From Ornithinibacter aureus (GTDB lineage Bacteria > Actinomycetota > Actinomycetes > Actinomycetales > Dermatophilaceae), in assembly GCF_009858245.1 (NCBI RefSeq), contig NZ_VMSB01000001.1:2857623-2921622 (forward strand): a stretch of DNA of 64,000 bases, given 5' to 3'. Under the pieces are notes generated by a model that did no database searches, was not told the DNA's origin, and worked only from the letters and a program-made list of their open reading frames with translations. Positions 1 to 64,000 of this stretch are shown here, one piece after another. The stretch's first letter is position 1, and the number at the start of each line of letters is the position of its first letter. Position numbers and translations under genes: made by a program.

Positions 1-349
1 GCACCCGACCCTCCTGCAAAGTGACGTCGCCCTCCCTGAGCGCGGCTTCTCTCGCCCCGGGTAAACCTCTGGACAACCCTTCGGCCGGGATCGCTGAGAG
101 GCCATGGACCACGTGGTCACGACCATCGTCAACATGGCCACCGGCGCTACCCGATGGCAGCTTGGCCTCGACCGTGTCCGAGCAGCCTCACAACTGTCAG
201 ACGACGGCTGGTGGGCCTTGTCCCAGCCGGTCCTCGCATCCGCGATGGAAGGTCTGGAACTGCCCATCTCGGCCCGAGTGGCCAGCAGCGGTCAGGTCTG
301 TGACGTCGTCGGCTACATGGCGGGGCTCGTCGGTGACTTCCTGGCTGGG
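1..349. other. Unassigned left-edge sequence
   Basis: No recognisable gene. A plus-strand reading frame begins with ATG at 104 after a weak GAGAGG, but it runs on into sequence antisense to the VOC gene and resembles no family known to me. The region may hold a degenerate or very short gene. Confidence 0.3.
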
Positions 350-829
350 TCACCGTTCAGTGCCGAACCATTGCTCGCGGGTGGCATCAAGACCATCATC
401 TACAGCTCCCGGTATAGGACAGAAGAGTTTCCAGGCGTAGCCATAGGGGTCGATGCACTCGGCGTATCGCTCCCCCCATGACGAGTCCTGAGCCGCTGCC
501 GTCAGCTCGCACCCGACACCCACGACATAGTCGACCGCAGCGTCAACGTCGTCGACGGTGATACCGATCACCATCCCCAGTCCACGCGGGCCTGCCACGG
601 TCATGCGTTCCCGCGTGCTGTCCGGGAACGGCATACCCACGAGGGCATCGACCAGCAGCTGCAGGTTGCCTCGACGCAGAATGGCCATGATCGTGCGGCC
701 GTCGGGGCCAGGTATCCCGGCAACCCGCTCGAAGCCGAGGCCTGCGTAGAAGTCTGCCGCCGCAGGAACGTTGCCGACCCGCAGTCCCACCTTGAAGTCA
801 GGTTCATCGCTTACACGTGGCGCCTGCAT
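350..829 (-). CDS. VOC-fold (glyoxalase/bleomycin resistance/dioxygenase superfamily) protein
   Basis: A 159-residue single-domain VOC protein. The N-terminal half has the beta-alpha pattern with NVPAAADFYAGLGFE; the C-terminal half has a second module with DVDAAVDYV and ends near DPYGYAWKLF, the usual last strand of the fold. The ATG at 829 starts just before the first module; the reading frame continues upstream to 1009 but that sequence does not look like protein of this family. Function cannot be set: members include lyases, dioxygenases and antibiotic-binding proteins. A second VOC gene lies about 385 bp upstream on the same strand, in an area rich in transposase remnants, so acquisition by transfer is likely. 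Confidence 0.8.
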   Translation of the reverse strand: MQAPRVSDEPDFKVGLRVGNVPAAADFYAGLGFERVAGIPGPDGRTIMAILRRGNLQLLVDALVGMPFPDSTRERMTVAGPRGLGMVIGITVDDVDAAVDYVVGVGCELTAAAQDSSWGERYAECIDPYGYAWKLFCPIPGAVDDGLDATREQWFGTER

Positions 830-1214
830 AGTCACGTCGTCCTCGCCGGGGCCGATGGGATGCCACCAGCGTGCCGTCGAATCAGGTATGGAGCGGAGAG
901 CTGGTTGGCGACAGCAGCGGGGTCGATCCGTTGGTCGTGCAAGACGCCCGGCGACACGACCACCTGTCGAGCCCGCCGCTGAGTTATCAGCTCCGTGATG
1001 CCGCCCCAAGTGGGGCTTTCGCCGCTTCGACCAATCCTTGGCGCTCCAGCGTCGTTAGGGGGATGGTTCACCATGTGGCGCGTGCCCTCGAAGCCACGGC
1101 AATGGCCGACCGGTGTCGAGCTGCAGCGAAGCTCGCACGCTCGTGTGCGGAGTACTTTGCGCAGGCCGACCGTTCGAGTGATCTCAAGCAAGATCCGGGC
1201 CTGCTCGCCGCTGC
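830..1214. other. Intergenic stretch between the two VOC genes
   Basis: No gene can be supported. Short open frames exist on both strands but none has recognisable domains or a convincing ribosome binding site. It may contain decayed accessory sequence. Confidence 0.4.
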
Positions 1215-1667
1215 TCACTCTTGGCGCTCGGAGGAGTACGACGCTGCCCACTCTGCGACCCGGCGGGAACTCTCATCTTCGGATAGGTCCTCAACACGGC
1301 TCATAACCGACCAGCGTACTCCGAATGGGTCGCGGATGCTGGCGTAGCGGTCGCCCGACACGAAGGTGGAGATTTCTTCGCGTACCGTTGCTCCGGCCGC
1401 GACCGCGCGCGCGACGACGGCATCGACGTCAGGGACATATAGTCCGAGGGAGTAGCAGGCCTTGTCGTCTTCCGGAGGTGGCACAAGCCGATAGTCCGGG
1501 CTGGGAACACCTAGTTGAAGTTGGCCGAGTTCGAAGTCGAGGTCGGCGTGAACCAATTGGCCGTCCATCTCGGTGACGTCGATGACGCGTGCGCCGAAGA
1601 CGTCGCGGTAGAACTCGATCGCGCCAGCTGCATCCGTCAGCGCTAGGAACGGGGTAATTGAGGTCAT
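1215..1667 (-). CDS. VOC-fold protein, PhnB/glyoxalase-like
   Basis: A 150-residue VOC protein beginning TSITPFLALTDAAGAIEFY, the usual opening of the PhnB-like subgroup, with GLYVPDVDAVV at the start of the second module and RDPFGVRWSV near the end. These proteins fold as two beta-alpha-beta3 modules around a metal or ligand site; the substrate here is unknown. The ATG at 1667 was preferred because the family signature starts at once. Upstream in-frame starts (ATG at 1736, GTG at 1871) would add unrelated sequence. The C-terminus extends about 20 residues beyond the fold (DLSEDESSRRVAEWAA). Confidence 0.8.
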   Translation of the reverse strand: MTSITPFLALTDAAGAIEFYRDVFGARVIDVTEMDGQLVHADLDFELGQLQLGVPSPDYRLVPPPEDDKACYSLGLYVPDVDAVVARAVAAGATVREEISTFVSGDRYASIRDPFGVRWSVMSRVEDLSEDESSRRVAEWAASYSSERQE

Positions 1668-1903
1668 GCTGTGAGGCCGACCCTCGGTTGTGAATGAGCC
1701 GGTGACTCCCCGGCATGGTGTCTCTTTCTGTGTCATCCGGCCACCGTACGGGCGTGACTGCGCCGGCCGCTTGGAGATGCGCGCCACCAGTTGCGTCCCT
1801 GATGGTGGTGTAGCGCCGCTGGCCGGCTCGTCGTAGACGACTAAAGTCACCGCGTGATCCTTCGAGTTCACCTCTCACAGCACCTCTCGAACGGAGCATC
1901 GCG

Positions 1904-2023
1904 ATGACGGCGCACCTCGCATTGTCGAACCCTGCCGGCGTCTTGGGCCAGGCGCTGGCCGACGCGTCCCCGGACCTGATGCGTCACCTGTTCGGCACCG
2001 TGATCAACAGCTTGTTGTCGGCG
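1904..2023 (+). pseudogene. IS256-family transposase, N-terminal fragment
   Basis: The first 40 codons match the N-terminus of IS256-type transposases (GQALADASPDLMRHLFG, then INSLLSA). After about position 2023 the similarity stops and the sequence becomes the antisense of an IS110-type transposase, so the gene was cut by insertion or deletion. The DDE catalytic domain is absent. An ACGGAGC-like site precedes the ATG. Confidence 0.7.
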
Positions 2024-2039
2024 GAGGTGCATGTGGTGC

Positions 2040-2922
2040 AGGGAGGCTTCGACCAGGAGCCGGCGGACGTGGCCGTTTCCGGTACGGGTGATCTTGCGCG
2101 GACTTTGCTGGCACCCGAGTGCCCCGAAGGATCAGTCCGAGGTAGGCGCCGATGCTGGTGCCGTCAAATCGGGCCCCGTCGCCGATCTCGACCGCGAGCG
2201 CGAACCCGGTCAGGGTGGAGATCCCGCGCAGGCAACCCAGCCTGTGCACCATCGGGGTCCATCCCGAGTCGGCGGCCAGCTGTTCGATCCGGGCGTCGAG
2301 CCGATCCCGGCGGGCGGAGGTGGCCAGCACCTGATCCAAGTGCTCCTCGACGGTCAGTGCAGGTTCGCATCAGTCGAACCGCTGCCGCGCCGGCCATGTC
2401 AGGGCCCCCAGGTGGCGGCCGGTCCAGGCGTTCCCGTCGCAGCACACGGCCCGATGGCGCAGCAGCAGCTTCGACAGGCGGTGCCGGGCCCGTATCAGAT
2501 CGGTCCGGCAGTCCTCCCGGCACCTGACCAGGTTCCGGGCCGACTCTGCCGCGGCGTCGGGCACCGTGACCGCTGTGAACTCGCCCAACCGCAGCAGTCG
2601 GCACAGAAGCTCGGCGTCCCGGGCATCGGTCTTGGCCCTGTCCCCGAAGGACGCTGCAACTTCGCCGGTGCCGCGACCTCACACCGGATATCAGCCCCAC
2701 GCAGCTCCCAAGCCAGGCCGAACCCGGTAGGTCCGGCCTCGTACAACACCGCCACCGGGCCGGGCAGCCCCGCCAGCCAATCCCGCACCTGCACGCCGGG
2801 ACACAGCCGGGCGGTGACACCTCACCCGTCAGCTCGTCCATCCCGTGCGCCGCGATCGAACGGGCGTGCACGTCCAGCCCGACACTCGTACGCTCTGTCA
2901 AACACCGGGGCCTCCCCGCCAC
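2040..2922 (-). pseudogene. IS110-family transposase, frameshifted and truncated
   Basis: Read on the minus strand, pieces of an IS110/IS116-type DEDD transposase appear in order but in different frames: SVGLDVHARSIAAHGMD near 2870, an AVLYEAGPTGFGLAWELR piece near 2740, ESARNLVRCREDCRTDLIRA near 2540, GISTLTGFALAVEIGDG near 2220 and TRTGNGHVRRLLVEASLHH near 2070. At least three frame changes are needed to join them, and the C-terminal end stops at the junction with the IS256 fragment. It cannot encode a working transposase. No clear element ends were seen. Confidence 0.8.
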
Positions 2923-2936
2923 CCTGTCCGGTCGTC

Positions 2937-2942
2937 TACCTT
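2937..2942 (+). promoter_or_regulatory. -10 hexamer of the AraC-type gene (leaderless)
   Basis: TACCTT, 6 nt before the ATG at 2949. No ribosome binding site precedes the ATG, so transcription probably starts at or next to it. Confidence 0.45.
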
Positions 2943-2948
2943 AGAACT

Positions 2949-3851
2949 ATGTTCGACCGGTCGCGAGGGGTGCTATTTCCGTCGCGGCTGCCGGCATTCC
3001 ACCGATTCGCGCCCCCGCAATCGGTGGAGGAGTTGGTTCAGTGGTTTTGGATTCCGGAGTGGGACCTCGAACCGGGCGTCGTTTCGCGCCAGACCGTCGT
3101 CAGCTATCCCGCGCTGAACCTCGTCGTTGAGCCGCACGGGGTATCGCTTGTGGGTGCAACGACGCGGATGACCGAAAGGATGCTGCGCGGTAGCGGCTGG
3201 GCAGTGGGTGCGCTTCTGCGACCCGCTGTCGTGCGTACGTTGACCGTGAATCCGAGTTCGCTTGTCGATACCGAGCAACCTGTGGACGCTCCCGCTCTTC
3301 ACGCGCAGGTTGTCGCGGTGATGGGTGGTGCAAGGGAGCGACATGAGAAGGCCGTCGACTCTTTAGCACGATGGCTCAGCGCCCGCACGTTCGATGTCCC
3401 TTCCGATGCTCGGCGCGCGAACACGATGCTGGAAGTGCTTATCGGCGAGGGCGGCGCGAACACTCCCACCGAGGCGGCCGTGCGGCTTGCGGTGTCGCTG
3501 CGCACGCTGCAACGCATGACACACCGGTACATCGGTCTACCTCCGGCCGCGATTATCCGACGTCGCCGACTGCAGGACGCTGCTCGCCAGGTGCGCGAGC
3601 GACCCGACGTTTCCCTTGCGGCGATCGCTGTTGACCTCGGCTACACCGACCACGCCCACCTCACCGGCGACTTCCGAAGCGTGCTTGGTTTCACTCCCAG
3701 CGACTACCGCACCGAGTCGGGGACTGCTGCACGGATAGGTGACAACGACTCTGTGGTGCCGTGGGGTGCCACGGGAGAGGATGTGCACCATGCCCAAGCC
3801 GTACCCCAAGGAGTTCCGACAGAACGTGATCGAGGTGGCTCGCGCTCGTGA
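2949..3851 (+). CDS. AraC-family transcriptional regulator, 3' end replaced by IS3 element
   Basis: A 300-codon frame. The C-terminal part carries an AraC-type double helix-turn-helix: AVRLAVSLRTLQRMTHRYIG for the first, VSLAAIAVDLGYTDHAHLTG for the second, then FRSVLGFTPSDYR, the classic end of the domain. The N-terminal part (WFWIPEWDLEPG) resembles the DUF6597-like ligand module of this group. The IS3-type inverted repeat begins at 3720, about 5 residues after the end of the conserved domain, so the last 40 or so residues come from the insertion sequence. The DNA-binding domain is whole and the protein may still work. Target genes are not evident. Confidence 0.85.
   Translation: MFDRSRGVLFPSRLPAFHRFAPPQSVEELVQWFWIPEWDLEPGVVSRQTVVSYPALNLVVEPHGVSLVGATTRMTERMLRGSGWAVGALLRPAVVRTLTVNPSSLVDTEQPVDAPALHAQVVAVMGGARERHEKAVDSLARWLSARTFDVPSDARRANTMLEVLIGEGGANTPTEAAVRLAVSLRTLQRMTHRYIGLPPAAIIRRRRLQDAARQVRERPDVSLAAIAVDLGYTDHAHLTGDFRSVLGFTPSDYRTESGTAARIGDNDSVVPWGATGEDVHHAQAVPQGVPTERDRGGSRS
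3720..3744 (+). repeat. Left terminal inverted repeat of the IS3 element
   Basis: The core ctgctgcacggataggtgac (3724-3743) is repeated as its exact reverse complement at 4985-5004. Identity extends to 25 bp from 3720 to 3744. Confidence 0.92.
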
Positions 3852-4083
3852 GGCAGGGACGACGTTGAAGGAGATCGCGACCGATTTCGGGATCTCGGAA
3901 TCCTGCCTGACTAACTGGCTCGCCATCGCTGACCGGCAGGACGGGAACAAACCCGCCACGGCCGTGAGCGACTCTGGTGAGCTGCGTGACGCTCGTCGTC
4001 GGATCCGGTTGCTCGAGCAAGAGAACGAGGTGCTACGCCGCGCAGCGGCGTACCTCTCGCAGGCGAACCTGCCGGGAAAATGA
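3790..4083 (+). CDS. IS3-family transposase OrfA
   Basis: A 97-residue helix-turn-helix protein starting PKPYPKEFRQNVIEVARA, with an HTH in TLKEIATDFGISESCLTNWL and a C-terminal leucine-rich coiled coil (RIRLLEQENEVLRRA) used for oligomerisation. It binds the element ends. A GGGAGAGG site precedes the ATG at 3790 by 9 nt; an upstream in-frame ATG at 3781 is too close to it. The stop codon overlaps the orfB ATG as ATGA. Confidence 0.92.
   Translation: MPKPYPKEFRQNVIEVARAREAGTTLKEIATDFGISESCLTNWLAIADRQDGNKPATAVSDSGELRDARRRIRLLEQENEVLRRAAAYLSQANLPGK
4074..4080 (+). other. Programmed -1 frameshift heptamer between orfA and orfB
   Basis: G GGA AAA in the OrfA frame, followed directly by the OrfA stop TGA. 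A -1 slip would continue in the OrfB frame to give the OrfAB fusion transposase typical of the IS3 family. The ATG inside the slip site could also allow separate OrfB translation. Confidence 0.7.
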
Positions 4084-4976
4084 TGTACCCGCTCGTCCGT
4101 GAGCTGGCCGCCCAGGATGCCCGGATCAGGGTTCCTGTGACGGTGACGTGCCGGGTGCTGAACCTTGCCAGAGCGCCGTACTACCGGTGGCTGGCCAACC
4201 CGGTGACCGACGCCGACTGGGTCGCGGCGCACCGCGCGAACGCGTTGTTCGACGCGCACCGTGATGACCCGGAGTTCGGGTACCGGCTGCTCGCGGACGA
4301 GGCCCGCGACGCCGGGCAGGACATGTGCGACCGCACCGCGTGGGCGATCTGCTCGGGCAACGCGTGGTGGAGCGTGTTCGGGAAGAAGCGCTCGAAGAAG
4401 GGCCGGGCCGGCCCGCCGGCGCACGATGACCGCGTCCAGCGTGACTTCACCGCGACCGGCCCGAACCAGCTGTGGCTGACCGACATCACGGAGCACCGCA
4501 CCCGTGAGGGCAAGGTGTACCTGTGCGCCGTCAAGGACGTGTGGTCCAACCGGCTCGTCGGGTACTCCATCAGCTCGCGGATGAAGGCCCGCCTGGCCGT
4601 GCAGGCGTTGGAACACGCCGTGGACACCCGCGCCCGAGCGGGCGTCGACGTGGCCGGGTGCATCGTCCACAGCGACAGAGGGTCCCAATTCCGGTCCCGC
4701 AAATACCTGCGCGCCCTGTCCCGGCACGACCTGCTCGGATCCATGGGCCAGGTCGGCTCGAGCGCGGACAACGCCGCCATGGAGAGCTGGTTCGCCCTGC
4801 TGCAGAAGAACGTCCTGGACCGCCACACCTGGGACACCCGCGACCAGCTGAAGCTGGCCATCGTCACCTGGACCGAACGGACCTACCACCGCCGACGACG
4901 CCAAGCCCGCCTCGGCAAGTTGACCCCCATCGAGTACGAGACCATCATGACCACACCGGCCACCCAGGCCGCGTGA
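4080..4976 (+). CDS. IS3-family transposase OrfB (DDE integrase domain)
   Basis: A 298-residue catalytic subunit with an rve-type core. The acidic triad is visible as D135 (LWLTDITEH), D199 (IVHSDRGSQF) and E235 (NAAMESWFALL), giving DD(35)E spacing. An N-terminal HTH_21-like segment (DPEFGYRLLADEARD) precedes the core and the usual C-terminal RLGKLTPIEYE is present. The length is normal and no frameshift is seen, so the element may be active. It is probably made mainly as the OrfAB fusion. Confidence 0.94.
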   Translation: MMYPLVRELAAQDARIRVPVTVTCRVLNLARAPYYRWLANPVTDADWVAAHRANALFDAHRDDPEFGYRLLADEARDAGQDMCDRTAWAICSGNAWWSVFGKKRSKKGRAGPPAHDDRVQRDFTATGPNQLWLTDITEHRTREGKVYLCAVKDVWSNRLVGYSISSRMKARLAVQALEHAVDTRARAGVDVAGCIVHSDRGSQFRSRKYLRALSRHDLLGSMGQVGSSADNAAMESWFALLQKNVLDRHTWDTRDQLKLAIVTWTERTYHRRRRQARLGKLTPIEYETIMTTPATQAA

Positions 4977-4983
4977 CCCAACC

Positions 4984-5008
4984 TGTCACCTATCCGTGCA
5001 GCAGTCCC
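4984..5008 (-). repeat. Right terminal inverted repeat of the IS3 element
   Basis: Exact reverse complement of 3720-3744; lies 8 bp after the orfB stop. Confidence 0.92.
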
Positions 5009-5858
5009 AGGCACCCGCTACAAGGGCAACCACCCAGCGCTCGTGCCTGCCGAGGTCTGGTATCAGGTCCAGTCCGTGCTCACCGCGCACCAGTGCGCCG
5101 TCGAGGCAACCCAAGTCCACGGCCACTACCTCAAAGGCACCATCCACTGCGGCCAGTGCGGCTCCCGGCTCATCGTGTCCAACGCGAAGAACCGTCACGG
5201 GAACGTGTACTGCTACTTCGTGTGCTCCGGTCGGCACTCCAAGCGCACCGACTGCACGCGCCAGGCGATGCTCATAGAGGACGTCGAAAAGCTCGTCGAG
5301 GATTACTACACCCGCGTCCAGATCACGCCCGCCCAGCAGGACGCGCTCGCGGGGATGCTCCACCACGAGTTCGACCGGCTCATGGCCGCCGAAACCGAGG
5401 AACTGGAACGCCTCACCACCAACCGCGACCGGCTCGAAAGCGAGCAGGACCGCCTCATGCAGGCGCACTACGCAGACGCGATCCCGCTCTCCGTGCTCAA
5501 GCGCGAGCAGGACCGCATCGTCGCTGAGCTCGACCAGGTGACCCGTCGCATCGACGCCCACTTCGGCGACTACGCCGACGCCCGCGCCCACCTCGACGAC
5601 GCGCTCGGACTGCTTGCCAACTGTGCCGACATCTACACCCGCTGCGACGACACCAACCGACGGCTGTGCAACCAGGCGTTCTTCACCAAGGTCTTCATCG
5701 ACGAGGACAACGAGCTGCGGGTCGAGCACAATCGACCCTTCGAGATGCTGCTCGATCCGCAGGTCAACGCCAACGCTCTGACCTGGGCCGCAGACGCACA
5801 CAAGGCCCGAACCTCGACCAACGTTTGCCGTTGGCAAGGGTTCGAGCCTTGTGCGTGA
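5005..5858 (+). pseudogene. Large serine recombinase, C-terminal fragment
   Basis: The frame is open directly from the IS3 junction and reads GTRYKGNHPALVPAEVWYQ, the start of the recombinase domain end, then the zinc beta-ribbon with Cys pairs (IHCGQCGSRL and later VCSGRHSKRTDC) and a long coiled coil (EELERLTTNRDRLESEQDRL). The N-terminal resolvase domain with the catalytic serine and most of the DNA-binding recombinase domain are missing, removed on the left by the IS3 element. A GTG at 5043 could give a 271-residue product but it could not catalyse recombination. The stop is 2 bp from tRNA-Lys, so this was probably the integrase of an element in this locus. Confidence 0.85.
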
Positions 5859-5860
5859 AG

Positions 5861-5933
5861 TGGGCCCCGTGGGACTCGAACCCACAACCTACGGATTAAA
5901 AGTCCGCAGCTCTGACCATTGAGCTAGAGGCCC
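5861..5933 (-). tRNA. tRNA-Lys (anticodon TTT)
   Basis: On the minus strand a 73-nt cloverleaf: acceptor GGGCCTC pairs with GGGGCCC, the anticodon loop is CTTTTAA with anticodon TTT, and the T arm is GTGGGTTCGAGTCCCAC. CCA is not encoded. Its 3' end faces the accessory region. Confidence 0.96.
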
Positions 5934-6033
5934 GGAGGACGAGACGGCATCCACGCACCGTGCGCCACGGCATCCGGGGTTCGGGGCCGCACGCGTCCGC
6001 GCACAGTATGGCGTAGCCGGGCCCGGATCACGC

Positions 6034-6054
6034 CGCCCGGCCCGGGACCGGGCG
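6034..6054 (-). terminator. Possible terminator after the Ser/Thr kinase
   Basis: Stem CGCCCGG / CCGGGCG with a 7-nt loop, 9 bp beyond the kinase stop. No U tract is present. Confidence 0.35.
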
Positions 6055-6062
6055 TCCACGGT

Positions 6063-7157
6063 TCAGCGCGTGAACAGGTAGAACGCGGCCAGGACGGCGA
6101 GCAGGGCGACGCTGAACCCGGGCACCCAGGCCCAGTGGACGTGGCCCTTCGGCACGGGCGGCAGGCTCGACGGGGTGGGGGTGGGGTCGCCGCCGGACCA
6201 GTGCCGCGGGGTAAAGGTCGGGTCGTCGGGTGACGGCTCCCCGGCCGAGTGCTCGCTGGCCGAGTGCTCGTCGGCGCTCTGCTCCTGCGCCGCGGCGGTA
6301 CCGACGACCTGCGCAGCGTCCTCGGTGGCAACGGGCAGGTCCGCCTCGGGCAGCCCGAGACGCTCACCGAGCTCACGGGCGCTCGCCGGCCGGTCGGACG
6401 GCTTCTTCTCGAGGCACTGTTCGATGAGCGACCGCAGGCCCGGGGGAACGTGCGTCGGCAGCGGCGGGGGCGGGTCGTTGACCTGGGCGAGTGCCGTGGC
6501 GACCGGCGTCCCCTTGTCGAAGGTCCGCTGTCCGGTGAGCAGCTCGTGGCCCACGATCCCGAGGGCGTACAGGTCGGACGCTCCGGTTGCCGCCTCGCCG
6601 AGGGCCTGCTCGGGGGAGAGGTAGTGCGGGGTGCCGAGCACCTCGCCGGTCTGGGTGTGCCCCGACCCGTCGACGGCCCGGGCGATGCCGAAGTCCGTGA
6701 GCTTCACGGTGCCGTCGGGCATGACGAGGATGTTCGCGGGCTTGACGTCCCGGTGGACGACGCCGGCCTCGTGGGCCGCCCCGAGGGCCAGGGCCGCCTG
6801 CGCCAGGATCGCGCGTACCCGGTCGGGCGGAAGGGCGCCCTCGCGTCGCACGAGGTCCGACAGGGCCTCTCCGGGCACGAGCTCCATGACGAGGTAGGCG
6901 AGGTCGTCCTCCTCGCCGTAGTCGAAGACCATCGCGACGTTGACGTGGGCGAGGTTCGCGGTGTGCAGCGCCTCGGCGCGGAAGCGGCGCGCGAAGACCT
7001 CTTCATCCTCCAGGCTCGGCCGCAGGATCTTCACGGCCACCTGACGCTCGAGCACGCTGTCGCTGGCCTCCCAGACGTCGCCCATCCCCCCGGACGCGAT
7101 CCGGCCCGTCAGTGTGTAGCGGTCGCCGAGGACGAATCCCTCGTGGAACCGGTTCAC
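6063..7157 (-). CDS. Membrane-anchored Ser/Thr protein kinase (PknB-like)
   Basis: A 364-residue Hanks-type kinase. The glycine loop (GRIASGGMGDVW, residues 18-29), ATP lysine K43, catalytic HRD at 135-137 in HRDVKPANI and DFG at 155-157 are all present. The kinase domain ends near residue 275; an acidic, Ser/Glu-rich linker follows, and the last 22 residues form one membrane segment (VPGFSVALLAVLAAFYLF) with almost nothing outside. It therefore lacks PASTA or other sensor domains, so how it is activated is unclear. The start is GTG at 7157. A TACGCT -10-like hexamer lies about 27 bp upstream. Substrates are unknown. Confidence 0.92.
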   Translation of the reverse strand: MNRFHEGFVLGDRYTLTGRIASGGMGDVWEASDSVLERQVAVKILRPSLEDEEVFARRFRAEALHTANLAHVNVAMVFDYGEEDDLAYLVMELVPGEALSDLVRREGALPPDRVRAILAQAALALGAAHEAGVVHRDVKPANILVMPDGTVKLTDFGIARAVDGSGHTQTGEVLGTPHYLSPEQALGEAATGASDLYALGIVGHELLTGQRTFDKGTPVATALAQVNDPPPPLPTHVPPGLRSLIEQCLEKKPSDRPASARELGERLGLPEADLPVATEDAAQVVGTAAAQEQSADEHSASEHSAGEPSPDDPTFTPRHWSGGDPTPTPSSLPPVPKGHVHWAWVPGFSVALLAVLAAFYLFTR

Positions 7158-7291
7158 CGGTGGGTCGTCGCAATCATCATTTCAGCGTAGGCCACCCAAG
7201 ACCCCGATCCGGCCGCCCCGTGCTCAGAACCTGGTGGTGCGTTGCGTCGCCTGCCCCCTGCACCCAACGGCATCCGCCCACAGTAACCCGT

Positions 7292-8383
7292 TCAGCGCCT
7301 GCGCGACTGCGAGGGCAGCGGCTCGAGCTCGAAGACCGAGCCGGTGTCGACGCGACCACCCGCTCCACCCGGCGACGCGGCATCCCCCGGCGACGCGGCA
7401 TCCGTCGCGCCCTCCGCCCGCTCCGCCTCCAGCCGCAGCGCCCGCCCCTGCTCCACGCGTTCCTCCCACTTGCTCTCCGCCGTGACCAGCCCGGAGTCGT
7501 CGCGCGGCCGCAGCTGAAGGCTCTCCTCGGCCTCGATGCCGGCCCGCAGCTGCCGTACCCGCTCGCGCTCGGTGTCGACCTCGGCGCCGAAGAGCAGCGC
7601 GACGTTGGTCAGCCACAGCCACAGCAGGAACACGATGAGGCTGCCGATCGAGCCGTAGAGCGTGTTGTAGCGGGCGAAGTTCGTGACGTAGAACCCGAAC
7701 CCCAGTGAGGCGACCACCCAGATGCCGATCGCCGTCGCGGACCCCACCGTCACGAACCGGAACCTCGGCTGCTTGACGTTGGGCGTCGCGTAGTAGAGCA
7801 CCGCGACCATCGCCATGACGATGCCGAGCAGGAACGGCCACTTCGCGAGGTTCCACACCAAGACGCTCTGATCGCCCAGGCCGACGACGTCACCGATGGC
7901 CTGGGCGAGGGGGCCGCTCACGACGACGCCGACGAGCACGACCGCTGCCATGACCACCATCCCCATCGTCACGAGCAGCACGAGGGGGCGCAGCTTCCAG
8001 ACCGGGCGCCCCTCCTCGACGTCGTAGATGCGGTTCAGGGCCCGCCCGAACGCCCCGACGTACCCCGACGCGCCCCAGAGCGCACCGGCCAGACCGATGA
8101 TGAGCGCAGTGCCCGCCCGCTGCGCACCGACCATCGCGGCGATCGGCTCCTCGAGCTGGGCGGCGATGTCCGACTGCCCCAGCTCGCGCAGGATGTCGAG
8201 CATCGCCTGGGTGGTCTCCTCGCCCCGACCGAACACCCCGAGCAGCGACACCAGGGCCAGGATCGCGGGAAAGACCGACAGCACCGAGTAGTACGTCAGC
8301 GCCGCGGAAAGGTCGGTCGCGTGGTCACGCTGGAACTCCGCGACGGCACCGCGCAGGGTGAACGTCAATCGCTGCCGCTCCAT
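7292..8383 (-). CDS. YihY/BrkB-family inner membrane protein
   Basis: A 363-residue polytopic protein with about six membrane segments and the family hallmark ALTYYSVLSVFPAILALVSL near the N-terminus. The C-terminal 90 residues are charged and cytoplasmic. The family was once called ribonuclease BN in error; its role is not established. The ATG at 8383 has a strong GTGAGGAGC site 8-9 nt upstream, which decides against an in-frame start at 8440. The neighbouring kinase reads the same way, 134 bp downstream. Confidence 0.9.
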   Translation of the reverse strand: MERQRLTFTLRGAVAEFQRDHATDLSAALTYYSVLSVFPAILALVSLLGVFGRGEETTQAMLDILRELGQSDIAAQLEEPIAAMVGAQRAGTALIIGLAGALWGASGYVGAFGRALNRIYDVEEGRPVWKLRPLVLLVTMGMVVMAAVVLVGVVVSGPLAQAIGDVVGLGDQSVLVWNLAKWPFLLGIVMAMVAVLYYATPNVKQPRFRFVTVGSATAIGIWVVASLGFGFYVTNFARYNTLYGSIGSLIVFLLWLWLTNVALLFGAEVDTERERVRQLRAGIEAEESLQLRPRDDSGLVTAESKWEERVEQGRALRLEAERAEGATDAASPGDAASPGGAGGRVDTGSVFELEPLPSQSRRR

Positions 8384-8535
8384 GTCGTCGTGCTCCTCAC
8401 GCTGACGGCCACCGCCACCACGACGGATGCCGTGGCGCACGGTCGTGACCCGGCAAACCTAGCCCGCGACCCGGCATCCGGGGCCCCAGTGATCAGCCGA
8501 CCTGAGATCTGCCCCGGTGCTGGGATGATGAGGCG

Positions 8536-9180
8536 GTGAGCACCGATGGCGGACGACCCCTCCCGCGCCGGCCCCAGCCACTGGGCCCCGACGCGATGGA
8601 GTCGGTCGGCGGCACCCTGCCCGGGCCGGCCGAGGTCACCGAGATCGCGCACCAGAGCGCGGCGATCCTCGTCGGTGCCGGCCGCGCCACCTACGACCCC
8701 GAGGTGACCGGGCGGCTGGTCACCCTCGTCGACGACCTCGGGCTGTCGATCGTCGCCGACCTGTGGAGCGGGCGACCCGCGCGCTCGCTGCCCGGCACGT
8801 TGTGGCGCCTGTACGCGCTGCGCGAGTGGGTGCAGCGCAGCCCCGAGCAGGCCAGCCGCGAGTATGCCGCTGGCATCCGGTTCACCGACGTCGCCCACGC
8901 CGTCGCCGGCATCGCCGAGCCCCCGCGCCCCGAGGAGCTCCAGCGGGTCGCCGACCAGATCCTCACCGGGGTGTTCGACGGCGACCTGGCCGTCGCCCTG
9001 GAGCGGGCCTCGGCGTTCTGCTCCGTCGTCGCGGCGGGCCGTGCCGAGCTCGCGCACGACCGCGACAACGTCGACCCCGAGGGCGCGAGCGACCTCACCC
9101 GCACGGCCCTGGCGATGCTCACCACCGGGGAGGACCTGCGGGCCTGCGCCCGGCTCTGGCGGGCCGGCGACCTCCACTGA
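8536..9180 (+). CDS. Conserved actinobacterial hypothetical protein
   Basis: A 214-residue soluble, mostly helical protein with an acidic, low-lysine composition. No catalytic motif was recognised. The GTG start at 8536 follows a GATGAT hexamer by 6 nt, so the transcript may be leaderless. It is divergent from the YihY gene. A role cannot be proposed from sequence. Confidence 0.7.
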   Translation: MSTDGGRPLPRRPQPLGPDAMESVGGTLPGPAEVTEIAHQSAAILVGAGRATYDPEVTGRLVTLVDDLGLSIVADLWSGRPARSLPGTLWRLYALREWVQRSPEQASREYAAGIRFTDVAHAVAGIAEPPRPEELQRVADQILTGVFDGDLAVALERASAFCSVVAAGRAELAHDRDNVDPEGASDLTRTALAMLTTGEDLRACARLWRAGDLH

Positions 9181-9244
9181 GGTCGTGATGTCGTGGGGTC
9201 GCGGGTGCTCGTGAGCGGGCGACCTTCAACGAAGTGATGACGTC

Positions 9245-9277
9245 GGGAACACCTGGACGGCGATGAGGCGTTAGTGT
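9245..9277 (+). promoter_or_regulatory. Candidate promoter of the structured RNA
   Basis: Two readings fit: GGGAAC (9245-9250) and CGTT (9269-9272) separated by 18 nt, like ECF sigma promoters, or a sigma-A type -10 TAGTGT (9272-9277). Both would start RNA at or just before the base of the long stem. Confidence 0.35.
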
Positions 9278-9282
9278 CTCCC

Positions 9283-9373
9283 GTGGGTGCCGGACCGCGG
9301 CAGCCCCGGGTCCCAACATCAGCCGCTACGAGCGGCCACGCGCCGTGAGGCGCTCCCGGTCCGGCACCCGCAC
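9283..9373 (+). ncRNA. Candidate structured RNA / cis-regulatory leader
   Basis: A closing stem GGGTGCCGGACCG (9285-9297) pairs perfectly with CGGTCCGGCACCC (9357-9369) and extends by 3 bp past one bulged G. Inside it are hairpins GCCGCT-ACG-AGCGGC (9322-9336) and GCGCC-GTGA-GGCGC (9340-9353), giving a multi-branched fold. It does not match a riboswitch class that I know by sequence. It precedes the PhoU-like/Pit phosphate genes by about 185 nt. Confidence 0.4.
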
Positions 9374-9557
9374 TCCTTGGTGGCATCCGCCCTCGTGACA
9401 TGCAGAGGGCGCAGAATGCCGCCTCCTGTGCGTGTCACGAGCGCACCAGGGCCCGGCGCGAGCGCGACGGGAGGCCCGAGCGGTCCCCGGCTACCCGGCA
9501 TCCGCAGAGACGTCCTACGCTGTCGCTGACTGATCGGCCCCTTCCCCGGAGACCATC

Positions 9558-10181
9558 TTGGGCATCCGCCTCACCCCGCAGGACCCGCACTTCTTCGAGC
9601 TCTACGCCGCTGCCGCGCGGCACCTCGTCGAGGGTGCGGGTGAGCTGACGGCGCTGCTCGGGGCATCGGCGGAGGAGCGCGAGCTGACCCTGAAGCGCAT
9701 GCACGAGATCGAGGCGGCCTCGGGGGAGTCCACGCACGAGATCGTCCGCAAGGTCAACGGGTCGTTCGTGACCCCGTTCGACCGCACCGACATGCACGCG
9801 CTCGCCGTCGCCCTGCACACCTGCGTGGGGTTGATGGAGGCCGCCGTCGACCTCATCGTGCTGTACCGGGTCGACGAGGTGCTGCCACGGGTGGCCAAGC
9901 AGGTCGAGGTCATCTCGCGGATGGCTGAGATCACCGCCGACGCCATGACCCGGCTGCGCTCGATGAAGGGGCTCACGGCCTACTGGGTCGAGGTCGACCG
10001 GCTCGAGAACCGCGCAAACAAGGCCTACCGCCGCATGCTCGCCGAGCTGTTCAACACTCCCGGCGCAGACCCCATCACCGTGATGAAGCACAAGGACATC
10101 ATCGACGCCCTCGAGGCGGCGGCCAACGGCTTCGAGGCGGTCGCGCTCAAGGTCGAGGCGATCGCCGTCCGGGAGTCCTGA
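9558..10181 (+). CDS. DUF47/PhoU-like protein, Pit accessory
   Basis: A 207-residue helical protein of the DUF47 family, related to PhoU. It shows the helical bundle pattern with acidic metal-binding stretches such as KRMHEIEAASGESTHEI, typical of PhoU-like folds. The start is TTG at 9558 with GGAGA 5-10 nt upstream. It lies 5 bp before the Pit transporter gene, and DUF47-Pit pairs are common in bacteria, where DUF47 is thought to modulate the low-affinity phosphate carrier. Confidence 0.9.
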   Translation: MGIRLTPQDPHFFELYAAAARHLVEGAGELTALLGASAEERELTLKRMHEIEAASGESTHEIVRKVNGSFVTPFDRTDMHALAVALHTCVGLMEAAVDLIVLYRVDEVLPRVAKQVEVISRMAEITADAMTRLRSMKGLTAYWVEVDRLENRANKAYRRMLAELFNTPGADPITVMKHKDIIDALEAAANGFEAVALKVEAIAVRES

Positions 10182-10186
10182 GGCCC

Positions 10187-11191
10187 GTGGACTGGGTCCC
10201 CGTGGCGCTCGTCGTCGCCCTGGCGATGGGCTTCACGTACACGAACGGTTTCCACGACGCCGCGAACGCCATCGCGACCTCGGTGTCGACGCGGGCCCTG
10301 ACCCCGAAGATCGCGCTCGGGCTGGCAGCGACCATGAACCTGCTCGGCGGGTTCGCCGGGGTCCGGGTGGCGCAGACCATCGGCGCGGACATCATCTCGG
10401 TGCCCATGGGGGGCGCCGGCGTGGCCGTGTGTGCCGCTGCCCTCGTGGGGGCGATCTGCTGGAACATGCTCACCTGGTGGCGAGGGATGCCGTCCTCCTC
10501 GTCGCACGCGCTCATCGGCGGGTTGGGCGGCGCGGCGCTCGCGGCCGGTGCGGCCGGCGCCACGGTGAAGTGGCAGAGCATCCTGGACAACGTTCTGGTG
10601 CCGATGCTGCTCTCGCCGGTGCTCGGCCTCCTCGGCGGGTTCGCCGTCATGACCGCGATCCTGTGGCTGTTCCGTCGGTCGGCCCCCGGGCCCACGGCGC
10701 GCGGCTTCCGCTATGCCCAGACGGTGTCGGCGGCCGCCATGGCCTTCGGCCACGGCATGCAGGATGCCGCGAAGACCGCCGGTGTCGTGGCCCTCACCCT
10801 CGTGGCGAGCGGGCACCGGTCACCGGACGACCTGTCGATCCCGTGGTGGGTCATCGCCTCGTCGGCCGTCGTGCTCGCCCTCGGGACGTACGCCGGGGGG
10901 TGGCGGATCATCCGCACCCTCGGCAGCCGCATCATCGACCTGACGCCGCCGCAGGGGTTCGCGGCCGAGGCGACGGCGGCGACGGTGCTCTACGTCGCGA
11001 CCGCCACCGGTGCCCCGATCTCGACGACGCACGCGATCTCCTCGGCGATCGTGGGCGTCGGCGCGACCCGGTCGGCCAAGTCGGTGCGATGGGGGGTGGC
11101 GCGGTCGATCGTCATCGCCTGGGTGCTGACCTTCCCGGGCGCAGGCCTCGCCGCGGTGGTCGCCTACGAGCTGCTCACCCTGGTCACCTGA
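10187..11191 (+). CDS. pit: Low-affinity inorganic phosphate transporter, PiT family
   Basis: A 334-residue polytopic permease. The duplicated PiT signature is visible: GFTYTNGFHDAANAIATSVSTR region near the N-terminus (GFHDAANAIATS) and the second copy in GAPISTTHAISSAIVGVG. It couples phosphate (as a metal complex) to protons or sodium at the cell membrane. The start is GTG at 10187, 5 bp after the DUF47 gene, so the two are translated from one mRNA. The window also has the high-affinity Pst system. Confidence 0.95.
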   Translation: MDWVPVALVVALAMGFTYTNGFHDAANAIATSVSTRALTPKIALGLAATMNLLGGFAGVRVAQTIGADIISVPMGGAGVAVCAAALVGAICWNMLTWWRGMPSSSSHALIGGLGGAALAAGAAGATVKWQSILDNVLVPMLLSPVLGLLGGFAVMTAILWLFRRSAPGPTARGFRYAQTVSAAAMAFGHGMQDAAKTAGVVALTLVASGHRSPDDLSIPWWVIASSAVVLALGTYAGGWRIIRTLGSRIIDLTPPQGFAAEATAATVLYVATATGAPISTTHAISSAIVGVGATRSAKSVRWGVARSIVIAWVLTFPGAGLAAVVAYELLTLVT

Positions 11192-11250
11192 GGACCGGGG
11201 GGCCGGGGGCCGGGTGGGCCGCGATGCCTGCGCCGTCGGGCCCTGCGCCG

Positions 11251-11489
11251 TCAGGCGCGGGAGGAGAGCAGTCCGGCGATCTCATCGGGCTTCGGCACGC
11301 GCCCCGACACGACGACCTCCTCGTCGACGACGAGCCCCGGGTGCGCAGCACGCCGTAGCCGGCGATCTCGCCGTAGTCGGTGACCGACTCGATGGGCGCC
11401 TCGATGCCGAGACCGGCCAGGGCCGCCCGGACGTTCTTCTCGAGGGTGTGGCAGTTGTGGCAGCCGGGGCCGAGGACCTTGATGATCAT
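11251..11489 (-). pseudogene. Thioredoxin-like small redox protein, frameshifted
   Basis: The N-terminal half reads KVLGPGCHNCHTLEKNV, the CxxC motif of the small thioredoxin-like family found beside arsenic-type permeases, and continues to GEIAGYGVLRT. There the frame is lost; the expected end GLVVDEEVVVSGRVPKPDEI resumes in another frame and stops at 11251. One missing base near 11340 explains the break. It lies 33 bp beyond the permease gene and would be its operon partner. Whether this is a real mutation or a sequence error cannot be told here. Confidence 0.75.
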
Positions 11490-11522
11490 CGCGGCATTCC
11501 TCTCTGGGTCGGGTGGGGTACG

Positions 11523-12578
11523 TCACGGGAAGAGGGCGTTGAACAGGTAGCCGATGACGATGATGCCGACCGCCACCGCGCCGAAGAAGGCTGCCAGCAG
11601 CGGCGGCCGGAGCACCCGGCGCAGCATGACGGCCTGCGGGATCGACAGGGCGATCGCACTCATCGTGATGGCCATGACGGTGCCGAGCGGCATGCCCTTG
11701 GACCACAGCGCCTCGGCGATCGGCACGACCCCGGCGCCGTTGACGTACAGGGGGACACCGGCGAGTGCGGCGACGATCACGCCCAAGGGGTTGTCGGCGC
11801 CGGCGTACGTGGCGAAGAAGTCCTCGGGCACCCAGCCGTGGATGGCGGCACCGATCGCGACACCGACGACGACCCAGACCCACACGGAGGTGATGACGTC
11901 ACGCGACTCCCCGACGGCCGCGTCGACCCGTTCGGCGAGGGTGGGGACGCGTCCCTGCGCCCGCAGCCGGGTGATCCGCGTCGCGAAGACCATGTCCTCG
12001 ACCCACCGGTCGAGGTCGAACCTGGAGAAGACCCAGCCGATCGCCAGGGCGATCGCGGACCCGGCCGCGACGTACGCGGCCGCGATGCCCCAGCCGAACT
12101 GGTCGCCGATCATGATCGCGGCGACTTCGCTCACGAGCGGGGACGCGATGAGGAAGGTCAGGGTGATCGAGAGGGGGATGCCGGCGGCGACGAACCCGAT
12201 GAACAGCGGGATCGAGCTGCACGAGCAGAACGGCGTGACGGCGCCGAGCACGACCGCGAGGACGAGCCCGGTGAACAGGCCCTTGCCCGCCAGGTAGTCG
12301 CGCGCCCGCTCGAGGTCAAGGCTGGCGCGCAGCATCCCGACGACGAACATCAGGCCGGCCAGAAGCAGGAAGATCTTCACGGTGTCGTAGAGGAAGAAGT
12401 GGATGCCGCCGCCGAGCCGGGTGCCGAGGTCGAGACCGCCGAGGTCACCGAGCAGCCAGGTCCAGAACCGCTCGTTCGCCCACCACAGCACCCCCCAGGC
12501 AACCGCTGCGAGCGCGAGGCCCAGCCACAGGACCGGCTCGGTCCGTGGGCGGTTCGCGATGCTCGTCGGGACCCTCAC
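11523..12578 (-). CDS. ArsP/DUF318-type permease
   Basis: A 351-residue protein with about eight membrane segments. The conserved [15 protein letters not shown] motif with its Cys pair and the second-half motif [14 protein letters not shown] identify the SO_0444/ArsP permease family. Members export organoarsenicals or other thiophilic compounds. GTG at 12578 was chosen because it directly precedes the conserved part and follows a TATACG-like -10; upstream frame sequence is not conserved. It is divergent from an arsM-like gene across an imperfect palindrome, so shared control by an ArsR-type repressor is likely. Confidence 0.88.
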
Positions 12579-12637
12579 ACCCCACGTATACGCCGGTCGG
12601 CGTCCGGCCGGACGCCGCGTGTGAGCAACGCCACGAG

Positions 12638-12657
12638 ATATCGACAATCATCGATAT
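12638..12657. promoter_or_regulatory. Palindromic operator, probably ArsR/SmtB type
   Basis: ATATCGA-CAATCA-TCGATAT: perfect 7-bp arms around a 6-bp centre, in the only AT-rich patch between the divergent permease and methyltransferase genes. The form is that of ArsR-family operators. No arsR gene is present in the window. Confidence 0.6.
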
Positions 12658-12691
12658 AGACAGCCGGGGGGCGCGGGGGGACGCTGGAGGC

Positions 12692-13526
12692 ATGGCCGAA
12701 CGAACAGTGCGCGAAGACCTCCGCGACGAGGTCCGCTCCCACTACGCACGGGTTGCCTCCCAGCTCGTTACTGCCGAGGAGGCGGTCCCCGCAACGGGTG
12801 GGGCGACGTGCTGCGGGCCGACCCCGGGCCAGGCTGCCGGCTCGGGCACCTGCTGTGGGGCCGAGGCCGCCCCGGGGCCGACCTTCGGCGCCTCGCTGTA
12901 CTCCTCGGCAGAGCTGGTCGACCTGCCGGTGGCCGCGGTGGGGGCCAGCCTCGGGTGCGGAAACCCGATCCTGCTGGCCGAGCTGCGCGAGGGGGAGCGG
13001 GTCCTCGACCTGGGCAGCGGCGGCGGGATCGACGTGCTGCTCGCGGCGCGGCGGGTCGGCGATGACGGTTTCGTCTACGGCGTCGACATGACCGACGAGA
13101 TGCTGCGCCTGGCCTGGGAGAACGCGGGCACGGCGGGTGTCGAGAACGTCGAGTTCAGGAAGGGCTTCATCGAGGACCTGCCCCTGCCCGACGGCGAGGT
13201 CGACGTCGTCATCTCCAACTGCGTGCTCAACCTGTCGACCGATGCGCCCCGTGATGTCGGAGATGCACCGGGTGCTGCGGCCGGGAGGGCGCATCGGCCT
13301 CTCCGACGTCGTCGCCGAGGACCGGCTCAGCGCCGCCGAGCGTGCCGAACGGGGCTCCTTCGCCGGCTGCATCGCCGGGGCGATGTCGCGTCGGGAGTAC
13401 CTCGACGGCCTGGCCGCAGCGGGCTTCGTGGAGGCGGAGGTGACGTTCACGCACGAGGTGGCGGACGGCATCCACGGGGCGATCATCCGCGCCGTCAAGC
13501 CCCCGGTGCCCGCGCAGTCGAGGTGA
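12692..13526 (+). pseudogene. arsM: Arsenite methyltransferase (ArsM-like), frameshifted
   Basis: The product begins [18 protein letters not shown], then cysteine pairs (TCCGPT, TCCGAE), SAM motif [21 protein letters not shown] and [11 protein letters not shown], all typical of ArsM, which methylates arsenite with SAM. Near 13244 the frame changes; the remaining part ([20 protein letters not shown], then GAIIRAVKP) continues in another frame to 13526. One extra base or two missing bases explain this. The two halves together cover the normal family length of about 270 residues. It may be a recent pseudogene or a sequence error. Confidence 0.85.
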
Positions 13527-13585
13527 TGTCGCCCGGATCCGCGAGCGACATCACCTCGGCCCGCTGGTGATGCGGCCGGGACGGG

Positions 13586-14536
13586 TCAGCCGAAGCGGCC
13601 GGAGATGTAGTCCTCGGTGCGCGAGTCGGCCGGGTTGCTGAAGATCTTCGTCGTCTCGTCGAACTCCACGAGGTGGCCGGTGCGGTCACCGTGGCCCTCT
13701 GCGGCCTCGGCCGTGAAGAACGCCGTGCGGTCGGCGACCCGGGCCGCCTGCTGCATGTTGTGCGTCACGATGACGATCGTGTAGTCCTCCTTGAGCTCCA
13801 TCATGAGGTCCTCGATGCGCGAGGTCGCGATCGGGTCCAGGGCCGAGCAGGGCTCGTCCATGAGGATCACCTCGGGCTTGACCGCGATGGTGCGGGCGAT
13901 GCACAGGCGCTGCTGCTGGCCACCGGACAGGCCGTAGGCCGACTGCTTGAGCTTGTCCTTGACCTCGTCCCAGAGGGCCGCGCCGCGCAGGCTCTCCTCG
14001 ACGACGTCGTCCATGTTGGACACCTTCATGCCGGTGACCTTGGGGCCGTAGGCGACGTTGTCGTAGATCGACTTCGGGAACGGGTTCGGCTTCTGGAACA
14101 CCATCCCGATGCGACGGCGGACCTCGATCGGGTCGACGTCCTTCCCGTAGATGTCCATGCCGTGGTAGGCGATCGTGCCCGTGACGCGGGTGCCCGGGAT
14201 GAGGTCGTTCATCCGGTTGAGCGCGCGCAGCACGGTGGACTTGCCGCAGCCGGACGGGCCGATGAGCGCGGTGATCTCGTGGAGGCCGATGTCCATCGTC
14301 ACTTCGTTGACCGCCCGGAAGCTGCCGTAGTAGCAGCTGACGTCGGTGGTGGTGATGACCGCGCGCGGGGCCTCTGATGCCGTGATGCGGCCGGCGTCGA
14401 TGGGGTCCATCCGGGGGATCGTGATGGTCGAAGTAGTGTCCACGGTGGACTCTCCTGAGGTGTCGTCGGGCTGGGGGGTCGCGGGTGGGCGGGTCACGGT
14501 CGGGTCGGATGCCGGCGCGGCGGTTGGATCGTTCAT
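13586..14536 (-). CDS. pstB: Phosphate ABC transporter ATP-binding protein PstB
   Basis: A 316-residue ABC ATPase. Walker A GPSGCGKS is at 93-100, the signature is [16 protein letters not shown] and Walker B ends in [13 protein letters not shown]. It powers phosphate import through PstCA. The ATG at 14536 overlaps the pstA stop (ATGA), giving a Pro/Thr-rich N-terminal extension of nearly 60 residues before the ABC domain. An internal ATG at residue 43 could give a more usual length. It is the last gene of the pstSCAB operon. Confidence 0.96.
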
Positions 14537-15438
14537 CGGCCGGTCGTGAACTTGTTGCGGATGATGATGGCCAGCCCGTTCATGGCGATGACCAGGACGA
14601 GGAGCAGAATGCTCGCTGCAGCCGCGAGTTCCTGGAAGGCGACCTGCGATCGTCCTGCCCAGTCGAAGATCTGGATCGGCATCGTCGTGAAACCGCTGAG
14701 GAGGCCGTTCGGGTCGAACTTGACGAACACGAGGCCACCGAGCAGGAGCAGCGGGGCTGCCTCGCCCATCGCCCTGGACAGAGCCAAGATCGTGCCGGTC
14801 GCAATGCCGGGCACCGCAGCGGGCAGGGTCTGCCGGGTGAGGGTCTGCATGGGGCTCGCCCCGAGCGCGAGCGAGCCCTGTCGAATCTCCTGAGGGACAG
14901 CGCGCAGTGCTTCACGAGTGGCGACGATCACCACTGGCAGGATCAGCAGGGCGAGGGCGAGGCCGCCCGCGATGACGGTGTTGCGCGGGATTCCCACCGC
15001 GACAGCCGCGGCGGCAGCGAGCATGCCGTAGATGATCGCCGGGACGGCCGCGAGGTTCTGCACGTTGAGTTCGACGAGACGCGCGAATCGGCTGGTCTTG
15101 GAGGCGAACTCCTCGAGGTATGCCGCTGCCGCAACGCCAATGGGGATGGCCAGCAGAGCGGTGGTCCCGATGACCCAGGCAGTTCCGAGGATCGCCGCCC
15201 GCGCCCCGGCGGTGGCAGGGTCGATCTGCGAGGTGTAGTTCGTGAACAGCGCCGCGTCTATGCGGGACCTGCCCTCGAGGACCGTGTTCACGAGGAGGAC
15301 GACAAGCACGAGGATGCCGAAGGCAAGGCTGGCCCACAGCAAGATCAGGAAGATCAGCGACTGGGGGTTTCGCTCTCCGTGGGATGCCGCTGTGAGAGGC
15401 CTGGTGACAGCGGTCGGCTCGGCGGTGATGGCGGCCAT
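14533..15438 (-). CDS. pstA: Phosphate ABC transporter permease PstA
   Basis: A 301-residue inner membrane protein with six predicted helices and the permease EAA loop around [20 protein letters not shown]. It forms the channel with PstC. The start ATG overlaps the pstC stop (TGATG) and the stop overlaps the pstB start, so the three are translationally coupled. Confidence 0.95.
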
Positions 15439-16409
15439 CAGTAGATCTCCCGGAAGCGGTTGACGAGGCGGATGCTGATGATGTTGATGATGAGCGTCAA
15501 CACGAAGAGAGTGAGGCCCACGGCGAAGAGGGTGTTGTACTGCAGCGAGCCTTGGACGCTGTCGCCGAGCGCCGCCGAAGCGATGAACCCGGTCATGGTC
15601 TGCCCGCCCTCGAGCGGGTCGGTGACCATCTTCGCTTGGCTCCCCGCGGCCATGGCGACGATCATCGTCTCGCCCACTGCGCGGCTGAGGCCGAGCACGA
15701 TTGCTGCGGCGATACCGGATACCGCCGCTGGGAAGACCACGCGCAGCACGGTGCGCATGCGGTTTGCGCCGAGGCCGTATGACGCCTCACGCAGGGCGCG
15801 CGGAACGGCGGACATGGCATCCTCGGCGAGTGAAGCCACCGTGGGGATGATCATCACGCCAAGGACCAGGCCGGCCGCCAGAACGGAGAACGTGGCGACC
15901 TCGATGCCGAGCCACTCCTTGAGCACGACGGGCCCGACGAACGTGACGGCAAAAAGGCCGTACACCACCGAGGGCACGCCGGCGAGCAGCTCAAGGGTCG
16001 GCTTGAAGAACTTTCGCGTTCGCGTCGAGGCGTACTCCGAGAGGTAGATCGCCGCCCCTAGGCCGATGGGGATCGAGACGCTCAACGCGATGGCCGTCGT
16101 CCACATCGTGCCGGTGATCAGGGGCAGGACGCCGAAGGTCGGGTCCTGGAATCGCGGCGTCCACGAGGTGCCGGTGAGGAACTCGGTGATGCTGACCTCA
16201 CGGAAGAACTGGATTGCCGGCAACAGCAGCGATACGACGATGCCGATCGTGGTGAGGATCGAGACGCCGGCGGCAACCACGAGGAAGCCCATGCCGGCCT
16301 TCTCGAGCCGTCGGGGACGCGTTGAACGGAGTGACGTCGGCGGTTGCGGGGACGGGCGCGGGCCCCTCGACCTGGTCGAGGGGCCCGCGCCGGCGCTGAT
16401 GGTTGACAC
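15438..16409 (-). CDS. pstC: Phosphate ABC transporter permease PstC
   Basis: A 323-residue permease with six helices and an EAA loop in SAVPRALREASYGLGANR. The GTG at 16409 has AGGAG 9 nt upstream. The first 40 residues are polar and Arg/Pro-rich, and codons 7-18 coincide with a perfect 16-bp hairpin, which may adjust expression relative to pstS. An alternative ATG at residue 40 lacks a clear ribosome binding site. Confidence 0.94.
   Translation of the reverse strand: MSTISAGAGPSTRSRGPRPSPQPPTSLRSTRPRRLEKAGMGFLVVAAGVSILTTIGIVVSLLLPAIQFFREVSITEFLTGTSWTPRFQDPTFGVLPLITGTMWTTAIALSVSIPIGLGAAIYLSEYASTRTRKFFKPTLELLAGVPSVVYGLFAVTFVGPVVLKEWLGIEVATFSVLAAGLVLGVMIIPTVASLAEDAMSAVPRALREASYGLGANRMRTVLRVVFPAAVSGIAAAIVLGLSRAVGETMIVAMAAGSQAKMVTDPLEGGQTMTGFIASAALGDSVQGSLQYNTLFAVGLTLFVLTLIINIISIRLVNRFREIY
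16356..16390 (-). promoter_or_regulatory. Perfect 16-bp hairpin across the start of pstC
   Basis: Left arm 16356-16371 (core GGGCCCCTCGAC) and right arm 16375-16390 are exact reverse complements around a 3-nt loop. It follows pstS by about 50 bp and lies inside the first codons of pstC. It could stabilise the pstS mRNA end or attenuate transcription into pstCAB. There is no U tract. Confidence 0.6.
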
Positions 16410-16442
16410 GAGGAAGGACTCCTGCGGTGGGTCGGTTCGTGC

Positions 16443-17417
16443 TCAGCCGAGGGCGGCGAGCTCGTCCTGGGCGGTCTTCTTCTGCTCGTCGCTCAGCGGG
16501 ATGTACTGAGCCGCCTCGGCGATCGTGCTCTCGTTCTCGACGAAGAAGTTCATGAACCCCTTGAGCGCGGCGTTCGACGTGAAGGCCTTCTTGTCGACGT
16601 AGACGAACAGCGGGCGGGCCAGCGGGGCGTAGGAGCCGTCGCGGGCGGTGTCTGAGCTCGGCGCGACGCAGCCGGCGCCGTTGTCGATCTCGACGGCCTT
16701 GAGCTTGTCGGCGTTCTCCTCGAAGTAGGTGAACCCGAAGTAGCCGAGCGCGTTCTTGTCGCCGGAGACACCCTGCACGATGACGTTGTCGTCCTCGGAC
16801 GGCTCGAAGTCGGTGCGCGAGGCGCCTTCTTCGCCGCTGATCTCATCGGTGAAGTAGTCGAAGGTGCCCGAGTCGGTGCCGGGGCCGTAGAGCTTGATCT
16901 TCTCGGCGGGGAAGGCGGGGTTGACCTGGTTCCAGGTCGTGATCTTGCCGGTGGCCTCCGGGCCCCAGAGAGTGGCCAGCTCCTTGGTGGTGAGGCACGT
17001 GATGAAGTCGTTCTCCTTGTTCACGACCACGGTCAGCGCGTCGTTGGCGACGATGACCTCCTGGTACTCGATGCCGTTCGCGGCGCAGGCCGCCTTCTCC
17101 TCGTCCTTGATCGGCCGCGAGGCGTTGGAGAGCTGGGTCTGGCCCTCACAGAACTTCTTGAAGCCACCGCCGGTGCCGGAGGTGCCGACGGTGATCTGCA
17201 CGCCGGTGTTCTCGGTCATGAACAGCTCGGCCGCGGCCGAGGTGAGTGGACCAACGGTGCTGGAGCCGTCAGAGGCGATCGAGCCGCTGAGCGCGGCTGC
17301 CCCGTCGGTGCCGGTGGAGCCGCTGCCGCTCTCGGCCTGCTGGCCGCCACAGGCGGACAGGGCAAGTGCCCCGGCCAGGACGAATGCGGCGGAGACGCCG
17401 AAACGCTGAATCTTCAC
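16443..17417 (-). CDS. pstS: Phosphate-binding lipoprotein PstS
   Basis: A 324-residue periplasmic-type binding protein anchored as a lipoprotein: positive N-terminus KIQRFG, hydrophobic stretch, then lipobox LSAC-GG. The ligand signature SDGSSTVGPLTSAAAELF and the TGTGGGFKKF loop identify PstS. GTG at 17417 is preferred, with GAGAGG 10-13 nt upstream and a proper signal peptide; the frame is open further upstream to 17462. A PHO/RegX3 box lies about 100 bp upstream, so the gene should rise under phosphate limitation. Confidence 0.96.
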   Translation of the reverse strand: MKIQRFGVSAAFVLAGALALSACGGQQAESGSGSTGTDGAAALSGSIASDGSSTVGPLTSAAAELFMTENTGVQITVGTSGTGGGFKKFCEGQTQLSNASRPIKDEEKAACAANGIEYQEVIVANDALTVVVNKENDFITCLTTKELATLWGPEATGKITTWNQVNPAFPAEKIKLYGPGTDSGTFDYFTDEISGEEGASRTDFEPSEDDNVIVQGVSGDKNALGYFGFTYFEENADKLKAVEIDNGAGCVAPSSDTARDGSYAPLARPLFVYVDKKAFTSNAALKGFMNFFVENESTIAEAAQYIPLSDEQKKTAQDELAALG

Positions 17418-17477
17418 GGTGTGTACCTCTCGGAGGACAAGGGTCATTGGATCGAGCCGCACTGCCCGACGCAGGAG

Positions 17478-17483
17478 ACGCTA
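17478..17483 (-). promoter_or_regulatory. -10-like hexamer of pstS
   Basis: TAGCGT on the minus strand, about 60 nt upstream of the GTG. The PHO box sits just above where its -35 would be. Confidence 0.4.
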
Positions 17484-17513
17484 AGCACGCCGGGTGACGC
17501 GTCGGCCCGTGGC

Positions 17514-17532
17514 GGGTGAACGCACCGTGAAC
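17514..17532 (-). promoter_or_regulatory. RegX3/PHO box upstream of pstS
   Basis: On the minus strand GTTCACGGTGC followed by GTTCACCC: two GTTCAC direct repeats 11 bp apart, the form bound by actinobacterial PhoP/RegX3 response regulators. A regX3 gene is in this window. Confidence 0.75.
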
Positions 17533-17574
17533 GGCATCCGGACATCTTTCATCCAGAGGGTCAAGGCTCGCGCC

Positions 17575-18519
17575 CTACGGCAGGTGCCGCTCCACCGCCA
17601 CGATGCGCGCGTCATCCCCGGTGCCGACGACGTGGCAGACCAGCGCCTCACCCTTTGCGAGACGGTCGTCGCGGGCCTCGGCGAACTCCTCGACGACCTC
17701 GACCGAGGCGGGCTGGTCGAGGTCCAACCGGTCTTCGAGGTCGTCGAGCAGGCTGGGCAGCACCGGGCCGTGGGTGCAGAGCACCGCCGGTTCGCCCCGG
17801 TCGAGCAGCCGGCCGAGGTGGGCAGGGGCGGTGCGGGGGTCGGCCTCGAAGCCTTCCTCCGACAACCCCGACCTGGTCCGCAGGCGCACCCCGGCTGCCG
17901 AGGTGAACGGCTCCACGGTGCGCACGCATCGCTCCGAGGGTGAGGTGAGCACCCGGCTCACGCCGTAGGCCAAGAGCACCGGGACCAGGGCAGCCGAACG
18001 GCGGCGCCCGTCGGCCGAAAGCGGGCGCAACGGATCGGCATCCGACCACTCACCCCGGGCGACCGCGTGCGCGTGCCGCACGAGAACGAGCGGCCAGGTG
18101 TCCAGGCGCGCCGTCTGGTGCAGCCGCACGAGGGCCAGCAGTTGGTCGCGGTCCCGGGCGTAGTCCAACCGCGTGTGGGCGGCCGGCACGTCGAGCCAGA
18201 CCACCTCGTCGATCTCGTTGACGAGGTGGCCGTCGCCTCCGGTGACCTGAGCGGTCCAGTAGCGCACGACCTTGTCGTCAGGGGTGCCGTCGCGGCCGAG
18301 CAGGGTGTAGCGGGCCTCGGGCAGCGGCGGCCCCAGGCGCACGACGAGCCCGGTCTCCTCCACGGTCTCGCGCACGGCCGCAACGGCCCAGTACTCCCCC
18401 GGGTCGAGCTTGCCCTTGGCCCAGGACCAGTCGTCGTACCGGGGCCGGTGCACGAGGGCGACCTCGAGCTCACCGTCGCGCAGCCGCCACGGCAGGGTGC
18501 CTGCCGCGGGAATCCTCAT
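17575..18519 (-). CDS. mutT1: NUDIX hydrolase fused to histidine phosphatase (MutT1-like)
   Basis: A 314-residue two-domain protein. Residues 1-135 form a NUDIX domain; its box reads GKLDPGEYWAVAAVRETVEETGL with the REXXEE core. Residues 140-314 form a histidine phosphatase domain starting LVLVRHAHAVARGEW (RHA in place of the common RHG). This is the MutT1 layout known from mycobacteria, where it removes 8-oxo-dGTP/GTP and diadenosine polyphosphates. It lies 37 bp after ppk1 and probably shares its mRNA. Confidence 0.92.
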   Translation of the reverse strand: MRIPAAGTLPWRLRDGELEVALVHRPRYDDWSWAKGKLDPGEYWAVAAVRETVEETGLVVRLGPPLPEARYTLLGRDGTPDDKVVRYWTAQVTGGDGHLVNEIDEVVWLDVPAAHTRLDYARDRDQLLALVRLHQTARLDTWPLVLVRHAHAVARGEWSDADPLRPLSADGRRRSAALVPVLLAYGVSRVLTSPSERCVRTVEPFTSAAGVRLRTRSGLSEEGFEADPRTAPAHLGRLLDRGEPAVLCTHGPVLPSLLDDLEDRLDLDQPASVEVVEEFAEARDDRLAKGEALVCHVVGTGDDARIVAVERHLP

Positions 18520-18556
18520 CGGGCCGCCACCGTGCGAACAGCCCTCGGGTAGCCGG

Positions 18557-20893
18557 TCACCGTCGGCGGGCCTTGCGGCGCCGCTTGGCGTGCATCTCGA
18601 TCATCGCGGTCTGAAGGTCGGTGAGCGGGGCACCCTCGGCGTCGAGGTGGTGGCGGATCCAGCGGCCGTCAGCGCCGAGCTTCCAGTGCATGTACTCATC
18701 ACTCATGCCGCGCTTCATCAGGGCCTCGAGGTCGGCGAGGTGGCGCGGGTCGACGAGGTGAACGAGCGCCTCGACGCGGCGGTCGAGGTTGCGGTGCATC
18801 ATGTCGGCGCTGCCGATGAGGGCCACCGTGTCGCCTCCGCCGCCGAACAGGAAGATGCGGGAGTGCTCGAGGAAGCGGCCCAGGATCGAGCGCACCTCGA
18901 TGTTCTCGGACACACCTGGGATGCCGGGGCGCAGGGCGCAGATGCCGCGAACCCACAGCTGCACGCGCACCCCGGCGCGCGAGGCCCGGTAGAGCGCGTC
19001 GATCAACTGCTCGTCGACGATCGAGTTGACCTTCCAGGCGATCAGGCCGCTGCCGGGCTTGCGCTCCTCGTTCGCGATCTCGGCGTCGATGAGGTCGATG
19101 AGCCCCGAGCGCACCGACCGGGGGGCCACGAGCAGTCGCTTGAACCGGCTGCGGGGGGCAACCCCCGAGAGCTGGTTGAACAGGCGGGTGAGGTCCTCGC
19201 CGACCTGCGGGTCGTCGGTGAGCAGCCCGAGGTCCTCGTAGAGGCGAGCCGTCTTGGGGTTGTAGTTGCCGGTCCCGACGTGGCAGTAGCGGCGTAGCCC
19301 CTCTGCCTCCTGGCGCACCACGAGGCAGAGCTTGGCGTGGGTCTTCAGGCCGACGATGCCGTAGACGACGTGCACACCGGCGTGCTCGAGCTTGCGCGCC
19401 CAGGAGATGTTGTTCTCCTCGTCGAAGCGTGCCTTGATCTCGACGACGGCCAGCACCTGCTTGCCGGCCTCGGCGGCGTCGATGAGGGCGTCGATGATCG
19501 GGCTGTCACCACTGGTGCGGTACAGGGTCTGCTTGATGGCGAGCACCCGTGGGTCGGCCGCGGCCTGCTCGATGAATGCCTGCACCGACGTCGAGAACGA
19601 GTCGTACGGGTGCTGGAGCAGCACGTCCTGCTTGCGGATCGAGGCGAAGATGTCGCGGGCCTTCGAGCTCTCGGTCGGTGCGAGGTCGGGGTTGGTGCGC
19701 GCGACGAACGGGTCGAAGTGCAGGTCGGAGCGCTCGAGGTCGGCGATCACGTTGAGCGCGCGCAGGTCCAGCGGGGCCGGCAGGCGGTACACCTCGGACC
19801 CGGCGACGCCGAGTTCGCGCACGAGCAGGTCCAGGACGTGGTCGTCCATGTCCTCCTCGACCTCGAGACGGACCGGCGGGCCGAACCGGCGTCGGGTCAG
19901 CTCACGCTCCAGCGCCGTCAGCAGGTTCTCGGCGTCGTCCTCCTCGACCTCGAGGTCCTCGTTGCGGGTGACCCGGAAGGTGAAGTGCTCACGGATCTCC
20001 ATGCCGGGGAACAGGTGGTCCAGGTGGGCGGCGATGACGTCCTCGAGCGGCACGAACCTGGTGGCGTACATGTCCGCCAGCGGCGACTCGTCCGCGCTGT
20101 CGGCGACCCGCAGCATCCGGGGGAGCACGGGCGGCACCTTGACCCGGGCGAAGTGCTCCTTGCCGGTGCGCGGGTTGACCAGGACGACCGCGAGGTTCAG
20201 GGAGAGGCCGGAGATGTACGGGAACGGGTGCGCCGGGTCGACGGCGAGCGGGGTGAGCACCGGGAACACGCGGCTGGTGAACATCTGGCCGATGCGCTCG
20301 TGCTCCTCGGGCGACAGCTCGTCCCACCGCACGATCGTGATGCCCTCGGTCGCCAATGCCGGGCGCACCTGGTCGCGGTACACGCGAGCCTGCATCGACA
20401 TCAGCTCGGACGCGACGAGCGAGATCTGCTCGAGCACCTCGCGAGGTTCCAGGCCGGATGCCGACCGCACGGCGATGCCGGTCGCGATCCGACGCTTGAG
20501 GCCGGCGACGCGAACCATGAAGAACTCGTCCAGGTTGGACCCGAAGATCGCGAGGTAGCGGCAGCGCTCGAGCAGCGGGATGTTGTCGTCACCGGCGAGC
20601 TGCAGGACCCGTTCGTTGAACTGAAGCCACGAGATCTCCCGGTCGAGGAACCGGTCGGCCGGCAGGGCCTCGTCCTCGGCATCCGGGATGCCGTCCGCGC
20701 CGGCGGGGCGGCCGACGAACCTCCCGTTGGACCCACGGGGCTGGTGGTTTCGCGTCTCCTCGGCGGCGGCGCTCACGATCGAGACCTCACTGATGATGCT
20801 CGCGTCGGCCGAGGCGTCGGCGGCGGCATCGCGCGCGGTGATCGGCGTCGCCTGGGAAACGTCCTCGTGCGTGACTTCGGTGTCTGCCGTCAT
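18557..20893 (-). CDS. ppk1: Polyphosphate kinase 1
   Basis: A 778-residue enzyme that makes polyphosphate from ATP. After about 80 disordered, Ala/Asp-rich residues, the family starts with [18 protein letters not shown]. The catalytic half contains [11 protein letters not shown] with the autophosphorylated His, and [19 protein letters not shown]. Length, apart from the extension, is normal. The ATG overlaps the mshD stop (ATGA), so the two are coupled. Together with PstSCAB, PPK2 and PhoU it marks this chromosome part as devoted to phosphate storage. Confidence 0.96.
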
Positions 20894-21843
20894 GGGGCAA
20901 TCCTGTCAGGTTCGGTGAGGTCGGCGCTCGGGTGCGTCTGCGTGCCGTACTGGGCGTGCACCGCGGTGTCCCGGAAGCCCAGGCGCGTGTACGTGCGACG
21001 GGCCGCGGTGTTGTCGCCGTCGACGTAGAGATCGACCTCGGCCAGGCCGAGCCGTGCTAGGTGGGCCAGACCGAGCGAGGTCACCGGCCCCCCGAGCCCG
21101 CGGCCCTGGTACGCCGGATCGACCCCGACGACGTACACCTCTCCCCGTGGGACGGCGGACGGGGTGACGTGCTCGACCTTGGTCCAGTGGAAGGCGACCA
21201 CCTCCTCGGTGGTGTCGTCGACGACGAGGAGCAGCCCCGCCGGGTCGAACCACGGCTGGGCCATCCGCTCGTGCAGGTCGGCGACGGTGAGCCGGCCCTG
21301 CTCGGGGTGGCTCGCGAACGCGGCGGCGTTGAGCGCCACCCAGCGCTCGTCGTCCACCCCGGGCTGGAACGGGCGCACCGAGAACCCCTGCGGCAGAGCC
21401 GGATCGACCGCGTCCTCGGCAGTCAGCGGCCGGCCCATGACGTACAGCTCACGCGTGACGACCAACCCGGCGGCAGCAGCCAGCGCCGTCGCGGCGGGCA
21501 GCATGCCGTGCGACCAGATGCTGCGGGCACCCTGCGCCACCACCTCGTCGAGCAGGGCCCGACCGTGCCCGCGACGACGATGCCGCGGGTCCACGACGAG
21601 CTCGGCCACGGCATCCGGCCCGCCCGCCTGAGCCACCTGCGCGTACCCGACGACGGCGTCGTCCTCGTCCAGGCGCACCAGGTGGACCACGCCCTCGCGG
21701 GCCGGGCCGATCGCCAACCGGAACGACTCGGAGACGGCTTCGACGCCGTCGGCGTTCTGCGCCCGAGCGAGCAGGTCGCGCACCTCGGATGCCGTCGCGT
21801 CATCGATCGCGGACAGGCGGGTCGTGCGCGGGCGGCGCGTCAC
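20890..21843 (-). CDS. mshD: Mycothiol synthase MshD
   Basis: A 317-residue protein with two GNAT acetyltransferase domains: the first has the acetyl-CoA loop [15 protein letters not shown], the second [15 protein letters not shown]. MshD acetylates Cys-GlcN-Ins in the last step of mycothiol synthesis. The start is GTG at 21843, one base after the glnR stop, and the end overlaps ppk1. MshA (34053) and MscR (46730) are also in the window. Confidence 0.94.
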
Positions 21844-21844
21844 G

Positions 21845-22543
21845 TCAGGACTCGATCTCCGAGAAGGAGTCGGCGACCTCGGGGACGAAGCGGTACCCGA
21901 CGTTGCGGACGGTCCCGATGAGCACCTCGTAGTCGGTGCCGAGCTTGGCGCGCAGCCGCCGCACGTGGACGTCGACCGTGCGGGTGCCCCCGAAGTAGTC
22001 GTAGCCCCACACCTCCTGGAGCAGCTGCGACCGGGTGAAGACCCGCCCCGGGTGCTGCGCGAGGTACTTCAGCAGCTCGAACTCCTTGTACGTGAGGTCG
22101 AGCAGCCGCCCCCGAAGGCGCACCGAGTAGGTCACCTCGTCGATGACGAGGGCGCCGGCGGTGATCGGCCCGGTCTCGTCCTCGGCGGCCTCGTTCGTGC
22201 GCCCCATGACCAGACGCAGGCGGGCCTCGATCTCAGCCGGGCCGGCGGTGTCGAGGATGACGTCGTCGATGCCCCAGTCGCTCGTCAGCCCGGCCAGGCC
22301 CCCCTCGGTGACGACGACGATGAGCGGGATCGAGATGCCCGTCGTGCAGATCACCCGGCACAGCGACTTGGCCATCGCGAGCTCGCGACGGGCGTCGACG
22401 ATGACGACGTCAGCCTGTGGCGCGTCGACCAGGACGGAGGCCTCCGCGGGCAGGATGCGAACATGGTGGCTCAGGAGCCCGAGCGCAGGAACGACCTCGG
22501 CGCTGGGCGCCAAGGTGTTCGTCAGCAGCAGCAGGTGGGCCAT
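21845..22543 (-). CDS. glnR: GlnR-type orphan OmpR-family nitrogen regulator
   Basis: A 232-residue response-regulator-like protein: an N-terminal receiver-like domain ([28 protein letters not shown]) and a C-terminal winged helix ([39 protein letters not shown]). The match to actinobacterial GlnR is close throughout. No partner kinase is adjacent, as expected; the family works without standard phosphorylation. It controls nitrogen assimilation genes and in streptomycetes interacts with phosphate control. It heads a glnR-mshD-ppk1-mutT1 cluster. Confidence 0.9.
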
Positions 22544-22551
22544 TGCCCATC

Positions 22552-22557
22552 AGGATA
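22552..22557 (-). promoter_or_regulatory. -10 hexamer of glnR (leaderless)
   Basis: TATCCT on the minus strand, 8 nt before the glnR ATG. Confidence 0.4.
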
Positions 22558-22564
22558 GGTGGTC

Positions 22565-22837
22565 ATGCACACGTCAGGTCCCGGCACCGATCCGGCTGAG
22601 ATGGTCACGGTCCGCTACTGGGCGGGGGCTCGGGCTGCCGCGGGCATCGCGGAGGAGCGACTGGCGGGGGTGTCCACCGTCGACGACCTCGTCGCCCACC
22701 TGTCGACGGCCCGCCCCGGCCTGCTCGCGGTCCTGCCGGTGTGCTCGGTGCTCGTCGGTGGGCGAGCGAGCACGGGCGCGGACCAGATCGCGCCCGGCGC
22801 GGTCGTCGAGGTTCTCCCGCCCTTTGCCGGGGGATGA
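22565..22837 (+). CDS. MoaD/ThiS-family ubiquitin-like sulfur carrier
   Basis: A 90-residue beta-grasp protein: VTVRYWAGARAAAG at the start and a C-terminal VVEVLPPFAGG with the Gly-Gly tail that is adenylated and turned into a thiocarboxylate. It could serve molybdopterin synthesis or another sulfur pathway; no moaE or thiF partner is nearby. AGGATAGG precedes the ATG at 22565. Confidence 0.88.
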   Translation: MHTSGPGTDPAEMVTVRYWAGARAAAGIAEERLAGVSTVDDLVAHLSTARPGLLAVLPVCSVLVGGRASTGADQIAPGAVVEVLPPFAGG

Positions 22838-22853
22838 TGGGAGGATGCCGCGC

Positions 22854-23813
22854 GTGGACGAGGATTCGAGCGACGTGACGCCTGAGGCTGGGGGCACGAC
22901 GTCGGATGCCGTGGCGCCGGCGGCTGCGTCGGCGCCCGTGCCCGTGCCTGCGCTGGTGCCCGAGCCGGAGCCTGCGCCCGGGGCCCAGCCCGAGCCGGAG
23001 ACGCGAGCAGCACGCCGCGCCCGCCGGGACGCGGTGCTCCACGAGCCGGTGCTACCGGCCCTGGCCACCGTCCCGCGGCCCGTCACCGTCGCCGCGACCG
23101 TCGTCCTCGCCGGTCTGCTCATCCTCGCCCTCGTCGCCGACCCCGTGCTCCTGGCTGCCGGGTTGGCCTGGGCCGGCATCGTCGTCGCCTGGGGATGGCC
23201 GGCCGTGCACGGCTCGTCGAGCCGGTTCGGGTCGTCGCTGGCGATCGGAGTCCCGGCCGTTCTCGCACCCGCAGCCGGGGTCGCCAGTCCCGAGGAGCCC
23301 TACCTGCGGCTCGTCCCGGTCGCCCTCATCATCGGGCTCGCCATCATGTTCGGGCACCAGATCCTGCGTCGTGACGGTCGGCCACGGCTCACCGACTCGA
23401 TCGGGGTCACCTCGTTCGGCCTGGCCGTCATCGCCCTGGGGACGACGTGGTTGCCGTTGTCGCGCGGCGACTTCACCACGCAGATCGCCGTGGTGGCGTT
23501 CGTGGCCATCGCCACGGCATCCTTCGCCGACCTCGGTGCCGGGATGGCAGCGCTTCGGCCGTGGATGCTGCCCGCGGCCATGCTCCTCGGCGGGCTGGGT
23601 GCCATCATCGCCGCGTCGGTCATCGACGGCCCGGGCGTTGCTCCGGCAGCGCTCGTGGGGTTCGTCTGCGCCGCGGTCTCGCACGCGATGCGCCGGGTCC
23701 ACAGCGTGCTGCCGGCCATCACCACGGTCAAGAGCCAGATGTCCAGCGCCGCCGCTGCGCTGCTCGTTCCCGGCGTCGTGGCCTACGGGTTGTCCCTGCT
23801 GATCATCGGCTGA
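22854..23813 (+). CDS. Conserved integral membrane protein
   Basis: A 319-residue protein with a Pro/Ala-rich cytoplasmic N-terminus (PVPALVPEPEPAPG, about 60 residues) followed by roughly eight hydrophobic helices. Function is unknown. GGGAGG at 22839-22844 fits the GTG at 22854 (9-nt spacing) better than the ATG at 22845, which is directly attached to it. It follows the MoaD-like gene by 16 bp and is probably in the same operon. Confidence 0.75.
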   Translation: MDEDSSDVTPEAGGTTSDAVAPAAASAPVPVPALVPEPEPAPGAQPEPETRAARRARRDAVLHEPVLPALATVPRPVTVAATVVLAGLLILALVADPVLLAAGLAWAGIVVAWGWPAVHGSSSRFGSSLAIGVPAVLAPAAGVASPEEPYLRLVPVALIIGLAIMFGHQILRRDGRPRLTDSIGVTSFGLAVIALGTTWLPLSRGDFTTQIAVVAFVAIATASFADLGAGMAALRPWMLPAAMLLGGLGAIIAASVIDGPGVAPAALVGFVCAAVSHAMRRVHSVLPAITTVKSQMSSAAAALLVPGVVAYGLSLLIIG

Positions 23814-23831
23814 CGGCCTGCGCCCGGCGCT

Positions 23832-24203
23832 TCAGTAGACGAGGGAGCGGGCGCCGGGCGCCATGACCTCCTCGACGAAGGCCGCCGCCCCACGGATGCC
23901 GGCCCCCGTCATGAGGTCGGATGCCGTGAGCCCGCGGCGGGCCGCGCACTGGCCGCACACCGTGACCCTCGCCCCCTCGAGAAGGAGGTCGCGAAGCTCG
24001 GCCAGCGGCACGGCATCCGGGAGGTCGACCAGCTCGGCTCGACCCGGCACGGCCATGAACGACGCGTCGCCGGTGAGCCACAGGCTGACCTCGATTCCGG
24101 CGGCCAGGGCGGTCGCCGCCACGGTGAAACCCTGGTTGAGCCGTTCGAGGGCCTCGGTGCCGCAGGTGACCTTGACGACGAGTGAGGGCTGCGCGGAGTC
24201 CAT
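23832..24203 (-). CDS. DsrE/DsrF-like family protein
   Basis: A 123-residue DsrE-fold protein: VVKVTCGTEALERLNQGFTV at the N-terminus, GIEVSLWLTGDASF in the middle and VTVCGQCAARRGLT with a CxxC near the end. Such proteins take part in sulfur relay or are single-domain relatives of unknown role. It is divergent from the nitrobindin gene with start codons only 12 bp apart. Confidence 0.85.
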   Translation of the reverse strand: MDSAQPSLVVKVTCGTEALERLNQGFTVAATALAAGIEVSLWLTGDASFMAVPGRAELVDLPDAVPLAELRDLLLEGARVTVCGQCAARRGLTASDLMTGAGIRGAAAFVEEVMAPGARSLVY

Positions 24204-24208
24204 AGGAT
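24203..24208 (+). promoter_or_regulatory. -10 hexamer of the nitrobindin gene (leaderless)
   Basis: TAGGAT, 7 nt before the ATG at 24216. It overlaps the start codon of the divergent DsrE gene by one base, which argues against an earlier ATG at 24207. Confidence 0.5.
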
Positions 24209-24210
24209 GC

Positions 24211-24216
24211 AGCGTA
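24211..24216 (-). promoter_or_regulatory. -10 hexamer of the DsrE-like gene (leaderless)
   Basis: TACGCT on the minus strand, 7 nt before the DsrE ATG at 24203; it overlaps the nitrobindin start codon. Confidence 0.45.
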
Positions 24217-24725
24217 TGGTCTTCACCCTCGACACCAGCCTGCACCCGGATCTCGCGCCCCTGGCCTGGCTCGTCGGCCGCTGGGCCGGTGCCGGTCTCG
24301 TCGGCTACCCGACGATCGAGTCGGCCCGTTTCGGCCAGGAGATCGTCTGCAGCCACGACGGCCGCCCGTTCCTCGAGTGGCGGTCCCAGACCTGGCTGCT
24401 CGACGACGACGGCAACCAGGTGCGCCCGCTCGCGACGGAGGTCGGCTTCTGGCGCATGGTGCCGCCCCACGACGACGGCACGAACGCCGAGCTGCTGCTG
24501 ACCCACCACACCGGGTTCGTCGAGATGTACGCCGGGGTGGCTTCACCCGCCAAGGTCGAGCTGCGCACCGACGGCGTCATGCGCAGCCCGTTCGCCAAGG
24601 AGTACACCGCGGGCCACCGCATGTACGGCAACGTCAACAGCAACCTCATGTGGGTCATGGACATGGCCGCCATGGGGCAGCCGCTGCAGTCGCACATCTC
24701 CGCGGAGCTCAAGCGCGTCGAGTGA
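24216..24725 (+). CDS. Nitrobindin-like heme-binding beta-barrel protein (FABP family)
   Basis: A 169-residue beta barrel. The family motif GRWAGAG (GxWxGxG) near residue 20 and the conserved His in the C-terminal half (AGHRMYGNVNSNLMWVMDMAAMG) match nitrobindins, which bind ferric heme and react with peroxynitrite or nitric oxide. Length is normal for the family. The ATG at 24216 is chosen from the position of the -10 hexamer. Confidence 0.9.
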   Translation: MVFTLDTSLHPDLAPLAWLVGRWAGAGLVGYPTIESARFGQEIVCSHDGRPFLEWRSQTWLLDDDGNQVRPLATEVGFWRMVPPHDDGTNAELLLTHHTGFVEMYAGVASPAKVELRTDGVMRSPFAKEYTAGHRMYGNVNSNLMWVMDMAAMGQPLQSHISAELKRVE

Positions 24726-24753
24726 CCCCGCCGTGCGGGTCGGGGGCTGTGCG

Positions 24754-25785
24754 TCAGGGGGTGACGAAGACGTCGAGGTAGGTGTCCATCGAGTCGGTGC
24801 GCAGCGCCTCACCGAGCTCGGCCATCCCGGCCTCATCCACGATGTCGATCGAGGCGCCCTGCGGCGAGGTGCCGTAGCCGGAGAACGGTGCCGTCGCGAA
24901 GATGACGTCGCCGCCGCGCACGTTGCGCAGCGCGATCGCGTAGTCGGTCATCGCGCGAGTGGTCAGGCCCTTGTCGACGACGAGGTTCTCGGTGGCGGCG
25001 TTCGCGAACTTGGCGACGGTGATCGGGTTCGCGATGTTCTCGGGCTTGGTCGCCTCGAGCATCAGCGCCTTGATGAAGGCGAGCTGGCGCCGACCACGCG
25101 AGATGTCACCCTCGCTCAGGGTGTAGCGCTCACGGACGAAGGCCAGCGCCTGCTCGCCATTGAGGTCGTTCCAACCCTTGACGATGCCGTCGGCGCCGCC
25201 CTCCTCGGCGTACACGCGAACGCCACCCACGGCATCCGTCATGTTCTTGAACCCCTCGAAGTCGGTGCGGGCGACGTGGTGGATGCGCACGCCGAGCAGC
25301 TGCTCCATGGTCTGGACGAGCAGGGGTTCGCGGCCGAAGGCATAGGCGGCGTTGATCTTGTTCTTGCCGCGCCCGGGGATGTCCACGTAGAGGTCCCGGG
25401 GGAAGTGGATCATCTGCACCGCGCTGTTGTCCTCGGGGACGTGCACGAGGACGATGACGTCGGACCGCCCGGCGTCACCGGGGCGGGTGTCGGAGCCGAT
25501 GACGAGGAAGTTGGTGCCGGTGCCGGTTTCTGCGACCGGCTCGCCGTCGGGGGCGGTGACCGGCTGGCGCTCGCCGAGGTCGATGCCCTGGTCGATGTTG
25601 TTGCCGACCGTGAACGCGAGGTAGCCGACGTAGGCCACACCGGTTCCGACGATGAGGCCGAAGATGCTGAGCATCACGATGAGCGCCCGCCGGGAGCCCC
25701 GACGATCACGCCGCTTCTGCTCGCGGCGGGTCTCCTGAGTATCAGGAAGCCCTTCGATCAGGGACCCCACGCCGTTATCACTCAC
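24754..25785 (-). CDS. LytR-CpsA-Psr (LCP) family cell-wall ligase
   Basis: A 343-residue membrane-anchored protein: 33 charged cytoplasmic residues, one helix (ALIVMLSIFGLIVGTGVAYV) and an extracellular LCP domain with IGSDTRPGDAGRSDVIVLV, FPRDLYVDIPG, INAAYAFG and SRGRRQLAFI, whose Asp and Arg residues bind the polyprenyl pyrophosphate head group. LCP proteins attach wall polymers to peptidoglycan. The GTG at 25785 sits 6 nt after a TAGACT hexamer. Confidence 0.93.
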   Translation of the reverse strand: MSDNGVGSLIEGLPDTQETRREQKRRDRRGSRRALIVMLSIFGLIVGTGVAYVGYLAFTVGNNIDQGIDLGERQPVTAPDGEPVAETGTGTNFLVIGSDTRPGDAGRSDVIVLVHVPEDNSAVQMIHFPRDLYVDIPGRGKNKINAAYAFGREPLLVQTMEQLLGVRIHHVARTDFEGFKNMTDAVGGVRVYAEEGGADGIVKGWNDLNGEQALAFVRERYTLSEGDISRGRRQLAFIKALMLEATKPENIANPITVAKFANAATENLVVDKGLTTRAMTDYAIALRNVRGGDVIFATAPFSGYGTSPQGASIDIVDEAGMAELGEALRTDSMDTYLDVFVTP

Positions 25786-25791
25786 CCACCC

Positions 25792-25797
25792 AGTCTA
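25792..25797 (-). promoter_or_regulatory. -10 hexamer of the LCP gene (leaderless)
   Basis: TAGACT on the minus strand, 6 nt before the GTG. Confidence 0.45.
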
Positions 25798-25891
25798 CGA
25801 GCCTTGTCTGGACGCCCGCTGGACGCTCCGCAGCCGGTACCGCCGCATCTGCCCGGGGCGCGGGGATGCATGGCCCGGCGTGGCGGCGACA

Positions 25892-25897
25892 TACATT
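25892..25897 (+). promoter_or_regulatory. -10 hexamer of the Fur-family gene (leaderless)
   Basis: TACATT, 6 nt before the GTG at 25904. Confidence 0.45.
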
Positions 25898-25903
25898 GGT
25901 GGG

Positions 25904-26434
25904 GTGAGCGATCTCGGCGAGCGACTGCGGGCCTGCGGCAAGCGGCTGACCTCGCAGCGTGAGCGGGTGCTCGGCGCCGTGGGGCGGCTCGGTCACGCGA
26001 CCCCGGACGAGATCGTGGATGCCGTGGCGCGCGACGGGGGCGGACAGGTTGCCGCGTCGACGGTGTACCGCGCCCTCGATGCACTTCAGGAGCTGGGTCT
26101 GGTCGGGCACACCCACGTCGACCACCGTGCGCCGAGCTACCACCTCGCCGAGCACGCCACCCACCTGCACGTCGTCTGCCGGCGGTGCGGCTGGGTGGGC
26201 GAGGCCCCGCTCACCGCGGCGGACGAACTGGTGGCCCGGCTCGACGAGTCCTTGGGGTTCGCCGCCGAGGTGTCGCACGCCGCCGTGCACGGGCTGTGCG
26301 GGCAGTGTCGCTCCGCCGACCTGCCCGATGTCGGTGACCCGCACCACGCCGGTGAGCCGCACCACGCCGGTGACCACCCGGCATCCGCCGCGGTGTCGTC
26401 CGCACCCCCCGAGTCCCCGAAGGCCACACCATGA
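25904..26434 (+). CDS. Fur-family metalloregulator (Zur/FurB-like)
   Basis: A 176-residue repressor. An N-terminal winged helix (LTSQRERVLGAVGRLGHATPDEI and STVYRALDALQELGLV) is followed by a metal site with HLHVVCRRCGWVG and LCGQCRSADL, the two CxxC pairs of the structural zinc. The tail is unusual: a His-rich repeat (PHHAGEPHHAGDHP) that could bind metal. Which metal it senses is not clear from sequence. The ygfZ start overlaps its stop (ATGA). Confidence 0.9.
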   Translation: MSDLGERLRACGKRLTSQRERVLGAVGRLGHATPDEIVDAVARDGGGQVAASTVYRALDALQELGLVGHTHVDHRAPSYHLAEHATHLHVVCRRCGWVGEAPLTAADELVARLDESLGFAAEVSHAAVHGLCGQCRSADLPDVGDPHHAGEPHHAGDHPASAAVSSAPPESPKATP

Positions 26435-27456
26435 CCACGTCCACCGTGAGTTCGCCCCTGCTCGATCGCCAGGGCGCGGTCGAGGGTGAGGGCGCCGACG
26501 CCGGGGTGGCGGCCCACTACGGCGACCCCATGCGTGAGCAGCGCCTGCTGGCCGAAGGGCTCGCCGTGGTCGACCTGTCGCACCGCGGGGTCGTCACCGT
26601 CACCGGGCCCGACCGCCTCACGTGGTTGCACTCGATGACCACCCAGCACCTCACCGGCCTGGCACCTCGCACGTCGCGCGAGTCGCTCGTGCTCTCGCCC
26701 AAGGGGCACATCGAGCACGCCCTGCACCTCGTCGACGACGGGGAGACGACGTGGATCACCGTCGAGCCCGGGGGAGCGCCCGCCCTCGTGGCGTGGCTGA
26801 ACTCGATGCGCTTCATGCTGCGGGTCGAGGTCGCCGACGGCACCGCGCACTGGGCAGTGCTCGGCGAGCCCATCGGCGCCGAGTCCGCTCAGGGGGAGCC
26901 GCTCGCGTGGGTCGACGCGTGGCCCGCCCTCGTGGGTGACACGGCGGCATACGGGCCGGTCGAGGGGCACCCCGGCGAGGGACGTGCGTGGCGTGAGCTC
27001 ATCGTGGCGCGCCCTGACCTCGAGGCCGCGGTCGGCGACCGACCGCTGGCCGGCACCTGGGCCGCCGAGGCGTTGCGGGTCATGGCGTGGCGCCCGCGGC
27101 TCGGGGCCGAGACCGATCACCGCACCATCGCGCACGAGGTCGACTGGCTGCGCACCGCGGTGCACCTGCACAAGGGCTGCTACCGCGGTCAGGAGACCAT
27201 CGCCCGCGTCCACAACCTCGGGCGGCCCCCGCGACGGCTCGTCTTCCTGCACCTCGACGGGTCGGGTCACGTGCTCCCGGATGCCGGTGCGCCGGTGCGC
27301 TTCGGCGACCGGGAGGTGGGTCGGATCACCACGGTGGCGCGCCACCACGAGGACGGCCCGGTCGCGCTCGCGGTCATCAAGCGCTCGATCCCCGAGGACG
27401 TGGATCTTCTCGTCAGGGAGACGGCGGCATCGCAGACCGTCGTCGTGAGTGGCTGA
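26431..27456 (+). CDS. ygfZ: YgfZ/GcvT-type folate-binding protein, Fe-S cluster maintenance
   Basis: A 341-residue tetrahydrofolate-binding protein. The YgfZ signature KGCYRGQE is present with its redox-sensitive Cys, and the N-terminal GcvT-like part has VVDLSHRGVVTVTGPDRLTWLHS. YgfZ helps repair or assemble Fe-S clusters. The ATG overlaps the Fur-family stop, so metal-regulated production is plausible. Confidence 0.92.
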   Translation: MTTSTVSSPLLDRQGAVEGEGADAGVAAHYGDPMREQRLLAEGLAVVDLSHRGVVTVTGPDRLTWLHSMTTQHLTGLAPRTSRESLVLSPKGHIEHALHLVDDGETTWITVEPGGAPALVAWLNSMRFMLRVEVADGTAHWAVLGEPIGAESAQGEPLAWVDAWPALVGDTAAYGPVEGHPGEGRAWRELIVARPDLEAAVGDRPLAGTWAAEALRVMAWRPRLGAETDHRTIAHEVDWLRTAVHLHKGCYRGQETIARVHNLGRPPRRLVFLHLDGSGHVLPDAGAPVRFGDREVGRITTVARHHEDGPVALAVIKRSIPEDVDLLVRETAASQTVVVSG

Positions 27457-27459
27457 TCC

Positions 27460-27474
27460 CCGAAGAATCTTCGG
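27460..27474. promoter_or_regulatory. Short palindrome between ygfZ and the BKACE gene
   Basis: CCGAAGA-A-TCTTCGG, 4 bp after the ygfZ stop and about 11 bp upstream of the CATGAT hexamer. It could be an operator of the next gene or a weak terminator. Confidence 0.4.
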
Positions 27475-27485
27475 CGATGACCTGA

Positions 27486-27491
27486 CATGAT
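27486..27491 (+). promoter_or_regulatory. -10 hexamer of the BKACE gene (leaderless)
   Basis: CATGAT, 7 nt before the ATG at 27499; it covers two earlier ATG codons, which are therefore unlikely starts. Confidence 0.4.
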
Positions 27492-27498
27492 GGGGGCC

Positions 27499-28353
27499 AT
27501 GGCCACCTCATCCACCCCGGTCGGGACCCTCATCACCGTCGCCCCCACGGGCGCCGAGCACGCCAAGGCGGACCTGCCCCAGCTGCCGACGACCCTCGAC
27601 GAGCTCGTCGAGACCGCCAGGCGCTGCGAGGCGGCCGGGGCGGCGCTGATCCACCTGCACATCCGCGACGCCGACCACGCGCCGACGTTGGACCGGGGTT
27701 TGCTGAGGGCGTCGGTGGATGCCGTGCGCTCGGAGACCGACCTCATCGTCCAGCTGTCGACGGGGGGCTCGGTGCACGACCCGCTCGAGACGCGGCTGAC
27801 CGTGCTCGACGCCGAGCCGGACTCGTGCTCGCTCACGTGTGGGACGACGAACTTCGGTGACGACGTCTTCCTGAACCCGTGGGGGTTCATGAGCGACCTG
27901 TACGTCATGGCCCAGGAGCGCGAGGTCGTGCCCGAGTTCGAGCTGTTCGACCTCGGCCACGTTCACGCCCTGCGGCGGCTCATCGACACCCACGGCCTGC
28001 CGTTCGGCGGGACGGTGCACGTCGACTTCGTGACCGGCGTGCCGGGTGGGATGCCGGCGACGACGGCTGCCCTGATGGCCGGTGTCGCCATGTTGCCCGC
28101 CGAGGTCACCTCGTGGTCGGCGACGGGTATCGGCCGGGGTCACCTGCCGATCATGGCCGCGGCCCTGTCGGCCGGTGGTCACCTGCGCGTGGGCATGGAG
28201 GACAACGTCGTGTTCGCCCGTGGCCAGGTCGTGCAGCACAACGACGAGCTCGTGGCCCGGGCTGCGGAGCTGGCCACGCTCATGCAGCGCCCGCCGCTCG
28301 GCACCGAGGCGGCCCGTGAGCTGCTCGGGGTCAAGGACCGCCGCACTCGCTGA
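27499..28353 (+). CDS. Beta-keto acid cleavage enzyme (BKACE/KCE family)
   Basis: A 284-residue TIM-barrel enzyme of the former DUF849 family. Zinc ligands are seen in LIHLHIRD and later VHVDFVTG; VGMEDNVVFARG is the usual substrate loop. BKACE enzymes condense a beta-keto acid with acetyl-CoA, giving acetoacetate and a new CoA ester; the prototype acts on 3-keto-5-aminohexanoate. The substrate here is not evident because no pathway genes are adjacent. Confidence 0.88.
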   Translation: MATSSTPVGTLITVAPTGAEHAKADLPQLPTTLDELVETARRCEAAGAALIHLHIRDADHAPTLDRGLLRASVDAVRSETDLIVQLSTGGSVHDPLETRLTVLDAEPDSCSLTCGTTNFGDDVFLNPWGFMSDLYVMAQEREVVPEFELFDLGHVHALRRLIDTHGLPFGGTVHVDFVTGVPGGMPATTAALMAGVAMLPAEVTSWSATGIGRGHLPIMAAALSAGGHLRVGMEDNVVFARGQVVQHNDELVARAAELATLMQRPPLGTEAARELLGVKDRRTR

Positions 28354-28440
28354 CGACGATTCCGTCGCAGGAGTGACGGCGGAGACGTTCGGCCCCATCC
28401 GCTACTCGGACGGGTGCCTGGCCATCGGGAATGTCTGGAG

Positions 28441-28446
28441 CATAAT
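28441..28446 (+). promoter_or_regulatory. -10 hexamer of the DUF4395 gene (leaderless)
   Basis: CATAAT, 8 nt before the ATG, within a small inverted repeat CATAA-N7-TTATG (28441-28457) that could be an operator. Confidence 0.5.
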
Positions 28447-28454
28447 CACTGGTT

Positions 28455-28958
28455 ATGGTTGAGGTGCGCACTCCTTTTGAATTCCCGGCTATCGTCAACG
28501 AGAAGGCCGCTCGGGTCGTGGCAGGCCTCGTGGTGCTCGTGGCCGCGCTGGCCCTGCTCACCGGCTGGCTCTGGCTGAGCGCCGTGCTCGCCGTCGGCTT
28601 CGCCCTGCGAGTGGCCAGTGGCCCGCGCTTCGACCCCTTCGGGCTGCTCGCGACCACGGTGATCGCCCCCCGCCTCGGTGAGCCGGTCATGGTCCCCGGG
28701 CCGCCGAAGCGTTTTGCCCAGGCCATCGGCCTGGTGCTCACCCTCGTGGCCACGGGCTTCCTCGTGGCCGGCCTGCCTGCCGTGACGACTGCGCTGCTCG
28801 CCATCCTGCTCGTGTTCGCCACCCTGGAGTCGGCGCTGGGCTTCTGCGCCGGCTGCTACGCGTTCGGCCTGCTCATGCGCGCGGGCCTGGTGCCCGAGGA
28901 GACCTGCGCCGCGTGCAACGACATCTCGCTGCGCCAGCGCCAGCCCGCCGGGGTCTGA
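28455..28958 (+). CDS. DUF4395 membrane protein
   Basis: A 167-residue protein with about four membrane helices. The N-terminal RTPFEFPAIVNEKAARVVAG and the motif ALGFCAGCYAFGLLMR, followed by CAACND, are typical of DUF4395 proteins, which often sit beside sulfurtransferases or thioredoxins. No such partner is adjacent. The conserved Cys pairs suggest a redox or sulfur-related role, by inference only. Confidence 0.85.
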   Translation: MVEVRTPFEFPAIVNEKAARVVAGLVVLVAALALLTGWLWLSAVLAVGFALRVASGPRFDPFGLLATTVIAPRLGEPVMVPGPPKRFAQAIGLVLTLVATGFLVAGLPAVTTALLAILLVFATLESALGFCAGCYAFGLLMRAGLVPEETCAACNDISLRQRQPAGV

Positions 28959-29027
28959 TCGCACCTGCTCTCGACCCCCGTCTCCTCCGGGGAAAGGTGA
29001 GCGCTCAACCGGTGTGAGCGGGCTCAC

Positions 29028-29064
29028 GCTTGCTCCAGTTTGCATTTTGCTAACTAGAGCAAGC
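29028..29064. promoter_or_regulatory. Inverted repeat operator of the XRE regulator gene
   Basis: GCTTGCTC (29028-29035) and GAGCAAGC (29057-29064) are perfect 8-bp arms. The right arm touches the -10 hexamer, so binding would block the promoter. Autoregulation by the XRE protein is the simplest reading. Confidence 0.55.
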
Positions 29065-29069
29065 ATACT
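29064..29069 (+). promoter_or_regulatory. -10 hexamer of the XRE gene (leaderless)
   Basis: CATACT, 6 nt before the GTG at 29076, with TTGCAT (29040-29045) as a -35 at 18-bp spacing. Confidence 0.55.
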
Positions 29070-29075
29070 TGTCAC

Positions 29076-29447
29076 GTGAGCAAGAACCCGCTGAACGACC
29101 TGGGCAGCAGCCTCGGCGACTACCTGCGAGAGCAGCGAACCGCCGCCAAGCTGTCCCTGCGTCAGCTGTCCGAGCTCGCCGGGGTGTCCAACCCCTATCT
29201 GTCCCAGATCGAGCGGGGGCTCAAGCGGCCGAGCGCCGAGATCCTCCAGCAGCTCGCGAAGGGTCTCGAGGTCTCGGCCGAGAGCCTCTACGTCAAGGCC
29301 GGAATCCTGGACGCCGAGGTCACCCCGCCCTCCGAGACCCCCGACGTCCGAGGCGCCATCGCCGCCGACCCGGCCCTGACCGAGCGGCAGCGCAAGACCC
29401 TGCTGGACATCTACGAGTCCTACGTCGAGGACAACCCACGGCAATGA
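29076..29447 (+). CDS. XRE-family transcriptional regulator
   Basis: A 123-residue protein with an N-terminal Cro/CI helix-turn-helix (LSLRQLSELAGVSNPYLSQI, then ERGLKRPSAEILQQLAKGLE). The C-terminal 50 residues are helical (LTERQRKTLLDIYESYV). In mycobacteria a similar regulator precedes hbhA, as here, 44 bp apart. It probably controls itself and the HbhA-like gene. Confidence 0.9.
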   Translation: MSKNPLNDLGSSLGDYLREQRTAAKLSLRQLSELAGVSNPYLSQIERGLKRPSAEILQQLAKGLEVSAESLYVKAGILDAEVTPPSETPDVRGAIAADPALTERQRKTLLDIYESYVEDNPRQ

Positions 29448-29491
29448 TGCCGACCCCCCTGAACTCACGCACCACCACCAAGGAGAAACCC

Positions 29492-30334
29492 ATGTCAGTC
29501 ATGACCGACATCAAGAACACCGTCGACGCCACCCCCTTCTTCGCCGCTGTCGGCGCCACTGACCTGGCCGTCGAGAAGGTCCGCGAGGCCCGCGTTCGCG
29601 CCGAGAAGGTCCGCGTCGAGCTCTCCGCCGACCTGGCCCCGGCCAAGGTCCAGGCCCGTGCGACCACCCTGGTCGACGGCGTCAAGGAGATCCCCGCGGT
29701 CGTCCTCAACGAGACGATGGTCGTGGGCGGCAAGGTCGCCGAGGGCTACGACGAGCTCGCCGTGCGCGGCAAGAACCTCGTGAACCGCATCCGCAACCAG
29801 AAGTCCACCAAGGACCTCGTCGCGCAGGCCGAGACCTCGGTCGCGCAGGCCAAGGGTGCCGTCACCTCCGCCCGCAACGCGGCGGCCGACATCGAGCGCT
29901 CGGCCAAGGCCACCCTCACCACGACCCGCAAGGAGGCCGTGAAGCTGGCCGAGGTCGTCACCGGCTCCGTCGTCGAGGGTCTCGAGACCGTCGAGGCCGA
30001 GGTCACCGAGTCGGCCAAGCGCACCCGCACCGCGGCCAAGCGCACGTCGACCACGACCAAGAACGCCTCCAAGAAGGCCGTCAGCTCGGCCAAGGCCGCC
30101 ACGACCAGCGCTCGCAAGACCGCTGTCGCCGCGGAGAAGGCCACCGAGAAGGCTGCCGAGAAGGTCGGCGACGTCCCCGCGACCAAGCCGGTCGCCAAGC
30201 GCACCCCGGCCAAGCGCACCGTCAAGGTGAGCACCAAGCCCGCCGCCAAGCGCACCTCCGCGCCGGCTGCGAAGCCCGCCGCGAAGACCGCTGACAAGCC
30301 GGCCGCGTCCGCGTCCGTCACCGTCACCGCCTGA
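29492..30334 (+). CDS. HbhA-like protein with long Lys/Ala-rich histone-like tail
   Basis: A 280-residue protein. Residues 1-170 resemble the heparin-binding hemagglutinin core: NTVDATPFFAAVGATDLAVE, then a coiled-coil region with EKVREARVRAEKVRVEL. The tail (about 100 residues) is rich in Lys, Ala and Thr with repeats such as AKRTPAKRTVK and AAKPAAKTADKPAA, like actinobacterial histone-like tails and the heparin-binding PAKK repeats. It could act at the surface or bind nucleic acid or polyphosphate. AAGGAGA precedes the ATG. Confidence 0.85.
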   Translation: MSVMTDIKNTVDATPFFAAVGATDLAVEKVREARVRAEKVRVELSADLAPAKVQARATTLVDGVKEIPAVVLNETMVVGGKVAEGYDELAVRGKNLVNRIRNQKSTKDLVAQAETSVAQAKGAVTSARNAAADIERSAKATLTTTRKEAVKLAEVVTGSVVEGLETVEAEVTESAKRTRTAAKRTSTTTKNASKKAVSSAKAATTSARKTAVAAEKATEKAAEKVGDVPATKPVAKRTPAKRTVKVSTKPAAKRTSAPAAKPAAKTADKPAASASVTVTA

Positions 30335-30403
30335 GCGACACCACGTGGTCGGCCACGCCCGACCTGACCGTCACCGGTCCACCCCTTCCCGGTGACACCC
30401 CGA

Positions 30404-30437
30404 CGACCGGGGCCGGCCCTGCCGGCCCCGGTCGTTC
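30404..30437 (+). terminator. Strong rho-independent-type hairpin after the HbhA-like gene
   Basis: A perfect 14-bp stem, CGACCGGGGCCGGC (30404-30417) with GCCGGCCCCGGTCG (30421-30434), loop CCT, followed by TTCGT. Confidence 0.75.
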
Positions 30438-30508
30438 GTGTCTGCGGGCGCCGGCACGACCGACGCGGTGGGTGCGGTCGGTGGATGCCGTCCGCCCCGT
30501 CCCGCGGA

Positions 30509-30514
30509 TAGGGT
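30509..30514 (+). promoter_or_regulatory. -10 hexamer of the asparaginase gene (leaderless)
   Basis: TAGGGT, 7 nt before the GTG at 30522. Confidence 0.4.
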
Positions 30515-30521
30515 CACCTGC

Positions 30522-31580
30522 GTGCCCCAGCAGACCCCGAGTTCAGCCCATCCGTCAGGTGACCAGGTCTCCACGGTGACACCACCCGCGCTCGCGCAGG
30601 CGCCGGTGCTGGCCCACGTGACCCGCGGCGCGGTCGTGGAGTCGGTGCACCGCGCCAGCGTCGCCGTGACGGCATCCGACGGCTCCGTGCTCCAGGCGTG
30701 GGGTGACCCGCACGACCCGGTGTTCCCGCGTTCCTCGAACAAGCCGTTGCAGTCCGTGGCGATGGTGCGCGCGGGGCTCGACCTGCCCCCGCACCACCTG
30801 GCCCTGGCCAGCGCGAGCCACTCGGCCGAGCCCTTCCACCTCGACGCCGTGCGCGAGATGCTCGCCGCCGCCGGCCTCACCGAGGCCGACCTGCAGAACA
30901 CCCCCGACCTGCCCTACGACCCGGACGAGCGCGACGTGTGGATCGCCGCCGGGCACGCCCCGCGCTCGCTGGCGCAGAACTGCTCGGGCAAGCACGCGGC
31001 CATGCTCGCGACCTGCCGGGTCAACGGCTGGGACATCGCGACGTACCGCGACCCACGGCATCCGCTCCAGCAGCTCATGGCGCAGACCATCGCCGACCTC
31101 GCGGGCGAGCCGGTCGCGGCCACGGCCGTCGACGGGTGCGGCGCGCCGGTCATGGCGATCTCGCTCGCCGGTCTGGCGCGGGCGTTCGGGCGCGTGGCCG
31201 CAGCCGAGCCGACCACGGACGAGGGGCGCGTCGCCGACGCCATCCGCCAGCACCCCGAGTACCTCGGTGGCACCCGGCGCGACGTCACGGCGCTGATCCG
31301 GGGCACCCGGGGCGTCATCGCCAAGGACGGCGCCGAGGCCGTGTACGCCGTGGGGTTGCCCGACGGCCGTGGGGTCGCCCTGAAGATCGCCGACGGTGGC
31401 CAGCGGGCCCGCCCGGTCGTGCTGGCCGCGGTCCTGCGCCGCCTGGGCGTGGAGTCCAGCGCGTTCGAGCGGCTCGAGTCGGCCCCGATCCTCGGTCACG
31501 GGCAACCGGTGGGCGCTGTCGTGGCGGCGGACCTCGACGGCACCATGAGCGTCGGCGGCTCGACCACCCACGCGGGGTGA
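30522..31580 (+). CDS. Asparaginase (L-asparaginase II family)
   Basis: A 352-residue enzyme of the thermolabile/ReAV-like asparaginase group common in actinobacteria. Characteristic motifs are [43 protein letters not shown] (SGKH near the active site), VDGCGAPV and [15 protein letters not shown]. It hydrolyses asparagine to aspartate and ammonia. The first 25 residues are not conserved and a GTG a few codons later is a possible alternative start. Confidence 0.9.
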
Positions 31581-31587
31581 CGCCGCG

Positions 31588-32013
31588 ATGAGAGCCGTGC
31601 TCCAGCGGGTGTCCAGCGCCCGGGTCGTCGTCGCCGGCGAGGTCGTCGGCGAGCTGACCCGGCCCGGCCTGGTCGCACTCGTCGGGGTCACCCACGACGA
31701 CGGGCCGGCCCAGGTCGACACCCTGGCGCGCAAGATCGCCGACCTGCGCATCCTGCACGGTGAGCGATCGGTGCTCGACGAGGGTGCCCCCGTCCTCGTC
31801 GTCAGCCAGTTCACCCTCTACGCCGACACCCGCAAGGGCCGCCGCCCGTCGTGGAACGCGGCCGCCCCGGGACCGGTCGCCGAACCTATCGTCGAGCAGG
31901 TGGTGCAGGCGCTGCGTGATCGCGGTGTCGAGGTCGCGACCGGCCGCTTCGGGGCCGACATGGCCGTCGAGCTCGTCAACGACGGGCCCGTCACCATCCT
32001 CCTGGACGTCTGA
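31588..32013 (+). CDS. dtd: D-aminoacyl-tRNA deacylase
   Basis: A 141-residue DTD protein: [15 protein letters not shown] at the start, [18 protein letters not shown] with the SQFTL catalytic motif, and the cross-subunit motif [13 protein letters not shown] (Gly-cisPro region substituted as NDGPVT). It removes D-amino acids and glycine mischarged on tRNA. It lies 7 bp after the asparaginase gene. Confidence 0.95.
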
Positions 32014-32028
32014 TCGGCCGGCGCCGCC

Positions 32029-32034
32029 TACGCT
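32029..32034 (+). promoter_or_regulatory. -10 hexamer of the DUF2516 gene (leaderless)
   Basis: TACGCT, 7 nt before the ATG at 32042. Confidence 0.4.
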
Positions 32035-32041
32035 TGAGCCC

Positions 32042-32362
32042 ATGAACGCGCTCGCCACCCTCCAGAGCTACATCGTGCTGGCCCTGTCCGTCGTGGCACT
32101 GGGCGTCGAGGCGTGGGCCTTCGTCGACTGCCTGCGCCGCCGCCCCGACGCCTTCGTGGCGGCCGGCAAGCGCACCAAGCAGTTCTGGATGCTTATCACC
32201 GGTCTCGCGGTGCTCCTCGGATTCGTGGCCCTCGGTGGGGTGGGCTTCCTCGCGATCATCGCCATCGTCGCCGCCGGGGTCTACCTCGCCGACGTCAAGC
32301 CGGCACTCGACCAGGTCATGGGTCGCGGCAGCGGCAACCAGGGGCCCTACGGCCCCTGGTGA
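32042..32362 (+). CDS. DUF2516 small membrane protein
   Basis: A 106-residue protein with two to three membrane helices (IVLALSVVALGVEAWAFVDC and LITGLAVLLGFVAL) and the conserved DVKPAL near the end, as in actinobacterial DUF2516. Function unknown. Confidence 0.85.
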   Translation: MNALATLQSYIVLALSVVALGVEAWAFVDCLRRRPDAFVAAGKRTKQFWMLITGLAVLLGFVALGGVGFLAIIAIVAAGVYLADVKPALDQVMGRGSGNQGPYGPW

Positions 32363-32388
32363 CCCGGCCACCGCGCGGGGCGAGGGCC

Positions 32389-33189
32389 TCAGAGCGCGCG
32401 CGGTGCCACGGCATCCCACGCGAGCGTGAGCTCGCCGACCCGCCAGCGTGCGGGTCCGTCGAGAACCGGCCACCCGGCATCCCGGAGCGCCCCGGCCGTC
32501 GCGATGAACCGCTGCCGCACCCCGTAGGCCGCATGGGGTGCCTGCCGCGCCCACGCGTCGTCGAGGTCGCTCAGCAGCCGGTGGACCCGCTCGCCCGGCA
32601 CGTTGCGGTGGATCAGGGCCTTGGGCAGCCGTTCGGCGACGATCCCGGGCCGGTCCAGATCGCGCAGGCGCAGGCTGATCGTGAGGCTCACCGGCCCGGA
32701 TGCCGTGAGCGCCACCCACGCCGCGACCCGCCCGAGCTCGTCGCACGTGCCGTCGACGAGCAGGCCGTCGGGCGCCAGACGGGATGCCGTGGCGTCCCAC
32801 GCGGCGGCGACCTCACCTTCGTCGTACTGCCGCAGCACGTTGAACGCCCGCACGATGACCGGCCGGCGACCCTGCGGCAGGGGGACCTCGAAACCGCCGA
32901 CGGCGAACCGCAGGCCGGGGCGCTCGAGGGGGCGGGCGGCGGCCACGCGAGCGGGGTCGATCTCGATGCCGACGACCTCGACGTCAGGGCGAACCGCGCT
33001 CAGCCGGTCATGGAGCTCGACGGCGGTGACGGGGGAGGCGCCGTACCCGAGGTCGACGACGACCGGCGGGCCCGGGTGGGCGCGCAGCCGCCACCCCTGC
33101 GGACCGGCGAGCCAGCGGTCACAGCGTCGCAACCGGTTGGGGTTGGTCGTGCCCCGGGTGATGACCCCGTGTGGCCGCTGCCGTGTCAC
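32389..33189 (-). CDS. Class I SAM-dependent methyltransferase-like protein
   Basis: A 266-residue protein with a Rossmann-type core: VVVDLGYGASPVTAVEL as motif I (with GYGAS in place of GxGxG) and VEVVGIEIDPARV as motif II. The N-terminal RGTTNPNRLRRCDRWLA is conserved in actinobacterial relatives. The substrate is unknown. The GTG at 33189 directly precedes the conserved part; the frame remains open far upstream in sequence antisense to the next gene. Confidence 0.8.
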   Translation of the reverse strand: MTRQRPHGVITRGTTNPNRLRRCDRWLAGPQGWRLRAHPGPPVVVDLGYGASPVTAVELHDRLSAVRPDVEVVGIEIDPARVAAARPLERPGLRFAVGGFEVPLPQGRRPVIVRAFNVLRQYDEGEVAAAWDATASRLAPDGLLVDGTCDELGRVAAWVALTASGPVSLTISLRLRDLDRPGIVAERLPKALIHRNVPGERVHRLLSDLDDAWARQAPHAAYGVRQRFIATAGALRDAGWPVLDGPARWRVGELTLAWDAVAPRAL

Positions 33190-33243
33190 CCGGCCAGCGT
33201 ACGTGCGGCAGTTCGGTGGCTCGAGCCGGCACCGTCCCGGACG

Positions 33244-33249
33244 TAGGCT
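33244..33249 (+). promoter_or_regulatory. -10 hexamer of the gene at 33256 (leaderless)
   Basis: TAGGCT, 6 nt before the GTG. Confidence 0.45.
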
Positions 33250-33255
33250 GAGGCG

Positions 33256-34038
33256 GTGCTGGACTGGTGGGTTCGACGGAGCCGCGACGGGCGGGTGAGC
33301 CTGTCGATGCTGGCCCTGGTCCTCTCGCTGAGCGGGGCGCTGGTGCTCGGGCTCACCTCGTGGGTTCCGCGGGTCATGGCCCGCGGCATCGGGATCGTCG
33401 ACGTCGAGCCGGGGCTGCTCGAGGTCGCGCAGGGAGCGCGGGGGGTGCAGTCGCTCGGGGCCGGGTTGTCGGTGTCCCTGTTCACCTCGGGGTTCCGGCT
33501 CGCCCGGGGGAGCGAGGTGCTCGCGGACACGGTGACCCGCGGTGCCCCGGTGTCGGCGATGTTCGGGTCGGTGAGCGAGGGCGGGGAACATCCGCGCGAG
33601 ACGATGAGCGGGGTGCTGTCCACCGTGCGCATCGACGCGGTGCGCCGGGTCGGCGACGTGGTGGAGTACATCGGTGTGGTGCGTGACTCCTCGACGAGCA
33701 GACCGCTGCGGATCAAGTTCGAGCCGACGGACGGGTCGATCCGCATGGACGTCCTCGTGCCGGCGGTCGATGCCCTGGCGATCCACCTCGACTGGCGGCC
33801 GGCGACGACCGGCATCGCGCCCGCCCTGCCCGAGCGCAACCTGCGCGAGCGCGCGTACTGGGTCGACCCGACCGTCATCGCCCAACCCGCGTTCACGTGG
33901 GTGCTCGGCACCGACGTGACGATCGGCCCGGTCCAGGTGCCTCGTGCCGTCGACCTTCGTCAGGACGGGCGGATCGCGGTCCACGTCTGGGCCCCCCGTG
34001 CGGTGGTGACCGTCACGGACACCCCGCGGATGCCGTGA
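33256..34038 (+). CDS. Membrane-anchored protein of unknown function
   Basis: A 260-residue protein with one N-terminal membrane segment ([18 protein letters not shown]) and an extracellular beta-rich domain of about 215 residues. No family was recognised. It precedes mshA by 14 bp, so the two may be co-transcribed, but a link with mycothiol is not shown. Confidence 0.7.
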
Positions 34039-34052
34039 CAGACTCGGTGGTC

Positions 34053-35369
34053 ATGAGCACGCACCCACGCCAGCGCCGCCTGCACCGCATCGCGATGGTG
34101 ACCGTGCACACCTCGCCGCTGGCCCAGCCCGGAGAGGGTGATGCCGGTGGCATGAACGTCTACGTGCTCGAGGTGGCCCGACAGCTGGCCCGTCGTGACA
34201 TCGCCGTGGACCTGTTCACCCGCACGACGAGCGCGGCCCAACCGCCCGTGGTCGAGGTCGAGCCGGGGGTCGTCGTGCGCCACCTCGCGGCTGGCCCGTA
34301 CGAGGGCCTGTCCAAGGAGGACCTGCCCGGTCAGCTGTGCGCCTTCGCGGCCGGGATGATGCGGGTCGCCGCGCACGCGCCGCCCGGGTACTACGACCTC
34401 GTGCACTCGCACTACTGGCTCTCGGGGCAGGTCGGCTGGCTGGCCGCCGACCGGTGGGGTGTGCCGCTGGTGCACACGATGCACACGATGGCGCGGGTGA
34501 AGAACCTCCACCTCGCCGACGGGGACGAGCCCGAGCCGCGAGGCCGTGAGATCGGTGAGGCGCAGGTCGTCGAGGCCGCTGACCGGCTCGTCGCGAACAC
34601 CGACCGCGAGGCCCGCGAACTCATCGAGCTCTACGACGCGGACCCGGCGCGGGTCGCCGTGGCGGAACCCGGCGTCGACCTCGCGGTGTTCAGCCCCGGG
34701 TCGAGGGACGAGGCGCGGGCCCGCGTCGGGATTCCCTCGGATGCCGTGCTCCTCCTCTTCGTCGGACGGATCCAACCGCTGAAGGCGCCCGACGTCCTCG
34801 TGCGCGCCGCCGCCGAGCTGGTGCGGCGCCGACCCGACCTGCGCTCACGCCTCGTCGTCGGCATCCTCGGCGGGGCCAGCGGCACCGGGGTGCGCAACCC
34901 CATGGGGTTGACCGAGCTGGCCCAGCAGCTCGGCATCGCCGACCTCGTGCGCTTCGTGCCGCCCGTCGACCGGTCGGCGCTCGCGCAGTGGTACCGCGCC
35001 GCCGACCTCGTGGCCGTGCCGTCGCACAGCGAGTCCTTCGGGCTCGTCGCGGTGGAGGCCCAGGCCTGCGGCACCCCCGTCGTGGCAGCCAACGTCGGCG
35101 GTCTGCCCACCGCCGTCGGGCCCGCGGGAGTCCTCGTCGACGGCCACGACACGGCCGACTGGGCGACCGCCCTCGAGTCGGTGATCGGCGACCCCCGCGG
35201 TGCCGCGGTGCTGGCCCGCACCAGCGTCGAGCACGCGGCGGGGTTCTCGTGGGCGCGAACGGCGCAGCGCCTGGCCGAGGTCTACGCCGACGCGATGGAC
35301 CACCCGCGCGAGGTGCCCATCCACGACGCCGAGCTGCTCGCCGGCATCCCCACGGCGGTGATCCCGTGA
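34053..35369 (+). CDS. mshA: D-inositol-3-phosphate glycosyltransferase MshA
   Basis: A 438-residue GT-B glycosyltransferase of family GT4 that joins UDP-GlcNAc and inositol-3-phosphate, the first step of mycothiol synthesis. The MshA-type N-terminus reads [28 protein letters not shown] and [11 protein letters not shown] follow; the nucleotide site has [17 protein letters not shown] and the C-terminal [19 protein letters not shown] with the EX7E motif. The ATG at 34053 is 14 bp after the preceding gene. Confidence 0.95.
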
Positions 35370-35893
35370 CGGGCAGGGGCGCGATGCGGGCCACGATCGA
35401 GGCGTTCCTCGCGGCATCCGGTCTCGAGTGGGAGCCCGGAGCCCGCGACGACGAGTACGTCGTGGCGTTGCCGGGTGAGAAGAAGCTGAAGACCATCGCC
35501 TCGCTCATCGTCTCGGACACGGCGCTGTCGGTGTCGGCGTTCGTCATCCGTAACCCCGACGAGAACCACGCCGAGGTCTACCGGTTTCTCCTGCGCCGCA
35601 ACCTGCGGCTGCCGGGGCTGGCCTACTCGGTCGACAAGGCGGGCGACGTGTTCGTCACCGGCCGGCTGCCGGCTGCCGGCGTCGACGTCGACTCCCTCGA
35701 CCAGCTGCTCGGGGTGGTGCTCACGGCGTGCGACGAGCCGTTCAACGAGCTGCTCGTCATGGGCTTCCTGTCCTCCATGCGCAAGGAGTGGGAGTGGCGG
35801 GTCTCGCGCGGTGAGAGCCTGCGCAACCTCGAGGCCTTCCGCGGCATCCTCGCCAGGCCGGGCGACCCCGATCCGGGATCCGCGCCCACCTGA
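35366..35893 (+). CDS. YbjN-family (T3SS chaperone-like fold) protein
   Basis: A 175-residue YbjN-domain protein: [26 protein letters not shown] early and [20 protein letters not shown] in the middle. In actinobacteria this gene commonly lies between mshA and gpm, as here. The GTG at 35366 overlaps the mshA stop (GTGA); an ATG at 35384 is an alternative. Function unknown. Confidence 0.85.
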
Positions 35894-35913
35894 CCCTGAC
35901 GGCCGCGGGTGGC

Positions 35914-35919
35914 TAGGCT
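35914..35919 (+). promoter_or_regulatory. -10 hexamer of gpmA (leaderless)
   Basis: TAGGCT, 6 nt before the ATG at 35926. Confidence 0.5.
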
Positions 35920-35925
35920 GGCGAC

Positions 35926-36663
35926 ATGACCGAACACACGCTCATCCTGCTGCGCCACGGCGAGTCCGAATGGAACCAGAAGAACCTGTTCACGGGGTGG
36001 GTCGACGTCGACCTCACCGACAAGGGCCGCGCCGAGGCCGCGCGCGGTGGTCAGCTGATGAAGGATGCCGGGATCCTGCCCGACGTCGTGCACACCTCGG
36101 TGCAGCGTCGCGCGATCACGACGGCCAACCTCGCCCTGGATGCCGCTGACCGGCACTGGATCCCGGTGCACCGCAGCTGGCGCCTGAACGAGCGGCACTA
36201 CGGCGCGCTGCAGGGTCTGGACAAGGCGGCGACCCGCGAGAAGTACGGCGACGAGCAGTTCATGCTGTGGCGTCGCAGCTTCGACACCCCGCCGCCGCCC
36301 ATCGAGGTCGGCAGCGAGTTCGACCAGACCAACGACCCCCGCTACGCCGGCATCGAGGTGCCGCTCACCGAGTGCCTCAAGGACGTCATCCCGCGGATGA
36401 TGCCGTACTGGGAGAACGAGATCCGCAGCGACCTCGCGGACGGCAAGACGGTGCTCGTCACCGCCCACGGCAACTCGCTGCGCGCCCTGGTCAAGCACCT
36501 CGACGGCATCAGCGACGACGACATCGCCGGCCTGAACATCCCGACCGGCATGCCGCTCGTCTACCGCCTCGGCGACGACTTCATGCCGACCGGTCCGGGC
36601 GAGTACCTCGACCCCGAGGCAGCAGCTGCGGCAGCGGCGGCGGTGGCCAACCAGGGCCGCTGA
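35926..36663 (+). CDS. gpmA: 2,3-bisphosphoglycerate-dependent phosphoglycerate mutase
   Basis: A 245-residue glycolytic enzyme interconverting 3- and 2-phosphoglycerate. [20 protein letters not shown] carries the phosphorylated His; [16 protein letters not shown] and [15 protein letters not shown] supply the Glu and second His. The C-terminus ends in an alanine run. It lies between mshA and the senX3-regX3 region, as in many actinobacteria. Confidence 0.96.
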
Positions 36664-36665
36664 GC

Positions 36666-38549
36666 TCAGCCGTCCGTCGGGTGCCGACCCTGGTCCGGCA
36701 CGCCGTCGAAGAGCACCCGCCCGTCGGCATCCTTGGTGACGATGCGGTACTCGGCCGCGTCGGCCCCGTTCACGACGGGGACGATCACAGCGTCCTGCCC
36801 GCGCGTCGGCACCACCTTGGACACCGGGTAGCCGTCGGGGCTGGTCGAGATGAGCTGCACCTGGGCGGCGCCTGGTGCCGCGACGAGGAAGCGCGCCACC
36901 CCGACTCGCTCGTCGGAGGCCCACACGACGAGCGGGTCGCGCGCGCTGTCGCGCGAGAGCACGAGGGCCGGCTCGAGTGCCCAGGTGAACCCGTCGCCGG
37001 TGTACGCCGTGGTGCGGAACACCCCGCCCTCAGGCGTGGTGGTGAGCAGCGAGACCAGGCGAGCCGGCACGGCATCCGGCGGTGGTGGCCACTCGAAGAG
37101 CCCGCGGGGAATCTCCGCGTCCACGAACACCGTGGTCGTGAGGTCGCCCGCCGGGATGCCCGTGATCGCGCTGATGCACCGGTGCGCCCACCCCGGTGAC
37201 GTGGTCGGAGCAGGGCCCTCGGAGATGGCCGTGAGGATCTCGGTGAAGGACTCGGGCGGCCCCTCCCACGAACCCACGCGCAGGCGCGTCGCCAGCGGGA
37301 GATCGGTGGCCAGGTTCAGGGTGGCGACGCCGCCATCCAGGGGCAGCGGACCCCAGTCGCGCTCGGTCGTGCCGTCGGCACGCGGCCGCAGCACCGACGA
37401 CACCGATGCGGACTGCACCGTGGGGCGGGCCAGCACCACGAGAGCCGCCTGTGCTGGGCCCTCCGGGTCGGGCGCCAGGGTGACCGCGACGACGTCGCCG
37501 TCGGCGCTGGTGGCGAGGTTTCCGCCGGTGACCAGGATCCTCGGGGTCAGGCGTGCCGGGTCCATGCCGCGGGGGCCTTGGAACACGGCGACGAACGGTT
37601 GCGAATAGGTCACCGAGGATTCGTCGGTGAAGCCGTCGTTGTCCGTGCCCTCGGCTGAGCTGTACGACAGCATCAGCACGGCCCGTTGGGTGCCGATGTC
37701 TCCGGCCCACAGGAGGCGGTTGCGCGGATCGCCCGACCGCAGGGCCAGGGCGATGACCGCGGGGTCGTCGGCCAGAGGACCGCGGGGTGTCCACTGCGTC
37801 GCCGACGCCCACCGAGGGTCATCAGGGGCCAGGCGGGGCCTGGTGGTCGAGGACATCGAGGGGGCGTCGGCGCTGCCGCGGCGCACCAGAGCGGCGCCGG
37901 CGGCGGTGAGGGCGAGGGTGGTGGCACCTGCGGTGAGCAGGATGCGTCGTCGGATGCCGGTGGTGCGGGTGGCGACGAGGGCGGCGGGGTCTGGTGGGTC
38001 GTGGGTGTCGCGCAGGAGGTGGTCGATGGCCTCGGTGACATCGCGGTCTCGACGCCACGGGGAGGGGTCGCGGCCCTCGGCGAGGTGCGCGGCGTCGTGG
38101 GCTGCGGTGAGCCGCGCGTCGAGGGATGCCGCGTGGTCGGTGAGGGTGGCGGGGTCGGTGTCGTGGGTGGCCCGGCGGCGGGTGGGGGCCTGTCGAAGGA
38201 GGTGGGAGACGGCGTCGGGGTTCAGGTCCCACAGGTGGTGGGTGGCCAGGAGGGCGCGTTCGATCGGTGGTGCGGAGCGGATGGCGACGACGAGTGCCGT
38301 CACGACGGGGTCGTCGGTGCTGTCAGCGTCGTCGCTGACGTCCAGTGCGGCGGGTGTGGCAGTGGCTGCGTGGAGGGCGGCACCGAGGACGGCGACGCGG
38401 GCCTGCTCGCCGGGGCGGCCGGCATCCACGACGTCGTTCCAGGTGCGGTTGAGCCGGGCCAGGGCGTCGGCGGTGACGTTGCTGGCGCGCTCGGTGTCGA
38501 GGAGGGTCAGGTGCGCGACGGAGCAGAGTTCGGGCCAGCGGGCGGACAC
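36666..38549 (-). CDS. Sigma-factor-like N-terminus fused to a membrane anchor and extracellular domain
   Basis: A 627-residue protein. Residues 1-110 (ARWPELCSVAHLTLLDTERA, later ALLATHHLWDLNPDAVSHLL) resemble, weakly, regions 2 and 4 of SigE-type ECF sigma factors. A membrane segment near residue 200 (ILLTAGATTLALTAAGAALV) leads to a beta-rich extracellular part of about 400 residues with no known domain. The GTG at 38549 is a choice among weak starts; the frame is open further up inside the ppk2 region. The stop is 3 bp from the convergent gpmA stop. Function unknown. Confidence 0.7.
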   Translation of the reverse strand: MSARWPELCSVAHLTLLDTERASNVTADALARLNRTWNDVVDAGRPGEQARVAVLGAALHAATATPAALDVSDDADSTDDPVVTALVVAIRSAPPIERALLATHHLWDLNPDAVSHLLRQAPTRRRATHDTDPATLTDHAASLDARLTAAHDAAHLAEGRDPSPWRRDRDVTEAIDHLLRDTHDPPDPAALVATRTTGIRRRILLTAGATTLALTAAGAALVRRGSADAPSMSSTTRPRLAPDDPRWASATQWTPRGPLADDPAVIALALRSGDPRNRLLWAGDIGTQRAVLMLSYSSAEGTDNDGFTDESSVTYSQPFVAVFQGPRGMDPARLTPRILVTGGNLATSADGDVVAVTLAPDPEGPAQAALVVLARPTVQSASVSSVLRPRADGTTERDWGPLPLDGGVATLNLATDLPLATRLRVGSWEGPPESFTEILTAISEGPAPTTSPGWAHRCISAITGIPAGDLTTTVFVDAEIPRGLFEWPPPPDAVPARLVSLLTTTPEGGVFRTTAYTGDGFTWALEPALVLSRDSARDPLVVWASDERVGVARFLVAAPGAAQVQLISTSPDGYPVSKVVPTRGQDAVIVPVVNGADAAEYRIVTKDADGRVLFDGVPDQGRHPTDG

Positions 38550-38575
38550 GAACTCGGCGAAGTCACCTTGAGCGC

Positions 38576-39496
38576 TCAGAGGCGTGGCAGGACCCGGTCG
38601 GTGTGCTCGCCGGCCTCGAAGATCTTCGACGCCGGGCCCACGATGAGGGGGTCGGGCTGGCCGACGATGGCGGCGTCCTTCTGCGCGTAGTCGACCCGGT
38701 TGAGCAGCACCCGGAAGGCTTCGAGGCGGGCGCGCTTCTTGTCGTTGCTCTTGATGACCGTCCACGGCGCGTCACCGGTGTCGGTGTAGAAGAACATCGC
38801 CTCCTTCGCCTCGGTGTAGGCGTCCCACTTGTCGCGGCTCGCGAGGTCGGTGGGGGAGAGCTTCCACTGGCGCACCGGGTCGTTCTGGCGGGAGGCGAAC
38901 CGGGCGGCCTGCTCCTCACGGCTGACGGAGAACCACAGCTTGACCAGCGTGATCCCGGAGTTGACGAGCATGCGCTCGAGGTCGGGCACCTCACGCATGA
39001 ACTCGAGGTACTGGGTGGGGGTGCAGTAGCCCATGACGCGCTCGACGCCGGCCCGGTTGTACCAGGAGCGGTCCATGAACACGATCTCGCCGCCGCTCGG
39101 CAGGTGCTGGATGTAGCGCTGGAAGTACCACTGGGTCTGCTCGATCTCGGTGGGCTTCTCGAGGGCGACCACCCGTGCACCGCGGGGGTTCAGGTGCTCC
39201 ATGAACCGCTTGATCGCGCCGCCCTTGCCCGCGGCGTCGCGACCCTCGCAGATGACGAGGACCTTGGCGCCGGTCTCCTTGGCGTGCAACTGGAGCTTGA
39301 GCATCTCGATCTGGAGCTTGCGCTTGGTGCGCTCGTACTCGTCGCGGGGCAGCTTCTTGTCGTACGGGTACCCCTGCTGCCAGGTCTTGCCGACCTTGAC
39401 GTCGATCTCGACGCCGTCGGCCTCCTCGAGATCGTGAAGCTCCTCGATCTCCTCGGCGTAGTCCTCGGTCACCGACAGTCGCGTGTCATCGTTCAC
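38576..39496 (-). CDS. ppk2: Polyphosphate kinase 2
   Basis: A 306-residue PPK2. Walker A GRDAAGKGGAIKRF, lid KPTEIEQTQWYFQRYIQHLP and Walker B MDRSWYNRAGVERVMG are all present, as a single-domain PPK2 that uses polyphosphate to phosphorylate nucleoside diphosphates (or the reverse). GTG at 39496 was preferred; a TTG at 39514 would add six residues. It precedes the sigma-like gene by 26 bp on the same strand. Confidence 0.95.
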   Translation of the reverse strand: MNDDTRLSVTEDYAEEIEELHDLEEADGVEIDVKVGKTWQQGYPYDKKLPRDEYERTKRKLQIEMLKLQLHAKETGAKVLVICEGRDAAGKGGAIKRFMEHLNPRGARVVALEKPTEIEQTQWYFQRYIQHLPSGGEIVFMDRSWYNRAGVERVMGYCTPTQYLEFMREVPDLERMLVNSGITLVKLWFSVSREEQAARFASRQNDPVRQWKLSPTDLASRDKWDAYTEAKEAMFFYTDTGDAPWTVIKSNDKKRARLEAFRVLLNRVDYAQKDAAIVGQPDPLIVGPASKIFEAGEHTDRVLPRL

Positions 39497-39549
39497 GACC
39501 TTGAGACTAGCCAAGTGGCGCGGTGTCCGCGCGGCGGTTCGGTGTGCGC

Positions 39550-40245
39550 TCAGGCACCCACGGTGGCGCCGTCCTCGGCGTCCTCGTGACTGCCCTCGCT
39601 GGCGGGGTCGAACTCGCCCGTGACCAGCCAGATGACCCGGTGGCCGACGCTCACCGCGTGGTCGGCGAACCGCTCGTAGTAGCGACCCACCAGGGTGATG
39701 TCGATCGCCGCCTCCGTGCCGTGTCGCCAGCTCGGGTCGGTGACCCGGGCGAACAGCTCGCGGTGCAGGTCATCCATCGCGTCGTCGTCGCGTTCGATCT
39801 GCTGGGCCGCCTCGAGGTCGCGCGCCGCGATGACCGAGCCGGCCTTCTCGACGATGCGTTCGGCGACGTGCCCCATCTGCAGGATGGTCGAGCGCAGCTC
39901 GGCAGGTACGGCGGATGCCGGGTAGCGCAGGCGGGCGACCTTGGCCACGTGCCGCGCGAGGTCGCCCATCCGTTCGAGGTCGCTGCTCATCCGCATGCTC
40001 GTGACGATGACCCGTAGGTCGGTCGCGACCGGCTGCTGGCGCGCGAGCAGGTCGAAGGAGAGCAGGTCGAGGTCGGCGCGCAGGGCATCGATCTCGGCGT
40101 CAGCGGCGATGACGGAGTCGGCGAGGTGGATGTCGGCGTCGAGCAGCGCGGTGGTCGCGCGGTTCATCGCGGAGGACGCGAGGTGCGTCATCTCGACGAG
40201 CGTCTCGGCGACCCGGTCGAGCTCCTCGTGGAAGGCCTTGCGCAT
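39550..40245 (-). CDS. phoU: Phosphate signalling protein PhoU
   Basis: A 231-residue PhoU with two three-helix repeats. Each repeat has its metal-binding signature: DLRVIVTSMRMSSDLERMGD in the first and ITLVGRYYERFADHAVSVG in the second (ERxxDH). It represses the phosphate response by acting on the sensor kinase together with Pst. The ATG at 40245 follows AAGGAAC. It is divergent from senX3, with a PHO-box-like site between them. The acidic C-terminal tail (EGSHEDAEDG) is extra. Confidence 0.95.
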   Translation of the reverse strand: MRKAFHEELDRVAETLVEMTHLASSAMNRATTALLDADIHLADSVIAADAEIDALRADLDLLSFDLLARQQPVATDLRVIVTSMRMSSDLERMGDLARHVAKVARLRYPASAVPAELRSTILQMGHVAERIVEKAGSVIAARDLEAAQQIERDDDAMDDLHRELFARVTDPSWRHGTEAAIDITLVGRYYERFADHAVSVGHRVIWLVTGEFDPASEGSHEDAEDGATVGA

Positions 40246-40338
40246 CAGGGGTGGTTCCTTCGGGTGGCATGGGGGTGATGGGTGACGGGGCCGGGCCGGT
40301 GGGGGCTGCGGCTGCTGCCCTCGACCCTGACAGCCGGG

Positions 40339-40367
40339 CGTGAACCGCAGGGGCACCCGAGGTGAAC
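40339..40367. promoter_or_regulatory. RegX3/PHO box between phoU and senX3
   Basis: CGTGAAC (40339-40345) and GGTGAAC (40361-40367) are 22 bp apart, two 11-bp turns, with a degenerate third unit GGGGCAC between them. This is the reverse complement of the GTTCAC repeats seen before pstS and suggests autoregulation. Confidence 0.55.
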
Positions 40368-40427
40368 TTCTGGCGAGGCTGGAGCGGCGGGAGGTGTTCG
40401 TGGACGAACCGGGTCACACCCGGGCCG

Positions 40428-40433
40428 TACCCT
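40428..40433 (+). promoter_or_regulatory. -10 hexamer of senX3 (leaderless)
   Basis: TACCCT, 6 nt before the GTG at 40440. Confidence 0.45.
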
Positions 40434-40439
40434 GACGTC

Positions 40440-41696
40440 GTGGACCCTGTGCTCGCGGCGATTCTCGGCGGGGCGGTGGGGCTCGTCATCGGATCCGTCG
40501 CCGTCCTGGCGACACGGTGGTCCGAGCGCAGCACCGCCGCGCCCGACCCTGTCGACCCCCCGCTGCCCCGCGGGGTCGGCGACGTCCTGTCGGTGCTGAA
40601 GTCGATCGCGGTGGTCCTGGACGCCAGCGACGCCGTGGTCAACACCTCGGCGTCCGCCGTCAGCTACGGCCTCGTGCGTCACGGTGAGCTCGTGCACCAC
40701 GAACTGCGGCACATCGCCCGGCAGGTGCGCCGTGACGGCCTGATCCGCGAAGCCGAGTTCGACCTGCCCCGCGGTCCGAACGCCCAGGCCAGCACCGTGA
40801 TGCGGGTGCGGGTGGCCCCGATCGCCGTGTCCCACGTGCTCATCCTCGCCGAGGACCACACCCAGGCCCGCCGGGTCGAGGAGGTGCGGCGCGACTTCGT
40901 CGCCAACGTCAGCCACGAACTGAAGACGCCCGTCGGCGGCATCTCGCTGCTCGCCGAGGCCGTGCTCGACGCCCGTGACGACCCGGATGCCGTCGAGCGC
41001 TTCGCCGAGCGCATCCTCGTCGAGTCGACTCGCCTGACCCGGCTCGTCAAGGAGATCGTCGACCTCTCCCGGCTCCAGGTCGCCGACACCCTGCACGAGC
41101 CCGTCATCGTCGACGTTCGCGCCGTCGCCGCCGAGGCTGTGGACCGGGTCCGCGTCGCCGCCGAGGCTCACGGCATCCAGCTCACGCTCGTCGGTGAGGA
41201 GGGTCTGCGCGTGTTCGGTGATGCCGAGCTGCTCACCACCGCGATCGCGAACCTCGTGACCAACGCCGTCAACTACAGCGGCTCCGGCACCCACGTCGGC
41301 ATCGGTGCACGGCGCAACGGCGACAGCATCGAGGTGAGCGTCACCGACCAGGGCGAGGGCATCCCGGCCGCCGAGCAGGAGCGGATCTTCGAGCGGTTCT
41401 ACCGGGTGGATGCCGCGCGCTCGCGGGCGACCGGCGGCACCGGCCTCGGCCTGGCCATCGTCAAGCACGTGTGCGCCAACCACGGTGGGCGGGTGAGCGT
41501 CTGGAGCCAGGAGGGGCGTGGGTCCACCTTCACGATGACACTTCCCGCCGCGGCCGACCGCCCGCGAGTGGGCACCGAGCAGCCGCACCCGCAGACCCTC
41601 GGGTCACCCGAGGTGCGCGACCACGCCGACCCGTGGCGGACGGCATCCGATGTGGAGAGGGAAAGGGCCCTGCATGACGCGCATCCTGATCGTTGA
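40440..41696 (+). CDS. senX3: Sensor histidine kinase SenX3
   Basis: A 418-residue kinase. One membrane segment at the N-terminus (VLAAILGGAVGLVIGSVAVLA; few residues outside), a PAS-like region, then HisKA with the phosphorylated His in FVANVSHELKTPVGGISLL and the HATPase with NLVTNAVNYS, DQGEGIPAAEQERIFERFYR and GTGLGLAIVKHV. It responds to phosphate status through PhoU and Pst, not through a large external sensor. The start is GTG. Its end overlaps regX3 by 23 bp. Confidence 0.95.
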   Translation: MDPVLAAILGGAVGLVIGSVAVLATRWSERSTAAPDPVDPPLPRGVGDVLSVLKSIAVVLDASDAVVNTSASAVSYGLVRHGELVHHELRHIARQVRRDGLIREAEFDLPRGPNAQASTVMRVRVAPIAVSHVLILAEDHTQARRVEEVRRDFVANVSHELKTPVGGISLLAEAVLDARDDPDAVERFAERILVESTRLTRLVKEIVDLSRLQVADTLHEPVIVDVRAVAAEAVDRVRVAAEAHGIQLTLVGEEGLRVFGDAELLTTAIANLVTNAVNYSGSGTHVGIGARRNGDSIEVSVTDQGEGIPAAEQERIFERFYRVDAARSRATGGTGLGLAIVKHVCANHGGRVSVWSQEGRGSTFTMTLPAAADRPRVGTEQPHPQTLGSPEVRDHADPWRTASDVERERALHDAHPDR

Positions 41697-42354
41697 GGAC
41701 GAGGTGTCCTTCTCGGACCCGCTGTCGTACCTGCTGAGCAAGGAGGGGTACGACGTCACGGTGGCCGAGAACGGTCACGACGCGCTGACCGCCTTCGACG
41801 GTGCCGGCGCCGACCTCGTGCTGCTCGACCTCATGCTGCCGGGGTTGTCCGGGGTCGACGTGTGCCGGGCCCTGCGGCAGCGCTCCAACGTGCCGGTCAT
41901 CATGCTGACGGCCAAGGACAGCGAGATCGACAAGGTCGTCGGGCTCGAGCTCGGGGCGGACGACTACGTCACCAAGCCCTACTCCTCACGCGAGCTGCTC
42001 GCCCGGATCAAGGCGGTGCTGCGGCGCCTGGCCGAACCGGAGGAGCTGCTGCCGACGACCCTGGAGGCCGGGCCGGTGCGCATGGACGTCGAGCGACACG
42101 TCGTGACGGTGCGCGGGGGCCAGCTGCCCTTCCCGCTCAAGGAGTTCGAGCTGCTCGAGATGCTGCTGCGCAACGCGGGGCGCGTGCTGACCCGTGGCCA
42201 GCTCATCGACCGGGTGTGGGGCAGCGACTACGTCGGCGACACCAAGACGCTGGACGTGCACATCAAGCGGCTGCGCGCCAAGGTCGAGGCGGACCCGGCG
42301 AACCCGGTGCACATCCTCACCGTGCGAGGGCTCGGCTACAAGTTCGAGGTCTGA
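41674..42354 (+). CDS. regX3: Response regulator RegX3
   Basis: A 226-residue OmpR-type regulator: receiver with ILIVEDE, the phosphorylated Asp in LVLLDLMLPGLSG and the Lys in YVTKPYSSREL; then a winged helix (FPLKEFELLEMLLRNAGRV, VWGSDYVGDTKTLDVHIKRL). It activates phosphate-starvation genes such as pstS. The ATG at 41674 lies inside the end of senX3, after a GGAAAGGG site. Confidence 0.95.
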   Translation: MTRILIVEDEVSFSDPLSYLLSKEGYDVTVAENGHDALTAFDGAGADLVLLDLMLPGLSGVDVCRALRQRSNVPVIMLTAKDSEIDKVVGLELGADDYVTKPYSSRELLARIKAVLRRLAEPEELLPTTLEAGPVRMDVERHVVTVRGGQLPFPLKEFELLEMLLRNAGRVLTRGQLIDRVWGSDYVGDTKTLDVHIKRLRAKVEADPANPVHILTVRGLGYKFEV

Positions 42355-42378
42355 GCCGGGGGCGCCGGCTCGGCCCAC

Positions 42379-42414
42379 GCCGGGGAAGCCTACTCAGCCG
42401 GGGAAGCCGACTCA
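42379..42414. repeat. 18-bp tandem duplication (two copies)
   Basis: Two copies of GCCGGGGAAGCCKACTCA (42379-42396 and 42397-42414) differ at one base. The second covers the stop codon of the lipoprotein gene. Confidence 0.85.
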
Positions 42415-42876
42415 GCCGAAGATCGTGGCGTTGTGGTCGACACCTGACAGCACGGGCACGGTGACGACGTTCTGCCCGGCCTCGGGCGTGGAGACGGTCA
42501 GGGTGATGGTGTCGCCCGGGTTGGCCGGCAGGGAGTCGAACTCGATGAGCGCACCGGGCTCGGACAGCGACTTGCCGGAGAACGCGGGCACGGCGGCCGT
42601 CTCGGTGGACGAGGCGCCCTCGACGCCGAAGGTGACGTCGACGGCCGAGGTGGCGTTGTTGACGGCCTGGCCGATGAGGACCGCCGGGCCGCCGCGGTTC
42701 TCGACGACGAACGCGAGGTTGCGCAGCTCGAGGCCGGGGATGGACAGCGCCACCCCGTCGGATGCCGGGTAGTCGTAGTCGGTCTGCGTGGGCGAGAAGA
42801 CCGCGCACCCGGAGAGCAGGAGGCCGGCCGCGAGCAGGGCGGTGGCGCGCAGGGCGTGGGCGGCTCGTGTGGTCAC
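42412..42876 (-). CDS. Putative lipoprotein
   Basis: A 154-residue secreted lipoprotein: [16 protein letters not shown] is a signal peptide with lipobox LSGC. The mature part (about 125 residues) is beta-rich, probably an immunoglobulin-like fold ([20 protein letters not shown]). It converges on regX3. GTG at 42876 gives a proper signal peptide. Function unknown. Confidence 0.8.
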
Positions 42877-43119
42877 GCCGCAAGGATATCCATGAGTGGG
42901 TGCGCGGCGTCCAACGACCGGCCCTGCCGTGTCCACGCCGTGTCCACCACGGGCGCGTGGGGCGAGCGCTATGCATGGAAAGCGCTGTTCTGTCAAGACC
43001 CGATTCACGCCCTGTGGAGCGGTCTCCCTGCCCCTGACCTGCGCAAATGGGTCGTCCTTCCATTTCGGTGGCCAGATTCTGCGTGGTACCCTGAGTGTCG
43101 CGAAAGGGGCCAACAACAC

Positions 43120-43602
43120 ATGGTTTTCAAGGTCGGCGAAACGGTCGTGTACCCCCACCACGGGGCAGCACGAATCGAAGAGATCAAGACTCGTACGATC
43201 CGCGGAGAGGAGAAGCTGTACCTCAAGTTGAAGGTCGCCCAGGGCGATCTCGTCATCGAGGTGCCAGCCGAGAACTGCGACCTCGTCGGTGTCCGCGACG
43301 TGGTCTCCAAGGAAGGGCTCGACAAGGTCTTCGAGGTGCTGCGCACCCCGTTCGCCGAGGAGCCGACCAACTGGTCGCGCCGCTTCAAGGCCAACCTCGA
43401 GAAGCTCGCCTCCGGCGACGTCATCAAGGTCGCCGAGGTCGTGCGTGACCTGTGGCGCCGCGACAAGGACCGTGGCCTGTCCGCCGGTGAGAAGCGGATG
43501 CTCGCCAAGGCTCGCCAGATCCTCGTGTCCGAGCTGGCCCTGGCCGAGAAGACCGACGAGGAAAAGGCCGAGGTCATCCTCGACGAGGTCCTCGCGTCCT
43601 GA
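43120..43602 (+). CDS. carD: RNA polymerase-binding transcription factor CarD
   Basis: A 160-residue CarD. The N-terminal RNAP-interacting Tudor-like domain reads [20 protein letters not shown], the C-terminal helical domain [22 protein letters not shown] and later [16 protein letters not shown]. It binds the RNA polymerase beta subunit and stabilises open complexes at most promoters. GAAAGGGG is 10-17 nt before the ATG. A TACCCT hexamer at 43087-43092 may be its -10. carD-ispD-ispF order is conserved in actinobacteria. Confidence 0.97.
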
Positions 43603-43631
43603 CGCCGGGCTCACGCCTACTCCACACTGAC

Positions 43632-44345
43632 GTGACCGACGCCGACGCTGCCCCGAGCAGCGTCGGCGTCGTCGTCGTTGCGGCCGGTTCCGGGTCGAGG
43701 CTGGGCGCGGACGTGCCCAAGGCGTTCGTCCACCTGGCCGGCCGCCCGTTGCTCGCCCACGCGCTCGACACCGTCGCCCGGATGCCGGGGCGCGCCGAGG
43801 TCGTCGTCGTCGCCCCCGCGGGCCTCACCGACCCGGGCGGCCCGCTGTGGTCCGGGGTGGTGCTGCCGGCCGGTGCGGTGGTCGTGCCCGGAGGTGCCGA
43901 ACGCACCGACTCGGTCGCGGCCGGGATGGCAGCTCTGGGTCAGGGTTGCGAGATCGTGCTCGTGCACGATGCCGCGCGCTGCCTGATGCCGCTCGCCGTG
44001 TTCTCGCGGGTGGTCGAGGCGGTTCGTGCGGGGGCGGCGGGTGCGGTGCCCGGCCTGCCGGTGGTCGACACGGTCAAGACCGTCGACGCCGACGGGGTGA
44101 TCACGGGGACACCTGAGCGTTCGACGTTGCGGGCGGTGCAGACGCCGCAGGGGTTCCGACGAGAGGTGCTCGAGCGCGCTCACGCCAGTGGGCTCCAGGC
44201 CACCGATGACGCCGCGCTGGTCGAGCTCTGCGGTGATGACGTGGTCGTCGTCGAGGGTGATCCACTGGGCACGAAGGTGACGACCGCCGACGACCTCGAG
44301 CGGGCGCAGTGGCTGCTCGACCGGGCTGCCACACTGGGCGAATGA
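43632..44345 (+). CDS. ispD: 2-C-methyl-D-erythritol 4-phosphate cytidylyltransferase
   Basis: A 237-residue CTP transferase of the MEP isoprenoid pathway. The nucleotide loop [28 protein letters not shown] and [14 protein letters not shown] are diagnostic. The start is GTG at 43632, 29 bp after carD. It overlaps ispF by 4 bp (ATGA). Confidence 0.96.
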
Positions 44346-44830
44346 TGCAGCTGCCACGGGTCGGCGTCGGGGTCGACGTGCACGCGCTGGCGCCCGAGGG
44401 CTCCGATCGCGAGCTGTGGGTGGCCGGGCTTCTCTGGCCGGGGGAGCGCGGGCTCGACGGCCACTCGGATGCCGACGTCGCCGCGCACGCGTCCTGCGAC
44501 GCGCTGTTCTCGGCCGCCGGCATCGGTGACCTGGGGGCGCACTTCGGCACCGGTCGGCCGGAGTTCGCCGGGGCGTCCGGGGTGACCCTGCTCTCCGAGG
44601 CGGCCCGGTTGGTGCGGGCCGCCGGCTACGAGATCGGCAACATCGCGGTTCAGGTCATCGGCAACCGGCCGAAGGTGGGCACCCGGCGGGCCGAGGCGGA
44701 GCAGGCGCTGTCGGATGCCGTGGGCGCGCCCGTGTCGGTGAGCGGCACCACGACCGACGGCTTGGGTCTCACCGGGCGGGGCGAAGGGGTCGCGGCGATC
44801 GCCACCGCTCTCGTCGTGACTGCCAGCTGA
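44342..44830 (+). CDS. ispF: 2-C-methyl-D-erythritol 2,4-cyclodiphosphate synthase
   Basis: A 162-residue trimeric enzyme of the MEP pathway. Metal ligands lie in VGVDVHAL (Asp12, His14) and the motif [13 protein letters not shown]; the C-terminal [19 protein letters not shown] is typical. Two adjacent ATG codons (44342, 44345) are possible starts; the first overlaps the ispD stop. Confidence 0.96.
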
Positions 44831-44864
44831 ACCCGCATCCCTGTCCCGCGGGACCCGCTGACCC

Positions 44865-44942
44865 CTGCCCCTTCCTCGGAACGTGGGTGAAAATCGCCGG
44901 CTGGACGACGATTTTCACCCACGTTCGCAGAGGCAGGGGCAG
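44865..44942. terminator. Large inverted repeat between convergent ispF and the MBL gene
   Basis: Perfect 18-bp arms, 44879-44896 (GTGGGTGAAAATCG inside) and 44909-44926, around a 12-nt loop, with further imperfect pairing of CTGCCCC and GGGGCAG outside. Placed between convergent genes, it probably ends transcription from both sides. Confidence 0.55.
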
Positions 44943-44973
44943 AGGAGGAGGCAGAGGCGGACGGCGGTTCGGG

Positions 44974-45639
44974 TCAGTGGCCGCGGTCGAGCCACTCCTG
45001 CAGGTGCGGGGCCTCGTCGCCGATCGTCGTCGTGTCGCCGTGGCCGGTCAGCACGACGGTGTCGGCCGGCAGGGTCAGCAGGCGCTCACTGATCGAGTCG
45101 ATGATCGTCGGGAAGTCGCTGAACGAACGCCCGGTCGCACCAGGCCCTCCGCTGAACAGTGTGTCGCCGCTCAGCAGCACGCCGAGGGCCGGGGCGTGCA
45201 GGCAGCACGCTCCGGGCGCGTGGCCCGGGGTGTGCAGCACGGTCAGGTCGACGTCGCCGACGGTGAAGACCTGACCGTCGGCGAGTTCTCCACCGGGCGG
45301 CTCGGGCTGGGTCTGGTCCCACAGCACCCGGTCGTCCGGGTGCAGGGATGCCGTGGCACCGGTCGCGCGCACCAGGTCACCCACCGCGTTGACGTGGTCG
45401 TTGTGGCCGTGGGTGCACACGATCGCGACGACCCGTCGACCGCCGACCGCCTCGAGGATGGCTGGGGCATCGTGCGCGGCGTCGACGACCAGCACCTCGG
45501 TGTCGTCACCGACCAGCCACACGTTGTTGTCGACCTCCCACGAGCCGCCGTCGAGCTCGAACACCCCGGAGGTGACCACCCGCTCGACCCGAACGCCACC
45601 CGGGGACGGTGCGACCGGCATCCGGCTGTGCGAGCTCAC
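44974..45639 (-). CDS. Metallo-beta-lactamase fold hydrolase, probable mycothiol-thioester hydrolase
   Basis: A 221-residue MBL protein with the zinc motif [13 protein letters not shown], the second ligand [12 protein letters not shown] and SGDTLFSGG. The GTG start overlaps the mscR stop by 4 bp. In actinobacteria this gene pairs with mscR and is thought to hydrolyse the S-formylmycothiol made by MscR, or a related mycothiol thioester. The last step is inference from context. Confidence 0.88.
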
Positions 45640-46730
45640 TGGCCCTCGCCCATGACGACGACCGAGCGCAGCACCTCGCCGCGGTGCATCTTGTCGAAGG
45701 CGGCCTCGACGTCGGTGATGCCGATGCGCTCGGTGACGAAGGCGTCGAGGTCGAAGCGGCCCTGGCGGTAGAGCTCGACGAGCATCGGGAAGTCGCGCGA
45801 GGGCAGGCAGTCGCCGTACCAGCTGGACTTCAGCGAGCCGCCACGGCCAAAGATCTCGATCATCGGCAGGGTCACCTGCTTGTCGGGGGTCGGCACCCCG
45901 ACGAGCACGACCGTGCCGGCGAGGTCGCGGGCGTAGAAGGCCTGCTCGTAGGTCTCAGGGCGGCCGACCGCCTCGACGACGACGTCGGCGCCGTGCCCAC
46001 CGGTCAGCGCGCGGATCGCCTCGACGGCATCCTGCGTGCTCGAGTCGACCGTGTGGGTGGCGCCGAAGGTCTTGGCTGCCTCGAGCTTTCGGGCGTCGAC
46101 GTCGACGGCGATGATCGTCGTCGCACCGGCGACCCTGGCCCCGGCGATGGCGGCGTTGCCGACCCCGCCGCAGCCGATGACCGCGATCGAGTCACCCCGG
46201 CCGACGCCGCCGGTGTTGACGGCTGCGCCGAAGCCGGCCATGACCCCGCATCCGAGGAGGCCGACGGCGGCGGCATCCGCCCGGTCGACCTTCGTGCACT
46301 GGCCGGCGGCGACGAGGGTCTTGTCGATGAAGGCGCCGATGCCCAGGGCCGGGCTCAGCTCGGTGCCGTCGGTCAGGGTCATCTTCTGCTTCGCGTTGTG
46401 GGTGGCGAAGCAGTACCAGGGCTTGCCCTTGAGGCAGGCGCGGCACTGCCCGCACACGGCCCGCCAGTTGAGGATGACGAAGTCGCCCGGTGCCACCTCG
46501 GTGACGCCCTCGCCGACCGCCTCGACCGTGCCGGCGGCCTCGTGGCCGAGCAGGAAGGGGTAGTCGTCGTTGATGCCACCCTCGCGGTAGTGCAGGTCGG
46601 TGTGGCACACCCCGCACGACTCGACCTTGACGACGGCCTCACCCGGCCCGGGGTCGGGAACGACGATGTCGACGAGCTCGACCTCGGCTCCCTTGGCGCG
46701 GGCGATGACTCCCTTGACGGTCTGTGGCAC
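45636..46730 (-). CDS. mscR: S-(hydroxymethyl)mycothiol dehydrogenase
   Basis: A 364-residue zinc-dependent alcohol dehydrogenase of the MDR superfamily. The catalytic zinc site is [14 protein letters not shown] with [12 protein letters not shown]; the structural zinc region [15 protein letters not shown] has its Cys cluster; the cofactor loop is [12 protein letters not shown]. Close agreement with MscR (formaldehyde dehydrogenase using mycothiol). GAGGAGT lies 5-11 nt before the GTG at 46730. Confidence 0.93.
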
Positions 46731-46839
46731 GGGTACTCCTCGGGTCGGCGGCGCTGCTGACGGGCCCGGGTGGGCGCTGGCGTCACGCTAGCCGCCACGC
46801 TCGGATGCCGGTAGCGGGGGGTGCGGGACGCCGGTCCGT

Positions 46840-46933
46840 CATCCCAGTGATGACGGAGAAGTTTGCCCGTGACGCAGATATATCCCCGTCCTGGCGAAAC
46901 AACCCCGCCATCCCAGTGACGGCGGAGAAGTTT
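46840..46933. repeat. Pair of 25-bp direct repeats between mscR and the DUF559 pseudogene
   Basis: 46840-46864 and 46909-46933 both begin CATCCCAGTGA and end GGAGAAGTTT, differing at two bases. A related AGAAGTTTCG occurs near 48025. Confidence 0.75.
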
Positions 46934-46953
46934 CGCCCCGTTCAGGAAGCCGG

Positions 46954-47903
46954 TCACCGACCCCGGTCCGCTGCCCTGGCCAGCGCAGCCCGGATCAAGG
47001 CGTCCATCCGGCGGGGGTTGTCGAGGTCGGCCCAGGTCAACCGAACAACCTCGTACCCGGTGGCGCAACCGGTCCTCGCGGATCTTCTCGGCGGCCAGGG
47101 CCTCACGCTCCTCCAGGCCGGCGTGCTTCACGAGCCCGTCGAACTCGACGATGACTCGGTCACCGATGAGGAAGTCCGGCCGGGCGAAGACGGACCCACT
47201 GTCGTCGGCCACCCTGACCTGGGTGCGCGGGCAGTGTCCGAGATCGGTGAGGAGCAGCCGGGTGCGACTCTCCCCGACGGACTCGCTTGCCGGGTCGCAC
47301 TCGCCGATCCACCGCTGAGCGCGGACGGCCTGGCGTGGCGTCCGCGCGAGGTGGAGCACGGCCTCGGCGATCTGCTCGGTGGGGGTGCGCCTGCGCGCCA
47401 GGGCCGCGTCGGCCGCCACGACGAAGGGCACCCGCCCCTCGCGCACGGCCACCTGGGCCAGGGCGGCCGCGGTGGTGACCCGTGCGGCATCCGTCGATGA
47501 CCACGGCGGCCAGCCGCGCGTCGCGGGGGTGGACGCGCAGCGTTCCGTCGCGGCGAACCCGAGCCACGTCGCCCATGAGGTCGACCACCTCGAGGGAGAC
47601 TCCGTGGAGCGGGAGCCCGTGGACGGCGAGCGCGCTCTGGTGGCTGGCCACCTCGCCGTGCTCACGCACTGACGAGCCATCCCGGTGGAGCAGGATGCCC
47701 CTCGTGCGCAGGGCGAGGCGCGCTTCCGGGCTTGCCGACTCCCAGTCGGCCCGCACGACGTGGACACCTCGCCGCAGCGGATGGATGACCCCGGATCGCA
47801 CGAGGGCGGCGAGGTCGGGAGCGCTGACATCCGCCCGGGCGACATCGGCGCTCGTGACGATGCCGTGCTGGCGCGCAGCCATGGCGAGGAGGTGGTCCGT
47901 CAT
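46954..47903 (-). pseudogene. DUF559/AbiEi-like endonuclease-domain protein, frameshifted
   Basis: Minus-strand frames read in order: an AbiEi-like winged-helix N-terminus (HGIVTSADVARADVSAPDL, SGVIHPLRRGVHVV) to AAVVIDG near 47500; then, in another frame, TAAALAQVAVREGRVPFVVA and the PD-(D/E)XK-like part PDFLIGDRVIVEFDGLVKHA; then, after a second shift near 47065, TGYEVVRLTWADLDNP and a stop at 46954. Together they give the length usual for these actinobacterial DUF559 proteins. Two shifts in one gene make real decay more likely than a single error. Confidence 0.75.
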
Positions 47904-48060
47904 CCGTCGATGGTGCCGGTTCGCGGAGGCCTCACCGAGTTGTCCACAGGCAGGTCTTCACCGAATCGTGCCGGTCGACCGGGTGAGCGTGGGCGCGGAG
48001 TGAACGGACGGCATCCGAGGGGGTGAGAAGTTTCGGGGCCGGCGCGCCCGTTCCGCCGAC

Positions 48061-48180
48061 GGGCTGCCGGTCGTGGGCTGGGGTGTGGGTGGGCCGGCTG
48101 GCGGTCACGGGCTGGGGTGTGGGTGGGCCGGCTGGCGGTCACGGGCTGGGGTGTGGGTGGGCCGGATGCCGGTCGCGGGC
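48061..48180. repeat. 34-bp tandem repeat, about 3.4 copies
   Basis: Units at 48075-48108, 48109-48142 and 48143-48176 begin GGGCTGGGGTGTGGGTGGGC; the first two are identical and the third differs near its end. A partial copy precedes them. The G-rich strand has several GGG runs per unit. Confidence 0.9.
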
Positions 48181-48210
48181 TTCGCGGAATCGGCGCGCCC
48201 GCCGCGCCGG

Positions 48211-48216
48211 TAGCCT
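48211..48216 (+). promoter_or_regulatory. -10 hexamer of cysS (leaderless)
   Basis: TAGCCT, 6 nt before the GTG at 48223. Confidence 0.5.
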
Positions 48217-48222
48217 TACCGG

Positions 48223-49656
48223 GTGACTCTCAGGCTTTTCGACTCCCTCACGCGCGAGCTGCGTGACTTCGTCCCCGTCGTGCCCGGCAAGGCGGGGATC
48301 TACATCTGCGGGCTCACGACCCAGGCACCACCCCACCTCGGACACGTCCGTTTCGCCGTGGCGTTCGACGTGCTGCGCCGCTGGCTGACCCGCGGCCACG
48401 GCTACGACGTCGACCTCATCCGCAACGTCACCGACATCGACGACAAGATCCTCGCGAAGTCGCTGGAGTCCGGCGAGGCCTGGTACGCGGTGTCCTACCG
48501 CAACGAGCTCGAGACCTCGGCTGCGCTCGCGGCGCTCGGAGTGCTGCCCCCGACCTACGAGCCCCGCGCGACCGGGCACGTACCCGAGATGGTCGAGCTG
48601 ATGGCCGCCCTGGTCGAGCGCGGCCACGCCTACGCCGCCGCCGACGGCAGCGGTGACGTGTACTTCGACGTGCGCAGCTGGGCCGACTACGGCGCCCTGA
48701 CCCACCAGCGGGTCGACGACATGGTCGACGCCGAGGATGCCGACCCGCGCGGCAAGCGCGACCCCCGCGACTTCGCGCTGTGGAAGGGCCGCAAGGCCGA
48801 CGAGCCGCCGACCGCGTCGTGGCCGACCCCCTTCGGCCCCGGCCGCCCGGGCTGGCACCTCGAGTGCTCGGCGATGGCCCGCAAGTACCTCGGTGACACC
48901 TTCGACATCCACGGCGGTGGCGTCGACCTGCGCTTCCCGCACCATGAGAACGAGCTCGCACAGTCGCGCGCGGCCGGTCTCGGCTTCGCCAACTACTGGC
49001 TGCACAACGCCTGGGTGACGCTGCACGGCGAGAAGATGAGCAAGTCGCTCGGCAACTCGCTGCGGGTCAGCGAGGTCGTCAAGGAGCACCGCCCGCTCGC
49101 GGTCCGCTACTACCTCACGGCCGCCCACTACCGCTCGACGATCGAGTTCCACGCCGGATCGCTGGAGGAGGCCGACACCGCCGTCGAGCGGATCGAGGGA
49201 TTCCTGCGGCGCGCGCTGCCCGGCATCCTCACCGCCGTTCCGACGGGCGACGAGACGCTGCCCGAGGACTTCCGTGAGGCGATGGACGACGACCTCGGGG
49301 TCTCCGGGGCGCTCGCGGTCATCCACGAGGCCGTGCGCACCGGCAACACCGCGCTCGACGACGGTGACCACGAGGATGCCGCCGCCGTGGCCCGCGTCGT
49401 CATCGCCATGACCGACGTGCTCGGCGTCAACCCGCTCGACCCCGCATGGTCCGCCGGTGACTCCTCGGCGGCGGACGCCCTCGCGAGCCTTGACGCCCTC
49501 GTCAAGGAACGCCTCACGGCCCGGGCGCACGCCCGTGCCGCTCGTGACTACGACACCGCGGACGCCATCCGCGACGAGCTCGCCGCCGCAGGCATCGCGC
49601 TCGAGGACACCGCAGCCGGGGCCCGTTGGTCCTTGGCGCGGGGACGGAGCGAATGA
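48223..49656 (+). CDS. cysS: Cysteinyl-tRNA synthetase
   Basis: A 477-residue class I synthetase. The HIGH-type motif is PPHLGH in [17 protein letters not shown] is present in [11 protein letters not shown], and the zinc site includes [17 protein letters not shown] and [11 protein letters not shown]. It charges tRNA-Cys. It is followed by rlmB after 3 bp. It is not MshC, which lacks the C-terminal anticodon-binding part seen here. Confidence 0.95.
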
Positions 49657-49659
49657 CCC

Positions 49660-50616
49660 ATGGCCGGTAACTCCCAGCGCCGCGGCGCGATGCGCAGTTC
49701 GAGCAAGAAGGGCCCGCAGGTCGGCTCCGGCGGTCAGCGCCGCCGTGGGCTCGAGGGCAAGGGCCCGACGCCCAAGGCGGCCGACCGCCCGAACCACAAG
49801 GCCCACAAGATGGCCAAGGCGGCCGACCGCCGCGCCGGGGCCACGGGTGGGCGCACGAGCACGCGCAAGAACAAGGCGAGCAGCGAGATGGTCGCCGGGC
49901 GCAACTCGGTGCTCGAGGCCCTGCGCGCCGAGGTGCCGGTGACGACGATGTACGTCGCCGGCCGGATCGACTCCGACGACCGGGTGCGTGAGGCGCTCAA
50001 GCTCGCCACCGAGCGCTCCATCCCCGTGCTGGAGACGCCCCGCGGGGAGCTCGACCGTCTCACCGACGGTGCGGTCCACCAGGGGCTGGCCCTGCAGGTG
50101 CCGCCCTACGAGTACGCCCACCCCAGCGACCTCATCGATCCCGAGGCGCCCGGCATCCCGCTCGTCGTCGCGCTCGACGGCATCACCGACCCGCGCAACC
50201 TGGGTGCGATCGTGCGTTCGGTCGCGGCCTTCGGTGGGCACGGCGTCGTCGTGCCGAGCCGCCGTTCGGTGGGCATGACGGCATCCGCGTGGAAGACGTC
50301 GGCAGGGGCCGCGGCCCGGGTCCCCGTGGCCCAGGCGACCAACCTCACCCGCGCGCTCGAGGACTACCGCAAGGCAGGCTTCTTCGTGATCGGCCTCGAC
50401 ATGGACGGCGACGTCGACCTGCCCGACATGGAGCTCGCGTCCGAGCCGATCGTCATCGTCGTCGGCTCCGAGGGCAAGGGTCTGTCCCGGCTGGTGCGCG
50501 AGACCTGCGACCAGATCGTGTCGGTTCCGATGTCCTCGGCGGTGGAGTCACTCAATGCCGGGATCGCCACCGGCGTCACCCTCTACGAGGTCGCCCGCAG
50601 GCGCCGCAAGGCCTGA
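49660..50616 (+). CDS. rlmB: 23S rRNA 2'-O-ribose methyltransferase RlmB (SpoU/TrmH family)
   Basis: A 318-residue SPOUT enzyme. A basic, disordered N-terminus of about 75 residues precedes the substrate-binding domain ([17 protein letters not shown]). SPOUT motifs are [28 protein letters not shown] and [15 protein letters not shown]. The cysS-rlmB order is conserved in actinobacteria. Confidence 0.94.
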
Positions 50617-50617
50617 T

Positions 50618-50648
50618 CCACCCGCTCGTGACGGCCGGATGCGGGTGG
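50618..50648 (+). terminator. Possible terminator after rlmB
   Basis: CCACCCGC (50618-50625) and GCGGGTGG (50641-50648) form an 8-bp stem with a 15-nt loop directly after the rlmB stop. No U tract. Confidence 0.4.
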
Positions 50649-50787
50649 GCGGCGGACCGCGTTCATCCCCCGGTATTGCGGCGGTTTGGGTCGAGATGAT
50701 CCTGTGGCTGTGGAAGGATCGGCGCCGCCGGAGCACTCCGGCCCTTGGGGGGTGCGCAAACCCCACACTCGCATCGAGAGGGAACTC

Positions 50788-51159
50788 ATGTCTGACTACG
50801 GATCAACTCCTCCGCCCCCGCCGCCCGGCTCGGGCGATGGCGGCTACGGCGGCGGGTACGCCGCGCCCCCGCCCGTTGGCGGCGGTATGGGTGGCCCGGT
50901 GGACCACCCCAAGGGGATGACGGTGCTCATCCTCGGCATCCTCGGCATCGTCTGCTGCTCGCCGCTCGGCATCGTCGCGTTCGTGATGGGCAACACCGCC
51001 CTCAAGGAGATCGACGCCCAGCCGGGTCGCTACGGCAACCGCCAGATCGTGCAGATCGGCCGCATCCTCGGCATCGTGTCGATGGTTCTGCTCGTCCTCT
51101 CCCTCATCTGGTTCCTCTTCCTGGGTGGCATGGCTGTGCTGTCGCCTAGCAGCTCCTGA
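50788..51159 (+). CDS. DUF4190 membrane protein
   Basis: A 123-residue protein: a Pro/Gly/Tyr-rich N-terminus (TPPPPPPGSGDGGYGGGY) and two membrane helices (ILGILGIVCCSPLGIVAFVM; MVLLVLSLIWFLFLGGMAVL) separated by ALKEIDAQPGRYGN, the DUF4190 hallmark. GAGAGGG precedes the ATG. Function unknown. Confidence 0.88.
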   Translation: MSDYGSTPPPPPPGSGDGGYGGGYAAPPPVGGGMGGPVDHPKGMTVLILGILGIVCCSPLGIVAFVMGNTALKEIDAQPGRYGNRQIVQIGRILGIVSMVLLVLSLIWFLFLGGMAVLSPSSS

Positions 51160-51178
51160 GGTGAGCCCCACCAGCACG

Positions 51179-51601
51179 ATGGCGCGCCCCGGTCCGGTCA
51201 CGGACCGGGTGCGCGCCGTCGTGCTTCCGGGGGTGATCGCCGCCGGTGTCCTGGGTGCCACGGCCTACGTCGCCGCCGTCGACCCCAGCCAGCCGGGGCA
51301 CTACCCGCTGTGCCCGACCTACGCCCTGGCAGGCATCTACTGCCCCGGCTGCGGGATGCTGCGGGCCACCCACCAGCTGGTCAACGGTGACGTCGCCGCC
51401 TCGATCGCCTACAACCCGCTGACGATCCCGCTCTTCCTCGGGTGTGCACTGCTCTTCGCCCGCTGGGTCTACGCGCGCTGGCAGGGTCGCACCCTCCGGT
51501 GGGACCCGCCGACGTGGATGCCGTGGGCCATGGCTCTCGCGTTCGTCGCCTTCACCGTCGCCCGCAACATCCCGGGATGGACCTGGCTCTCACCGGCCTG
51601 A
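51179..51601 (+). CDS. DUF2752 membrane protein
   Basis: A 140-residue protein with three helices and the DUF2752 motif YCPGCGMLRATHQLVNGD. ATG at 51179 was chosen; a GTG at 51161 would add six residues. It lies 19 bp after the DUF4190 gene and is probably in its operon. Function unknown. Confidence 0.85.
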   Translation: MARPGPVTDRVRAVVLPGVIAAGVLGATAYVAAVDPSQPGHYPLCPTYALAGIYCPGCGMLRATHQLVNGDVAASIAYNPLTIPLFLGCALLFARWVYARWQGRTLRWDPPTWMPWAMALAFVAFTVARNIPGWTWLSPA

Positions 51602-51642
51602 CGCGGTGCGCGGTCCCTGACCCCGCGCCCCCGACGACGACG

Positions 51643-51672
51643 AAGGGCGCCTCCCGTGCGGGAGGCGCCCTT
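51643..51672. terminator. Bidirectional terminator between the DUF2752 and RDD genes
   Basis: A perfect 13-bp stem AAGGGCGCCTCCC / GGGAGGCGCCCTT with loop GTGC between convergent genes. The A and T pairs at the base give a short U run in either direction. Confidence 0.8.
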
Positions 51673-51707
51673 GCGGCATCCGGCCGCCCTCGTGGGCGGG
51701 GTCGCGA

Positions 51708-52346
51708 TCAGCCCTTGGGGACGACCACGACCGTGGAGTGCACCGCCTTGTCGGCGAGGGTCTGCTTGTTGTCGTCCCACAGCATCCACAGGTACGACAG
51801 GTAGATCAGCTGGTTGACGATGTTGCTGACGAGCTCGCGCAGGAAACACTGCCCGGCGCCGATGGGCTGGCCGGTCTTGTCGTCGACGAGCTTGAGACCG
51901 ATGACCTTCTTGCCGACGCTCTGGCCCGTACGGCCCATCTTGAAGACCCGGTTCCACAGGCTGATGGCGATCGACAGCAGCACCCCGAGGCCGACGAGCA
52001 GGCCCCCGATCACGGCCACTGATCCGCTGCCACCGTCGCTCTGGGTCATGCCGTACTCGTCGACGTAGAGCTCGGACGGCGCTGCTGCCACCAGCATGAT
52101 GACCCCGATGATCATGGGGATCAGACCGATCATGCTGATCAGCACGTCGACGAGCAGCGCCAGGACGCGCTGGCCGAACGTGGCGACCTGACCGAAGTTG
52201 GCCTGCACGTAACCGAGCGAGCCCGGGTGCATGGCCGGGCCGCCGGCGTACGCGGGGGCCTGGCCGTAGCCGCCACCGTAGTGGTTCGGGGCCGGCGGCT
52301 GCGCCGCGCCGTAGGGGCCGTGGGGCTGGGGGGACTGTTCACTCAT
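51708..52346 (-). CDS. RDD-family membrane protein
   Basis: A 212-residue protein: a Pro/Gly/Tyr-rich N-terminus of about 50 residues, then the RDD domain with helices (VLALLVDVLISMIGLIPMII) and the second-half motif GRTGQSVGKKVIGLKLVD, ending in LWDDNKQTLADKAVHSTVVV. Function is unknown; some relatives are ion exchangers. Confidence 0.9.
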   Translation of the reverse strand: MSEQSPQPHGPYGAAQPPAPNHYGGGYGQAPAYAGGPAMHPGSLGYVQANFGQVATFGQRVLALLVDVLISMIGLIPMIIGVIMLVAAAPSELYVDEYGMTQSDGGSGSVAVIGGLLVGLGVLLSIAISLWNRVFKMGRTGQSVGKKVIGLKLVDDKTGQPIGAGQCFLRELVSNIVNQLIYLSYLWMLWDDNKQTLADKAVHSTVVVVPKG

Positions 52347-52383
52347 GGCATCGACCCTACGTCCAGGCCGAGGCGCACTGTGG

Positions 52384-53637
52384 TCAGCCCCGCCCCTTGG
52401 ACTTCGCGATGACGGGCAACTGCTGGGTGTCGATGCCCAGGACCGCCTGCTCGTCGGGCTTGCCGGGAAGGATCGAGCGCACGTAGTCGTCGATCGCGTC
52501 CTCGATGGGGATGTCGTGCTGCGCGCGCTCGGCCATGTACCAGCGGTGCTCCAGCACCTCGTGGAAGACCTCGGCGGGTTCGAGCTTGGTGACCAGCTCG
52601 CGCGGCACCCGCCGGGTCACCGGCTCGTAGACGTTGGTCAGCCAGTCGTGGGCCACGATCGTCTCGTCCTCGCCCTGGCGTCCGGTGCCGGCGGTGTATG
52701 CGTCGAGGTCGTTGAGCAGGCGGCGGGCCTGGTTCTCTCGGACATCGAGGCCGGTGAGGCGCAGCAGGCGCCGCGAGTGGTGCCCGGAATCGACGACCTT
52801 GGGCTGGATCTGGATGGACGTCCCGTCGATGTCGGTCGTGATGGCCAGTTCGTCGACGTCGAACCCGAGGGCGTTGAGCGAGCGGATGCGGTCGTCGACG
52901 CGCCAGCGCTCCTCGTCAGCGATGAGTTGGCTGCCGGTCAGGGCATCCCACAGCTCGCGGTATCGCGAGACGATGCGCGCGCTGACCTCGACGGGGTCGC
53001 GGTCCTCCTGGAGCAGGCCGCCGGCCTCGAGGTCCATCAGCTCACCGGCGATGTTGACCCGGGCGATCTCGAGGTCGTGCTCGCGCTGCCCGTCGCTGAG
53101 CCTGGGTCGCAGCTCGCCGGTCTCGGCGTCGACCAGGTAGGCGGCGAACGCCCCGGCATCGCGCCGGAAGAGGGTGTTGGACAGCGAGACGTCACCCCAC
53201 CAGAACCCGGCCAGGTGCAGGCGCACCAGGAGCACGGCGAGGGCGTCGATGAGACGCGTGGCCGTGCCCTTGCGCAGCGACTGGCTGTAGAGCGCGCGGT
53301 ACGGCAGCGAGAACTGCAGGTGGACGGTGATGAGGCAGGCGTCGAGCTCGGTGCCGTCCTCGGCGACGCGCCCGCTCACCACCGCGAAGGGCTCGACGCA
53401 GGGCATGTCCATGCGGTTGAGGATGCGCAGCATCTCGTACTCGCGCTGCGCGATGTCGGCCTTGATCTCCTTGACCGCCAGCACCCGGCCCGACAGGCGC
53501 ACGAAGCGCACGACGTGTCGGGAGATGCCGCGCGGCAGGGCGGCCAGCAGGTCCTCGGGCCACTCCTCGAGCGGGATGCGCCACGGCAGGTCCAGCAGGG
53601 CGGGGTCCGGGCGGGCGGCGGTGATCTCCAGTGCCAT
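52384..53637 (-). CDS. DUF4032 protein with lipopolysaccharide-kinase-like domain
   Basis: A 417-residue cytoplasmic protein. The N-terminal half looks like a protein-kinase-like fold: VRLSGRVLAVKEIKADIAQREYEML includes the nucleotide Lys and Glu, and AGFWWGDVSLSNTLFRRD has a Gly-Asp-Val-x-x-x-Asn catalytic-loop pattern. The C-terminal half is the DUF4032 domain. Substrate unknown. It is separated from msmK upstream by a terminator. Confidence 0.85.
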   Translation of the reverse strand: MALEITAARPDPALLDLPWRIPLEEWPEDLLAALPRGISRHVVRFVRLSGRVLAVKEIKADIAQREYEMLRILNRMDMPCVEPFAVVSGRVAEDGTELDACLITVHLQFSLPYRALYSQSLRKGTATRLIDALAVLLVRLHLAGFWWGDVSLSNTLFRRDAGAFAAYLVDAETGELRPRLSDGQREHDLEIARVNIAGELMDLEAGGLLQEDRDPVEVSARIVSRYRELWDALTGSQLIADEERWRVDDRIRSLNALGFDVDELAITTDIDGTSIQIQPKVVDSGHHSRRLLRLTGLDVRENQARRLLNDLDAYTAGTGRQGEDETIVAHDWLTNVYEPVTRRVPRELVTKLEPAEVFHEVLEHRWYMAERAQHDIPIEDAIDDYVRSILPGKPDEQAVLGIDTQQLPVIAKSKGRG

Positions 53638-53730
53638 GGGGGCGAGCCTTTGCGTGCGGGAGGGCGGTGCGAGCGGGGTCGCGCTGGTGCGCGTGGGAGC
53701 AGCGGGGATGCCGGATGCGGTGGGAACGCG

Positions 53731-53764
53731 CGACGCCCCGGACGAGTGCTCGTCCGGGGCGTCG
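53731..53764 (-). terminator. Terminator after the MsmK-type ATPase gene
   Basis: A perfect 15-bp stem CGACGCCCCGGACGA / TCGTCCGGGGCGTCG with a 4-nt loop, 27 bp beyond the stop. Confidence 0.7.
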
Positions 53765-53790
53765 CGGGCGGTCCCGGTGCCAGTGGGGCG

Positions 53791-54897
<1,107 letters not shown>

Positions 54898-54975
54898 GGG
54901 CGTCTTTGCCTTTCCTTCACCGGCAGGAACGTGCCGGACGATCCGTTGTAAAGGTGTTGCTCCCGCCCACATCGG

Positions 54976-54989
54976 TGTAAGCGGTTTCG
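54976..54989. promoter_or_regulatory. LacI-family operator
   Basis: TGTAAGCGGTTTCG matches the LacI-family consensus TGNAANCGNTTNCA except at the last base. It lies between msmK and the divergent LacI-type gene. Confidence 0.65.
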
Positions 54990-55092
54990 CCAGTATGCCG
55001 TGACCGTGCTGGCGGCGCCACCCATGTCCGCACTGCGGCCCGTCCCCACACCGACCAACAGGTCACTCCGGGGACGCCAGTGATGCGCTTGT

Positions 55093-55098
55093 TAGATT
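55093..55098 (+). promoter_or_regulatory. -10 hexamer of the LacI-family gene (leaderless)
   Basis: TAGATT, 6 nt before the GTG at 55105. Confidence 0.45.
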
Positions 55099-55104
55099 CG
55101 AGGG

Positions 55105-56139
55105 GTGGCCGAGATCCGCTCTGCGCGACTCGCCGACATCGCCGCCCAGGCCGACGTCAGCGAGGCGACGGTCAGCCGTGTGCTGAACGACCGGCCCGGG
55201 GTGGCCGACGCCACGCGCCGCGCCGTGCTCACCGCCATCGACGTGCTCGGCTACGACCGCCCGGCCAGGTTGCGGCCGAAGTCGGCGCTGCTCGTCGGGC
55301 TCGTCATGCCCGAACTGGTCAACCCCATCTTCCCCGCGTTCGCCCAGGTCATCGAGACCGCGCTCGCCGCCGCGGGGTTCACCCCGGTGCTGTGCACCCA
55401 GACCCCCGGCGGGGTACACGAGGACGACTACGTGCAGATGCTCATCGACCGTGGCGTCTCCGGCATCATCTTCCTGTCCGGGCAGCACGCCGACGCGACC
55501 TCGGACCCCGCCCGCTACCAGGCCCTGCGCGAGCGTGGCCTGCCGATCGTGCTCGTCAACGGGTGGCTCCAGGGCATCGACGCCCCCTTCGTCTCCAACG
55601 ACGACGTCGCCTCGATGGACCTCGCCGTCAGCCACCTCGCCCAGCTCGGGCACACCGAGATCGGCCTGGCCCTGGGGCCCGAGCGCTACACCCCCGTGAT
55701 CCGCAAGGTGCAGGGGTTCACCGCCGCCATGCACCAGCACCTAGGCGTCGAACAGGCGCACCTCGAACGGTTGATCACCCACACGGTCTTCAGCCTCGAG
55801 GGGGGCGCGGCCGCAGCCGGTCGCCTCATCACCCGCGGTGCGACGGCCGTCATCTGCGGCTCCGACCTCATGGCCCTCGGAGCCATCCGTCAGGCGCGAG
55901 CCATGGGGCGCAGCGTGCCTGCCGACTTCTCGGTGGTCGGCTACGACGACTCGACGATGATGGCGTTCACCGACCCTCCGCTGACGACGATCCGCCAGTC
56001 GGTGGAGGCCATGGGGGACGCCGCGGTGCGGGCGCTGCTCGATGACATCGCCGGTGAGGGTCCCCCGCGCGCCGAGTACGTCTTCCGCCCCGAGCTCGTC
56101 GTGCGAGGGTCGACGGGGGCGGCACCGCCGCACGGCTGA
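55105..56139 (+). CDS. LacI-family transcriptional regulator
   Basis: A 344-residue repressor: N-terminal HTH and hinge (RLADIAAQADVSEATVSRVL, then NDRPGVADATRRAV), followed by a periplasmic-binding-protein-like sensor domain (LVGLVMPELVNPIFPAFAQV; VVGYDDSTMMAFTDPPLTTI). The ligand is probably a sugar. Location opposite msmK, with a LacI-type operator between them, suggests it controls that ATPase. Confidence 0.93.
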   Translation: MAEIRSARLADIAAQADVSEATVSRVLNDRPGVADATRRAVLTAIDVLGYDRPARLRPKSALLVGLVMPELVNPIFPAFAQVIETALAAAGFTPVLCTQTPGGVHEDDYVQMLIDRGVSGIIFLSGQHADATSDPARYQALRERGLPIVLVNGWLQGIDAPFVSNDDVASMDLAVSHLAQLGHTEIGLALGPERYTPVIRKVQGFTAAMHQHLGVEQAHLERLITHTVFSLEGGAAAAGRLITRGATAVICGSDLMALGAIRQARAMGRSVPADFSVVGYDDSTMMAFTDPPLTTIRQSVEAMGDAAVRALLDDIAGEGPPRAEYVFRPELVVRGSTGAAPPHG

Positions 56140-56145
56140 CGGCAT

Positions 56146-56181
56146 CCGGATGCCGTTCACGTGCCGGATGCCGTTCACGTG
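56146..56181. repeat. Perfect 18-bp tandem duplication
   Basis: CCGGATGCCGTTCACGTG occurs twice in a row (56146-56163, 56164-56181), just after the LacI-type gene. Each copy holds the octamer GGATGCCG. Confidence 0.9.
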
Positions 56182-56277
56182 GTTGCGCTGTGCGCGTCCG
56201 GTCTCGCGGGAGTCACCACTTCGGAATCAGTGGTCCATCACACGGTCAACCACTGGCGCGCCGCCCCCGCGCGCACC

Positions 56278-56283
56278 TATCGT
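56278..56283 (+). promoter_or_regulatory. -10 hexamer of the CBS gene (leaderless)
   Basis: TATCGT, 6 nt before the ATG at 56290. Confidence 0.45.
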
Positions 56284-56289
56284 CGGCTC

Positions 56290-56718
56290 ATGAGGATCTC
56301 GGACGTGGTCAGGCTCAAGGGTGGAGACGTCGTCACGGTGCGTTCGGACGCCTCCGTGACCGAGTTGCTGGCGCTGCTCTCGGAGCACCGAATCGGTGCC
56401 GTGGTCGTCAGTGACGACGGAGAGACGGTGCACGGCATCGTCAGCGAGCGCGACATCGTGCGCCACCTGCACACCGACGGCGCGGCGCTGCTCGAGACCC
56501 CGGTGCACCAGATCATGACGGCCGAGGTGCACACCTGCGTGCCCGAGGACAGCCTCGACGACCTCGAGTCGGCGATGACCGAGAAGCGGTTCCGCCACGT
56601 GCCGGTGCTCTCGGACGGCAAGCTCGTCGCCATCGTCAGCATCGGCGACGTCGTGAAGAACCGGATCGATGACCTCCAGGCCGAGCGCGACCAGCTGCGC
56701 ACGTACATCCAGTCCTGA
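56290..56718 (+). CDS. Two-CBS-domain protein
   Basis: A 142-residue protein made of a CBS pair: SVTELLALLSEHRIGAVVVS to GIVSERDIVRHL for the first, and DSLDDLESAMTEKRFRHVPV to GIGDVV-like IVSIGDVVKNRI for the second. CBS pairs bind adenine nucleotides and report energy state. It has no enzymatic domain. Similar stand-alone CBS proteins are common in actinobacteria. Confidence 0.92.
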   Translation: MRISDVVRLKGGDVVTVRSDASVTELLALLSEHRIGAVVVSDDGETVHGIVSERDIVRHLHTDGAALLETPVHQIMTAEVHTCVPEDSLDDLESAMTEKRFRHVPVLSDGKLVAIVSIGDVVKNRIDDLQAERDQLRTYIQS

Positions 56719-56769
56719 CGCCGCAGGGGCGCCGGGTCGCGCATCCAGCGCAGACCCAGACTGAGCGCC

Positions 56770-56775
56770 TACCGT
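56770..56775 (+). promoter_or_regulatory. -10 hexamer of the second Ser/Thr kinase (leaderless)
   Basis: TACCGT, 7 nt before the ATG at 56783. Confidence 0.45.
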
Positions 56776-56782
56776 GGTCCCC

Positions 56783-58615
56783 ATGACCGCCGACGCGATC
56801 GCCGACGGCCCCGTGCCCGACGATGCCGAAGAGCTCGAGGAACCCCGCGAACACACGCGCCTCGGGCAGTACCGGCTTGTCCAGCGCATCGGTGAGGGCG
56901 GGATGGGCGTGGTGCACCTCGCCCTGGACCGCCACGGTCGGGCGGTCGCCCTCAAGGTGCTGCGACCGCACATCGCCCTCGACCCGGATGCGCGCACCCG
57001 CCTCGCTCGCGAGGTCAACTCCCTGAGCCGGGTGAGCAGCCCGTTCGTCGCCCCGATCATCGACGCCGACGTCGAGGGCCCGCGGCCCTACATCGTGACG
57101 CGCTACGTCCCCGGGCCCTCGCTGGACGAACAGGTCGCCGAGCGAGGGCTGTTGCCACCGGCCGAGCTGTACCGCGTCGCCCACGGCCTCGCCGAGGCGC
57201 TGGACGCCATCCACGGCGCGGGCGTCATCCACCGCGACGTCAAGCCGGCCAACGTCCTGCTCGTCGACGGCGAACCCGTGCTCATCGACTTCGGCATCGC
57301 CCACGTCGCCGACGACGTCCGGCTCACGATGGCCGGGTTGGTCATGGGCACCCCCGGTTACCTCGCCCCGGAGGTCATCAGCGGTCAGGACGTCACGCCG
57401 GCGACCGACTGGTGGGGGTGGGCCGCGACGACCGCGTTCGCCGCGGGCGGGGTGCCGCCCTTCGGTCGCGGGGCCATGAGCGCCGTGCTCGCCCGGGTCG
57501 CCCAGGGCGAGCCCGACCTGCTCGCGGTCGACCCACGCATCGAACCCCTGCTCTACGCGGCGCTCGCGCCCGACCCGGCCCAGCGCCCGCACCACCACGA
57601 GGTCGTCGCGGCGCTCGAGAGCTACGCCCACGGCGCCCCGGCGACGGCGGCCATCGAGGTGCGCCGCGTGCGCCCACCGACGCAGGTGCTCGCCGTCGTG
57701 CCGACCAGCGTCATGCAGCCAGCACCCCCGGCGGCACCTGCGGTTGCGGTCGCGCCGACTGGACCTCCGGTTGCACCTCCCGCTGCGCGCGCGCCTGCTG
57801 GACCTCCGGTTGCACCTCCCGCTGCGCCCGCGCTCGTGCCGCCACCGCCGCAGTGGGCGTCCGCGCCCGCGCCGGTGCAACCGCCGCCCGGCTACCACCA
57901 GCACCTCCCCGCGCCCGCCCCGGTGCCGGGGCAGGTGGCTGGCCCCGTCCCGGAGTCGGAGTCGGACTGGGATGCCGCTCGTCAGGGTCTTGGTCCCTAC
58001 GCGGACCCCCGCATCGGCCGACCGAGCCGGGCGGGCACGCTGCTCGCCCTGCTGGCGCTGCTCGGGTCGCTGTCGGCGGCCGCCCCGGTGGTGGCCGCGA
58101 TGGCCCTGCTCGGCTGGATCGCCCTCGCGCGCACGGCCGACCGGTCGGTGACCTCCCTCGTCATGCGCCGTCACGAACGTGGAGCCCGCAGCAGCGACGT
58201 CGCCGTGGCCGTCGCGAGCAGCCCGTGGCACCTGGTCGTCGGCACGATCGGCGCCCTGCTCACCGCGGTGCTCCCGCTGTTCGTGGGGCTGTGCGCCCTG
58301 TTCGCAACCGCGCTCGTGCTCGGGATCGCGAGCGGGGCCGATGTCAGCACGGGCCAGACCATCCCCCTGGTGGCGGCCGGCATCTTCGCGGGGCTCACCG
58401 CGTGGTGGGGTCCGGGCGGCGCCAGCCTCCGGCGGGGCAGCCGCAGCATCGTGCGCGGCATCTCTCCCGGTGAGACGATGCGTCAGGTCCTGGCGGCGCT
58501 CCTGCTCGTGGCCGCGGCCGGCATCCTCGCCGTGACCGTGACGGGTGACGGCGCGACCTGGTGGCCACGCACCACGGCACCCTCGTGGGTCGACACGACG
58601 GTTCCGGCGCCGTGA
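56783..58615 (+). CDS. Ser/Thr protein kinase with Pro/Ala-rich linker and membrane domain
   Basis: A 610-residue protein. Kinase domain at about 28-285: RIGEGGMGVVHLALD, VALKVLRP, VIHRDVKPANVLLVDG and LIDFGIAHVADD. A Pro/Ala/Val linker with internal duplication (GPPVAPPAARAPAGPPVAPP) covers about 310-415. The C-terminal part has about four to six membrane helices (LLALLALLGSLSAAAPVVAA onward) and a short tail. No extracellular sensor is recognised. The thrE-like gene follows after 25 bp. Confidence 0.92.
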   Translation: MTADAIADGPVPDDAEELEEPREHTRLGQYRLVQRIGEGGMGVVHLALDRHGRAVALKVLRPHIALDPDARTRLAREVNSLSRVSSPFVAPIIDADVEGPRPYIVTRYVPGPSLDEQVAERGLLPPAELYRVAHGLAEALDAIHGAGVIHRDVKPANVLLVDGEPVLIDFGIAHVADDVRLTMAGLVMGTPGYLAPEVISGQDVTPATDWWGWAATTAFAAGGVPPFGRGAMSAVLARVAQGEPDLLAVDPRIEPLLYAALAPDPAQRPHHHEVVAALESYAHGAPATAAIEVRRVRPPTQVLAVVPTSVMQPAPPAAPAVAVAPTGPPVAPPAARAPAGPPVAPPAAPALVPPPPQWASAPAPVQPPPGYHQHLPAPAPVPGQVAGPVPESESDWDAARQGLGPYADPRIGRPSRAGTLLALLALLGSLSAAAPVVAAMALLGWIALARTADRSVTSLVMRRHERGARSSDVAVAVASSPWHLVVGTIGALLTAVLPLFVGLCALFATALVLGIASGADVSTGQTIPLVAAGIFAGLTAWWGPGGASLRRGSRSIVRGISPGETMRQVLAALLLVAAAGILAVTVTGDGATWWPRTTAPSWVDTTVPAP

Positions 58616-58640
58616 GTCCCGCCACGACGACGGTGACGCG

Positions 58641-60125
58641 ATGACGACGCCCCCGAAACGGCATCCGGCCAGGGTCCCGGGCTGGCGGCGCGGTGGCTTC
58701 ATGGTGGGCGAGGAGCCGACCGAACCCATGCCGATGAACGACCTGCTGCGCGGGACGCCGTATCGCGACATCCGCGTCCCCGGCGAGGCGGCCGAGGACG
58801 CACAGGTCAGGCGCGCGCTCGACCTCGCCGCGCGGGTCGGTGAGCTCATGCTGCGCTGTGGTGCAGGTGCCCCGCAGGTCGTCGGCAGCGTCGCGGCGGT
58901 CGCGGCCTCAGCGGGTGTCGACGTGATCGAGGTGGACATCACCCTGCAGTCCCTGCTCGTCCAGGCCAGCAGCTCGAGCGGGCGACCGCACACCCTGCTG
59001 CGCGTCGTGCGGCGCACCCGGCACGACTACGCGCGTCTGGCCGCCGTGCACGAACTCGTCGAGGGCCTCGCGGACGGGTCGATCGACTCCCGGGATGCCG
59101 ATCGTCTGCTGCGCGAGATCAAGCGCACCCCGCGGCGCTTCTCCGTCACAGCGGTATCCGTGGCCAGCGCGGTGCTGGCGTCGTCCGTCGCGGTGATGAT
59201 CGGTGCCAGCCCGGCGGCCGCCGTCATCACGGTGCTCGTCGTGCTCGTCGTGACGGGGGTGAACCGGGTGCACTCCGGGTTCGACCTGCCCGAGTTCTAC
59301 GGCAACGCGATCAACGCGCTCGTGGCCACGGTGTTGGCAGGCCTGGCGTATGCCGTGGCGACGCTCGTCGGGTCCCCGCTCGGGGAGCAGGACTTCGCGT
59401 TCATCGTCGCGGGCGGCATCGTCGCCATGCTGCCCGGGCGAACGATGGCCGCGGCAATCGAGGACGTGCTGTTCGGGTTCCCGCTCACCGGGGCGGGGCG
59501 GTTGCTGTCTGTGCTGGTCGCGCTCATGGGGCTGATCATCGGCATCGGCGCCGGCCTGAAGGTCATGCTGTGGATCACGACCGTGCTCGACACCCAGTTC
59601 GTCTCGCCGACGGTGCTCGAACTGCGCACGGATCAGGGCGCGCTCGTCACTGCTCTGCTCGGCGCCCTGTTCGTCGGGCTCAGCGCCGCGGTGACCGTGC
59701 AGAGTCGGGCGCGACTCATCCTGCCGACCGGGCTGCTCTCGGTGGGTGCCGCCACGATCGGGGCGATCCTGCAGCGCTCCCTGGAGTTCGGGGTCATCAC
59801 GGCCACCGGGTTCGCGGCCATCGCCCTCGGTGCCGTCGGGCGGGTCGTGGCGGCAGGACTGCGGGTGCCGTCGATGGTCATCATCGTGCCGGCCTCGTTC
59901 GCGCTGCTTCCGGGTCTGACGATCTTCCGCGGCCTGTACGAGCTGGTGGCCGTCGGCGGGGCGTCAGCGGGGTCGCTGACGATCCAGTCAGGCCTGACGA
60001 CCCTGCTGTCGGCCGGGGCCGTGCTGCTCGCGATCGCGACGGGCACGGTCTTCGGCGAGATCCTCACGTCACGGTGGGACACCTCGGTGCGCGGCGAGCG
60101 GCCGAAGGGCAGCGACGCCGGCTGA
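58641..60125 (+). CDS. thrE: Threonine/serine exporter, ThrE family
   Basis: A 494-residue membrane protein with the ThrE layout: a cytoplasmic N-terminal domain (LDLAARVGELMLRCGAGAPQ; LLREIKRTPRRF) and about ten helices (VSVASAVLASSVAVMIGASP; FGNA-like EFYGNAINALVATVLAGLAY). ThrE in corynebacteria exports threonine and serine. The start ATG at 58641 is the first in the conserved part. Probably co-transcribed with the kinase gene. Confidence 0.92.
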   Translation: MTTPPKRHPARVPGWRRGGFMVGEEPTEPMPMNDLLRGTPYRDIRVPGEAAEDAQVRRALDLAARVGELMLRCGAGAPQVVGSVAAVAASAGVDVIEVDITLQSLLVQASSSSGRPHTLLRVVRRTRHDYARLAAVHELVEGLADGSIDSRDADRLLREIKRTPRRFSVTAVSVASAVLASSVAVMIGASPAAAVITVLVVLVVTGVNRVHSGFDLPEFYGNAINALVATVLAGLAYAVATLVGSPLGEQDFAFIVAGGIVAMLPGRTMAAAIEDVLFGFPLTGAGRLLSVLVALMGLIIGIGAGLKVMLWITTVLDTQFVSPTVLELRTDQGALVTALLGALFVGLSAAVTVQSRARLILPTGLLSVGAATIGAILQRSLEFGVITATGFAAIALGAVGRVVAAGLRVPSMVIIVPASFALLPGLTIFRGLYELVAVGGASAGSLTIQSGLTTLLSAGAVLLAIATGTVFGEILTSRWDTSVRGERPKGSDAG

Positions 60126-60155
60126 CGCCGTTCTCGCGGTGGCCGGTGTGGGCCG

Positions 60156-60161
60156 TAGACT
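60156..60161 (+). promoter_or_regulatory. -10-like hexamer of tRNA-Thr
   Basis: TAGACT, 36 bp upstream of the tRNA 5' end. Confidence 0.35.
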
Positions 60162-60197
60162 CCGGGGCTGTCCGGTCCGCTGTGGCGGGGTGGGCGT

Positions 60198-60270
60198 GCT
60201 GGCGTGGCGCAATTGGTAGCGCACCTGTCTTGTAAACAGGGGGTTGAGGGTTCGAGTCCCTTCGCCAGCT
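60198..60270 (+). tRNA. tRNA-Thr (anticodon TGT)
   Basis: A 73-nt cloverleaf: acceptor GCTGGCG pairs with CGCCAGC, anticodon loop CTTGTAA with anticodon TGT, T arm GAGGGTTCGAGTCCCTT. CCA is not encoded. Its 3' part is the likely attachment site of the element carrying the integrase that follows. Confidence 0.96.
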
Positions 60271-60275
60271 CAACG
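60240..60275 (+). other. Candidate attachment site (attL) in the tRNA-Thr 3' end
   Basis: Tyrosine integrases that sit just after a tRNA gene usually recombine in its 3' part, which is restored on integration. The matching direct repeat (attR) would lie beyond the right edge of the window, so the exact core cannot be fixed. Confidence 0.4.
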
Positions 60276-60315
60276 TCGGTCTTGCCGAAAACCCCTGTCC
60301 TGTGCTGCTATTGAG

Positions 60316-60337
60316 GTGGCGACAGTGTCGTCGCCAC
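60316..60337. promoter_or_regulatory. Inverted repeat before the integrase gene
   Basis: GTGGCGAC-AGTGTC-GTCGCCAC: 8-bp arms between tRNA-Thr and int. It could be an integrase arm site, an operator or a terminator of the tRNA transcript. Confidence 0.4.
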
Positions 60338-60425
60338 GGGGACAGGAGTGGACGCAGATGGACAGAAATTGCCACCGTTGTTGCACGTATGTTGCACGCC
60401 AGCGGCATCAGACAGGTGCGTCGAG

Positions 60426-61544
60426 GTGACTGCGGGCAAGTCCCGGAGGGGGTTCGGGAGCCTTCGGAAGCTGCCTTCGGGGCGCTGGCAGGCAAGTTTC
60501 GTGGGCCCGGACCTGGTCCGGCGGCCCGCTCCGCAGACGTTCGAGACCAAGGGGGATGCCGAGGGCTGGCTCGGGCGACGTCGTGGGGAGGTGATGGCGG
60601 GGGAGTGGCAGCCGCCGGTGAAGGTGCCCAAGGTGGCACCGCTGACCTTCGATGCCTACGCGGCCCAGTGGTTGCGAGAGCGTGACCTCAAGCCCCGCAC
60701 CCGGGAGGGCTACGAGCACCTGATGCGCAGCTACCTCAGCCCCGTGCTCGGTCCGCAGATCATCGACACGATCACGCCCAGCGTCGTGCGTACCTGGTGG
60801 TCGCAGCTGCCGGCCGACAAGCCGACTGTCCGGGCTCGTAGCTATGCGCTGCTCAAGGCGGTCATGAACACGGCCGTCGCCGACGAGGTGATCGACAGCA
60901 ACCCGTGTCGTATCCGGGGCGCGGCGAACACGCCTCGGGCCAGGGAGATCCGCCCGGCCTCCATCGATGAGCTGGCGGTGATCGTCGAGGCCATCCCGAG
61001 CCGCCACCGTGCCCTGGTGCTGCTGTGCGCGTGGTGCGCGCTGCGTAGCGGGGAGGTCCTCGAGCTGCGGCGCAAGGACGTCGACGTCGCGGCTGAGACA
61101 GTGAGGGTCGTCCGGGCGGTGTCGTGGGTTGGTGGCCAGCCCATCGTGGGGACACCGAAGTCGGCAGCAGGGACGAGGGTGGTGTCCATCCCGCCACACG
61201 TGGTCCCTGCGGTTGCCCATCACCTCGAGACGATGACGGCTGCGAGCCCGGACGCGTTGCTCTTCCCGGGGCGCGACGGGGTGTCGCACCTGCAGCCGTC
61301 GACGCTGCACCGGAACTGGCGCATGGCGCGCGAGGCTGCCGGTCGCCCGGACTTGCGGGTGCACGACCTGCGGCACACCGGCGCGACGATGGCGGCGCGG
61401 GCGGGGGCGACCCTCGCCGAGCTCCAGCAGCGTCTTGGCCACAGTTCCGTCTCCGCGGCCTTGCGATACCAGCACGCGGCCCAGGGACGGGACAAGGAGA
61501 TCGCCGCCGCCCTCTCCGCGATGGCCGCCCGCGAGAGCCACTAG
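60426..61544 (+). CDS. int: Tyrosine recombinase (phage/ICE integrase)
   Basis: A 372-residue integrase. A basic N-terminal arm-binding segment (GFGSLRKLPSGRWQASFVGP), a SAM-like core-binding domain (AQWLRERDLKPRTREGYEHL) and the catalytic domain with R207 (ALRSGEVLEL), K245 (GTPKSAAG), H313 and R316 (HDLRHT), H339 (LGHSS) and nucleophile Y348 (LRYQHA). All active-site residues are present, so it may be functional. GTG at 60426 was preferred; the open frame extends to 60348 but the extra residues are not integrase-like. Confidence 0.92.
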   Translation: MTAGKSRRGFGSLRKLPSGRWQASFVGPDLVRRPAPQTFETKGDAEGWLGRRRGEVMAGEWQPPVKVPKVAPLTFDAYAAQWLRERDLKPRTREGYEHLMRSYLSPVLGPQIIDTITPSVVRTWWSQLPADKPTVRARSYALLKAVMNTAVADEVIDSNPCRIRGAANTPRAREIRPASIDELAVIVEAIPSRHRALVLLCAWCALRSGEVLELRRKDVDVAAETVRVVRAVSWVGGQPIVGTPKSAAGTRVVSIPPHVVPAVAHHLETMTAASPDALLFPGRDGVSHLQPSTLHRNWRMAREAAGRPDLRVHDLRHTGATMAARAGATLAELQQRLGHSSVSAALRYQHAAQGRDKEIAAALSAMAARESH

Positions 61545-61775
61545 CCATCTACGGGGCTGCCCCCGGGCCCACCCGGTCACTTGACGGGAGGGCTCGACTT
61601 CGACTCGACGCGCACCCGCTCAAGAGAAGGGCGAATGTCCCGCCGCGTCAGGGGCGTGCGTCCTTGCCCCAGTTGACGCGCGGCGCTGACGGTTCTCGGC
61701 GGCGAATGTCGCCGAGCGAAACTAGCCTGTTGCTATGACCAGCGCCCCTGTCCCTATCCATCTGAAGGGAAGAGC
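61545..61775. other. Intergenic region between int and the STAND gene
   Basis: 231 bp without a gene. A TAGCCT hexamer lies near 61723. Together with the ribosome binding site before 61776 this suggests a separate, leadered promoter for the STAND gene. Confidence 0.4.
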
Positions 61776-64000
61776 GTGAAGGCCGAACAGTCGAGCAGCG
61801 AGACAACTTCCACACCAAAGCATCCGGCGCCGACCCGAATGGCCGGCTCCACTGGTGGTGTAGCAGACAAGCTAGGGAACAGATACGAGTTGGCCTGGGC
61901 CATCCGTCACGCTCTGCTCTGCATCCAGGACGAGCGTCGTAGTCTCACACTCGAAGAGATCGACCCTGAGCTGGCTGACGGCTCGGAGTTCACCTACGTC
62001 AACGAGCACGGCGAGATCTCGGTGACCCAGGTGAAGCGCCAGAACAACATCACCGATCACTGGACGATCGCAGCCCTCCGAGGTCGCGGAGTCCTAGCGG
62101 CAGCTGCTCGCCACGTTGCCGCTGGGCGTAATTTCCACTTCAGTTCTATGACTCCGAGCGGGGCGCTTCGCGTCTTGGCTGCCCTGTCACGGCAATCGGC
62201 GGACGAACAACAGTTCGTTGCTCATCTGCTCACGCGCGAGTTGAGGCCAACCTTCGATGAGCTAACCGCGGCGAATGTCTTCGGAGGCTCTGAGTCTGCC
62301 TGGCAGACCCTGCGCGGTATGTGGATCGAGATTGAAGTTGAAGAGCAGTTGGTCATGACCAACGCCATGCTCGCCGAAGTTAGCTTGGAGGGAGCGACTG
62401 GCGAACTCGTGGCAATTGCTATAGGTGCAGTGCTGCTCGACAACCTGCGCACGCGTATGACGCGACGCGAGTTGCTCGACGCTCTCGCTCGCGACGGCAT
62501 CAAACCGCGCGACTCCCTGGCACGGCGAACGTCTCATGAGCAGGTGGTCGCTACGACCCAGAGCTGGCGCGGCACGATCGAGCGCGAACTGCTCTCGCCG
62601 TCGATCGAAAGGCAGGAGGCTGCAGACCTCGTCGACCTCATGGCTACGACCCGCCTTGCCCTTGTCGTTGGGGCTGGCGGTGGTGGAAAGAGTTCGGTTC
62701 TCTACCAGGCGGCGGGCGAGTTCGAGGCACAGGGCGCTGAGGTGCTGGCCTTCCGACTCGACCGTCGTGGCGCCTTCAGTTCGACCATCGAACTGGGCAT
62801 CCAGCTTGGCCTCCCAACCTCGCCGGTCGCGGCGCTGCGACTGGCGGCAGACGGCCGCGAAGCCTTCCTGATCATCGACCAACTCGACGCCGTGTCGCTA
62901 GCTTCCGGGCGCCTCTCGGAGCGCTACGACGTCATTGCCGATCTCATTCAAGAAGCGACGGCGGTTGACGGGGTGTACGTAATCTTGGCCTGCCGACTGT
63001 TCGACGTCGAGAACGATCATCGCATCCGCAAACTTGATGCGCGAAACGATGTCGAGCGACTGACCGTGGAGCCGCTACCTGTTGAATCAGTGGCGGACGC
63101 TGTATCAGCCATGGGTCTCGATCCGGACTTGCTCACTGCTCCGCAACGAGCATTGCTCAGGTCACCGCTCAACCTCGTCCTACTGGAGACGATCGCGAGC
63201 CAGCCAGGTGCCCTGAACTTCACTTCCCGAGGCTCCCTCTTCGAAGCCTTCTGGCAGCGCAAAGAACAGACCTCTGAGGAGCGACGCCCCGGTACGTTGT
63301 TCAACGACGTGTTGGCCCGTATCGCCAACACTGCGAGCGACAACCAGACGTTGTCCGTCCCCGTCGAGATCCTCGGTCCTGGCGACTTCACTAAACATGC
63401 GCGTGTCCTTGCTTCCGAGCAGGTCATCGCGATCGAGGACGACCGGGTCTCCTTTTTCCACGAGACGTTCTTCGACTTCACATTCGCCCGCCAGTGGCTG
63501 TCACGACAGCAGTCGATGGTCGAATTCCTCAGTGCTCAGGAGCAGGAACTATTCCGGCGCGCGCAGGTACGGCAGATCCTTGAGCTTCTCCGTGAGCGGG
63601 ATCCGGATCGGTTCCGCTCGGAGATCGAGGCGGTCCTAAGCAGCGCAGATGTTCGGTTTCACATCAAGGAGACGGTGGTCGCCGTCTTCGCGAACGTCAG
63701 TGATGCGAAGCTCGAGGATGTCGAACTTGTGCTGCACCTTGCCGAGACGGAATCCACGCTCACGAAACAGCTGTGGCTGCAGCTCGCACGCCCTACCTGG
63801 TTCGGAGCGTTCTACGCTCATGGCGACCTGGAAGGGTGGCTCGACAGCGAAGACGCCGCACTACGCGATCGGTGCGTCAACTGGATGGGCAACGCTGGCG
63901 CCAAGTATGGCGCTGAGGTGGCTGGCCTCTTGACGGCGCGGAACCAGTCACCCGACTACGTGACGTGGCTCCGTTGGGTGACGCAGCGCGTCGACCTGCA
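61776..64000 (+). CDS. STAND-type NTPase with N-terminal PD-(D/E)XK (Cap4/DUF4297-like) nuclease domain, partial (Avs-like defence protein)
   Basis: An open frame of more than 740 codons, cut by the window end. Residues about 28-150 fit a Cap4/DUF4297-type nuclease: a helix with GNRYELAWAI, an acidic strand around GSEFTYV (E71) and the catalytic VTQVKRQ (K87). Walker A GAGGGGKSS is at 299-307 and Walker B FLIIDQLD ends at D368-D371. A STAND-like winged-helix end FFHETFFDFTFA follows at 560-571, then helical repeats begin (LRERDPDRF, WLQLARPTW) that would form the sensor. The GTG at 61776 has GAAGGGA 6-12 nt upstream. Antiviral STAND proteins oligomerise on sensing a phage protein and degrade DNA. 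The placement behind an integrase supports a defence role; the trigger is unknown. Confidence 0.8.
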   Translation, partial: MKAEQSSSETTSTPKHPAPTRMAGSTGGVADKLGNRYELAWAIRHALLCIQDERRSLTLEEIDPELADGSEFTYVNEHGEISVTQVKRQNNITDHWTIAALRGRGVLAAAARHVAAGRNFHFSSMTPSGALRVLAALSRQSADEQQFVAHLLTRELRPTFDELTAANVFGGSESAWQTLRGMWIEIEVEEQLVMTNAMLAEVSLEGATGELVAIAIGAVLLDNLRTRMTRRELLDALARDGIKPRDSLARRTSHEQVVATTQSWRGTIERELLSPSIERQEAADLVDLMATTRLALVVGAGGGGKSSVLYQAAGEFEAQGAEVLAFRLDRRGAFSSTIELGIQLGLPTSPVAALRLAADGREAFLIIDQLDAVSLASGRLSERYDVIADLIQEATAVDGVYVILACRLFDVENDHRIRKLDARNDVERLTVEPLPVESVADAVSAMGLDPDLLTAPQRALLRSPLNLVLLETIASQPGALNFTSRGSLFEAFWQRKEQTSEERRPGTLFNDVLARIANTASDNQTLSVPVEILGPGDFTKHARVLASEQVIAIEDDRVSFFHETFFDFTFARQWLSRQQSMVEFLSAQEQELFRRAQVRQILELLRERDPDRFRSEIEAVLSSADVRFHIKETVVAVFANVSDAKLEDVELVLHLAETESTLTKQLWLQLARPTWFGAFYAHGDLEGWLDSEDAALRDRCVNWMGNAGAKYGAEVAGLLTARNQSPDYVTWLRWVTQRVDL

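Follow-up and report, generated by a model that had tools for sequence, protein, structure and literature searches.

The stretch of DNA analysed here (the window; 64,000 nucleotides of Ornithinibacter aureus) contains, between the end of a gene encoding a 214-aa protein (9180) and the start of a DUF47 gene (9558), an intergenic region with a promoter followed by an RNA of approximately 85 nt. The features, in window positions, are as follows.

8536–9180, + strand: neighbour gene, encoding a 214-aa protein with no assigned family
9246–9272, + strand: SigH/SigR-type promoter GGAACA-N18-GTT (GGAACA at 9246–9251, 18 bp, GTT at 9270–9272)
9285–9369, + strand: structured small RNA, the conserved unit (from the fold, homolog distribution and covariation)
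9285–9297, + strand: 5' arm of P1, GGGTGCCGGACCG, pairing with 9357–9369 (13 of 13 bp)
9299–9303, + strand: 5' side of the inner helix (GG 9299–9300 with CC 9355–9356; AG 9302–9303 with CT 9353–9354)
9304–9316, + strand: C-rich strand CCCCGGGTCCCAA, the proposed contact site (from column conservation)
9322–9336, + strand: P2 hairpin GCCGCT-ACG-AGCGGC (6 bp)
9340–9353, + strand: P3 hairpin GCGCC-GTGA-GGCGC with a GNRA loop (5 bp)
9357–9369, + strand: 3' arm of P1, CGGTCCGGCACCC, pairing with 9285–9297
9389–9444, no strand assigned: inverted repeat GTGACATGCAGAGG...TGTCACGAG (20-nt arms, 85% complementary)
9558–10181, + strand: DUF47/PhoU_div protein (PF01865), not a constant neighbour
10187–11191, + strand: Pit-type phosphate transporter (PF01384)

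Fold and compensatory changes

Direct reading of the sequence confirms the perfect 13-bp closing stem and the two perfect internal hairpins described in the initial annotation; P1 encloses the C-rich strand and both hairpins. The fold of positions 9281–9375 has an energy of −57.5 kcal/mol, compared to −42.5 ± 3.5 kcal/mol in shuffled sequences (z = −4.24; none of 200 shuffles as good), and the whole intergenic region (377 nt) is only slightly better than its shuffles (z = −1.76; 6 of 100 as good). The GGG of the C-rich strand is mostly paired in single-sequence folds. The RNA core might also pair with itself via a CCCGGG palindrome, the predicted energy of such a duplex being −14 kcal/mol.

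Among 61 distinct sequences, standard pairs occupy 98.9% of the pair cells (86.5% when shuffled), with two-sided changes in 16 of 24 pairs. For 96 distinct sequences and the refined structure, in alignments which, like all of A3–A5, were fitted to a covariance model and hence favour the structure of that model, 97.1% of the cells are paired (82.9% when shuffled), two-sided compensation is seen in 17 of 25 pairs, and the covariation is 0.430 versus 0.147 in shuffled alignments, none of 500 shuffles being as high; slid controls are just 30–44% paired. Model R1, however, used just 25 family sequences as input, and the compensated changes in other families emerged after it had been made. Alignment A5 covers 96 of 250 sources (the window and loci L001–L249) picked so as to be diverse; near-duplicates were omitted, as were most of the named loci of the exact-pattern scan. 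A chance fold is ruled out by the shuffle comparison and by the compensation in the 96 sequences. The structured RNA that had been proposed is real and has survived the check for compensatory changes named as capable of refuting it.

The helices differ in how they are conserved. P1 shows two-sided changes at all 11 modelled pairs of the 96-sequence set, its sequence being free to vary while the helix is retained. The inner helix is weaker than P1, with 94.2% (GG/CC) and 83.9% (AG/CT) of the cells paired; its last pair occurs as GC, AU, CG and UA and is unpaired in 18 of 96 rows, partly owing to alignment shifts in the Streptomyces-type rows (this label and Mycobacterium-type are ones we infer for genomes, with the gene neighbours as part of the basis). 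In the same set, P2 is paired in 98.3% of the cells, with one pair compensated (CG/UA/GC) and four invariant, and the four core pairs of P3 are paired in 99.5%, two of them being invariant. Columns at least 99% identical over 97 rows make up 7 of 13 positions in the C-rich strand, 9 of 15 in P2, 6 of 12 in P3 and 0 of 22 in P1. The C-rich strand, P2 and P3 together form a conserved head, in which the C-rich strand is no more conserved than the two hairpins.

Distribution in Actinomycetes

Two of three other genomes of the same genus match over exactly 9243–9369, without the rest of the intergenic region; G001, the third, is 83% complete and gave no hit for the RNA. The approximately 185 nt between the RNA and DUF47 were not found conserved in any of these three genomes. 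As the same-genus matches are confined to 9243–9369, the unit consists of the promoter and the RNA.

At the family level, blastn finds the RNA in 175 of 186 genomes; two of the 11 misses (G081 and G082, 99% complete) yielded it in the model search, hence blastn understates its presence. The covariance model of 25 family sequences matches 295 of 297 genomes of the order, mostly with one copy each, the two misses being genomes of 0.8–0.9 Mb. In a draw from the phylum, the first model matches 27 of 248 genomes, all inside the class, and in another draw the second model (62 sequences) matches 14 of 197, again all inside the class. Within the class, the second model matches 167 of 295 genomes, 134 of these matches lying outside the order, and 128 genomes gave no match. 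Model searches of over 40 genomes applied stricter Infernal filters, and their counts are hence lower bounds; for one Mycobacterium-type genus (that of G520), 40 genomes were searched without such filters, and 19 gave a match and 21 none.

An exact-pattern scan gave, among the matches listed, copies confirmed by the model in Kocuria dechangensis, Nesterenkonia, Janibacter corallicola, Nostocoides jenkinsii, Arcanobacterium, Nocardioides, Haloactinopolyspora alba, Gordonia, Rhodococcus globerulus and Mycolicibacterium iranicum. The carrier lineages that were looked up are Micrococcales, Actinomycetales, Propionibacteriales, Jiangellales and Mycobacteriales. Plasmid copies occur in Arthrobacter and in Rhodococcus jostii (pRHL3).

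Several single observations may be added. Part of the Streptomyces-type RNA is matched by 32 Rhodococcus plasmid records, three of them confirmed by the model, and in the plasmid copies L298, L299 and L302 the RNA has no annotated feature. A record labelled Bacteriophage sp. from human faeces (MT838127.1) has both the RNA (96.5% identity) and the 214-aa gene (82%); it is probably a bacterial contig filed as phage. One genome holds tandem copies (locus L127, 1790–1877 and 1972–2059), and the listed genomes of one genus (g66) have two to four copies each.

Promoter, neighbouring genes and readings tied to them

The pattern GGAA-N18-20-GTT lies at most 90 nt upstream of the RNA in 57 of 97 aligned copies and downstream in one of 97 (shuffled mean 1.0, largest 5); an earlier count with a slightly wider pattern gave 67 of 93 rows (A3 and A4). 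It is absent from 40 of the 97 copies, several of which show by eye TTGAC-type −35 sites instead. According to excerpts of the published reports, the consensus is GGAAT-N18-19-GTT for SigR of S. coelicolor (PMC9205884) and GGAAYR-N17-18-GTT for SigH of M. tuberculosis (PMC4803200); the window promoter at 9246–9272 agrees with the latter consensus as quoted there. By sequence pattern, the RNA has a promoter of its own, as is expected of a small RNA, both in the window and in the 57 copies, and control by SigH/SigR is probable in the lineages which carry that promoter. The transcript would start at about 9279–9283, judging by the position of the promoter. Of the earlier promoter readings, the ECF-like one is right (GGAACA-N18-GTT at 9246–9272), while neither the TAGTGT reading nor a second promoter in front of DUF47 gained support, as the sigma-70 scan found no site in 9181–9560.

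At the other end, a hairpin of at least 9 bp with at least three T follows 26 of 97 copies (shuffled mean 4.6, largest 11), and without the T rule hairpins follow 43 of 97, versus 22.3 in shuffles; this loose test covered 80 nt downstream and used mononucleotide shuffles. A strict terminator scan found none in the window. The inverted repeat at 9389–9444, 3' of the RNA, may be the transcript end in this genome, its sequence passing the loose hairpin count and failing the strict terminator scan. Sequence related to this repeat is present at two places in G001.

Neighbouring genes were called by a simple GC-based gene caller and by tblastn with seven reference proteins. None of the seven is found beside 21 of the 97 copies. 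Seven Streptomyces-type copies lie between the genes of a HelD-type helicase (matching 6yxu_H, E = 1.5e-28) and malic enzyme, and five Mycobacterium-type copies between whiB and a convergent accD; the other flanks, from Pfam scans, include L,D-transpeptidase, DNA polymerase III alpha (dnaE), glyoxalase, hydantoinase and more. In one of these Streptomyces-type loci (L080, 1501–1589, + strand) the RNA, together with its promoter, sits between the HelD and malic-enzyme genes in the orientation opposite to that of the six other copies, as is expected for an independent gene. The RNA therefore behaves as a gene independent of its neighbours, which is what one looks for in a trans-acting small RNA.

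A cis-acting leader (riboswitch or attenuator) of the DUF47–Pit phosphate operon, the role first suggested for this RNA, would agree with the multi-branched fold, the variable P1 and the conserved junction, and also with the genes themselves: among the 97 copies, 24 are followed on the same strand by DUF47 and 27 by Pit, and on an Arthrobacter plasmid the distance is 40 nt. However, 73 of the 97 rows have no DUF47 match on the stretch covered (a median of 1,500 bases downstream, less than 1,000 in 3 rows, such that some matches were possibly missed). The gap to DUF47 varies from 71 to 722 nt, terminator-like hairpins follow 26 of the 97 copies, the next gene is convergent in the five Mycobacterium-type copies, and the intervening DNA was not found conserved within the genus. 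Hence the RNA does not stand regularly in front of one functionally coherent set of genes, as a DUF47–Pit riboswitch should; the tie to this operon is not general, other copies adjoining malic enzyme, convergent accD, dnaE and other genes, and a leader function is highly improbable. A conserved RNA with a link to stress appears a better description than a phosphate riboswitch, and the initial annotation was right in allowing for a free small RNA.

The 214-aa gene is kept near the RNA in several orders. Of the 97 copies, 62 have it on the same stretch, 54 of these 62 within 15–220 nt, so that the RNA could be read as a 3'-untranslated element or terminator of this upstream gene. On the other hand, a promoter pattern lies between the gene and the RNA in many copies; the gene is on the opposite strand in 5 of the 62, once upstream and four times downstream (convergent), the remaining 57 being upstream and in the same orientation as the RNA; and many RNA-carrying genomes yielded no match to it. 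We consider a 3' element hardly credible. A search for the protein in 42 genomes selected for this comparison was positive in 11 and in none of the Streptomyces-type or Mycobacterium-type genomes among them, which are RNA carriers nonetheless; a need of the RNA for this protein was thus rejected. The 214-aa protein has no Pfam or NCBIfam family and no PDB sequence match better than E = 0.07. Its all-helical AlphaFold model, with a mean pLDDT of 88.5, matched no PDB fold at E = 0.001 or lower and hence offers no clue.

Proposed role and comparison with known systems

The comparison of copies yields the fold, a wide and mostly single-copy distribution, changing neighbours and the GGAA-N18-20-GTT promoter in 57 of 97 copies. 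Our main reading is that the RNA is the product of a free-standing small-RNA gene, found across the class Actinomycetes and acting in trans, that is linked to SigH/SigR and contacts G-rich sites by its C-rich strand (probability about 0.6). That it is a free trans-acting small RNA is very likely; that the C-rich strand acts as an antisense is a guess that could well be wrong. In the proposed mechanism, SigH/SigR, the sigma factor of thiol-oxidative stress, would recognize the promoter, hence the RNA should accumulate under such stress; P1 would clamp the conserved head, and the C-rich strand CCCCGGGYYCCAA would bind G-rich sites, probably in ribosome-binding regions of mRNAs, as 6C RNA does. 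In a more far-reaching version, which we offer tentatively, the RNA would be a class-wide core RNA, absent from Rfam and older than the orders, would serve as the RNA arm of the response to thiol-oxidative stress under SigH/SigR, and would act by means of a nearly invariant C-rich junction strand.

The own genome contains 106 matches with at most two mismatches to the complement of the 13-nt C-rich strand (one of them being the RNA gene), versus 105 for the reversed control. As the complement is not enriched, long pairing is unlikely, and a long antisense seed in the own genome was rejected. Among the 30 of 106 complement sites that were examined, one, with 2 mismatches, is near a same-strand start as called by the simple gene caller. 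By analogy, the modes that remain are short pairing to G-rich sites, as reported for 6C/B11 in the accessible text of PMC10470900, or binding of a conserved protein.

In the latter case the RNA would bind a protein or ribonucleoprotein, as 6S, Ms1 or CsrB-type RNAs do, with no base pairing to mRNA, and one conserved protein, RNA polymerase or the ribosome would recognize the junction head, that is, the C-rich strand and the GNRA hairpin. The absence of enrichment of long complementary sites agrees with this, as does the spread of the columns at least 99% identical over the C-rich strand (7 of 13), P2 (9 of 15) and P3 (6 of 12); given this spread, a protein or ribosome partner fits as well as a seed. 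Nevertheless, the searched Streptomyces-type and Mycobacterium-type carriers of the RNA yielded no match to the commonest neighbour protein, no candidate partner has emerged, and 6C/B11 provides a precedent of base pairing by a C-rich unpaired RNA. We therefore regard a purely protein-binding function as rather unlikely and prefer a trans-acting RNA contacting G-rich sites.

Actinomycetes include both antibiotic producers and pathogens. To our knowledge, they lack Hfq, and we know of few trans-acting RNAs that span a whole bacterial class. The RNA turned up in almost every genome sampled from one order and in many genomes of other orders, and most aligned copies have a stress-sigma promoter pattern. 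It offers a defined, testable handle on post-transcriptional control in Actinomycetes, and a covariance model would let genome annotation find it.

The initial annotation recognized no known class and suggested an Rfam search, which bears it out. No Rfam 15 family exceeds the gathering threshold over the RNA in a scan of the window; within 9181–9600, at E up to 10, only sR35, snoPyro_CD and MIR918 appear, all far below threshold; and in 15 loci with homologs no match over the RNA is seen at E up to 1. These searches rule out a known Rfam class: this is a small-RNA family, widespread in Actinomycetes, for which no entry was found in the Rfam library. Excerpts of the open-licence literature, outside which most subscription papers lie, gave no report on the class-wide conservation, this structure or SigH/SigR control. 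Elsewhere in the window there is an msiK RNA (54904–54962, − strand; RF01747, 58.6 bits).

The scr names presumably follow the neighbouring gene, and we take SCO2951 to be the malic enzyme. By position only, the S. coelicolor member of the family is probably scr2952. According to the accessible parts of the sources, scr2952 is a confirmed sRNA conserved in over half of the tested Streptomyces (PMC8388888) and SCO2952 is HelD (PMC8655204); by its name scr2952 adjoins the HelD gene, and the Streptomyces-type copies also adjoin a HelD relative. Expression of the RNA in S. coelicolor is thus likely, as far as these excerpts and the HelD neighbourhood go. However, the same excerpt of PMC8388888 places scr2952 in Rfam, whereas the RNA in four Streptomyces-type loci matched no Rfam 15 model, so the two could differ.

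The GC-IGR motifs of Streptomyces (dauA, livJ, pntA, asfR) are likewise structured actinobacterial candidates, some with three-stem junctions, but they lie upstream of named genes and occur only or mostly in Streptomyces (PMC11109978, in excerpt). The main text of that paper, in its accessible part, has no mention of malic, malate or phosphate transporter.

For this RNA no 6S match was found in Rfam (9181–9600, E up to 10). Ms1 is about 300 nt long. Ms1 and 6S-like RNAs are, like this RNA, widely conserved actinobacterial noncoding RNAs, but Ms1 binds the core of RNA polymerase (PMC9130861, in excerpt), and the unit described here is approximately 85 nt.

Membership in the 6C family was rejected: there are no two stem-loops with C-rich loops and no match to an Rfam model. 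6C RNAs, as excerpted in PMC8388888, have two stem-loops with six or more C, whereas here the C-rich strand lies in the junction. Still, 6C RNA (B11 in mycobacteria) resembles this RNA, going by the accessible descriptions, in being actinobacterial and structured and in having C-rich unpaired segments. B11 represses eccB4, in whose 5' UTR six G stand in a row, and mutations were used to test the two C-rich loops of B11 (both from excerpts of PMC10470900).
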